Shown here: piece by piece, positions 1 through 38,443 of the stretch
How positions within the stretch are numbered: the stretch's first letter is position 1
Layout of the letters: the number at the start of each line of letters is the position of its first letter
Assembly (NCBI GenBank): GCA_009619095.1
Contig: WJOT01000036.1
Coordinates: forward strand, 1 to 38,443
DNA length: 38,443 bases
Source: Clostridia bacterium
GTDB taxonomy: Bacteria; UBA6262; WVXT01
Reading direction: 5' to 3'
Made by a program: the position numbers and the translations under genes
The notes under the pieces: generated by a model
The model's input: the letters and a program-made list of their open reading frames with translations, nothing else
Database searches by the model: none
What the model was told of the DNA's origin: nothing

Positions 1-215
1 GGCTCAGTTTGAATGGAAAAGACCGTTTTGTGTTTCAAGGACATGCCAACAAAAATACCAAAAACGGTTTTATTCGGGAATTTTTCCTTCATTCCTGGGG
101 GAGCATTTTCTCGCGGAAGGATTTCTATTTTTTCTTCTCTCAGAATTTTTCTGTATTTGTCAGGAATACCCTTAAGGGCTTCCTGAACCATTTTTTCAAA
201 TTCTTCTATTTGCAT
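1..215 (-). CDS. Small zincin-type metallopeptidase, N-terminal part (cut by window edge)
   Basis: This is the N-terminal 71 residues of a copy of the complete gene at 2375-2743. The start is the ATG ending at 215, behind a weak AGGA ribosome site. The catalytic HExxH half would lie to the left of the window. The visible part matches the second copy except for one residue (Lys for Glu at position 15); the other differences in the gene are synonymous, so both copies look maintained. The function inferred from the complete copy is a minimal zinc metallopeptidase of the Zincin_1/DUF1025 family, whose substrates are unknown. It could be truncated in the genome, which cannot be judged here. Confidence 0.75.
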   Translation of the reverse strand, partial: MQIEEFEKMVQEALKGIPDKYRKILREEKIEILPRENAPPGMKEKFPNKTVFGIFVGMSLKHKTVFSIQTE

Positions 216-238
216 CGTCCCTGTTTTATAAATGATTT

Positions 239-266
239 TCTATATTGGTGTCCAAAAAGTGTCCAA
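239..266 (-). promoter_or_regulatory. Putative promoter of metallopeptidase copy 1
   Basis: On the minus strand TTGGAC and TATAGA are separated by 16 bases, upstream of the ATG at 215. The same sequence is present at 2767-2794 before copy 2. The -35 region holds two adjacent TTGGAC-type boxes because GTGTCCAAAA occurs twice on the plus strand. This is a consensus match only. Confidence 0.45.
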
Positions 267-345
267 AATAGGCACAAAATGGTGACTTTCAGTGGAGAAT
301 GATGGATATGTTTATCGTCTATGGTTTGATTTGTCGTCGGAAGAT

Positions 346-360
346 TTTCGGTTTAGCAAA
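346..360. repeat. 15-bp direct repeat near accessory region edge, left copy
   Basis: TTTCGGTTTAGCAAA occurs here and again at 4062-4076. The sequence before it also looks alike in both places (TCGTCGGAAGAT versus TCGACGAGTTC). The two copies roughly bracket the accessory genes. A target duplication or attachment-like site is possible, but no integrase or transposase gene is visible between them. Confidence 0.5.
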
Positions 361-443
361 GCTTTCCTTTTTAAAACCAAACAAAAAGCGGGGCGACCTC
401 AACGCAGTCAAAGACCTGCTCGATGGATAGGCCAATTCGGATG

Positions 444-950
444 CTAACCGATGATCTCGACCTCGGCCTCAATCTCGACTGGGATGCCGAACGGCAACTC
501 TGCCATACCCACGGCCGAGCGTGCGTGAAGTCCCCTTTCGGGTCCGTACAGTTCAAGGATCAGGTCGGAGAAGCCATTTATCACCAGTGGTTGCTGGTTG
601 AAGCCGGGTGCCGAATTGACCATACCAAAGACCCTTAGCCAGGCCACTACCTGGTCCAGGTCGCCCAGTTCACGCTTGAGGCTCCCCAGGATAGACAGTG
701 CGGCTAGCCGTGCTGCCTGGTAGGCTTCCTTTAGTGACAAGTCCGCGCCCACTTTGCCCAGCGGATGTGCGATTGAGCCATCAGGGTTCTGAGGACCGTG
801 TCCCGAGATGTAGGCCCTATTGCCGCGCACCCTCACCCACGGGAAGGGTAACTTCACCCCCGGTGGGGTTTTTAATGGTTCTGAGAGGATGAGACCAAGT
901 TTCTGTAGCTTGGTTTCAACCTTTAGGATCTTGTCTTCTTCTGCTGACAT
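444..950 (-). CDS. RidA family protein (YjgF/YER057c/UK114), YjgH-like subgroup
   Basis: The 168-residue product belongs to the Rid family, whose best-known members hydrolyse reactive enamine/imine intermediates such as 2-aminoacrylate. Visible family features are the strand around YISGHGPQ, the region HARSAVGMAELPFG with the conserved arginine, and the closing PVEIEAEVEI. Its length exceeds classic RidA (about 130 residues) and fits the longer YjgH-like group. I chose the ATG at 950 because AAGGAG lies eight bases upstream; the GTG at 959 would sit almost on that ribosome site. The gene appears richer in GC than its neighbours, which suggests recent transfer. It stands alone, and the exact substrate is unknown. 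Confidence 0.88.
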   Translation of the reverse strand: MSAEEDKILKVETKLQKLGLILSEPLKTPPGVKLPFPWVRVRGNRAYISGHGPQNPDGSIAHPLGKVGADLSLKEAYQAARLAALSILGSLKRELGDLDQVVAWLRVFGMVNSAPGFNQQPLVINGFSDLILELYGPERGLHARSAVGMAELPFGIPVEIEAEVEIIG

Positions 951-959
951 GGGATACAC

Positions 960-1452
960 TCCTTGTGTGACTTGTGGCCGATTTCGTATAACTTAAAATA
1001 AGCGAAGCAAATCCATATATTTCAGTTTAGCAACAATTATTTTTCATATATTTTTGTCTTCTTTAATCTATCTTATTATCCAAATAATTACGAACTATCT
1101 CCATAGAAACGAATTTACCAGTTCTTGTACATTTTGCTCTTCTAGTGCCTCTCCATTCACCGATTAAAAATCTATATCGGCGATGAGCCTGCTCATCCCA
1201 ATGTTCCAGTTTCTCATTTCTTCGATTTTGCCTTTCTATCCCACCATAGTGGTTCAGTTCCCATCAAGCTTCCTACCCAAAGAATATTTGCAAACATAGA
1301 AACCTCCTTCTCGATAAGTTTCACTTTTGCTAACTTAAAATAACTGGACTATTTTGTCTATGCTCCAAAAGAGAATTTTGATAAAATTGCTATGTTTTTG
1401 CCTTGTTAACGTTTTCTTCCATAAATCCCCCTTTTCCTCTCCCCTAAAAATC
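960..1452. other. Intergenic stretch with one probable broken small gene
   Basis: No intact gene longer than about 30 codons is evident in these 490 bases. The only coding-like signal is the frameshifted reading frame at 1063-1297 on the minus strand, listed separately. I find no clear terminator hairpin or tRNA. The base composition is AT-rich, unlike the adjacent RidA gene. Confidence 0.6.
1063..1297 (-). pseudogene. Probable frameshifted small gene (about 77 residues), unknown function
   Basis: An ATG ending at 1297 follows an excellent GAAGGAGG ribosome site with a short spacer, but its frame closes after 27 codons at 1214. The next frame is open from 1263 to 1063 and encodes a basic, hydrophilic stretch containing EKLEHWDEQAHRRYRFLIGE. 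If the GGG run at 1260-1262 (read as CCC on the plus strand) were GG, both parts would join into one 77-residue protein. I infer either a single-base insertion, a sequencing error, or a decaying gene. I do not recognise the family, and 27- and 66-codon frames can arise by chance. Confidence 0.4.
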
Positions 1453-2136
1453 TTAAGGCAATAAAGGAGTCTTACTGATAATATGGCGAAGGTTATCTGT
1501 TACACGCTGGAATAACTCGAGTGCCGCGCTTGGGTCAAGTTTAATTTTTGCCGCTATCAAAAATAAAACACCAAAGGCTATATTCAACCAATCTCGACGA
1601 CCAACGCGTTTCACAGCTTTCCTTAAATAATCGAACTCTTTTCTTATGAACTCTGTATGTTTTCTTGTGAGATTCTGCGTCGTAATCAAGTGTTTCTCAA
1701 TTTCCCTCAAGCGAGTGGAGATATCTCTTTGCTCCTCTACAACAAATGGACTGTTGGTAATATGAGCCGATGGCGCTGCTTCAGTCAATTTTGTCTCCCG
1801 CAAGAAAATAGTCCATAAGTCAGGAGCTTCAACTTCCCTTTTTAGATAACCGAGCCATCCCATAGCATACTGACATTGGATACCCCAATGTTCTGTCAGC
1901 TCTCTTTCTACTGGAGAATCCCGTCCTGGCGAACGTTCAGCTCTATGGCTTTCTCCATCAAAATCAAAGACAAAGTAATAACCTGTGCGCCGATGCAGAA
2001 GTGCAGAGACCTGCACATCTGCCATCCACCAGCTATTACGTTCTTCCCATTGGAATTCTGAAGGTTTAAGCCCCATATGACGAATAACTTTGAATATATC
2101 GTTTTTCTGTGACTTCATTAATGTTCGCTTTTCCAT
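1453..2136 (-). CDS. Hypothetical protein with coiled coil and C-terminal membrane segment
   Basis: I do not recognise this 227-residue protein. The first half (about 10-125) looks like a mixed alpha/beta soluble domain with several tryptophans, including the run RTGYYFVFDFDGE. Residues about 140-185 are highly charged and likely helical or coiled coil. A hydrophobic segment near 187-200 (IAFGVLFLIAA) may anchor it in the membrane or form a buried helix. A good AGGAG site stands before the ATG at 2136. It sits alone among repeats in the accessory region, so an accessory role such as defence or mobile-element cargo is possible but unsupported by any catalytic motif I can see. Confidence 0.75.
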   Translation of the reverse strand: MEKRTLMKSQKNDIFKVIRHMGLKPSEFQWEERNSWWMADVQVSALLHRRTGYYFVFDFDGESHRAERSPGRDSPVERELTEHWGIQCQYAMGWLGYLKREVEAPDLWTIFLRETKLTEAAPSAHITNSPFVVEEQRDISTRLREIEKHLITTQNLTRKHTEFIRKEFDYLRKAVKRVGRRDWLNIAFGVLFLIAAKIKLDPSAALELFQRVTDNLRHIISKTPLLP

Positions 2137-2152
2137 TTTTCTCTCCTAAATC

Positions 2153-2181
2153 TTGACAAAATTGCTAAACTATACTAAAAT
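2153..2181 (+). promoter_or_regulatory. Consensus-like promoter pointing right, antisense to the peptidase
   Basis: TTGACA at 2153-2158 and TAAAAT at 2176-2181 are separated by 17 bases on the plus strand. No plus-strand gene follows that I can support; transcription would run through the 122-bp repeat and antisense across the metallopeptidase gene at 2375-2743. The match could be chance in AT-rich DNA. Confidence 0.4.
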
Positions 2182-2238
2182 CCAATGAGGTCACTACCTT
2201 GCCGGAAGTTATTTTTTCAACTTTTCTAAAATAGGGAC

Positions 2239-2360
2239 AAAATAGGGACAGCGACTATTTATCCTCCTGAGACGGATGGATCTCCATTTCAAAACTTCAA
2301 AAATCAAGTCCTAAATCAATTATCATGGTTAAAAATCACCCTGACCCTTTTTCTAATGGT
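2239..2360. repeat. 122-bp noncoding direct repeat, copy 1 (pair with 2915-3036)
   Basis: The stretch from AAAATAGGGACAGCGAC to about TTCTAATGGT matches 2915-3036 with a constant offset of 676 and only a handful of substitutions. The two copies flank the second metallopeptidase gene in the same orientation. Both begin beside runs of A-rich AGGAAAAAT- or AGGGACAAAAT-type words. There is no conserved start codon or ribosome site, so I read it as a noncoding element. Confidence 0.9.
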
Positions 2361-2374
2361 TATCAGGTCAGACA

Positions 2375-2743
2375 TTAGTAACCCCTTTTATGAATCTCTT
2401 CCTCAGTGAAACCTAAATAATGGGCTATTTCGTGAATTACCGTGCGATTAATCTGCTCTTTTATTGCTTCGCTCACCTTTGTACCAAATACTTTCTCAAA
2501 ACTTTCTTTATAGAGTTCTATTCTTGTCGGCTCAGTTTGAATGGAAAAGACCGTTTTGTGTTTCAAGGACATGCCAACAAAAATACCAAAAACGGTTTTA
2601 TTCGGGAATTTTTCCTTCATTCCCGGGGGAGCATTTTCTCGCGGAAGGATTTCTATTTTTTCTTCTCTCAGAATTTTTCTGTATTTGTCAGGAATACCCT
2701 CAAGAGCTTCCTGAACCATTTTTTCAAATTCCTCTATTTGCAT
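2375..2743 (-). CDS. Small zincin-type metallopeptidase (Zincin_1/DUF1025 family)
   Basis: The 122-residue product ends with the zinc-binding signature HEIAHYLGFTEEEIHKRGY, which gives the HExxH pair and a third ligand region seen in the minimal zincin family PF06262. The family is about 110-130 residues long, so this copy is full length. Members are predicted zinc proteases of unknown substrate. It starts at ATG 2743 with a weak AGGA site four bases upstream. The gene lies between two copies of a 122-bp repeat and has a 98% identical partner at the left window edge. No partner gene is cotranscribed. The family assignment is good, while peptidase activity is not proven. Confidence 0.88.
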   Translation of the reverse strand: MQIEEFEKMVQEALEGIPDKYRKILREEKIEILPRENAPPGMKEKFPNKTVFGIFVGMSLKHKTVFSIQTEPTRIELYKESFEKVFGTKVSEAIKEQINRTVIHEIAHYLGFTEEEIHKRGY

Positions 2744-2796
2744 CGTTCCTGTTTTATAAATGATTTTCTATATTGGTGTCCAAAAAGTGTCCAAAA
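2529..2796. repeat. Long direct repeat, copy 2 (pair with 1-268)
   Basis: Matches 1-268 without gaps. It includes most of the metallopeptidase gene and about 50 bases of upstream sequence with the promoter. Beyond 2796 the copies diverge at once. The part of this copy left of 2529 cannot be compared because copy 1 leaves the window. Confidence 0.95.
2767..2794 (-). promoter_or_regulatory. Putative promoter of metallopeptidase copy 2
   Basis: TTGGAC, 16-base spacer, TATAGA on the minus strand, about 24 bases before the ATG. The site is inside the duplicated block, so gene and promoter were copied together. Confidence 0.45.
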
Positions 2797-2914
2797 GCGG
2801 AGTATTTTCGTGGATTTCTATTATATATATCGGGTCGACCCTATAGGGCTGTGTGGATCAGATATATCTATAACACGCAATCCTATGAAAAATAGAAAAA
2901 TAGGAAAAATAGGA

Positions 2915-3036
2915 AAAATAGGGACAGCGACTATTTATCCTCCTGAGGCGGATGGATCTCCATTTCAAAACTTCAAAAATCAAGCCCTAAATCAATTATC
3001 ATGGTTAAAAATCACTCTGACCCCTTTTTTAATAGT
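2915..3036. repeat. 122-bp noncoding direct repeat, copy 2 (pair with 2239-2360)
   Basis: See 2239-2360. This copy is preceded by three degenerate tandem AGGAAAAAT units at about 2893-2920 and by small palindromes (GGGTCGACCC near 2830). A plus-strand reading frame runs through it but is not conserved with the other copy. Confidence 0.9.
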
Positions 3037-3061
3037 ATTCTACAAAAATCTTTTGCAAAAA

Positions 3062-3095
3062 GCAAACAAAAAACCCTGAACATTATTGCTCAGGG
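3062..3095 (-). terminator. Rho-independent terminator for the 3191-3949 pair
   Basis: On the minus strand a CCCTGA/TCAGGG stem (3095-3090 with 3079-3074, 10-base loop) is followed directly by a T-rich tract (TTTTTTGTTTG). It lies about 95 bases after the stop at 3191, and no other minus-strand gene ends here. Confidence 0.7.
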
Positions 3096-3190
3096 ATAAA
3101 GTTTAGTCAGGTGCTGTTGGAGTTTGATTTTTATGATATTTAGAATATTTTAAGATGATTTAAGTATCAAAATTCTTGTCAATATCTGAA

Positions 3191-3565
3191 TTATTTTTGA
3201 TATGTATAAAATTTTTCTACTTCTACATTGTGTTGCGCTGCCAACGTCTTCGCTTTTTCCAAATCTTCTTTAGGAATAACTAAATAAAATTTTGCAGAAC
3301 CTTTAGTATACAATTTCCATTGCTCTACGCTATTTTCACTTACAGTTTCAGAAGTCTCAACTTCAAATATACCAATAACTCTTTTTTTATTCTCATCATA
3401 AGTATAAAGGTCGGGGTAATAAGTTATTTTCTCGTTTGATGTTGTACTAGGGCCAATTACACCAAATCTTCTCGCTTGTCCAGGATTAACTCTAACTTTA
3501 TGCCCCTCTGTTATCAGAAGTGACCTGAGTTTTTCAATAATTATATCATGTGTTGATACGGACAC
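3191..3565 (-). CDS. Hypothetical protein with PD-(D/E)XK nuclease-like pattern
   Basis: The 124-residue product shows a core reminiscent of restriction-endonuclease-like folds: PDLYTYD with Asp52, a strand leading to EVE (Glu68, Glu70), then a helix with Gln82-Trp83 and a strand FYLVIP. The last acidic pair reads ExE rather than ExK, which is known in some branches but weakens a catalytic claim. Its start is GTG at 3565, directly after the TAA of the gene at 3566-3949, with AAGGAG inside that gene's end, so the two are translationally coupled. A role as nuclease or nucleic-acid-binding partner of the membrane protein is my inference. No named family is recognised. Confidence 0.7.
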   Translation of the reverse strand: MSVSTHDIIIEKLRSLLITEGHKVRVNPGQARRFGVIGPSTTSNEKITYYPDLYTYDENKKRVIGIFEVETSETVSENSVEQWKLYTKGSAKFYLVIPKEDLEKAKTLAAQHNVEVEKFYTYQK

Positions 3566-3949
3566 TTATTTACTCTCCTTTGAGGGATTATCATAAGTCT
3601 TTCTTTCAATCCCATCTATTCGTTTGTCATGTGCTCCAATAGTAGCCTTAATAGCCGAAGTATCTTTAACAATTTCATCAACTTTTCCGTCTATATTTTC
3701 AATATCTTTTTCTACTCTATCAAGTCTTGCAAGTACTTTACCACAATATATAGATATTCCTAATATACCACTACCTCCGCAAAAATAAGGTATCATATTA
3801 ACAAATTCAGCGCTATGTATCCAACCCAAAGATTTTCCCAATGCCCATAAAAAAATTCCAAGCACTCCAAACCAGATTAGAAAAGTAGCAAATGCTTTAA
3901 GCGAATCTTTTTTCTTCATTTTATTTTCAATAATGAGTTTACTTCCCAT
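3566..3949 (-). CDS. Hypothetical membrane protein with coiled-coil tail
   Basis: The 127-residue product has two predicted membrane helices (about 19-40 and 52-72) followed by a charged helical tail (about 75-117) with heptad-like spacing in KDIENIDGKVDEIVKDTSAI. That tail would lie in the cytoplasm if the N-terminus, rich in lysine, is inside. The ATG at 3949 has no Shine-Dalgarno sequence, but a consensus promoter ends six bases before it, so the message is probably leaderless. ATG at residue 11 is an alternative. It is followed without a gap by the PD-(D/E)XK-like gene, which suggests that the two products work together. I recognise no family. Confidence 0.7.
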   Translation of the reverse strand: MGSKLIIENKMKKKDSLKAFATFLIWFGVLGIFLWALGKSLGWIHSAEFVNMIPYFCGGSGILGISIYCGKVLARLDRVEKDIENIDGKVDEIVKDTSAIKATIGAHDKRIDGIERKTYDNPSKESK

Positions 3950-3955
3950 ATATAA

Positions 3956-3984
3956 AGTATAATTATTACCCTCTATTTTGTCAA
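3956..3984 (-). promoter_or_regulatory. Consensus sigma-70-type promoter giving a leaderless message
   Basis: TTGACA (3984-3979) and TATACT (3961-3956) are separated by exactly 17 bases on the minus strand. Six bases separate the -10 box from the ATG at 3949, so the expected start of transcription is the A of the ATG. Confidence 0.75.
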
Positions 3985-4061
3985 GCGAGAATCGTGACTA
4001 TGTAAATACCTGTGGCTGTTTTGTAGGAGATGGACGAGAAAACTATTTTTTCGACGAGTTC

Positions 4062-4076
4062 TTTCGGTTTAGCAAA
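4062..4076. repeat. 15-bp direct repeat near accessory region edge, right copy
   Basis: Exact second copy of the 15-mer at 346-360, in the same orientation, about 165 bases before the stop of ppdK. Confidence 0.5.
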
Positions 4077-4240
4077 CCCACCCCCTCAGCCCCCTGCCTA
4101 CATCTCCTTTTCTTAAAAACCCTTTTGCTTTGAGGTTTTACACTCAAATTAAAAATTAACTATAAACTTCCTTGTAAGACAAACTGATAAGCGTGGTTCT
4201 TTTTATAAGGTATAACTATCTTATTACTACGAGGCAATTA

Positions 4241-6991
4241 CTATGAACTTTTTTTCTTTTCTTCGAGGACTGCTTGGGCGCTGGCAAGGCGGGCGACGGG
4301 AACTCTATAGGGTGAACAGCTGACGTAATCCATTCCTACCCGATGGCAGAACTTTACTGATTGGGGGTCTCCTCCATGCTCACCGCAAATGCCTACTTCT
4401 AAATCTGGTCGGCCCTTTCTTCCTTTCTCAATCGCCACCTTCATCAGCTCTCCCACGCCTTTCTGGTCGAGCGTGTGGAAAGGAGGGTCTTTCAAAATTC
4501 CCCGTTCCATATATTCTGCAAGGAATTTCTCCGCATCATCCCGGCTAAATCCAAAACACATCTGAGTGAGGTCGTTTGTTCCGAAGGAGAAGAACTCTGC
4601 TTCTTTAGAAATTTCATCAGCAGTGAGGCAGGCCCTGGGAATCTCAATCATCGTGCCTACCAAAAATTTAAGTTTAACTCCATACTTGTCCATTACCTCT
4701 TCGGCTACCTTCATCACCACTCTCTTCTGATGAACAAATTCATTCACATCTCCTACCAGAGGAATCATCACTTCAGGAATAACCTTTATCCCTTGTTTAT
4801 CCACTTCACAGGCTGCTTCAAATATTGCCCGTGCCTGCATTTCAGTAATTTCCGGATAAGTAATCCCCAATCTACAGCCGCGGTGTCCCAACATAGGATT
4901 CGTCTCGTGAAGGCTGATGACTTTGGCCTGGAGTTTTTCATAGGGAACATTCATTTTATTAGCGAGATTCTTTATCTCTTTATCCGTATGCGGTAAAAAC
5001 TCGTGTAAAGGAGGATCGAGCGTTCTTATAATTACAGGCAAATCGTGCATTGCCTTGAAAATCTCAATAAAATCCTGCCTTTGCATGGGCAGAAGTTTCG
5101 CCAGTGCTTTTTTTCTTCCTTCAATGTCATCTGCTACAATCATCTCCCGCATAGCATCTATTCTATCTCCTTCAAAGAACATATGTTCCGTACGGCAGAG
5201 TCCAATCCCCTCAGCACCAAAATTGCGAGCCGCCTTAGAATCTTTAGGTGTATCGGCATTGGTTCTCACTCCCAGCTTACGGATGCTGTCGGCCCACTGC
5301 ATAAGTTTAGAGAAATGCTGAAAAATTAGAGAATCTTCTTTTTTTATAGTCTGGTCAATAAGCACCTGTGCAATCTCTGAAGGATAGGTGGACATTTTGC
5401 CCTGGATAACCTCTCCCGTGGTACCATCTATGGAAATGTAATCTCCCTGCTTTATAACTTTTCCATTCACTGAAAATTTCTTCTTCTGGTAATCGATATT
5501 TATTGCCCCGCAGCCGACTACACAGGGTTTACCCATTCCTCTAGCCACAACAGCAGCATGAGAAGTCATCCCCCCACGAGCAGTGAGGATACCCTGAGCT
5601 ACATTTATCCCTTGAATATCTTCGGGAGAGGTCTCCAGACGGACCAATATGACTTCATCACCAGAATTTACCATGGCCACTGCCTCATCAGTAGCAAATA
5701 CCACCTTGCCGGAAGCTGCTCCCGGGCTTGCATTTAAACCCCGGGAAAGAAGTTTACTGTCTCCAATTGCCTCTTCTTTCTCCTTGCGTCCAAAAATAGG
5801 AGATAGAAGCTGGATCAGTTGGCCTGGCTCCACTCTCATAAGAGCTGTCTCCTTATCTATTAATCCCTCTTCCACCATCTCCACCGCAATTCTTACAGCT
5901 GCAAAGCCTGTCCTTTTCCCTGTCCGTGTTTGTAGTAGATAGAGTTTTCCCTTTTGAATAGTGAACTCAATATCTTGCATATCTTTATAGTGGTGCTCTA
6001 TTTTCTGGTAGATGCCCTCCAGTTCTTTATATACTTTGGGCATTACCTCTTCTAAGGAAATCAAATTATTATCTTTCTTTCCCAATTTATTTATGGGATG
6101 GGGGGTTCTAATTCCAGCAACCACGTCTTCTCCCTGAGCATTGAGAAGATACTCTCCATAAAATCTCTTATCGCCTGTAGCAGGATCGCGAGTGAATGCC
6201 ACACCGGTACCTGAATCCTCCCCTAAATTCCCATAGACCATTGTTTGCACGTTTATTGCAGTCCCCCAGTGAGAGGGAATCTTGTTTATTCTCCTATACT
6301 CAACTGCCCTCTTGGTGTCCCAAGACCTAAACACAGCAGCAATAGCTCCCCATAGCTGTTGCCAGGGAGCATCGGGAAAATCGACCCCTTTCCTTTTCTT
6401 TATCAATACCTTGAACTCTTTGACTAAATCTTCCAAATCCTGTCCATTGAGTTCTGTGTCCAGTTTCACTCCTTTTTCTCTTTTCTTCTTATCGAGTAAA
6501 ACTTCGAAGGGGTCTTCTTCTTTTCCCTCTGGCTTCAAGCCCAAGACCACATCACCATACATCTGCACAAAACGACGATAGCAATCATATGCAAACCGTC
6601 TATTCCCTGATTGATTAATCAACCCTTTGATAGCTTCATCATTTAAGCCTATGTTTAGCACTGTGTCCATCATTCCGGGCATAGAAACCCGAGCGCCGCT
6701 ACGCACTGAAACCAGGAGAGGATTCTCCGTATCTCCAAACTTTGCTCCCATTGTCTTTTCTACTTTCTTCAAATTCTCTTCTACTTCTTTTTCTAATCCT
6801 TCAGGAAATTTTCCCTTGTTTTCGTAGTATATTGTGCAAACCTCTGTGGAAATGGTAAAGCCGGCTGGCACGCGAATTCCCAGATTGGTCATCTCAGCCA
6901 GATTAGAGCCTTTCCCTCCCAGAAGATTTTTCATTTTAGCCTTTCCGTCTGCTTTGCCTTCACCAAAAAAATACACATATTTTCCTGCCAT
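4241..6991 (-). CDS. ppdK: Pyruvate, phosphate dikinase
   Basis: This 916-residue enzyme interconverts pyruvate, ATP and phosphate with PEP, AMP and pyrophosphate. Three domains are visible: an N-terminal ATP-grasp part (KNLLGGKGSNLAEMTNLG near 20, VSVRSGARVSMPGMMDTVLN near 100), the swivelling phosphohistidine domain with GGMTSHAAVVARGMGKPC (His478), and the C-terminal PEP/pyruvate TIM barrel ending in GICGEHGGDP with the catalytic Cys869. Its length is slightly above the usual 870-900. The ATG at 6991 has AAAGGAGG upstream. It is last in the minus-strand run after glyQ-glyS, separated by a hairpin-rich gap of about 120 bases. Together with malic enzyme and fumarase further right it suggests reversible flow between C4 acids and PEP in an anaerobe. 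Confidence 0.98.
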   Translation of the reverse strand: MAGKYVYFFGEGKADGKAKMKNLLGGKGSNLAEMTNLGIRVPAGFTISTEVCTIYYENKGKFPEGLEKEVEENLKKVEKTMGAKFGDTENPLLVSVRSGARVSMPGMMDTVLNIGLNDEAIKGLINQSGNRRFAYDCYRRFVQMYGDVVLGLKPEGKEEDPFEVLLDKKKREKGVKLDTELNGQDLEDLVKEFKVLIKKRKGVDFPDAPWQQLWGAIAAVFRSWDTKRAVEYRRINKIPSHWGTAINVQTMVYGNLGEDSGTGVAFTRDPATGDKRFYGEYLLNAQGEDVVAGIRTPHPINKLGKKDNNLISLEEVMPKVYKELEGIYQKIEHHYKDMQDIEFTIQKGKLYLLQTRTGKRTGFAAVRIAVEMVEEGLIDKETALMRVEPGQLIQLLSPIFGRKEKEEAIGDSKLLSRGLNASPGAASGKVVFATDEAVAMVNSGDEVILVRLETSPEDIQGINVAQGILTARGGMTSHAAVVARGMGKPCVVGCGAINIDYQKKKFSVNGKVIKQGDYISIDGTTGEVIQGKMSTYPSEIAQVLIDQTIKKEDSLIFQHFSKLMQWADSIRKLGVRTNADTPKDSKAARNFGAEGIGLCRTEHMFFEGDRIDAMREMIVADDIEGRKKALAKLLPMQRQDFIEIFKAMHDLPVIIRTLDPPLHEFLPHTDKEIKNLANKMNVPYEKLQAKVISLHETNPMLGHRGCRLGITYPEITEMQARAIFEAACEVDKQGIKVIPEVMIPLVGDVNEFVHQKRVVMKVAEEVMDKYGVKLKFLVGTMIEIPRACLTADEISKEAEFFSFGTNDLTQMCFGFSRDDAEKFLAEYMERGILKDPPFHTLDQKGVGELMKVAIEKGRKGRPDLEVGICGEHGGDPQSVKFCHRVGMDYVSCSPYRVPVARLASAQAVLEEKKKSS

Positions 6992-7034
6992 CTAAACCTA
7001 CCTCCTTTTATTTGCTATAACTTTGCTTTCGCAA

Positions 7035-7113
7035 GGACTCCAGAATTATTGGAGTCCTCCCGAAAGGGAGGTTCTACAAAACCATTTTTGCACGGTTGAA
7101 ACCGTGCCTACAA
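7035..7113. repeat. Three intergenic hairpins between glyS and ppdK
   Basis: GGACTCC/GGAGTCC (7035-7057), CCTCCC/GGGAGG (7056-7071) and GCACGGTTGAAACCGTGC (7090-7107) follow one another. The last, with the flanking CTACAAA, is the reverse complement of the pair at 38294-38349. No T tract follows on the minus strand, so these are not canonical terminators. Confidence 0.8.
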
Positions 7114-7114
7114 A

Positions 7115-9226
7115 CTATTCTACTACTATTTTGGAAAAGTCGGCAATTTTATAGAATAAATCGACAATCCTATTTAATAAAGCCAGACGATTATTTCGCA
7201 ATTTCTTATCTTCAACCATAACCATTACTTTATCAAAAAAGTCATCCACAGGCTTACGCAAGCTCACCAGTTTCTCTAAAGCCCCCTGATATTCTTTCTC
7301 TTTCAAAAATTTCTCAGTTTCCTTCTCGATTCTATTTAATCCTTCGCAAAGCTTTTTCTCCTCAATTTCCTTTAACGCCTTTTCATTAAACTGAGAACTC
7401 TGAACCTTGATTTTCCGTTCCTCAGCTTGTTTCAGAATATTTTTTGCTCTTTTAAAGGCAATAATGATTGGTTCAAAATCAGGAGACTTGCGCAACTCAT
7501 GGATAGAGTGGGCTCTAAGTTCAGCATCAACTAAATCGGAAAAATCGACTGCCAGTGCTGCATCGATTTCATCATAGTTAATTCCTGCTTCTGTGAGAAT
7601 CGACTCCAAGCGTGGGCGAAAGAATCGGAGAATCTGATTTTTAATCTCTGAAATTTCTGCCAGTCTCCTTCGGCTGAAGTGAGCCGATTTCTTTAGTAAA
7701 CCTAAAGCCTCGTCAATTAAAATATCGAGAGGCAAGGCGAGCTTTTTATGCAAAATTATGCGGGTGATTCCCTGAGCTTGACGACGCAAGCCATAAGGGT
7801 CCTGTGAGCCCGAAGGTATAAATCCAACACAAAAATCTCCGGTAATGGTATCTACCTTATCGGCTATGCTGACAACCGCTCCTTCCAGGGAATGTGGCAA
7901 CTCTCCGCTACTTGACAGAGGCAAGTGATGTTCGTATATTCCATCGGCTACTATTTTCTCTTCACCCGAAATCCGGGCATATTCTCTACCCATAATTCCC
8001 TGTAGTTCCGGAAATTCACCAACCATTTCAGTAACTGAGTCGGCTTTAGAGAGTAGTGCTATTCTTCTGAGAGTCGATTTTTTACAATTTGCATTTGCTA
8101 AACCGGCAATTATCTCAGAAAGCTTAATAACTCTTTGCGTCTTATCGTAAAGTGTCCCCAATTCCTCCTGGAAAACTACTCCTTTCAGCTTCTCCACATT
8201 TTCATCCAGCTTTCTTTTGCTGTCCTGCTTAAAGAAGAACTCAGCATCTTCTAATCTCGCAGTAAGTACTCTCTGGTAGCCTTCCCGTACATTGTCCATA
8301 TATTCGGAAATTCCGTCTTTCAAAGCCACAAAATAGGGCAATAGTTTACCTCCATTATCGACAATGGAAAAGTACTTAAGATGATGCCTGAGGCAAATAA
8401 TCAGAACTTCCCGGGGAAGTTTCAAGTATTTCTCTTTAAAATGGCCCAAAACTGCTGTGGGATATTCCAGTAAATAATTCACCTCATCCAACAACTCCTT
8501 ATCCTCCAATAACTTACCTTTAGTTTTTCTAATAGCATTGGTAATTGCTTTCTCGATGGTCTTTCTTCTCTTTTCCTGGTCGATGATAACATAGTTATTT
8601 TTCAGAAGTTCTTCATATTTTGCAATATTTTTTACCATAATGGTCTTAGTGGAAAGAAGACTATGACCTCGAGTAAGCCTTGCTGCTTTAAGCTTTCCCA
8701 GAGAAAAATTTACAGTCTTTGTGCCATAAAGGACAAGTAGCCACCTGATAGGCCGGGCAAATCTTATGTTGCTCTGGGGCCAGCGCATAGATTTGGGAAA
8801 GGAGATACTGGTTATAATCTGTTTTAATATTTTTGGTAAGACCTTCAACGTAGTTCGACCGGGTTCCTTTTTCAAGGCAAATACATATTCTCCCTTTTCT
8901 ATTTTTCGCGTCACTAAGTCTCCCACTTCTATACCCTGGCTCTTAGCAAAGCCGATTGCGGCTTTGGTAGGATTACCCTGCGAATCAAATGCAACCTTGT
9001 TTGACGGGCCGAGAACTTCCCGAATATGGTCATCCTGTTTCTTGGCAACTTCTCTCATAAATAGAATCAGCCGGCGTGGCGTAGCGTAAGTTTTTATCTC
9101 CTTAAATGGGACTCGTTCTTCTGAAAAGAGCTTCTTAGAAAGCGTCTCTATCTGCTTTAATGCAGGTTCAATATACGTAGCAGGAAGTTCTTCAGTTCCA
9201 ATTTCTAACAACAGGTCATCGACCAC
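7115..9226 (-). CDS. glyS: Glycyl-tRNA synthetase beta subunit
   Basis: The 703-residue beta subunit of the heterotetrameric bacterial glycyl-tRNA synthetase binds tRNA-Gly and is needed with the alpha subunit to charge it. The N-terminus [19 protein letters not shown] and the block [18 protein letters not shown] are typical, an HD-like middle part follows, and the C-terminal region is the DALR-type anticodon-binding helical domain. The length agrees with the usual 680-700. The start is GTG at 9226 with GGGAG upstream, overlapping the end of glyQ by 11 bases, so the two subunits are translationally coupled and made in balance. Confidence 0.97.
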
Positions 9227-10064
9227 TTTCTTCTCCCAAATACAATTTGGCTACCCGCCGGGATAAATTTCTAATTCTTCCAATGTACCCAGTACGCTCG
9301 CTAACACTGATTGCACCACAGGCGTCCAGAAGATTAAAAGTATGAGAACATTTCAACACGTAATCATAAGCAGGCATTACCAGTTTCTTGTCTAGTAATT
9401 TTTCACATTCACTCTCGTATATGGCAAAGAGCTTAAATTGAGTTTCTATATCCAGGTCTTCAAAGCCGTATTTTGAGAATTCCCTCTCGTCCTGTAAGTG
9501 GATATCGCCATAAGTTACTCCTCCCGACCACTCAATATCGAAGATGCTATCCTTTTTCTGGATGTGCATAGCAATCCGCTCCAGCCCGTAAGTTAATTCT
9601 ACTGAAATCAGGTCTAAATCGAGCCCCCCTATCTGCTGGAAATATGTAAACTGTGTAATTTCTAAACCATCCAGCCAGACCTCCCAACCCAACCCCCAGG
9701 CACCAAGAGTCGGCGACTCCCAGTCGTCTTCAATAAAGCGGATGTCGTGCTGGCGAGAATCGATAGTGAGTTTTTTAAGGCTTTGCAGGTAAATTTTCTG
9801 AATATCTGCCGGAGCGGGTTTAATGATTACCTGATACTGATAGTGCTTGCCCAGTCTATTGGGATTTTCTCCATAACGCGCATCCTTGGGTCTGCGGGAA
9901 GGTTCCACATATGCACAAGCCCATGGTTTGGGTCCCAGACAACGGAGAAAAGTCGCCGGATTGAATGTTCCTGCTCCTTTCTCCACATCGTAGGGCTGCA
10001 GTATCAAGCATCCCTGCTGTGACCAGAAACTCTCTAATTTCATTATAATTTCATCAAAAGTCAT
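9216..10064 (-). CDS. glyQ: Glycyl-tRNA synthetase alpha subunit
   Basis: The 282-residue class II catalytic subunit forms glycyl-adenylate and transfers glycine to tRNA. The sequence begins with [20 protein letters not shown] and contains [17 protein letters not shown] and [19 protein letters not shown], all hallmarks of GlyQ. The length is close to the usual 290-300. The ATG at 10064 has GAGGAAG seven bases upstream. It is first in the glyQ-glyS pair, after a repeat-filled gap of about 165 bases that separates it from recO. Confidence 0.97.
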
Positions 10065-10117
10065 AAGTCTTCCTCATTTGTGAGTAGTGTAGCCCTTTAT
10101 GGGCGTAATTCTTACTT

Positions 10118-10221
10118 GGGCGACCATCCCGATGTATCGGGATAAACTGCGGTCGCCCCTACGCGACCAAAATCTTTACGGGGATAAACCCCTACGCGAC
10201 CAAAACCTTTATGGGGACAAG
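10118..10221. repeat. Nested palindrome plus two tandem 33-bp units (recO-glyQ gap)
   Basis: GGGCGACC (10118-10125) pairs with GGTCGCCC (10151-10158) around an inner ATCCCGATGTATCGGGAT (10126-10143). Two tandem 33-base units follow at 10156-10188 and 10189-10221, each starting CCCCTACGCGACCAAAA and differing at a few positions. The units are not spaced like a CRISPR array. Transcribed RNA could fold strongly. Confidence 0.85.
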
Positions 10222-10228
10222 CCCCCTG

Positions 10229-10996
10229 CTACATTTTCGAACTGCTGATTAGCTTCTCCATAAACTCTTCTGTCTTTAACCTACCAGGGAGATGGTGGGA
10301 TAAATAAAAATGGACTATTCTCTTCAACTCATTCTTAATTGAGGTCTCTATATTTATCCTTCCCACTTTGGTTAAATCAACTATTCCAATTCTTTTAAGA
10401 TAGCGAAGAGTTAGTAAGGAAACATCCATCGCCTGAACATCTCGAAATTGACATTTTGCACAGAGAATCCCACCATATTGAATGCTCAATTTTTTTTGCT
10501 CAGTGAGAGGGATGGACTTTTCGCAAAAGACGCACTTTTCCAGATTGAGCTTATAACCCGCATCCGCCAAAAATTTTATAGCGAAGATTACTATTATAAT
10601 ATCTCTATCCTGTTTTGGTATCTGGTGGAAAGCCTCCAAAATTAATGAGAATAGATGACCATTTGGCTCCCCGGGTTCTGTTAATTTATTCACTAATTCG
10701 GTAACGTAACTCCCGGTAATAAACGAATCGAAATTTTCCCTCAATTCTTTATGTGTGCGGATTATTCTTGAGCCAGTAACAATATATAGGTCTCTCTTCC
10801 GGGGCATATACAGCATTAGATGGTCGTGTGAGAAAGGCTCCATTGCCGAGCCGAACCTACTTTTTATTCTGCGAACCCCTTTGGCCACTGCTTTTAGTTT
10901 ACCAAATTCTTTAGTATAAAAAGTAACAACCTTATCGGCTTCACCAAAATCATGCTGGCCCAAAACAATTGCCTCAGTTTTGTTATATAAGGACAA
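10229..10996 (-). CDS. recO: DNA repair protein RecO
   Basis: The 255-residue product has the N-terminal OB-fold (KTEAIVLGQHDFGEADKVVTFYT, 6-28) and the helical C-terminal part with a four-cysteine zinc site (Cys155, Cys158, Cys179, Cys182). RecO works with RecR and RecF to load RecA on SSB-coated DNA and anneals strands. The length is normal. It starts with TTG at 10996, supported by a strong GGAGG five bases upstream. It follows mgtE by about 20 bases and probably shares its transcript. Confidence 0.95.
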   Translation of the reverse strand: MSLYNKTEAIVLGQHDFGEADKVVTFYTKEFGKLKAVAKGVRRIKSRFGSAMEPFSHDHLMLYMPRKRDLYIVTGSRIIRTHKELRENFDSFITGSYVTELVNKLTEPGEPNGHLFSLILEAFHQIPKQDRDIIIVIFAIKFLADAGYKLNLEKCVFCEKSIPLTEQKKLSIQYGGILCAKCQFRDVQAMDVSLLTLRYLKRIGIVDLTKVGRINIETSIKNELKRIVHFYLSHHLPGRLKTEEFMEKLISSSKM

Positions 10997-11016
10997 AAAA
11001 ACCTCCTATGGGAATG

Positions 11017-12402
11017 CTAAAACATTAGTCGCTTGGCGACTTCAAAATATATAATTAGGCAGGTAGCATCGACAGTAGTAGTAATAAAAGGACTAGCTGC
11101 CACTGCAGGGTCAAAACCAAGCCGTTTAAATATGAGCGGCAAGAAGGCACCAGTAACTGTGGCTACTGTCACCACCATAGCTAGAGAAAAGCCCACAGCA
11201 AAAGCAAGGTTTAAATTAAAGCCCTGTAAGACGAAAACACCGAACATCGCAATAACCCCCATTAATATTCCACTCATCAGCCCGGCGAGGATTTCTTTCT
11301 TAACAATTTTCCACAGTTGATCGGGTGTGACCTCTCCCGTAGCCAGTCCACGCACCACCATAGCCAGTGACTGAGCACCAGCATTCCCCCCGGAGTCCAT
11401 CATCATAGGAATAAAAATAGCCAGAGCAATTACTGACTGGAGCATCCCGGCATATCCTTTGAGTAACCTGCCGGAAACGAAAGTCCCAATCAATAATAGA
11501 ACGAATAACCAAATCACCCTGTTCTTTACTAAAGTGAATGCAGAAGCCTCTCCATAATTAATTTCCGCTACCCTTTCCACTCCGCTTATCTTTCCCATTC
11601 CGTAAATATCTTCTGTTGCTTCCTTTTCAATTACGTCCACAATATCGTCGATAGTGATTATGCCCAACAATCTATTCTCACCATCAACCACTGGCGCTGA
11701 CAAAAGGTCATACTTGCTGAAAATTTTGGCGACCTCTTCCTGGTCCATGTTCACATTAATCTTTATCACCTGCACAGGAGACATAATATCTTTTAGTAAT
11801 ATATCGGGGGGAGAAGCAATGAGGGCTTGTAAAGAAAGCCCTCCAATCAAACGGTGTTCGGTATTGGTTATGTAAACATCCTGAATTGTCTCCCCATGGT
11901 ATCTACGAAAGGATTCCTGTATTTTCAGGATGGCCTGGCGGGCAGTCATATCCTTCCTCAATTCCACAAACTCAGTAGTCATCAAGCCACCGGCAGTATC
12001 CTCTTCGTAAGTAAGGAGGTCTTTTACGTCTTCAACCTCTTCTTTTTTCATCAGGCTAAAAAGTTTCTTTACCATCTTCTCGGGCAACTCTTCGAACAGG
12101 TCAGCCCTCTCGTCAGCAGACATCTCATCTAAAACTTCACCTAACTCTTGGGATTCTAAACTATTAATTAATATTTTTTGATCCCCAAAACTTAAATCTT
12201 CGAAAACCTCGATAGCCCGTCTTTTATCTAACAAATGAAAAATAATATTTCTATCCGGGAGAGAAAGTTGGCTCCATCCTTCGGCAAGGTCAACAGGAGG
12301 AACCTCTTTTAACGATTTTTTTAACTCGCCATAATTCTTCTCTCTCAATAATTCGCTTATTTCTGGCAAAAATAGTGCAAATCCTTTAATTCTTTTTTCC
12401 AT
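11017..12402 (-). CDS. mgtE: Magnesium transporter MgtE
   Basis: The 461-residue protein has the MgtE layout: an acidic helical N domain (about 1-125), a CBS pair (about 135-255) that senses cytoplasmic Mg2+, and five membrane helices from about 285. Channel signatures MMMDSGGNAGAQSLAMVVRG and TTTVDATCLIIYFEVAKRL are present. It imports Mg2+ and is gated by binding of Mg2+ to the cytosolic domains. The start ATG at 12402 has AAGGA upstream and lies 11 bases after the preceding CNNM gene, so the three Mg-related genes form one unit. Confidence 0.97.
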   Translation of the reverse strand: MEKRIKGFALFLPEISELLREKNYGELKKSLKEVPPVDLAEGWSQLSLPDRNIIFHLLDKRRAIEVFEDLSFGDQKILINSLESQELGEVLDEMSADERADLFEELPEKMVKKLFSLMKKEEVEDVKDLLTYEEDTAGGLMTTEFVELRKDMTARQAILKIQESFRRYHGETIQDVYITNTEHRLIGGLSLQALIASPPDILLKDIMSPVQVIKINVNMDQEEVAKIFSKYDLLSAPVVDGENRLLGIITIDDIVDVIEKEATEDIYGMGKISGVERVAEINYGEASAFTLVKNRVIWLFVLLLIGTFVSGRLLKGYAGMLQSVIALAIFIPMMMDSGGNAGAQSLAMVVRGLATGEVTPDQLWKIVKKEILAGLMSGILMGVIAMFGVFVLQGFNLNLAFAVGFSLAMVVTVATVTGAFLPLIFKRLGFDPAVAASPFITTTVDATCLIIYFEVAKRLMF

Positions 12403-12413
12403 AACTTTTCCTT

Positions 12414-13670
12414 TTATTTTTTTACAATCTTCAACTTAATTACTTTCCTTCTATCGGCTTCCTGCACTACAAACTTCAAATTGCCAAAATTTATTTCTTC
12501 TCCCGTCCGGGGAACTCTTCCAAACAAATCAACAACTAATCCGCCAAGTGAATCGAACTCTTCAGCCGGCAATTCTAAACCTAACTCCTCATTAATCTTA
12601 TCCAGATCCTCTTTGGCATAAACAATAGCCTCTCCGTCCGACAATTTCATGATTGTCTCTTTTTCGACATCGTATTCATCCAAAATCTCTCCGGTGATTT
12701 CTTCTATTAAATCCTCTATGGTTACCAATCCCGCGGTAACTCCATACTCATCGACAACTATAGCCAGATGCATTCTTCCCTTTCGAAACTCCTCCAATAA
12801 CTCACTAATCTTCTTCGTTTCGGGCACAAAATAAGCCTGGCGCATAAGGTCTTCCATAATGATCAATTCTCTATTCCGCAACGCTGTCAATAAATCCTTA
12901 GTGTATACAATTCCAATAACATTGTCAACATTTCCCTTGTAAACAGGAATACGGGAATACGGCATCTTTATTATCTTCTTAAATATTTCCTCTCGCTCAT
13001 CATTCATATCCACACACTGCATATCAATGCGAGGAACCATAACTTCCCGCACGATAGTCTCTCCGAATTCCAGGCTACTTTGAATCATCTTTTTTTCTTC
13101 ATCATCCAGTGCCCCCTCCCTCGCTCCTACTTCAATTAACGTCCCAATTTCTTGCGTGGTAAACAGAGGAACGCCTTTCAAACCCCTTCCGCCAAATACC
13201 TGAATGAGTAAATTGGCAGGAACAACTATCACCTGGCTTAGAGGACTGAGTAACTTGGCAATCCATCTCAGTGGCTCACTGCAAATGGTAGAAATTTTTT
13301 CTGCATTTTTTCTGGCATATGTCTTGGGCATAATCTCTCCAAAGACGATAATGAGAAAGGTAACAATCGCAGCGGCATAGCCTACAGTTAGTTTTTGATT
13401 CCAACCATACGAAAAAGAAAAGTCTAAAGCCACGGATGTTGCCAACACAGAAACAAAGATAACTGCTACTGCATTTCCGATTAGAATTGTAGTTAAAAGT
13501 CTATTAGGGTCTTGTAGCCATAGAGAAAGTCCCCGTGTTGCTCTACCTCTTTCAGCTGCAAGCCCTTTGATTCTTATCCGACGCAGGCTAGTAAGAGCAG
13601 TTTCGCTCCCCGCAAAAAATATCATCAAAAAAAAGACGATAAGAAAACCAAAAACTTCTATAAGAATCAA
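12414..13670 (-). CDS. CNNM/CorC-type protein (DUF21, CBS pair, CorC_HlyC domain)
   Basis: The 418-residue membrane protein has a DUF21 transmembrane domain (about 1-190, with AGSETALTSLRRIRIK and the signature IVFGEIMPKTYARKNAE), a CBS pair (about 205-330, containing IVVDEYGVTAGLVTIEDLI) and a C-terminal CorC_HlyC domain. Related proteins such as MpfA and CorC are linked to Mg2+ efflux or resistance; haemolysin names in databases are historical. It is complete, unlike its shorter neighbour. The gene pair and downstream mgtE suggest coordinated Mg2+ export and import, which is an inference from context. Confidence 0.92.
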   Translation of the reverse strand: MILIEVFGFLIVFFLMIFFAGSETALTSLRRIRIKGLAAERGRATRGLSLWLQDPNRLLTTILIGNAVAVIFVSVLATSVALDFSFSYGWNQKLTVGYAAAIVTFLIIVFGEIMPKTYARKNAEKISTICSEPLRWIAKLLSPLSQVIVVPANLLIQVFGGRGLKGVPLFTTQEIGTLIEVGAREGALDDEEKKMIQSSLEFGETIVREVMVPRIDMQCVDMNDEREEIFKKIIKMPYSRIPVYKGNVDNVIGIVYTKDLLTALRNRELIIMEDLMRQAYFVPETKKISELLEEFRKGRMHLAIVVDEYGVTAGLVTIEDLIEEITGEILDEYDVEKETIMKLSDGEAIVYAKEDLDKINEELGLELPAEEFDSLGGLVVDLFGRVPRTGEEINFGNLKFVVQEADRRKVIKLKIVKK

Positions 13671-13706
13671 GATAACCCCTTCATTTGGGTAAGTTAGAGA
13701 CCCGCG

Positions 13707-14693
13707 TTAAACTCTTATTAAATCAAATTCGTCAACGATTTCACCAAGAATCTCTTCTATCAAATCCTCCATAGTTACCAATCCAACGATTTTCCCTTTT
13801 TCTTTAATTAGAGCAGCATGAATTTTCTTTTCTCTAAATTCCTGGAAAAGCTCATTACACTTTTTTCCCGGGGGAACATAATATGCAGGTCGTAAAATCT
13901 CTTCTATTTCCAATTCACCTTTTGCCTGCAAGGCACTTAAAAGATCCCGGGCATAAACTATTCCTTCAATATTATCTACGTTACCACTATAGACCGGAAC
14001 ACGAGACCGTCCCGTCTCTACAACCACATCAATAAATTTCTCTTTGGAATAATTTATATCAACCCAATCAATATTTGCCTTTTTAGTCATTACATTTTCA
14101 ACAGGAATCTGGTCGAAACTTAAGACCTTTTTAATCATCTCTTCAGCTTTTTTTTCAATCACCCCTTCTTCTCTCTCCTGCGCCATCAGCCCTTCTAATT
14201 CCTGTTTGGTAATTTTAGTTGCCTTTAAGGACAGTTTCATACCCATGAATATCTCCGCTACCTTTACAAAAAATTTCACCAATGGTGAAAGGAGGCGAAA
14301 AATGAAGAAGAACGGACGATATGTCAACAGGACAATTCTCTCGGGAAAAGTGTGGGCAAAAGTCTTGGGTATAATTTCGCCAAAAAAGAGAATTAAAAGG
14401 ACAACCACTGTTAAAATAAGAATCTCCGCCAAACCCCGACCCAAATCAGAAAAGAGAGGAGACTTCAATGCCCAGTAAGTAAATAGAACACTGAAAAGGA
14501 TATTGACAATATTATTACCAACCAGAATTCCACTGATTAACTCAGCTGGATTATCCAGCCAGTTTTGGAGAATGTAAAATCTCTTCTCTTCAATTATCTC
14601 TTTTGTTTTCAACTTTCCTAAGGAGACAAGAGCCGTCTCAGTTGCCGAGAAGAAACTTGATAAGATGAGCAAAATAACTAAAACTAATGCCAA
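13707..14693 (-). CDS. CNNM/CorC-type protein lacking the C-terminal CorC_HlyC domain
   Basis: The 328-residue protein is a paralogue of the next gene. It has the DUF21 membrane domain (SATETALVSLGKLKTKE, ILFFGEIIPKTFAHTFPE) and the CBS pair ending GLVTMEDLIEEILGEIVDE, but stops right there, without the usual 80-residue CorC_HlyC domain. The only in-frame start after the upstream stop is TTG at 14693, with a poor ribosome site, so expression probably depends on the preceding gene 24 bases away. The tandem pair may form heterodimers through CBS and DUF21 domains, which would explain the loss in one partner, but this is speculative. Confidence 0.88.
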   Translation of the reverse strand: MALVLVILLILSSFFSATETALVSLGKLKTKEIIEEKRFYILQNWLDNPAELISGILVGNNIVNILFSVLFTYWALKSPLFSDLGRGLAEILILTVVVLLILFFGEIIPKTFAHTFPERIVLLTYRPFFFIFRLLSPLVKFFVKVAEIFMGMKLSLKATKITKQELEGLMAQEREEGVIEKKAEEMIKKVLSFDQIPVENVMTKKANIDWVDINYSKEKFIDVVVETGRSRVPVYSGNVDNIEGIVYARDLLSALQAKGELEIEEILRPAYYVPPGKKCNELFQEFREKKIHAALIKEKGKIVGLVTMEDLIEEILGEIVDEFDLIRV

Positions 14694-14717
14694 TAGAAAA
14701 ATTAGAGCCCACCTGCC

Positions 14718-15434
14718 TTAACTGAATATTTGAAAGATTAATATAGTGGCTATTATACCGATTAAACTACCCATAAACACTTCCCATTTCGTATGAATAC
14801 CAGATCTTACTCTACTTTCTCCAATCATAATCGCCATAATTAATGTCAGAACACCTAAGATGATACTCTTAGAAATAAACACACAGGCTGTGGACAGAGC
14901 AAAGGCAAAAGCAGTATGTCCACTGGGCATCCCTCCCCTCAAAGGAACCCTTTGCCTAGAGTAAGCTTTGCCAACAATTACCAAAAGAAGAATTACTGCC
15001 AAACAAACAGCGGTAATGTATTCCGGAGATTTTTGAATTTTAACAAAAATAGAAGAATCAAAATGGTTACTCGTGTGCATTTTTCTGAAAAAGATCAAAT
15101 AGCCAACTAAAGCAGCATTTATAGAAGCGAATAAGACAGCCCCCGCAGTAATGTCTTTAACTGTCTTTGCCAATGGATGAAATTTATCTGTGACCAGATT
15201 AACCGCCAGTTCCACTGCAGTATTGAGCATTTCAGTGATTAGTACGAGAAAAATTGTGAAGGAAAGAATTATCACTTCCTTTCTGTCCAAATTTAAAAAT
15301 ATACTTATGACCAGTATAACCAACGCTATGAGCAGATGAATACGCATATTCCTCTGCGTCTTAAAAACGTGAAAGATTCCTTTTAATGCTCTATTGAAAC
15401 TCATAAATAAACTATCCCTTTTCGCCATTTTCAT
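14718..15434 (-). CDS. Fusion of diacylglycerol/undecaprenol kinase and PAP2 phosphatase
   Basis: The 238-residue protein joins a DgkA-type kinase (1-115, with Glu68, Asn71 and Glu75 in TEMLNTAVELAVNL) to a PAP2-family phosphatase (about 155-238). PAP2 motifs are GGMPSGHTAFAFA (PSGH 170-173) and ESRVRSGIHTKWEV, where the usual Asp after the catalytic His is Glu218. DgkA homologues in Gram-positives phosphorylate undecaprenol, and PAP2 enzymes remove phosphates from undecaprenyl or phosphatidic substrates, so the fusion may handle opposite steps of lipid-carrier recycling. The ATG overlaps the ybeY stop as ATGA, which indicates coupling. The second ATG (residue 3) is an alternative start. Confidence 0.9.
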   Translation of the reverse strand: MKMAKRDSLFMSFNRALKGIFHVFKTQRNMRIHLLIALVILVISIFLNLDRKEVIILSFTIFLVLITEMLNTAVELAVNLVTDKFHPLAKTVKDITAGAVLFASINAALVGYLIFFRKMHTSNHFDSSIFVKIQKSPEYITAVCLAVILLLVIVGKAYSRQRVPLRGGMPSGHTAFAFALSTACVFISKSIILGVLTLIMAIMIGESRVRSGIHTKWEVFMGSLIGIIATILIFQIFS

Positions 15435-15952
15435 TTTTTGAAATCCTTAATCTGGTTTAATATTTCCTGCTCTTTGTTTCTCATTACCAGACCGTCTTTT
15501 CTCCTCGCGTGGTCATAGCTTAGAAGGTGCAATATGCCATGGATAGTTAAAATGGCAATTTCTTTCTTTATACTATGCCTGAAATCTTTCGCCTGAACCT
15601 TTGCCCTTTCTGCAGAAATAAACACATCACCCAAAAGGCGAGAAGAAAAAGGTATAGATGGAGTAAATTCTCTATGTTCTTCCATGGGGAAAGCAATCAC
15701 ATCAGTTGTGCGGTTAACCTTCCTATATCTTTTGTTTAATCTCTTGATGTAACTGTTATTGACGAAAATTATTCCCACCTCGCATTCCCTTTGTCCCAAT
15801 TTCCGTCTATTTCTACTCCCTAAACTGACTGCTTCTTCTGCTACCCTCTGTATATACTTTTTATCAATCTTGACTTTATTTTGCAAATTAACCACACTGA
15901 CTAAAAGACCCTTCTTTCGTTTCTCTTTTTTTCTCCCGGTTAACTTTACCAC
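15431..15952 (-). CDS. ybeY: rRNA maturation RNase YbeY
   Basis: The 173-residue product is the zinc endoribonuclease involved in 16S rRNA 3' maturation and ribosome quality control. The metal site is HGILHLLSYDHARR with His138, His142 and His148; the family usually has Gly where Ser145 stands here. LGDVFISAERA precedes it as expected. It starts at GTG 15952 with GAGG seven bases upstream. A lysine-rich N-terminal extension of about 17 residues is somewhat unusual. It follows the 7TM-HD and phoH genes, a neighbourhood common to ybeY across bacteria. Confidence 0.95.
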   Translation of the reverse strand: MVKLTGRKKEKRKKGLLVSVVNLQNKVKIDKKYIQRVAEEAVSLGSRNRRKLGQRECEVGIIFVNNSYIKRLNKRYRKVNRTTDVIAFPMEEHREFTPSIPFSSRLLGDVFISAERAKVQAKDFRHSIKKEIAILTIHGILHLLSYDHARRKDGLVMRNKEQEILNQIKDFKK

Positions 15953-15980
15953 TAAACTACCTCAACCTTTTAACACCCTA

Positions 15981-16109
15981 AGGATGAAGGGATAGAAGTC
16001 TTTTGTCCCGATTCATCGGGACCTACAAATGTCATTGTAGGCACAGATTTCCCGATTGAAAATCGGGATGCAGCTGACCGAGCGACTCCGAAAACTATCC
16101 CTTCATCCT
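15981..16109. repeat. 129-bp element with 15-bp perfect inverted ends
   Basis: AGGATGAAGGGATAG at 15981-15995 is inverted exactly at 16095-16109. Inside are two palindromes: GTCCCGATTCATCGGGAC (16005-16022) and CCCGATTGAAAATCGGG (16051-16067), each with TGTAGG or CCTACA arms. The same internal units recur at 32249-32317 in the other order. The element fills the space just after the 7TM-HD gene. It looks like a miniature noncoding mobile element, with no coding capacity. Confidence 0.8.
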
Positions 16110-16113
16110 CTTC

Positions 16114-17568
16114 TCATTCCTTTTTGGGATACTCCACACGGGTATGGTAAATCCCTGTCAGAGTATGAGCGAAACTTTCAGCTATTCGATGCAGGTTTAC
16201 CAAGGTTATATCACAATCGTTCAATTGCCCGTCAATAAATTTATCATTAATCATTTTATCTACCACATTTCTCAATCGTTCATAAGAAGGTTCTTCTACA
16301 GTCCGAGAAGTTGCTTCCACAGCATCTGCCAACATCACAATGGCTGCTTCTCTAGTCCTTGGCTTGGGACCGGGATAACGGTATTTTTCCTCTCCCACTT
16401 TAGAGGCCTTGTTTTCTTCCATGGCTTTATGATAAAAATAATGTATAAGACTTGTGCCGTGGTGTTGTTCAATAATATTAATAATCGGCCTGTGTAATTT
16501 GTATCCCCTTGCCAGGTCTACCCCCTCCTTTACATGGGAAATCAGAATCAGGCTACTCATGTTGGGAGTCAAATCATCGTGTTTGCTTAATAGCCCTTCC
16601 TGGTTTTCAGCAAAATATTCTGGGTTTTTCAGTTTTCCAATATCATGATAATATGCACCCACTCGCGCCAAAAGCGAATTGGCACCAATTAACTCTGAAG
16701 CATTTTCCACTAAGTTGCCTACAATTATACTATGATGATAAGTTCCCGGCGCCTCCATCATTAGTTTCTTCAATAGAGGCTGATTAAAATCGGACAATTC
16801 TAACAATTTAATATTGGTAGTAATAGAAAAAAGTTCTTCTAAATAAGGTAATATTCCCATAGTCAGGATAACGGACAGGAATCCATTGCCAATTCCCCAA
16901 AGAAAATTCTCTCCCAATTGAGTAAATGGTTTTTGCCTTATTAAACCAATCATCGCGATAACCACCATATTAGCGCCACTTATGTATAACCCTGCCCGAA
17001 CGAGGTCTCGGCGATGCCTCACATCGAGGCTGCTGAAGATTCCAGCCACTCCTCCTATCAGAGCGAAAAAGAACAGGTCGAAATTGAATCTACTAATCAG
17101 TGCTAAGACAATACTTAACAGAAGTACGACGACCATTGCCAGATGCGAGTTAATCAGAATTGTAATTAACATTCCCGCTGAAGCTATAGGAACTAAATAG
17201 CTTGATAATTCGGGTGTCACATGAATTACTTCAATAATCAGAGCCATAATAACTGTTATTAACCCGATAATTGCTAAAGAATTATGGTCACCTCGATCTA
17301 AAGCATATCTTTTTATATAGACAGAGAGCATAACCACGATAATTCCGATAAATAAGAAGAGTCCCAGGACATTTTTCCAGAAAAACCCAAACTCTATCAG
17401 AAGAATCCAGAAAAGAATTAAAAATATAACCACTCCTATAAGCCAAGGTGAAACACGAGTCTCACGAAGAGGAACTCTTTTTCTTTTCTTTTTCTCCCGG
17501 CCTTTCTCGTCAGTTAATTTCAAAAGTCCGATCAAAAATCGCCGTAAAAAGTGTCTCCATCTGACCAC
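16114..17568 (-). CDS. 7TM-HD phosphodiesterase-like protein (PgpH family), short form
   Basis: The 484-residue protein has a membrane domain with about eight helices (from about residue 41 to 245) and a C-terminal HD domain with YHHSIIVGN (His278-279) and YYHDIGKLKN (His308-Asp309). PgpH-type enzymes hydrolyse cyclic di-AMP. The usual extracellular 7TMR-HDED domain of about 200 residues between the first two helices is absent, so this form cannot sense external ligands the same way. I chose GTG at 17568, which has AAGGAG six bases upstream; an upstream ATG at 17613 would translate part of a repeat palindrome. The gene lies between phoH and ybeY, as is common for this family. Confidence 0.9.
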   Translation of the reverse strand: MVRWRHFLRRFLIGLLKLTDEKGREKKKRKRVPLRETRVSPWLIGVVIFLILFWILLIEFGFFWKNVLGLFLFIGIIVVMLSVYIKRYALDRGDHNSLAIIGLITVIMALIIEVIHVTPELSSYLVPIASAGMLITILINSHLAMVVVLLLSIVLALISRFNFDLFFFALIGGVAGIFSSLDVRHRRDLVRAGLYISGANMVVIAMIGLIRQKPFTQLGENFLWGIGNGFLSVILTMGILPYLEELFSITTNIKLLELSDFNQPLLKKLMMEAPGTYHHSIIVGNLVENASELIGANSLLARVGAYYHDIGKLKNPEYFAENQEGLLSKHDDLTPNMSSLILISHVKEGVDLARGYKLHRPIINIIEQHHGTSLIHYFYHKAMEENKASKVGEEKYRYPGPKPRTREAAIVMLADAVEATSRTVEEPSYERLRNVVDKMINDKFIDGQLNDCDITLVNLHRIAESFAHTLTGIYHTRVEYPKKE

Positions 17569-17588
17569 AACAAACTCCTTAAAATCTT

Positions 17589-17773
17589 GTCCCGATGAAT
17601 CCAGCCCCTGCAAAAATCGAATCTTAGGGGCTGGATGAATCGGGACCTACAAATCCCCGGAGTGTGAAACGAAAGTTTCACCCGTCAAGCTTTCGCTTGA
17701 CACTCCAAGAAACCATTGTAGGCACAGATTCAATCTGTGCAAACACAAATGTTCCCGATTAAAAATCGGGATG
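17589..17773. repeat. Cluster of palindromes between phoH and the 7TM-HD gene
   Basis: Five or more hairpins stand in a row: GTCCCGAT/ATCGGGAC (17589-17645) enclosing CCAGCCCCT/AGGGGCTGG, TGAAACGAAAGTTTCA (17665-17680), GTCAAGCTTTCGCTTGAC (17685-17702), GCACAGATTCAATCTGTGC, and TCCCGATTAAAAATCGGGA (17753-17771). They belong to the same dispersed families as the other gaps. A transcript through this region would be highly structured. Confidence 0.8.
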
Positions 17774-17778
17774 CATAA

Positions 17779-18738
17779 CTATTGTTTCCTCTTCTCAAAC
17801 TCCTCGTAAGCAGTAATGATTTTCTTAACTAACCGATGCCGTATAACGTCCGCTTGGGAAAAATATATAAATTTTATTCCCTTGACTTTCTTCAAAATTC
17901 CCTGCACCTGAATGAGGCCAGAGAACCTTTTATCCTCAAGGTCCACCTGAGTAATATCGCCTGTAATTACAGCCTGTGCATCAAATCCCAGACGGGTTAG
18001 AAGCATCTTCATCTGCTCAAGAGTAGTGTTTTGAGCTTCATCTAAAATGATGAAAGCATCATCTAGTGTCCGACCTCTCATATAAGCCAGAGGAACAATC
18101 TCAATAATCTCTTGTTTTCTATATCTCTGGAACTTTTCCGGACCAATCATGGAATAGAAAGCATCGTAGAGGGGATGCAAATAAGGATTTATCTTTTCAT
18201 AAAGATCACCGGGTAAAAAGCCGAGTTTCTCTCCTGCTTCGACAACCGGACGAGTTAAAATTATCCGTTCAACTCTCTCCTCTTTTAATGCTTGCAGAGC
18301 AGAGGCACAAGCTAAATAAGTCTTCCCCGTTCCCGCAGGACCGATACTGAAGACAATATCGTAATTCCGGATAGCATCAACATAAACCTTCTGCTGGAGT
18401 GTCTTGGGTTTAATCTCTTTATCTTTCTCTGTGAGATAAACTACGTCTGAGAAAATCTTTTCCTGCTCTTTCCTCTGGGTTGAACGGATTATATTCATAG
18501 CAGATTCAACCTGTTGAGTTCTTAGAATCTCGTCCTTGTGGACAATTTTCAACAACTCATCGATTAACCTCTCTACATCTTTAACATCTTTTGAGTTTCC
18601 CTTTATGGTCAACGTATCTCCTCGAGCGAAAAGCTCTACGGGAAAGGAGGCTTCGATAAGTCGAAGATTGTCGTCGTATTGTCCAAAAAGAATAACAGCT
18701 TCTTTATTACTTTTCAAAGTAATCTTTTTACTGACCAA
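17779..18738 (-). CDS. PhoH family ATPase
   Basis: The 319-residue protein has an N-terminal KH-like region (about 10-65) and the PhoH P-loop ATPase domain with Walker A GPAGTGKT (133-140) and Walker B IILDEAQN (230-237). LTRPVVEAGEKLGFLPGD and YMRGRTLDDAFI are diagnostic. PhoH-like proteins are predicted RNA helicases or nucleases-associated ATPases acting with YbeY in RNA metabolism, and ybeY is two genes downstream. It starts at TTG 18738 with AGGAG seven bases upstream. The length is normal. Confidence 0.95.
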   Translation of the reverse strand: MVSKKITLKSNKEAVILFGQYDDNLRLIEASFPVELFARGDTLTIKGNSKDVKDVERLIDELLKIVHKDEILRTQQVESAMNIIRSTQRKEQEKIFSDVVYLTEKDKEIKPKTLQQKVYVDAIRNYDIVFSIGPAGTGKTYLACASALQALKEERVERIILTRPVVEAGEKLGFLPGDLYEKINPYLHPLYDAFYSMIGPEKFQRYRKQEIIEIVPLAYMRGRTLDDAFIILDEAQNTTLEQMKMLLTRLGFDAQAVITGDITQVDLEDKRFSGLIQVQGILKKVKGIKFIYFSQADVIRHRLVKKIITAYEEFEKRKQ

Positions 18739-18901
18739 ATTTCGCTCCTATTATAACAGTAATATATTATGGAAAAAAGCAGCGGTCAAACCTCTACTTA
18801 TGCCATAGAGGGTCAGCACCTTGTTAGGCAGTAAGATACCTACCTCCGCGTTTTCCTGCAAAATTTGTTCATTCGCTGAGTCTTATGGTGTGAAATTATG
18901 G

Positions 18902-19435
18902 TTAAGGAATACTTAGCCTTTGCCCAGGGTAGATTAGATCGGGGTCCTCAATTTTGTCCCGGTTTGCTCTGTAAATCCTCTTCCACTTCCAAGGATCTCC
19001 GTAAAATCTCGTCTTCTTAGCAATGTTCCAGAGACAATCTCTATCCCTCTCCCAGGTCCCTACCACATAAACTCTTGGTGCTTCTTCTACCACCTCTTCC
19101 TCTGCAATTTCCTCTTCTTCTTCCTCTGCTTCTGCCTTTGCTAAAGCCGCTTCTCTTGCTGCATTTGCAGATGCCTCTGCCTCCCAGGCTTTGGAAGTAG
19201 CAGTTGGATAGTCGCCTTCGGCGAAGGCACTTCGTGCCTCTTCAAGTAAAGACTCTGCTATTGTGACATCAGCACCAACTTCCCAAGCAGCGTCTATTGC
19301 TTTACTAGCAGAAGCAATGGCCTCCTCTGCATCCAGCCTGGCCTGATCAACTGGCGGAACTAAAGGCCTTTTTGGACACCCGGTCAACACTAACAAAAGA
19401 AGACTCAAAAGAAACAGTGCCAAAACTTTCCTCAT
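18902..19435 (-). CDS. Lipoprotein with alanine-rich helical region and LysM domain
   Basis: The 177-residue protein begins with a lipoprotein signal peptide ending in the lipobox LTGC (lipidated Cys19), so it is exported and anchored in a membrane. Residues about 30-115 are alanine- and glutamate-rich, probably a long helix, with an acidic run EEEEEEIAEEEVVEE. The C-terminal 50 residues (from YVVGTWERDRDCLWNIAKK to IYPGQRLSIP) form a LysM-type peptidoglycan-binding domain. It could tether the envelope to the cell wall. The ATG has GGGAGGTGA upstream. It stands alone between phoH and aspS. Confidence 0.9.
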   Translation of the reverse strand: MRKVLALFLLSLLLLVLTGCPKRPLVPPVDQARLDAEEAIASASKAIDAAWEVGADVTIAESLLEEARSAFAEGDYPTATSKAWEAEASANAAREAALAKAEAEEEEEEIAEEEVVEEAPRVYVVGTWERDRDCLWNIAKKTRFYGDPWKWKRIYRANRDKIEDPDLIYPGQRLSIP

Positions 19436-19478
19436 TTTTTTTCACCTCCCTTTTCTTTAATTATGATTTATGCTACTG

Positions 19479-19606
19479 GAGTGTCCCGACTTGTCGGGAC
19501 CCCTCACCCTAACCCTCTCCCCAAAGGGAGAGGGGACTTTAGTGGAGACGGAAGGCCACAGAGTGCCTCCCCTACAAAAAGTAAAGCTTTCGCTTTACAC
19601 TCCTAC
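19479..19606. repeat. Palindromes upstream of the LysM lipoprotein
   Basis: GTCCCGACTTGTCGGGAC (19485-19502), the CCCTCTCCCC/GGGGAGAGGG-type hairpin (about 19513-19535) and GTAAAGCTTTCGCTTTAC (about 19580-19598) lie in the 190-base gap after aspS. They are related to the hairpins at 25366-25440. No promoter stands out. Confidence 0.7.
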
Positions 19607-19626
19607 ACTATAATTCATAATTAAAT

Positions 19627-21492
19627 CTATTTTTCTAATTTTAAATGCAGTTCTTTTAGCTGTCTCTCTGACACTGCTGAGGGAGCATTAGTCAAAGGAG
19701 AGAAAGCTTTCTGGGTCACAGGAAAAGCAATCACATCCCTGATGGAACTACTCCCAGTTAAAATCATAACCAATCTATCCAGTCCAAAAGCAAATCCCCC
19801 GTGAGGAGGAGCCCCATATCCCAAAGATTCGAGTAAAAATCCAAATTTCTCCTTAACTTCCTGAGGGGGGATTTTCAATAATTGGAATATCTTTTCCTGT
19901 AAATCTCTCTGATGAATCCTGATGGACCCGCCCCCTATCTCATGACCGTTCAGTACCAGGTCGTATGCCCGGGAAAGAACCTGGGAAACTTCTTCCATAT
20001 CTTTGGGGAGCTCTGTTAACTTTTCCAAGAAAGGAAAAGCTTCTTCCCTGGGTGAAGTAAATGGGTGATGCACGGGACTCCATCTTTTCTCTTCTTCATT
20101 ATATTCGAAAAGGGGTGGGTCCACAATCCAGACAAAAGAGAAAAAACTCGGTTCCACAGAAATCTTCCGTTGCTCAGAAAAGAGATAATCTAAATCAAGG
20201 GCCCTGCGTGGAATTAGATTTAAGCGTTCACCGAGAAAGGTGCGCAACTTGCTTAAAGCATCATAGACAATTTTTGCTTTATCGGCAACAAAGAGCAGTA
20301 AATCGCCTTTTTGGGCCTCGGCCCTTTCAGCAATTGCATCCAGTTCTTCTTGTTTAAAGAATTTGGTTATAGGTGACTGGAACGTTTTATCGGTCATTTT
20401 CATCCAAGCCAAACCTTTTGCTCCACAATCACCAGCCATTTCCTTTAACTCATCGAGTTCCTTTCGGCTGGTTTCAGCAAGACCTTTAGCATTCAAAGCA
20501 CAAACAATGCCGTTTTTCTTCAGCGCTTCTTTAAAAATTTTGAACTCGCTCTTTTCAGCGATATCTGAAATTTCTTTCAATTCCATAGCGAACCTGACGT
20601 CCGGTTTATCCGTCCCGTATCTACGGAATGATTCCTCATAAGTGAGCCGTGGAAAAGGAAGGGGGATATCTATTTTCAATACTTCCTTAAACACCCGAAC
20701 CATTAGTTCCTCAGTTATGGAATGAACATCTTTTTCATCAGTAAAAGACATCTCGTAATCTATCTGGGTAAACTCAGGCTGACGGTCCTTTCGCAAGTCT
20801 TCGTCTCGAAAACATTTTACAATCTGGAAATATTTTTCTATTCCACCAACCATTAATAACTGTTTAAATAGCTGTGGTGACTGGGGCAGAGCAAAGAAAC
20901 TCCCGGGATTAAGCCGACTGGGAACCAGATAATCTCGCGCTCCTTCGGGAGTAGATTTGGTCAAAAATGGTGTCTCCACTTCTATAAATCCATGCTCATC
21001 AAAGAAATTCCTGGTGGCTTTACACACTCTATCTCTCAGGAACAGGTTTCTCTGCATTTTTTGCCTTCTCAAATCGATATACCTATACTTCAACCTCACC
21101 TCTTCGGACACATCGACCTGGTCACTAACTTCAAAGGGAGGCGTTTTCGCTTTATTCAAAATCTCCACCTCTTCTGGCAAGACCTCAATTTCACCTGTGG
21201 GCAACTGAAGATTAGCTGTTCCTTCCGGTCTGGGAGCAACTTTTCCAGCGACGCTAATAACGTATTCAGCCCTCAGCTTCCGGGCTAGAGTCTCCAATTC
21301 TTTAGCCCGCACCCCAGAGCTTTCCTGGCGACCAAAGACAATTTGAGTAATTCCTTCTCTATCTCTTAAGTCAATAAATATGACCCCTCCGTGATCTCGC
21401 CACTTGTGCACCCATCCTGAGAGGATTATCTCCTGTCCAACATTCTTCTTCCTTAATTCTCCACACGTGTGGGTTCTCTTCAATTTAGGCAT
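19627..21492 (-). CDS. aspS: Aspartyl-tRNA synthetase
   Basis: The 621-residue class II synthetase has the N-terminal OB-fold anticodon domain ([22 protein letters not shown]), the class II core with [36 protein letters not shown] (motif 2) and [15 protein letters not shown] (motif 3), and the bacterial-type GAD insertion. It charges tRNA-Asp; whether it also charges tRNA-Asn depends on the presence of asnS and gatCAB elsewhere. I prefer ATG at 21492, with AGGGG six bases upstream, to the GTG at 21510. It follows hisS after a gap of about 130 bases containing a hairpin. Confidence 0.97.
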
Positions 21493-21560
21493 GTTCAACC
21501 CCTCGGACACTCTTTAGAGTGCCGTTTCCGTCACCTTAAAGGGCGACCGACCAGTAGGCT

Positions 21561-21587
21561 GGAGTCCCCCGATTCATCGGGGATTCC
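21561..21587. repeat. Palindrome between hisS and aspS
   Basis: CCCCGATTCATCGGGG (21567-21582), with partly matching flanks, belongs to the dispersed CCCGATnnATCGGG hairpin family. Confidence 0.7.
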
Positions 21588-21620
21588 AGACCTTTCTAAT
21601 GGTGAACCTGGCGACTTGAG

Positions 21621-22883
21621 TTAGGAACAGTTTCGCAACAGGTATCCTTTCAGTTCAGAAAATGGGACGCTCTCCTGTCCACCAGTGCTCATATTTTTCA
21701 CTGTGGCTCTTTTCCCGGAAAGCTCTTCCTCACCGATAATCAGGACAAATTTTGCCTTCCATTTATCTGCCTGTCGTAACTGCGCCTTGAGGCTAGTGGG
21801 ATTAAAATCATTCAAAACTTTTAAATTCTCATGGCGTAATTCACGAATTAATTTGATAGATTCTTTTAATGCCTCCTCCCCTAAGGTAGCTACATACACA
21901 TCTGTTTGCACGCCAGAAGGGAGTGAAATCTTTTCTTTGTCTATAACCTCCATGACTCTTTCTACACCCAAAGCAAAACCCACGGCAGGCAAATCGGGAC
22001 CGCCTAAATCATGAACCAATCGGTCGTACCTTCCTCCGGCAGCAAGAGTGTCTTGAGCACCCAGCCCCTCATATTTTATCTCGAATGCAGCCTTTGTATA
22101 ATAGTCCAGCCCTCTAACCATATATGGGTCGAGAGTATAATCTATTTTCAGGAAGTGTAAATACTCTTTCACTTTTTCAAATTGTTCCTGACAGTCCTGG
22201 CAAAGGTAGTCAGAGATTTTGGGAGACTTCTCTATATATACCCGGTCTCCTTCTTCCTTGCAGTCTAAAATCCTCATAGGATTAAGGGAATACCTATGTT
22301 GACAATCAGTGCACATCATTTTAATTTTGTCCTTAAAATAATCTTTAAGGCTTTCCCGATACCTGGCTCGGCAACGTGGACAACCAACGCTATTCAGGTA
22401 AAGGGTCAGATTTTTTAACCCCAGAACGTGGAAAAGCTCCAAAGTCAGAGTAATAATTTCTATATCGCTGGCAGGATTATCGGGACCGATAAGTTCGGCT
22501 CCGATCTGATAGAATTCGCGTTGCCTTCCTTTTTGTGGTCTTTCGTAGCGATACATTGCACCAAGGTAGTATAACCTGGTGATTCTTTTTTGTCGATAGA
22601 GATTGTTTTCAATAACTGCCCTGATTATTCCCGCAGTCCCTTCCGGCCTTAAGGTGAGGCTGCGTCCTTTCTTATCCAAAAATGTGTACATCTCTTTAGT
22701 TACAATATCTGTGTCGTCTCCAATACTTCTCTGGAATAGCTCTGTTACTTCAAAAATGGGCGTGCGTATTTCTTCATACCCGTACTTTTGAAATATTTCT
22801 CGAGCAACTTTTTCCAAATATTGCCACTTCCTGGCTTCTTCCGGTAAAATATCTCGCGTGCCGCGAATAGATTTATACTTCAA
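21621..22883 (-). CDS. hisS: Histidyl-tRNA synthetase
   Basis: The 420-residue class II synthetase charges tRNA-His. The N-terminus KYKSIRGTRDILPEE, motif 2 YRYERPQKGRQREFYQIG and the histidine-A motif near AAGGRYDRLVHDLGG are visible, followed by the C-terminal anticodon-binding domain (from about 325). The middle part carries a four-cysteine pattern (CPRC, CTDC, C, CQDC) as in many bacterial HisRS. It starts at TTG 22883 with AGGAG upstream. It follows a TIM-barrel gene by 15 bases, and aspS comes next, a frequent pairing. Confidence 0.97.
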   Translation of the reverse strand: MKYKSIRGTRDILPEEARKWQYLEKVAREIFQKYGYEEIRTPIFEVTELFQRSIGDDTDIVTKEMYTFLDKKGRSLTLRPEGTAGIIRAVIENNLYRQKRITRLYYLGAMYRYERPQKGRQREFYQIGAELIGPDNPASDIEIITLTLELFHVLGLKNLTLYLNSVGCPRCRARYRESLKDYFKDKIKMMCTDCQHRYSLNPMRILDCKEEGDRVYIEKSPKISDYLCQDCQEQFEKVKEYLHFLKIDYTLDPYMVRGLDYYTKAAFEIKYEGLGAQDTLAAGGRYDRLVHDLGGPDLPAVGFALGVERVMEVIDKEKISLPSGVQTDVYVATLGEEALKESIKLIRELRHENLKVLNDFNPTSLKAQLRQADKWKAKFVLIIGEEELSGKRATVKNMSTGGQESVPFSELKGYLLRNCS

Positions 22884-22898
22884 TTTAGACTCCTACAC

Positions 22899-23735
22899 TT
22901 AAAGACCATGTATTTGCTTAACACTTTGAATAGCTTCCTTTAGCACCTTCTGAACATCCCATCCCTTACCCTGTTCCAGAAGCTCAAGCATAAATACCCC
23001 TTCGTATTTAACCAATTTCAATGTCTGGACAAAGATTTGCCAGTTTATATTTCCTATACCAGGAATATTGTGGTCGTCAGAGGTTCCAAAATTATCAGAA
23101 ACATGGAGGCTTACAATCCAATCCTTAAACTTTTTAACTACATCGTTAACGTTCTCGGCCAAATTTGCGTGGGATGTATCAAGACAGATTCCTACTTTTT
23201 GAGAATTTATTTCCCAAATTAACTTCAACAGATCGACCGAATACCCGCATAAAATATGGGGAAGTTGATTCTCTAAAGCCAATCTTATGGGCTTATCCTG
23301 GCAATATTTCAGGAGCTCATCGATGCTCTTTTTCGCCTGAGACAGGCGATACATCTTTTGCGTTAAATTGTCAAAATGTGAGGAAGCAGTACTGGGATGG
23401 AATACTAATATGTTTCCCTCAAGAAATTCTAAAACATCTATTGCTTTTTTGATTTCAGAGATGGCGAAAGCTCTCTTCTCTTCCTCCACCTGGGAAATAT
23501 CCAGTTCTTCAGAGAAAGGAGCATGTAAAGAAACCACTCGTAAAGTGAGCTCCTTAAGTTTCTCTTTCAATTTCCTGGTGTAATCCCAATTATGGTAATC
23601 GTAGTGAATCCACTTCCCTTCTTTTCCTATCCTAGCCCAAACTTCAATATTGTCAAATCCTGCTTCTTTTATTAACTGTAAGGATTCTATCAAATCACTT
23701 TTATATAGAATGCCGGTGGAAAGCCCGATTTCCAT
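22899..23735 (-). CDS. Sugar phosphate isomerase/epimerase-like TIM barrel protein
   Basis: The 278-residue protein belongs to the xylose-isomerase-like TIM-barrel superfamily (AP_endonuc_2). It runs from EIGLSTGILYK through VVSLHAPFSEE, ILVFHPST, LALENQ, VGICLDTSHANLAENV and VSLHVSDNFG to GVFMLEL, which supplies the His, Glu and Asp metal ligands. The superfamily contains isomerases, epimerases and endonuclease IV; the substrate cannot be named. I chose ATG 23735, with GGAGG 11 bases upstream, because the long upstream extension runs through repeat sequence and overlaps the previous gene's end. It lies 15 bases before hisS and is likely cotranscribed with it. Confidence 0.88.
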   Translation of the reverse strand: MEIGLSTGILYKSDLIESLQLIKEAGFDNIEVWARIGKEGKWIHYDYHNWDYTRKLKEKLKELTLRVVSLHAPFSEELDISQVEEEKRAFAISEIKKAIDVLEFLEGNILVFHPSTASSHFDNLTQKMYRLSQAKKSIDELLKYCQDKPIRLALENQLPHILCGYSVDLLKLIWEINSQKVGICLDTSHANLAENVNDVVKKFKDWIVSLHVSDNFGTSDDHNIPGIGNINWQIFVQTLKLVKYEGVFMLELLEQGKGWDVQKVLKEAIQSVKQIHGL

Positions 23736-23776
23736 CCAATCAACAACCTCCAAGACCTGCCTCTTGAAACCTCGAC

Positions 23777-23838
23777 GATGAAGGGATAATCTACAAATGT
23801 TCCCGATGAATCGTAAAAAAGTGCCTGTCCCCTTTTTA
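23777..23838. repeat. Truncated palindromic element and GTGCCTGTCCCC motif
   Basis: GATGAAGGGATA at 23777-23788 matches the ends of the element at 15981-16109 and is followed by CTACAAATGTTCCCGATGAATCG without its closing arm. Directly after comes AAAAAAGTGCCTGTCCCC (about 23814-23831), which reappears inverted at 28955-28974. The stop codon of the primase-like gene lies at its end. Confidence 0.6.
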
Positions 23839-25224
23839 TAAATTGAAGCCGCAGTCTGGTCTCCAGCAGTAGCCTTTTCTTCTATGGGAAAGACAATTAA
23901 GTTCATCTCCATCCACAGAACCATCCCTCAGGAGCCCAGCAAAAGTTCTCACATAAAAGTCTGCTCTTGTAGCCGCATCATACTTCAACCACAAATTCCC
24001 CCACCCATAATCTCGCTCAAATTTTGACCTTACGAGTCCGGCAATATGTTTGGGATGCCAACCCATCCCTGAGAGAACCTTGGTTAAAATCTGCATGTTA
24101 GTCGGCTTCAAAAGGTGTTCATTGGGAACTCTCAAAGCATGAGAAACACAGGGAGGAAGGCTATGTAAATCGAAACGGTCGTATGTTTTTCTCCAATCCC
24201 AATAGGGATTATGTTCTTCGGAATCAAAGTATTTATGGAACTGATAGAGTCGCGACCTTATATAACTTCTAATTAAATTTTCAAACCCTTTAGATTGGTC
24301 GGGTATTTCTGTCGTGCCCCTGGTAGCATACTCTATAGCCTGATGAAAATTCTGTCGAATCTTTAGGAGCTCTGGCAAGGAATCCAGTCCTCCACGAGGC
24401 AGAGCTACTATCACCGGAGTCCTTTCGGACACTTCATCTCCTACTTTATACCTTTCAACTTTATGTTTCTGGTAACTACTAAATGGACAGCGAATATCCC
24501 GTAAATAAATGGGATCACCATACATCGATAAGTCTAAAGAAATGGCTTCCCTTCCCTTTTTTCCCGGCTGGCAAGCCACTTCAGTACACACAACAGGAAT
24601 ACTCGTTTTCCCCCTTACTTTCTTCATAACTAAATGGGCTAAGTATTCCATTAACCTACCCATCCCGTTGAAAATGCGGCCATGAGAGAAAGGGACTGAA
24701 CGATGTCGCCTTCCCGAAGAAGTAGCGTATTTGCCAGCGAGGGTATCCTCTATTCTTCCAATTTTCTCCAGTTTCTTCTCTGTTCCCGTTCCCAGGGCTA
24801 CACGAGAAGTGAAGTGGTACCCCCTGCCAGTCATAACCACTAAGGGAATTATATTGAATCTATAAAAAACTGTCAAAACAGCATTATAAACCGGTTCCAA
24901 CTTCTGGAAGGTCTCCTGAGGATATAAATAAGGCTCCCCGGGAAAGTCAAGGTTAAAATATTCTATATCGAGAATACTTAATATACTTTGCCGGTCCCAA
25001 ATTGACCTGAATATGTCCAGACCCTTCTCCAGAATCCAGGAAAATCCATCCTGGGAAGTAGAAAGGAATCCCTCTGGAGATAGACCTGCCTGGCGTAAGA
25101 ATTCCCCATACCCAACCAGGTACTCAGCAGTGAATGCTGAAAAATCGCCTTCTATCCCACCACAATATTCGCCAATCCGTTGCCGGACATTGGAGTCTTT
25201 ATAAAAATCTGCTTGTCCAAACAT
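23836..25224 (-). CDS. Archaeo-eukaryotic primase-like protein with C-terminal cysteine domain
   Basis: I assign the 462-residue protein to the archaeo-eukaryotic primase (AEP) superfamily from motif order. LSILDIEYF holds an acidic pair (Asp86, Glu88), VVMTGRGYHF resembles the SGxGxH motif (His137), and ISLDLSMYGDPIYLRDIRCP followed by FSSYQKHK gives Asp231 and a basic/Ser/Lys cluster. The last 105 residues resemble a PriL-type C-terminal domain: PPCVSHALRVPNEH (Cys359), a helical part, then Cys444, Cys453 and Cys458, four cysteines that could hold an Fe-S cluster or zinc. AEP enzymes make RNA or DNA primers or fill gaps. It has its own strong promoter and no clear ribosome site at ATG 25224. 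Its function here (repair, a mobile-element remnant, defence) is unknown. Confidence 0.65.
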   Translation of the reverse strand: MFGQADFYKDSNVRQRIGEYCGGIEGDFSAFTAEYLVGYGEFLRQAGLSPEGFLSTSQDGFSWILEKGLDIFRSIWDRQSILSILDIEYFNLDFPGEPYLYPQETFQKLEPVYNAVLTVFYRFNIIPLVVMTGRGYHFTSRVALGTGTEKKLEKIGRIEDTLAGKYATSSGRRHRSVPFSHGRIFNGMGRLMEYLAHLVMKKVRGKTSIPVVCTEVACQPGKKGREAISLDLSMYGDPIYLRDIRCPFSSYQKHKVERYKVGDEVSERTPVIVALPRGGLDSLPELLKIRQNFHQAIEYATRGTTEIPDQSKGFENLIRSYIRSRLYQFHKYFDSEEHNPYWDWRKTYDRFDLHSLPPCVSHALRVPNEHLLKPTNMQILTKVLSGMGWHPKHIAGLVRSKFERDYGWGNLWLKYDAATRADFYVRTFAGLLRDGSVDGDELNCLSHRRKGYCWRPDCGFNL

Positions 25225-25286
25225 ACATTTATAAACCAGTTATTTCCTTTACTTTTCCATTTTTTAACTTTCCAACTTTCTTTAGA

Positions 25287-25315
25287 ACTATACACAATTT
25301 TCGTTTTTAAGTCAA
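25287..25315 (-). promoter_or_regulatory. Strong promoter of the primase-like gene
   Basis: TTGACT (25315-25310) and TATAGT (25292-25287) are spaced by exactly 17 bases on the minus strand. Transcription would start near 25280, giving a leader of about 56 bases. That leader has no good Shine-Dalgarno sequence at the ATG and contains a three-codon mini-frame. Confidence 0.65.
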
Positions 25316-25365
25316 GCAAAAACCCGACCCTGTTAGTGTCAAGAACTTTGGGGGGCTTTTTTACT

Positions 25366-25440
25366 TTGGAGTGTAAAGCTTAACTTAACGCTCCGATGAA
25401 TCGGAGCTACTCCAGTCCCGACTTGTCGGGACACTCCAAA
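25366..25440. repeat. 75-bp element with 10-bp inverted ends
   Basis: TTTGGAGTGT (25366-25375) is inverted at 25431-25440. Inside lie CTCCGATGAATCGGAG (25391-25406) and GTCCCGACTTGTCGGGAC. It is found between the spermidine-synthase-like gene and the primase-like gene's promoter, and is related to the element at 19479. Confidence 0.75.
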
Positions 25441-25470
25441 TAATTCCCCTTCCCCCCATTAAATTTTACA

Positions 25471-27795
25471 CTATCCCCGACCCTGGTAACTTCTTATATC
25501 CTCTCTCCGTGCAGATGAGGCAAGTATAAGGAAGCTACTTAATTTGAGCATAACTACTAACATACAGGTCTGTAAAAGCCCCAGAACAGGTAAGAGCACC
25601 ACTCCCCCAATAATCCCACCTATCCACCCGCCAAAAAGGTCAGCACTATAAAGTAGCCCCGCGGTTTTGCCTAAATTAGAATCTCCACCTAAATATATTT
25701 TGTTTGCCAAAGGAAACTCTGCACCGATGAGAAGGCCGGAGAGGAAAGAAAGTAGTAAAAAAATTATTTGTAAGGGAAAGAATACTGCCGGCCGGTCCAA
25801 GTAGGCACGGAGAATAAAAAATACTGCGGGAAGAATTAGGGAAAAGAGAATTATAGCCAATTCTATCTTTAAAAATAAAGAGATATCTTTCTTAATTCTT
25901 TCTAAGAGTAAGGTGATTCTTAGACTCCCCACCCCTATACCCACCATCAAAGCAGTTACCAAGAGTCCTATCCAATAAAAGACATATCCGTAAAGTGCTT
26001 GAAAGCTAAAGATTAGAGCAAGGTCAAATATCATGCCGGCAAAGCCAGTGGTGACAATGCATATAGGAATAGTGACCCTGGAGAGATTTTTGATTTTAGA
26101 ACCAAAGAGCAAAAAGCCCAGGGTGAAAAAGACAATAGGAATAAAGAAAAGCGAAAGGTTCACCTTTCCCAGGGATGTGAACAGTTCTCTCATGGAAGGA
26201 GAAAATAAGGCATTCCAATAAGAGAGGCTATAGAATACTCCTAAAGGTTTAAAATCCTGATTAGTCTTCTCTGTTCCGCCTTTGAGAGAATCTAGAAACC
26301 AATTGAGCCATCTCGGGTGTAACTTATATTCAATATAACCTGGAAGGATAAGGTTCAGGTTAAGGTTTCGTTCTTCCAATCTTTTGCTTAATTGGCTGGG
26401 AGCGAGGGAATTGACCTCCGGGGAAAGAGAGGCGAGGAAAAGGTTTGTGCTATCTCCGGGAATTATCCGTATATGAGGATAGACCTCCTTAAGAGTATTG
26501 AGAATACAGCTATTGAGATTCTTCAATTCCTCACTCAAATAACTCAAAGAGCCGGGGAGGCTCATAACCAATATGGACTGTTCTTTTAGTCTATTTCTGA
26601 CCAGAAAGAAGAACTCTTTGGTAAAAAGCCTGTTTACCTGTAGGTCTTGGGGATTAGACAAGCCCACTAAAACCAAATCATATTTGCGAGAAGTCTTTTT
26701 GGCAAATAGCCTTCCATCAATGTATTCGATGTTTACCCTTGGGTCATTCAATTCAGCTTCGGTCAACGGGGTGGGGAATTTCTTCACTACTTCCAACAAT
26801 AAGGGGTCTATTTCCACATAGTCAACTCTTTCTACAGGGTGTTTTAAGACTTCACTTATTAAGCCCCCTGCTCCGCCACTGATAATAAGCACTTCTTTGG
26901 GTTGAGGATGAAAGAGCATGGGTAAATGGACAAATTCCTCAACAAAGATTATATCAGGAGTGGGGGTGGTAATTACTGGAATTCCATCGGAGAAGAAAGT
27001 ATATTGTTCCTCTCTCCTGGTAACTGCTACATTACTATATATAGAGTTCTGATAATGGACTACCTCTTCTCCTCTCCATTGCTTGGTTATGGAAGACCAG
27101 TGAATTTTGTCTACTCCCTCGCCAGAAATTAAGAAAGCACTTAGAAACAAAAAGATTAATGATACACTTGCAAGAATTTTAGTAGTCATAATCTGACCTT
27201 TTTGCCAAAAAGGTCCCAACAAGAATAGACACAAGGCAAAATTTAATAAAGCCACGCTTAAGGCTATTTGAAAAGAATGGAAATATGGGATAAGTAGATA
27301 AGTAAAGGCTACTCCTCCCACAATTGTGCCCAAGGTCTCGTATATGTAGACCTTACCGATACCGGTGGCATTATGTTGTTTAGAATGTGAAGCGTATATC
27401 TTGCAGGCAAAAGTAAATAATGCTCCATGGGAAATACTTACCGGTAGAAGAATGAGGAAAGAGGAATAGAGCAGGGGAATTAAACCCAATCCTTCACCAG
27501 GAGTGGCTCCAATGACTTCCTTTAAGATTCGGGTTAAATAGACTGCTAAGGGCAAAGATAGTGAAAAAACTATTTGTAGACAAACGAAGCCTTGGAGTTT
27601 TTTTCTAAGGCGCTCAACCCTTTTTCCTAAAAAGAAGGCACCTATTGCCTCCAGGATAAGCCAGTTAGCCAGTATGATTCCTATGGATAATTCATTGCCG
27701 TAAGAAGTTACCAACCACTCTCTTAAAAGGAGTATCTGGGCAACAAGCCCGCTAAAGCCCATTACCAATATGGCAAAAACAAGACGCTTCTTCAT
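25471..27795 (-). CDS. Membrane protein with spermidine-synthase-like domain
   Basis: The 774-residue protein has an N-terminal set of about six or seven membrane helices (1-230), a Rossmann-fold domain like spermidine synthase (about 245-480, with VLIISGGAGGLISEVLKH and VDYVEIDPLLLEVV), and a second set of about six helices (from about 535). The catalytic aspartates of true aminopropyltransferases (usually in the DxxDP block) are replaced in YDLVLVGLSNPQDLQVNR, so classical spermidine synthesis is unlikely. The gene overlaps the radical SAM gene by ATGA, which means tight coupling. A joint role, for example modification of a membrane or exported molecule, is inferred from this pairing only. 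Confidence 0.88.
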   Translation of the reverse strand: MKKRLVFAILVMGFSGLVAQILLLREWLVTSYGNELSIGIILANWLILEAIGAFFLGKRVERLRKKLQGFVCLQIVFSLSLPLAVYLTRILKEVIGATPGEGLGLIPLLYSSFLILLPVSISHGALFTFACKIYASHSKQHNATGIGKVYIYETLGTIVGGVAFTYLLIPYFHSFQIALSVALLNFALCLFLLGPFWQKGQIMTTKILASVSLIFLFLSAFLISGEGVDKIHWSSITKQWRGEEVVHYQNSIYSNVAVTRREEQYTFFSDGIPVITTPTPDIIFVEEFVHLPMLFHPQPKEVLIISGGAGGLISEVLKHPVERVDYVEIDPLLLEVVKKFPTPLTEAELNDPRVNIEYIDGRLFAKKTSRKYDLVLVGLSNPQDLQVNRLFTKEFFFLVRNRLKEQSILVMSLPGSLSYLSEELKNLNSCILNTLKEVYPHIRIIPGDSTNLFLASLSPEVNSLAPSQLSKRLEERNLNLNLILPGYIEYKLHPRWLNWFLDSLKGGTEKTNQDFKPLGVFYSLSYWNALFSPSMRELFTSLGKVNLSLFFIPIVFFTLGFLLFGSKIKNLSRVTIPICIVTTGFAGMIFDLALIFSFQALYGYVFYWIGLLVTALMVGIGVGSLRITLLLERIKKDISLFLKIELAIILFSLILPAVFFILRAYLDRPAVFFPLQIIFLLLSFLSGLLIGAEFPLANKIYLGGDSNLGKTAGLLYSADLFGGWIGGIIGGVVLLPVLGLLQTCMLVVMLKLSSFLILASSARREDIRSYQGRG

Positions 27796-28940
27796 AACCA
27801 GATTCCCGGGATAGCATGCCCGCAGAACTTACACTCTCCATCTTTTATATTATTGCTCAACACCTGAAAATGGATGCGATGAATTAATTTCTTCCCGCAG
27901 TTTGGGCAAAATGTAGAGTTGTATTTATGGCCAGGGACATTGCCAATTGTGACATATTCTAAACCTGCTTCCTTGGCGATTTTGTGGGCCTTTTCCAATT
28001 TCTTTATCGGGGTTGCCGGTAGGTTGGTGAGTCGATAAGCGGGAGAGAAGCGAGAGAAATGTAGCGGGGTATCTTTGCCCAGATTTTCCTTAATCCAGAG
28101 GCACATCTTTTCTACATCTTGAGGGTTATCATTTAAAGTAGGAATATGTAAGTTTACAATCTCAAGCCAGACGCCTTCCTCTCTAATAACCTTCAGTGTC
28201 CTTAGGACAGGCGCCAGTTCCGCTGAGGATGCATTCCGATAAAATTCTTCAGTAAATCCCTTTAAATCAATAGTAACAGCATCAGTATATTTAAGGAGTT
28301 CCCTCAAGGGCTCGGGATTGAGCGCTCCGTTAGAATGCCAGAGTATCCTTAAGCCCTTCTTCTTGGCAATCCTGGCAATATCATAAACATATTCATAGAA
28401 AGATGTCGGCTCATTATAGGTGAAGGATAGCGTGGGAATCTTTTTATCTAAGGCTATCTTTACTGCATCTTCTGGCGGTAGGTCGTAGGTATAATCCATC
28501 TCTTCAATCGACCTCTGAGAAAGATGCCAGTTGTGGCAGAATTTACAGCGGAAGTTACAGCCAGCAGTACCAAAGCAAAGAATCTGTGTCCCGGGAAGCA
28601 TATGTAGAGCGGGCTCTTTCTCAATGGGATCAATTTGCACTGCTGAGGGCTTTGAATGGACTAAATTATAGAGTCGACCATTTATATTCTGTTTGTTACG
28701 ACAGAAACTTCTTTCTCCCTCTTTGAGAATGCAGCCGCGGAAACAGACCCCACACTGGACTGTATTTGCACCAATCTTCTTATAAAACATCGCTTCTCGT
28801 AGAGAAGATTTTTTCATCTTTGCCCAAGCCTTCCTGGTGAAATTGAATAGACCATGGCATAGCCCCACATAAGCCAGGAATAGACACCCTTTCTTTAAAA
28901 AATCTCGTCGCGAAATCTTCTGTTCAAAAAGTCCTTCCAT
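27792..28940 (-). CDS. Radical SAM protein (AmrS-like) with twin-arginine N-terminus
   Basis: The 382-residue protein has the radical SAM cluster motif CNFRCKFC (Cys128, Cys132, Cys135) inside an AmrS-type sequence: CGVCFRGC and SFCRNK near the N-terminus, LSFTYNEPTSFYEY, ITIDLKGF-like strand and a C-terminal zinc ribbon (CPNCGKK, CKFCGH). Oddly, it starts with KISRRDFLKKGC followed by a hydrophobic stretch, matching a Tat signal (Arg11-Arg12). Radical SAM enzymes need reduced electron donors, so export would be remarkable; the segment may only act as an anchor. I chose ATG 28940, with GAGG eight bases upstream; an in-frame start at 28967 overlaps a repeat. Coupled to the membrane spermidine-synthase-like gene. 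Confidence 0.9.
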   Translation of the reverse strand: MEGLFEQKISRRDFLKKGCLFLAYVGLCHGLFNFTRKAWAKMKKSSLREAMFYKKIGANTVQCGVCFRGCILKEGERSFCRNKQNINGRLYNLVHSKPSAVQIDPIEKEPALHMLPGTQILCFGTAGCNFRCKFCHNWHLSQRSIEEMDYTYDLPPEDAVKIALDKKIPTLSFTYNEPTSFYEYVYDIARIAKKKGLRILWHSNGALNPEPLRELLKYTDAVTIDLKGFTEEFYRNASSAELAPVLRTLKVIREEGVWLEIVNLHIPTLNDNPQDVEKMCLWIKENLGKDTPLHFSRFSPAYRLTNLPATPIKKLEKAHKIAKEAGLEYVTIGNVPGHKYNSTFCPNCGKKLIHRIHFQVLSNNIKDGECKFCGHAIPGIWL

Positions 28941-28954
28941 TCTGCAAACCTCTA

Positions 28955-29083
28955 AGGGGACAGGCACTATTTTTATTGGAGTAGCACCGCTTGCGGTGCG
29001 CTATCGCGAAATCCCGATGAATCGGGACTACTCCATCTCTGCGCCCACCAATCGCGAAATCCCGATGAATCGGGACTACTCCA
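28955..29083. repeat. GGGACAGGCAC motif and two identical 33-bp palindromic repeats
   Basis: AGGGGACAGGCACTATTTT (28955-28973) is the inverse of the motif at 23814. GCACCGCTTGCGGTGC follows at 28984-28999. A 33-base unit containing TCCCGATGAATCGGGA is present identically at 29003-29035 and 29051-29083. The gap separates tldD from the radical SAM gene. Confidence 0.85.
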
Positions 29084-29127
29084 CATAGAACGTTCAAAAG
29101 CTATTAATAATCTAACTGGGTTTGACT

Positions 29128-30591
29128 TTAATGGAGAGTGCTTTTCATGTGGGTACCACCGATGGTGAGCTTCTTTATGCGAATAGTAGGTTGACCGTCA
29201 GTGACGGGAACCCATTGTCCATCCTTGCCGCAGGTGCCAATATTAAAGCCCAAGTCACTGCCGACCATTATAATCGAATTTAAAACCTCAGGACCGTTTC
29301 CAATTAGAGTTGCCCCTCTTAACATTTCTCCTACTTTACCATTAACTATCTCGTAGCCCTCTTCTACTTCAAAGACGAAATCACCGTTGGCTGTATTCAC
29401 CTGTCCCCCACCCATTTTCTTCACCAGAAACCCTTTGTTTACGGAACGAATGATTTCCTCTGGCTGGGACTCTCCCGGAAGAATATAGGTATTACTCATC
29501 CTGGGAATAGGCTGGTGATGGTATGATTCTCTTCGTCCGTTTCCCGTAGATTTAGTTCCATCCTTTTGGGCTGTAAAGCGGTCGTAGAGATAATTTCTTA
29601 GCATTCCCCTTTCCAACAAGATTGTCTTCTGAGCAGGGGTGCCTTCATCGTCAAAATGGAAAGAACCCCTGTAGTTGGGAATAGTGGGATCGTCCACTAC
29701 AGTAATAAGTTCAGAAGTAACCCTTTTGCCTAGCATCCCCATATAGGCTGGAGATACTTTCTTCTGTATTGAATCTGCTTCCAAAGAATGCCCGATCGCC
29801 TCATGAATCATAGTTCCTCCTGCAGTAGATGTCAAAACGACTGTCATTTCTCCAGAAGGAGCTTTCTGGGCAAATAGCATCTTGACTGCTCTTTCTGCTG
29901 CCTCTCGAGCTATCTTCTTAACATCATATTTATCAAATAACTCAAATCCCACCAAACCTCCCAGAGGCTCATAGCCTGTCTGGATTATCTCTTCCTGTTG
30001 AGCTACAACGTTGACCAGATAGGTAGTATAAATTCTCTTTTCCTCAACCTGATTATCTTTAACCACGCCATATTTCGAGGAAAGAGATAAATTGGCAATA
30101 GTTATATCCATAGTAGTATCAGCATAGCTTATACTGACCTGTTTTATTTTATCTCGGTCAACTCCTCTGGCAATGCGATTGCCCAGCAAAACAAGTCCAA
30201 TTTTTTCTTCAATGGGCACTTCACTGGGTGGTTTTTCAATCTTGTGGATTATGTTGGTTTGACTTCCTGTTGATGACTTAAGGTTAGGCTTAAAAGAAAA
30301 AGAGAAGTTCTTTTTTCTCATCTTTTCGGATTCCGGAAGATTACTTGCTATCTCTTTTGCTAATTCTTTCAGTCCAACCTCGGTTACTTTATTTGTGGAA
30401 GCGTATATATTACTTTCTCCTGAGATTATCCTTATTCCCGCTCCCACATCCTCTCCCGAGACAATCTTCTCAATTTTATTATCTTCACAACTCACTCGGT
30501 TAGTAAACCTCTTCTCTATATATATGTCGGCAAAATCTCCACCTTTACTTAAAGCAATTTTTAAAATTTCCATTAACTTTTCTTTATCCAT
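29128..30591 (-). CDS. tldD: TldD/PmbA family metallopeptidase
   Basis: The 487-residue protein is TldD, the zinc peptidase subunit with the HExxxH motif (His263, Glu264, His268 in HEAIGHSLEAD). TldD normally works with TldE to degrade unfolded peptides such as CcdA or process microcin precursors. GTTYMI-like and C-terminal GTCGKDGQWVPV, KLTIGGTHM blocks fit the family, and the length is normal. No tldE homologue is present next to it. It starts at ATG 30591, three bases after the stop of the sensor kinase gene, so both are probably cotranscribed. The functional link to the kinase is unknown. Confidence 0.94.
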   Translation of the reverse strand: MDKEKLMEILKIALSKGGDFADIYIEKRFTNRVSCEDNKIEKIVSGEDVGAGIRIISGESNIYASTNKVTEVGLKELAKEIASNLPESEKMRKKNFSFSFKPNLKSSTGSQTNIIHKIEKPPSEVPIEEKIGLVLLGNRIARGVDRDKIKQVSISYADTTMDITIANLSLSSKYGVVKDNQVEEKRIYTTYLVNVVAQQEEIIQTGYEPLGGLVGFELFDKYDVKKIAREAAERAVKMLFAQKAPSGEMTVVLTSTAGGTMIHEAIGHSLEADSIQKKVSPAYMGMLGKRVTSELITVVDDPTIPNYRGSFHFDDEGTPAQKTILLERGMLRNYLYDRFTAQKDGTKSTGNGRRESYHHQPIPRMSNTYILPGESQPEEIIRSVNKGFLVKKMGGGQVNTANGDFVFEVEEGYEIVNGKVGEMLRGATLIGNGPEVLNSIIMVGSDLGFNIGTCGKDGQWVPVTDGQPTIRIKKLTIGGTHMKSTLH

Positions 30592-30594
30592 CTT

Positions 30595-32220
30595 TCAACC
30601 CTTATCCAATACCTTGGGTAGAGTAAAGAAGAACTTACTTCCCCTTCCCGGTCTACTCTCCACTCCCACCCTACCTCCATGGGCTTCCACAACCTGCTTC
30701 ATTACTGCCAGGCCCAGCCCAGCACCCTCAACCTGACCGGTGAAGGTTTCTTCTATCTGGTAGAATTTAGAGAATATTTTCTCCCTTTCCTCTGAAGGAA
30801 TTCCCGGACCATTATCCTTAATTTCCACTCGAATGAATTTTTCCCCTTTTAGTAGACGAGCGGAAATCTCCACTCTCTTTTCTTTCTTATCATTGAATTT
30901 TATTGCATTCTCTACCAGATTTTGGATAACTTCCTGAACCTTCGCTCTATCTACGAGAACCGGAGGAACTTTATCTATAGAATTTCCTACCACAATTTTA
31001 GCTCCCCTGCGGATTTTCAATGCAAGCTTTTTCAAACTCATTTCCACAATAGACTTAAGGCTTTCTTTCCCTCTGGCGAGTTCCAGTGCCTCACTTTTCA
31101 GTAGACTGAACCCGAGTAACTCATTTATCAATCGAGAAAGGCGTTTGCCTTGACTATCAATAATTCGCACCGCATTCTTTCCCACCTTATCCAATTTGCT
31201 AAGTCTTTCTTTCTCTCTCAAAAGCGGCATGTATCCACTGATGCAGGTTAAAGGCGTCTTCAGCTTATGGGAGAGAGAAGAGATAAAGCTCGCTTTAAGG
31301 TATTCCTCTTTCCTCTCAGAGGTAACGTCACGAATAATCATCACATAACCAACCACTCTGTTCTTCTCGTCTACGATTCTCGTGGCAATCCCCGAGAGAA
31401 CGAAGGTCTTCGGTCTCTTTCTTGTCAAATCGAAAGTAGTCACTTTATCTTCTTTGGTCAAGAATTCCGTAAGGGAACTTCCGGGGGCCGCCACTTTTTT
31501 CGGTTCCCATCTGGAAAAAACCTTAAACTGTCTGACTATTCGGGAAATATTTTTGCCCAGATAATCTTTACTTCCTATGTCCAGAAAATTCTTCGCAGAA
31601 CTATTGAGCATAACCAGATTCAGTTTTGCATCAATAACAACAGCTCCATCACCCATCCCGCTGAAAACTACCTCTATCTTTTCCTTTTCCCTTTTGAGAT
31701 TCTGGAAAAGGCGGGCGTTCTCAATGGCGATAGCTGCCTGAGAAGCGAACGCCTCAAATATCTTCCTATCTTCATCTACAAAATAACCGCGACCGACTTC
31801 GTTAATCGCCTCCATTACTCCAATAATTCTCTCTTTTATCCTCAAAGGCACACAGAGTAGAGACTTCGTTCTAAATTTCGTAACTTCATCTGCCTTAACA
31901 AAGAACCTGGGATCCTTCCTGGCATCCGTAATCATCAGAGGCTTCCCTTCTTTCGCCACCCATCCTCCAATTCCCTCACCGAGTTTCAACCGTATCTGCC
32001 TTAGCTTTTCCCCTTTCCCTCCTACAGTAACGTCAAAGAAAAGTTCCTTTTTTGCTTCGTCCAGAAGCATCAACGAACTCGCCTCAGCATTGACTACCCT
32101 CTTTGCCTGCCCCATAATTACTTTAAGCAATCTATCTAAATCGAGTGTAGATGTAAGAACCTTATTCGCATCTAAAAGCAACTCAAGCTTTTCACTTTTA
32201 GTTTTTATATCTTTTTGCAT
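30595..32220 (-). CDS. Sensor histidine kinase with GAF and PAS domains
   Basis: The 541-residue soluble kinase has a GAF domain (about 20-165, with ASSLMLLDEAKKELFF and KSLLCVPL), a PAS-like domain (about 185-300), a HisKA dimerisation domain with the phosphoacceptor His318 in SSLSHKLKTPLT, and a HATPase domain with NLVENAIKFND, DNGPGIP and GAGLGLAVMK. No membrane segment is visible, so it senses a cytoplasmic signal. ATG 32220 with GGAGA nine bases upstream is preferred to an ATG at 32259 lying in repeat sequence. No response regulator is nearby, so it is an orphan kinase here. Cotranscribed with tldD. Confidence 0.93.
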   Translation of the reverse strand: MQKDIKTKSEKLELLLDANKVLTSTLDLDRLLKVIMGQAKRVVNAEASSLMLLDEAKKELFFDVTVGGKGEKLRQIRLKLGEGIGGWVAKEGKPLMITDARKDPRFFVKADEVTKFRTKSLLCVPLRIKERIIGVMEAINEVGRGYFVDEDRKIFEAFASQAAIAIENARLFQNLKREKEKIEVVFSGMGDGAVVIDAKLNLVMLNSSAKNFLDIGSKDYLGKNISRIVRQFKVFSRWEPKKVAAPGSSLTEFLTKEDKVTTFDLTRKRPKTFVLSGIATRIVDEKNRVVGYVMIIRDVTSERKEEYLKASFISSLSHKLKTPLTCISGYMPLLREKERLSKLDKVGKNAVRIIDSQGKRLSRLINELLGFSLLKSEALELARGKESLKSIVEMSLKKLALKIRRGAKIVVGNSIDKVPPVLVDRAKVQEVIQNLVENAIKFNDKKEKRVEISARLLKGEKFIRVEIKDNGPGIPSEEREKIFSKFYQIEETFTGQVEGAGLGLAVMKQVVEAHGGRVGVESRPGRGSKFFFTLPKVLDKG

Positions 32221-32248
32221 AGAGCCATTCTCCAAATCTACCTGCCGT

Positions 32249-32317
32249 TGTAGGCACAAATTTCCCGATTGAAAATCGGGATGCCAATTTTGTCCCGATT
32301 CATCGGGACCTACAAAT
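32249..32317. repeat. Two palindromic units shared with the 15981-16109 element
   Basis: A unit starting TTGTAGGCACAAATTT with CCCGATTGAAAATCGGG (32249-32284) and a unit with GTCCCGATTCATCGGGAC (32292-32309) and CCTACAAAT. The same two units occur at 16002-16073 in the opposite order. The end of polA downstream (CTATCCCTTCA) resembles the element border. Confidence 0.85.
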
Positions 32318-32325
32318 CTCTCTGT

Positions 32326-34995
32326 CTATCCCTTCAGGTCCCGCCAGTTCTTTCCCTTCTTTATATCCACCACCACAGGAACATCTAAAGAAACCGCTAT
32401 TTCCATCTCTTCCTTTGCCAATCGACTCAATTCATCCACTTCCCCTTCAGGCACCTCGAAAAGCAACTCATCGTGTATTTGTAAACTCATCTTCGCCTTC
32501 AAGCCTTTAGCCTTTAGCTTCTGTGTTATTCGGATCATTGCCACTTTTATGATATCTGCAGAAGTTCCCTGAATGGGCGTATTTATGGCAGTCCGTTCAG
32601 CAAAACCACGAACATTACCATTTTTACTATTTATCTCCGGTAAGTACCTTCTACGATTCAAAAGCGTAGTTACGAATTCATCCTTTCTTGCCTGAGTAAC
32701 TATTTTTTTAATATACTCCTTTACTCCTTTATATTTTTTAAAATAACTATCAATGTATTTCTTAGCTTCAGTTTGAGAAATCTCCAGGTCCTTAGAGAGC
32801 CCGTATGGACTCATTCCATAAGAGAGACCAAAATTGACCGTCTTAGCAATGCGCCGTAATTCAGGAGTTACTTCTTTCTGGGGGACTCCAAAAATCTCTG
32901 ATGCTGTCTGACGATGGATATCCTCGTTATGCAAGAAAGCATCCCTGAGACTCTCATCTCCCGAGATGTGAGCAAGAACTCTAAGGTCAATCTGGGAGTA
33001 GTCAGCAGAAACGAAAACACAACCTTTATCAGGAATGAAAGCGCACCTTATCTTTCTACCATCTTCTGTGCGAATAGGTATATTCTGGAGATTTGGTTCC
33101 GACGAAGAAAGCCTGCCAGTAGCTGTAACCGTTTGATTAAAGGAAGTGTGCACACGACCCGTTTGAGGATTAACCATTCCTGGAAAGGCATCTATATAAG
33201 TAGATTTCAACTTTTGTAGTTCCCTGTATTTTATGATAAGGGAAGGTAGTTTATGTTTTTCTGCTAACTGGAGGAGAACTTCCCCGGAAGTGGATGGCCC
33301 TGTTTTAGTTCTACGCACTACTGGCAACTTCAACTTCTCAAAAAGAATAAAAGAGAGTTGTTTCGGCGAGTTTATATTAAACTCCTGACCAGCAGATTTA
33401 TAGATTTCTTTTTGCACGTCTTTTAATCTTACAGAAAAATCCTGGGAAAGTTGAGCCAGATAATCCATGTCAATAATGACCCCGTTCATCTCCATTTCCG
33501 CCAAAACCTCTAAAAGAGGCATCTCTACTTCATAGAAGAGCTTATCCAACTCTTTATCTTTCAGTTCTCTTTCCATAATCTGAGCCACCCTGAGGACAAT
33601 ATCAGCATCAGCACAGGCATAATGAATAACTCTTTCCACTTCCACCATGTCCATAGTGATTGCCTTTTTCCCTTTGCCAATCAATTCACTGGTGGGCATC
33701 ATTTTATAGTTTAAGTATTCAAGGGCAATATCGCCCAGATTATGATTCATCTTCGAAGGATTCAGAACATAGGAAGCAATCATAGAATCGAAATAGACTC
33801 CTTGAAGGTCTATTCCTTCACGCTTCAACACAATCAGGTCATATTTTATATTCTGCCCATACTTTTTAATCTTACTATTCTCCAGAATAGGTTTTAACTT
33901 TTCCAGGACATACTTTTTCTCTAACTGTTTCGGCGCACCTAAGTAACTATGTGCTACGGGTATATAAAAAGCAATATAAGGTTCTAATGCAAAAGAGATG
34001 CCCACAATTGCGGCACGCATCGGGTCAGTACCTGTGGTCTCCAAATCCAGGGAGACCAGCGGCGCCTTCTCCAGCTCCTCGAGCAATGCCTCGAATTCCT
34101 TCTGGTTAAAGATACCCTTATAGTCTACCTTGTGTTTCTCTTCTTGAGGAATTAATTCCACAATCAGACCCTTAAACTCCAGCTCCTGAAGAAGCTTCAG
34201 CAGCTCTTCCCGATTAGACTCGCCAACTTGACACTCTCGAATGTCAACCTCTACGGGTATATCCTTTACCAGAGTTACCAGTCGCCTGGAGAGAAAAGCT
34301 TTTTCCTTACCCTTTTCCAACTTCTCTTTTAATTTACCCTTCACTTTAGAAAGATTCTGGTACAAATTTTCCAAACTGCCAAATTCCTGAATCAATTCCG
34401 TACCTGTCTTGGGACCAACCCCCAAGACGCCAGGAACATTATCGGAAGCATCTCCCATTAATCCCATAAGTTCAGTAATCTGTCCAGGAGAGACTCCCAT
34501 TTTTTCTTTGACTATCTTTTCTGTATAAAGGATGTTTTTAGTCTCATTTAAAACCTTCACAGAATCATCCACCAGTTGCAAGGCATCCTTATCGCCAGTA
34601 ACAATAACTGTTTCTATACCTTCTTTTGACGCTTTCCCGCTCAATGTGCCGATAAGGTCATCGGCTTCATAGCCTTGCTTTTCAAAAACGGAAATATTTA
34701 AGGCCTTAACTATCTTATGGACAAGAGGAATCTGCTCTTTCAACTCATCGGGAGTCTCTTTTCTTGTAGCTTTATATTCGGCAAACTCCTTATGACGAAA
34801 AGTAGGTGCTGGAAAGTCAAAACAGACAGCTATATAATCTGGCTTTTCCTGGCGGAGAATCTTCAACAGCATCCGCGTGAAACCATAGACCGCATTTACC
34901 ATCCGTCCTGAAGAGTTAGTTAAAGGTGGGAGGGCATGGAAGGCTCGGTGGATGTAGGCATTACCGTCTATAAGGTAAAGCTTTTTTTTTGCCAT
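32326..34995 (-). CDS. polA: DNA polymerase I with 5'-3' and 3'-5' exonucleases
   Basis: The 889-residue enzyme has all three parts: an N-terminal 5' nuclease (1-290, with YGFTRMLLKIL, QGYEADDLIGTLS, TGDKDALQLV and GLMGDASDNVPGV), a proofreading domain that looks active (Asp317 and Glu319 in LDLETTG, plus IKYDLIVLKREG and YACADADIVL), and the polymerase domain (motif A DYSQIDLRVLAH, Asp665; motif B RRIAKTVNFGLSYG; motif C LQIHDELLFEVPE, Asp842). It fills gaps and removes RNA primers. The ATG at 34995 has no Shine-Dalgarno sequence; instead the leader is made of GTGACAGGTA repeats. Downstream of panD. Confidence 0.98.
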   Translation of the reverse strand: MAKKKLYLIDGNAYIHRAFHALPPLTNSSGRMVNAVYGFTRMLLKILRQEKPDYIAVCFDFPAPTFRHKEFAEYKATRKETPDELKEQIPLVHKIVKALNISVFEKQGYEADDLIGTLSGKASKEGIETVIVTGDKDALQLVDDSVKVLNETKNILYTEKIVKEKMGVSPGQITELMGLMGDASDNVPGVLGVGPKTGTELIQEFGSLENLYQNLSKVKGKLKEKLEKGKEKAFLSRRLVTLVKDIPVEVDIRECQVGESNREELLKLLQELEFKGLIVELIPQEEKHKVDYKGIFNQKEFEALLEELEKAPLVSLDLETTGTDPMRAAIVGISFALEPYIAFYIPVAHSYLGAPKQLEKKYVLEKLKPILENSKIKKYGQNIKYDLIVLKREGIDLQGVYFDSMIASYVLNPSKMNHNLGDIALEYLNYKMMPTSELIGKGKKAITMDMVEVERVIHYACADADIVLRVAQIMERELKDKELDKLFYEVEMPLLEVLAEMEMNGVIIDMDYLAQLSQDFSVRLKDVQKEIYKSAGQEFNINSPKQLSFILFEKLKLPVVRRTKTGPSTSGEVLLQLAEKHKLPSLIIKYRELQKLKSTYIDAFPGMVNPQTGRVHTSFNQTVTATGRLSSSEPNLQNIPIRTEDGRKIRCAFIPDKGCVFVSADYSQIDLRVLAHISGDESLRDAFLHNEDIHRQTASEIFGVPQKEVTPELRRIAKTVNFGLSYGMSPYGLSKDLEISQTEAKKYIDSYFKKYKGVKEYIKKIVTQARKDEFVTTLLNRRRYLPEINSKNGNVRGFAERTAINTPIQGTSADIIKVAMIRITQKLKAKGLKAKMSLQIHDELLFEVPEGEVDELSRLAKEEMEIAVSLDVPVVVDIKKGKNWRDLKG

Positions 34996-34998
34996 AAT

Positions 34999-35072
34999 AA
35001 AAGTGACAGGTACTTTTTAAATTAAAGTGACAGGTACTTTTTTATTTCCTTTATAAAAAGTGACTGTCATCT
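34999..35072. repeat. Tandem GTGACAGGTACTTTTT units before polA
   Basis: AAAGTGACAGGTACTTTTT appears at 35000-35018 and 35024-35042, and a degenerate AAAAAGTGACTGTCATCTTTTTT at 35055-35077 (length given as positions). The last may form a small hairpin with a following T-run in either direction, so it may weakly terminate panD transcription while the others occupy the polA leader. Confidence 0.75.
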
Positions 35073-35075
35073 TTT

Positions 35076-35426
35076 TTATTTTGTTATTTTGTTTTTTTCA
35101 TCTAAGAGGACTATTTTGGGTTTGTAAACTTTTGCTTTCTCTTCCTCGACAAACTCGTAAGAAATAATAATTAGTCTGTCTCCTACTTCTCCCAGTCTTG
35201 CTGCTCCTCCTTGAAGCCCTATGACTCCTGAATTCTTGCCAGCAGGAATGGCGTAGGTTTCAAACCTGGCTCCTGTATTCAAGTTGACTATGAGCACTAT
35301 CTCGTAAGGAAGAATATCTGCCTCAGCCATTATATTTTTACCAATAGCGATACTTCCTTCGTACTCTAAGTTCGTCTCAGTGATGGTTGCCTTCTGAATC
35401 TTCGATTTACACATCATTCGCAACAT
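35076..35426 (-). CDS. panD: Aspartate 1-decarboxylase
   Basis: The 116-residue proenzyme makes beta-alanine from aspartate for pantothenate and coenzyme A. It self-cleaves between Gly24 and Ser25 in EYEGSIAI, giving the pyruvoyl cofactor. LPYEIVLIVNLNTGARFETYA and AGKNSGVIGLQGGAARL are typical of PanD. The length matches the usual 115-130. ATG 35426 has AAGGAG upstream. It follows fumarase beta by about 13 bases. Confidence 0.97.
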   Translation of the reverse strand: MLRMMCKSKIQKATITETNLEYEGSIAIGKNIMAEADILPYEIVLIVNLNTGARFETYAIPAGKNSGVIGLQGGAARLGEVGDRLIIISYEFVEEEKAKVYKPKIVLLDEKNKITK

Positions 35427-35439
35427 TTTATTCTCCTTG

Positions 35440-36018
35440 CTAGGTAACTTTTCGATACTTCTTCATTCCTTCATCAAAAAGGTCATTGCCATAGACATCG
35501 TTAGCCACAATTAATGGAAAATCTTCCACTTCCAGACGATAGATGGCTTCAGGACCCAAGTCTTCATAAGCCACTGTCTCTATTCTTTTGATTCTCTTGG
35601 AAATTAATACTGCAGCCCCACCTACAGCAACGAAATAGACAGCCTTATACTTCTTCATTGCTTCGATTGTATCCTTACCACGCCTTCCCTTTCCAATTGT
35701 TCCCTTTAATCCCTTCTCTAATAGAATGGGAGTGTAAGTGTCCATTCGGCCACTGGTGGTTGGCCCAGCGGGGCCGATTACCATTCCTGGTCTGGACGGA
35801 GCAGGACCAACATAATAGATTACTTGCCCCTCCAGAGGGAAGGGTAGATTAGGCTGGCGATTTTCTTTTCCGGCTTTCTCTAATTCATCAACTAAGCGCT
35901 TATGAGCCTGGTCTCTGGCAGTATAAACTATTCCGTTTAATAGAACCTTATCTCCTATCTTCAGTTTACTTATCGTTTCTTCATCCAGTGGTGTTTCAAT
36001 TCTAAAGAGATTATTCAT
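35440..36018 (-). CDS. Fumarate hydratase class I, beta subunit (or tartrate dehydratase-like)
   Basis: The 192-residue subunit corresponds to the C-terminal domain of class I Fe-S fumarases. LPFPLEGQVIYYVGPAP, PGMVIGPAGPTTSGRMD and KGRRGKDTIEAMKKYKAVYFVAVGGAA are characteristic. With the alpha subunit upstream it converts fumarate and malate. ATG 36018 has no visible ribosome site: the upstream sequence is GGGGACAC-type palindrome and TCCCCATAATTCCT. Fumarase fits best because malic enzyme lies in the same run, but tartrate dehydratase subunits are similar. Confidence 0.93.
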   Translation of the reverse strand: MNNLFRIETPLDEETISKLKIGDKVLLNGIVYTARDQAHKRLVDELEKAGKENRQPNLPFPLEGQVIYYVGPAPSRPGMVIGPAGPTTSGRMDTYTPILLEKGLKGTIGKGRRGKDTIEAMKKYKAVYFVAVGGAAVLISKRIKRIETVAYEDLGPEAIYRLEVEDFPLIVANDVYGNDLFDEGMKKYRKVT

Positions 36019-36039
36019 AGGAATTATGGGGAGAATTAT

Positions 36040-36087
36040 GGGGACACAATACTTAATTATGGGAACATAATTAAGTATTGTGTCCCC
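36040..36087. repeat. 48-bp perfect palindrome between the fumarase subunits
   Basis: A 21-base arm at 36040-36060 is inverted exactly at 36067-36087 around the 6-base loop GGGAAC. It begins and ends with GGGGACAC/GTGTCCCC and AATTA-type words. It sits between the stop of the alpha gene (36092) and the start of the beta gene (36018). Such GGGGACA... elements resemble REP sequences mobilised by Y1 transposases, none of which is present here. Confidence 0.9.
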
Positions 36088-36091
36088 CGAA

Positions 36092-36934
36092 TTACAAGAT
36101 TATTGTAGCGTGCCGAACAGCGTGGCACTGCAGATTTATGGCTAAAGGTAGACTGGCTATATGGCAGGGATAAGTCTCAATGTGAACAGCTAAAGCAGTA
36201 GAAGAACCACCCAGCCCTTGAGGACCCAGTCCCAGATTGTTTATTTCTTTAAGAAGCTCTTCTTCCATTTCAGCATAGAAAGGTTCAGGATTCTTTGAAC
36301 CTATTGGACGCAACAGTGCTTTCTTGGCCAGCTTTGCCACTCCTTCAAAAGTGCCACCAATTCCCACTCCTACTACAAGAGGGGGACAAGCATTCGCTCC
36401 TCTCTCCTTTACCCAATCCAACACAAATTTCTTCACCCCTTGCACTCCTTCGGTTGGAGAGAGCATTTTTACTGTGGACATATTTTCGCTACCAGCTCCT
36501 TTGGGCATAACTGAAATCTTAAGTTTATTTCCAGGAACAATATCTATATGCACCCAAGCAGGAGTATTATCACCTGTATTCTTACGCCGCAGTGGATCTT
36601 TAACTACTGACTTCCTCAAGTATCCCTTCCTATAACCGTTGCCTACTCCCTTGTTAATTGCTTCGTAAAAATCTCCTTCAGTAACTCTAACCTCTTGGCC
36701 CATTTCCACAAAAATTGTGGTAAAACCTGTATCCTGGCACAGGGGAAGTTTCTCTTCTTCAGCCATGCGGTCGTTCTCCAGAATCTCTTCCAGTACTTCT
36801 TTCCCCACGAGAGATTCCTCGTTTTTTAACTTTTCCCTGAGAGCTTTCCAGACATCCTCGTTCAAAGTACAATTTGAGGAGATGCAGAGATTCTCTACTG
36901 CCTGGGTAACCTCTTCTGAAGTAATCTCTCTCAT
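36092..36934 (-). CDS. Fumarate hydratase class I, alpha subunit (or tartrate dehydratase-like)
   Basis: The 280-residue subunit carries the Fe-S cluster and active site. Visible landmarks are PLCQDTGFTTIFVEMG, KSVVKDPLRRKNTGDNTP, KGAGSENMSTVKML, CPPLVVGVGIGGTFEGVAKLAK and the C-terminal CHIASLPLAINLQCHAVRH, with the cysteines expected for cluster binding. The ATG lies one base after the malic enzyme stop and uses AGGAAAAG inside it as a ribosome site. Malic enzyme and fumarase together would interconvert pyruvate, malate and fumarate. Confidence 0.95.
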   Translation of the reverse strand: MREITSEEVTQAVENLCISSNCTLNEDVWKALREKLKNEESLVGKEVLEEILENDRMAEEEKLPLCQDTGFTTIFVEMGQEVRVTEGDFYEAINKGVGNGYRKGYLRKSVVKDPLRRKNTGDNTPAWVHIDIVPGNKLKISVMPKGAGSENMSTVKMLSPTEGVQGVKKFVLDWVKERGANACPPLVVGVGIGGTFEGVAKLAKKALLRPIGSKNPEPFYAEMEEELLKEINNLGLGPQGLGGSSTALAVHIETYPCHIASLPLAINLQCHAVRHATIIL

Positions 36935-36935
36935 C

Positions 36936-38273
36936 TTACTTTTCCTGGGGCAAAGGAATAAACCCTTCCTTCATTAAAGATTCCGTTTCTTCTCTGGCAA
37001 CACGGATGGTCTCTGAGGCCCTCTTGTATAGTTCTTCTTTACTCAACTTAACCCGGGCTATTCCTTGCCTAATAGCTTCCATTCCCACTGCTACTGCTTC
37101 CCGGGGAAAGACTTCCCACTCCTCCATGGAAGGAATCACATATTCTTCATTTAGCCCTCTCTCCTCAGCACATTTCGCCAGTTCTTTCGCTGCAGCAATG
37201 CACATTTCATCAGTTATGGTCTGGGCTTGCACATCCAGGGTTCCCCGAAAAATGCCAGGAAAGCCAAGGGAATTGTTTACCTGATTGGGGAAATCGGAAC
37301 GCCCGGTGGCAATAACTCTTGCCCCTGCCTCTTTTGCCTCCCAGGGCCAGATTTCAGGGATAGGATTGGCACAGGCAAAAACTATAGGGTCTTTAGCCAT
37401 CTTTGCCACCCATTCCTTCTTAACCACACCCGGACCAGATTTAGATAAGGCTATTAAAACGTCCATCCCTTCCATAACTTCGGGAATATATCCAGTTCTT
37501 CCCTCGATATTTGTCTTTTGGCAAAATTCCCACTTCTCTCTGTGGGTCTTTTTGAGTTCTTTTCTATTCTTATGGAGTGCTCCTTTACTATCACACATAA
37601 TAATATTTTCTGGATTGGCTCCATAAGCAATTATCATCCTGGCAGTACTTATATTAGCTGCCCCTGCCCCTACCATGGCAATCTTCACTTCTTCTATTTT
37701 CTTACCCACGATTTTAAGACTATTAATTAGACCAGCCAGAGTTACAGCAGCTGTTCCCTGTTGGTCGTCATGCCACACAGGAATTTCACATTCTTTCCTA
37801 AGGCGACGTAGTATCTCAAAACATTTTGGTTGGGCAATATCTTCAAGGTTTATACCACCAAATGATGGTTGTAGTAACTTTACAGTGTGAATGAACTCTT
37901 CCAGGTCTTTAGTACCCAGACAGAGAGGGAAAGCATCTACACCTCCCAGATACTTGAACAGGAGCGCCTTCCCTTCCATAACCGGCAAAGCTGCTTCCGG
38001 ACCGATGTCTCCCAGACCCAACACCCTGGTGCCATCAGAAATAACCGCCACAGTATTCCATTTGTTAGTGTAGGTGTAGACTAAATTTTTGTCTTTATGA
38101 ATAGCCTTGCAAGGTGCTGCTACGCCAGGAGTATACCAGATTGCAAAATCATCAAAATTTCTCACACAGCACTTTGCTACTATCTTAATTTTTCCCCGAT
38201 AAAAGGGATGCAGTCTCATCGCTTCTTTTGCTGGTTGGCTGGCTTTAGCCAAAAGTTCCTTTTCATCTACCAT
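36936..38273 (-). CDS. Malic enzyme, bacterial short form
   Basis: The 445-residue enzyme oxidatively decarboxylates malate to pyruvate and CO2 with NAD(P). The N-terminal part has FAIWYTPGVAAPC with the catalytic tyrosine and MEGKALLFKYLGGVDAFP with the lysine, PVWHDDQQGTAAVTLAGLIN holds metal-binding acids, and the NAD(P) Rossmann fold starts VKIAMVGAGAANISTARM. The GxGxxN pattern does not decide between NAD and NADP. GGAG lies seven bases before ATG 38273. It is the first gene of the malic enzyme-fumarase unit, with two repeats and a palindrome upstream. Confidence 0.96.
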   Translation of the reverse strand: MVDEKELLAKASQPAKEAMRLHPFYRGKIKIVAKCCVRNFDDFAIWYTPGVAAPCKAIHKDKNLVYTYTNKWNTVAVISDGTRVLGLGDIGPEAALPVMEGKALLFKYLGGVDAFPLCLGTKDLEEFIHTVKLLQPSFGGINLEDIAQPKCFEILRRLRKECEIPVWHDDQQGTAAVTLAGLINSLKIVGKKIEEVKIAMVGAGAANISTARMIIAYGANPENIIMCDSKGALHKNRKELKKTHREKWEFCQKTNIEGRTGYIPEVMEGMDVLIALSKSGPGVVKKEWVAKMAKDPIVFACANPIPEIWPWEAKEAGARVIATGRSDFPNQVNNSLGFPGIFRGTLDVQAQTITDEMCIAAAKELAKCAEERGLNEEYVIPSMEEWEVFPREAVAVGMEAIRQGIARVKLSKEELYKRASETIRVAREETESLMKEGFIPLPQEK

Positions 38274-38293
38274 AGCACCACTCCAGTTGAATT

Positions 38294-38349
38294 TGTAGGC
38301 ACGGTTTCAACCGTGCAAAGGGATTCTGTAGGCACGGTTTCAACCGTGC
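38294..38349. repeat. Two identical palindromic repeats upstream of malic enzyme
   Basis: The 23-base unit with GCACGGTTTCAACCGTGC is present at 38294-38316 and 38327-38349 and, inverted, at 7089-7113. GTCCCGATGTATCGGGAC follows at 38378-38395. They lie in the leader or upstream region of the malic enzyme gene. Confidence 0.85.
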
Positions 38350-38415
38350 GATCAGAAACATTTAGAGGCAGAGCTCCGTCCCGATGTATCGGGACTGTTA
38401 CATTCTACATTTAAT

Positions 38416-38443
38416 TCCTGGGACTTTTTTTTGGGGGGGGGGT
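38416..38443. other. Poly-T/poly-G tail at the window end
   Basis: The last bases read T8 G10 T. Homopolymers of this kind are common assembly or sequencing artefacts at contig ends, so the last 20 bases should not be trusted. Confidence 0.6.

Follow-up and report, generated by a model that had tools for sequence, protein, structure and literature searches.

A 38,443-nucleotide contig of a Clostridia bacterium, referred to here in its entirety as the window, carries on its minus strand a gene (25224..23836, ATG start) for a single-chain protein of 462 amino acids which, judged against the open-access literature, belongs to an unnamed chromosomal bacterial family of archaeo-eukaryotic primases (AEPs). 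We think it probable, though well short of certain, that this protein is a stand-alone chromosomal AEP primase-polymerase with a PriS-like core and a metal-binding tail resembling the C-terminal domain (CTD) of PriL, and that it is accessory to DnaG. The assignment of the gene (23836..25224) to the AEPs is based on its translated open reading frame, on full-length homologues and on an AlphaFold2 model (pLDDT 87, pTM 0.89) that matches AEP structures. The source genome is a 1.99-Mb MAG, 86% complete.

NCBIfam and PHROGs returned no matches to the 462-aa protein, nothing beyond chance matches emerged when the protein, three alignments or the CTD were searched against PDB sequences, and a comparison of the gene with PADLOC defence families gave only noise. 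In Pfam, no family scored above its cut-off. The PriS family DNA_primase_S (PF01896) was not matched at all, and the sole sub-threshold match was to PriL (PF04104; whole-protein E=0.014), so that the profile search suggested in the initial annotation recovered PriL below threshold and left PriS without a match. The AlphaFold2 model was built from an input of 26 family members. When it was compared with the PDB using Foldseek, the best 15 matches were all AEPs (LigD-PolDom, Prim-PolC, CAPP and the pRN1 primase), the first eight with a probability of 1.00. The significance of these matches was moderate (best E 2.3e-3, with nothing reaching E 0.001), and PriS was absent among the matches listed. 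Matches in BFVD were weak, the named ones being largely phage primase/helicase-type proteins. The AEP core, whose absence from a predicted fold would have spoken against the initial annotation, is present in the model and its Foldseek matches. It forms an N-terminal (Prim-Pol) catalytic domain, matched by LigD-PolDom, Prim-PolC and CAPP, that covers about residues 1-262 (24439..25224, minus strand), a boundary estimated from DSSP of the AlphaFold2 model.

Three motifs follow one another in this domain in the AEP order hDhD/E, sxH, hD, each on a strand assigned by DSSP. Motif I, D86-x-E88 (24961..24969, minus strand), lies on strand 80-91; motif II, T-G-R-G-Y-H137-F (24811..24831, minus strand), on strand 135-143; and motif III (24460..24534, minus strand) combines D231, within strand 226-232, with a PriS-like signature, R242xxR245xPxSx[H/Y]xK253. 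Across an alignment of 30 relatives drawn from several bacterial families, with identity down to 23%, D86, E88, G135, H137, D231, R242, R245, S249 and K253 are invariant; P247 is kept in 20/30 and H251 in 19/30, the residue otherwise being Tyr. The acidic pair, the TGRGYH motif, D231 and the basic cluster behind it (R242, R245 and K253) all stand where the initial annotation had placed them, and their invariance indicates that the catalytic residues it cited are not chance occurrences. After the third Asp the window protein reads D231-LSMYGDPIYLRDIRCPFSSYQKHK. A probe for the PriS motif returned residues 235-260 of S. solfataricus PriS, starting at D235, which we take to be the third catalytic Asp of that enzyme. 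The R-x2-R-x-P-x-S-x-[H/Y]-x-K spacing is identical in the two proteins, the preceding loop being two residues longer. The fold search, the placement of the motifs on strands, the invariant residues and the signature shared with PriS together support the prediction that the N-terminal part is an AEP catalytic domain, with its motifs in the order first proposed.

The remainder of the protein (residues 263-462; 23839..24438, minus strand) is modelled as a helical domain (pLDDT 88) with four conserved cysteines, found at the positions previously given for them: Cys359 in a P-P-C motif (24148..24150, minus strand), and Cys444, Cys453 and Cys458 in a C-X8-C-X4-C cluster of conserved spacing (23851..23895, minus strand). 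The full arrangement in the window protein is PxC-X84-C-X8-C-X4-C. Spacings of X77-85, X8 (once X15) and X4 occur in 26/30 aligned rows, and a 27th, L063, has X84 and X8 with the last Cys displaced by two. Three divergent paralogues (L048:3144-4472, L053:6353-7645 and L058:5005-6297) are without the four-cysteine set, their catalytic residues being intact. They make up another branch of the family, and the genomes carrying them have a four-cysteine copy as well. In the tree they group together on long branches, and the cysteines may have been lost in a single event. That they were lost jointly suggests that they form one site.

Searched alone, the CTD matched PF04104 with E=0.0027 and 17.6 bits, below the cut-off of 22.4, and no other protein of the genome gave a PriL-like match. 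Residue 290 aligned with profile position 42 and residue 345 with position 97. In a human PriL probe, F-P-P-C corresponded to profile positions 108-111, which puts the cysteine at 111. If there is no gap after residue 345, C359 would thus fall at position 111, that of the first Fe-S cysteine of PriL, a register taken from coordinates and partly dependent on the score, as the local alignment itself rewards the matching of P-P-C. The first three cysteines are spaced as in PriL of yeast (C-X80-C-X16-C-X39-C; PMC2852410) and Asgard archaea (C-X81-C-X8-C-X44-C; PMC12770985). The fourth comes after X4, in contrast to X39-44 in the eukaryotic and Asgard proteins; the region holding the last PriL cysteines is much reduced in archaea (PMC2852410). 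A Foldseek search of the PDB with the isolated CTD model gave no significant match of any kind (best E 2) and no PriL-CTD, and hhalign of the CTD profile against one human PriL-CTD fragment, identical to PDB 5f0q, failed, scoring below most shuffles. As the domain has no PriL fold match, we grade this part of our reading as probable only: the CTD is likely, rather than established, to be homologous to PriL, and it probably binds an Fe-S cluster. The PriL-type Fe-S tail of the initial annotation accords with the sub-threshold match, the cysteine spacing and the joint loss, and has the Foldseek and hhalign results against it. We also tried PolpTN2 of pTN2 as a bridge to PriL and rejected it, since it gave no PriL match in the PDB or Pfam.

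About 100 nt downstream of the AEP gene is a TIM-barrel gene (22899..23735, minus strand; PF01261, EndoIV/epimerase superfamily, E=1.8e-33). Its orthologues lie directly downstream of the AEP gene in the window genus and in six genomes beyond it (G288, G184, G303, G167, G070 and G310), which, from matched coordinates, represent five further families, G303 and G167 being congeneric. The AEP and TIM-barrel frames of L063 overlap by 4 nt. The nine best TIM-barrel matches in the 32 genomes searched (>330 bits) were exactly the AEP-adjacent genes; no such gene adjoins the AEP gene in UBA7526, in the Tritonobacter phylum or in several further genomes. Nine EndoIV-type ligand positions (H71, H113, E155, D186, H189, H211, D220, H222 and E251) are invariant in 8 orthologues and follow the order of the metal ligands of CpEndoIV (H,H,E,D,H,H,D,H,E; PMC13113976), and MJ1311 has the same nine-ligand pattern. 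The nfo model (TIGR00587) gave 28.7 bits against a cut-off of 129.65, and the DNA-intercalating minor-groove Tyr/Leu that follows the first His of EndoIV is not seen, the protein having H-A-P-F in place of H-x-x-Y-L. The highest scores were against 5-keto-L-gluconate epimerase (74 bits, cut-off 300) and MJ1311, with further, weak matches to the nfo and CbiR models. An E-N-x-L-P-H motif is invariant among the orthologues. The TIM-barrel gene, which accompanies the AEP gene repeatedly, apparently belongs to an undescribed subfamily near MJ1311, CbiR and EndoIV, and its product could be either a phosphodiesterase or an epimerase.

In the mechanism that we propose, the PriS-like core would use D86, E88 and D231 as ligands of two divalent metals and H137 with R242/R245/K253 as the binding site of the incoming nucleotide triphosphate, and would carry out metal-dependent nucleotidyl transfer. 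C359, C444, C453 and C458 would bind one metal centre, most likely 4Fe-4S, in an arrangement like that of the PriL-CTD, and the helical domain would position the template and the initiating nucleotide, a function already proposed for the PriL-CTD. The role of the PriL-CTD is itself under discussion, and one archaeal primase, with PriX as the replacement, can do without the cluster (PMC5700102). As a helper of DnaG during repair or the restart of replication, the enzyme would synthesise short primers or fill in short gaps; its partner in some lineages would be the endonuclease-IV-like TIM-barrel protein encoded next to it. DnaG is present in 12/12 genomes, including that of the window, so the AEP protein is presumably not the replicative primase. 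The repair or restart role is drawn from this presence, from the structural nearness to Prim-PolC and LigD-PolDom and from the TIM-barrel linkage. We infer the Fe-S chemistry, the PriL homology, the priming or gap-filling activity and the biological role.

Those best fold matches, to LigD-PolDom and Prim-PolC, also suit a different enzyme: a gap-filling repair polymerase of that type with a structural zinc tail, which would extend ends in excision repair and would not prime de novo, the TIM barrel serving as the AP-endonuclease-like phosphodiesterase that makes the gaps. Prim-PolC does perform short-gap excision repair with LigC (PMC7442782, PMC5663958), and the invariant EndoIV-order ligands of the neighbour (PMC13113976) and its weak nfo and CbiR matches point the same way. 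We nevertheless consider this reading unlikely, if worth keeping in mind, because the R..R.P.S.H.K motif is PriS-like, the TIM-barrel protein is without the EndoIV Tyr/Leu and scores best against epimerase models and MJ1311, and neither a ligase nor Ku is adjacent. Ku was found in only 1/20 genomes and no ligase was recognised near the AEP gene, and an NHEJ polymerase acting with Ku and an ATP-dependent ligase was rejected on these grounds. The epimerase-like scores of the TIM barrel, together with the frequent nearness of hisS, would instead fit an AEP-fold nucleotidyltransferase that serves the metabolism of small molecules, tRNA or nucleotides and has a sugar-epimerase-like protein as its linked partner. 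This we hold to be improbable: what is invariant in the family matches template-using AEPs, down to the PriS motif behind the third Asp, and a PriL-like tail would be unexpected in such an enzyme.

Full-length relatives are found in 3/6 genomes of the window's phylum, 11/44 genomes of the Tritonobacter phylum and 27/384 relatives of the Tritonobacter genome, as well as in 20/386 relatives of the window genome, most of the latter labelled 'same domain' only and spread across many families. Named carriers include a UBP18 genome (UBA7526) and Candidatus Tritonobacter (Auribacterota). A tandem pair, A followed by B, lies on one contig and within a few hundred bases in UBA7526 and in each of the 11 Tritonobacter-phylum genomes that carry the gene. 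Copy B shares about 40% identity with the window protein, and none of its catalytic or cysteine residues has been lost. In the tree (midpoint-rooted, for drawing only) the A and B copies are placed apart, so the duplication is probably older than the split of these lineages, the window genus keeping A alone. In L012/L033, L011/L014 and similar pairs both copies are full-length with active sites and cysteines intact, and the paralogues could possibly form a heterodimer. A loss of the gene in the congener G005 cannot be claimed; hisS was not found there either, making the region a possible assembly gap.

The surroundings of the AEP gene are housekeeping genes that differ between lineages. In agreement with the initial annotation, neither the window nor the related loci studied by ORF translation contained helicase, integrase or phage genes, and Pfam gave no PriCT match. 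Searches of phages, plasmids and viral contigs yielded no relatives, and the DNA pattern of the archaeal PriS motif was not found in viral contigs. A replication primase of a mobile genetic element (MGE), left behind or domesticated, would account for the patchy distribution (20/386) and is, we judge, very improbable given the absence of phage, plasmid and viral relatives, the lineage-specific housekeeping surroundings and the retention of the A/B tandem, its copies apart in the tree, in UBA7526 and 11/44 Tritonobacter-phylum genomes.

With archaeal and eukaryotic PriS-PriL the family shares the acidic pair, the third Asp, the His and the R..R.P.S.H.K motif, along with a sub-threshold PF04104 match that registers the first cysteine. 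Unlike PriS-PriL, it is bacterial, stands beside DnaG and is one 462-aa chain rather than two subunits; no PriL N-terminal domain was recognised, the fourth cysteine is close to the third, and Foldseek did not recover the PriL-CTD fold. PolpTN2 of Thermococcus nautili pTN2, a PriS-PriL fusion on an archaeal plasmid, likewise combines, in a single polypeptide, an AEP domain and a PriL-like one for which four Fe-S cysteines are predicted (PMC3973330, PMC5862659). That protein, however, has 945 aa, is plasmid-encoded with a helicase, carries extra PriCT-1 and winged-helix domains and has no canonical His, whereas the bacterial family is chromosomally encoded, has half that size and retains His137. 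Mycobacterial Prim-PolC and LigD-PolDom, the best PDB fold matches, are also small single-chain bacterial chromosomal AEPs, of repair; the family differs from them in having no Ku or ligase partner and in its four-cysteine C-terminal domain. To our knowledge, the PriS-like motif is not a feature of Prim-PolC or LigD-PolDom. CAPP is matched in fold (target-normalised TM-score 0.55-0.57), but no CRISPR genes were recognised in the window and no CAPP accessory domains were seen. Bacterial AEPs of the PrimPol-PV1 type are nearly exclusively MGE-borne, and PriL is nearly exclusive to chromosomal replication primases (Kazlauskas et al., PMC5862659). The present family, unlike the PrimPol-PV1 primases, is without MGE genes, helicase, PriCT or MGE relatives. 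Within the open-access literature, it is set apart from the PrimPol-PV1 AEPs and PolpTN2 by being small, chromosomal and bacterial.

Should the PriS-type core and the PriL-like four-cysteine tail hold, the protein would be a minimal single-polypeptide model for the part played by the Fe-S domain in primer initiation, which is debated (PMC5700102), and could belong to a new pathway of DNA repair or restart in several little-studied lineages. More speculatively, and with less confidence than we attach to the window protein itself, bacteria may hold a cellular, non-mobile lineage of complete one-chain Fe-S primases of PriS/PriL-CTD-like type beside DnaG, in some lineages as tandem A/B genes whose two full-length products might pair as a heterodimer, and in others coupled to an endonuclease-IV-like protein in a module for priming or repair.

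Of the flanking features, hisS is next door but one to the AEP gene, a neighbourhood frequent among relatives. The radical SAM pair that had been described there is a single radical SAM enzyme of the AmmeMemoRadiSam system (27792-28967; 336 bits, cut-off 220) adjoined by a gene for a membrane spermidine-synthase-like protein. The strong promoter of its own that the AEP gene had been credited with is an unremarkable promoter-like site (TTGACT-17-TATAGT, 25315..25287), and such sites are at chance level in the upstream region (7 found, 5.5 +/- 2.5 expected). These two points are where the initial annotation was mistaken; it was right about the AEP and probably right about the tail. A perfect 12/12 sigma-70 consensus (TTGACA-17-TATAAT) occurs within the AEP coding sequence (24848-24876, minus strand). 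Elsewhere in the window, the plus-strand ORFs 9-302 and 2420-3079 have a long, near-identical stretch in common (NGKDRFVFQGHANKNTKNGFIREFF...), which marks a duplicated segment, and a putative small zinc-protease-like ORF (2375-2743) lies opposite it.
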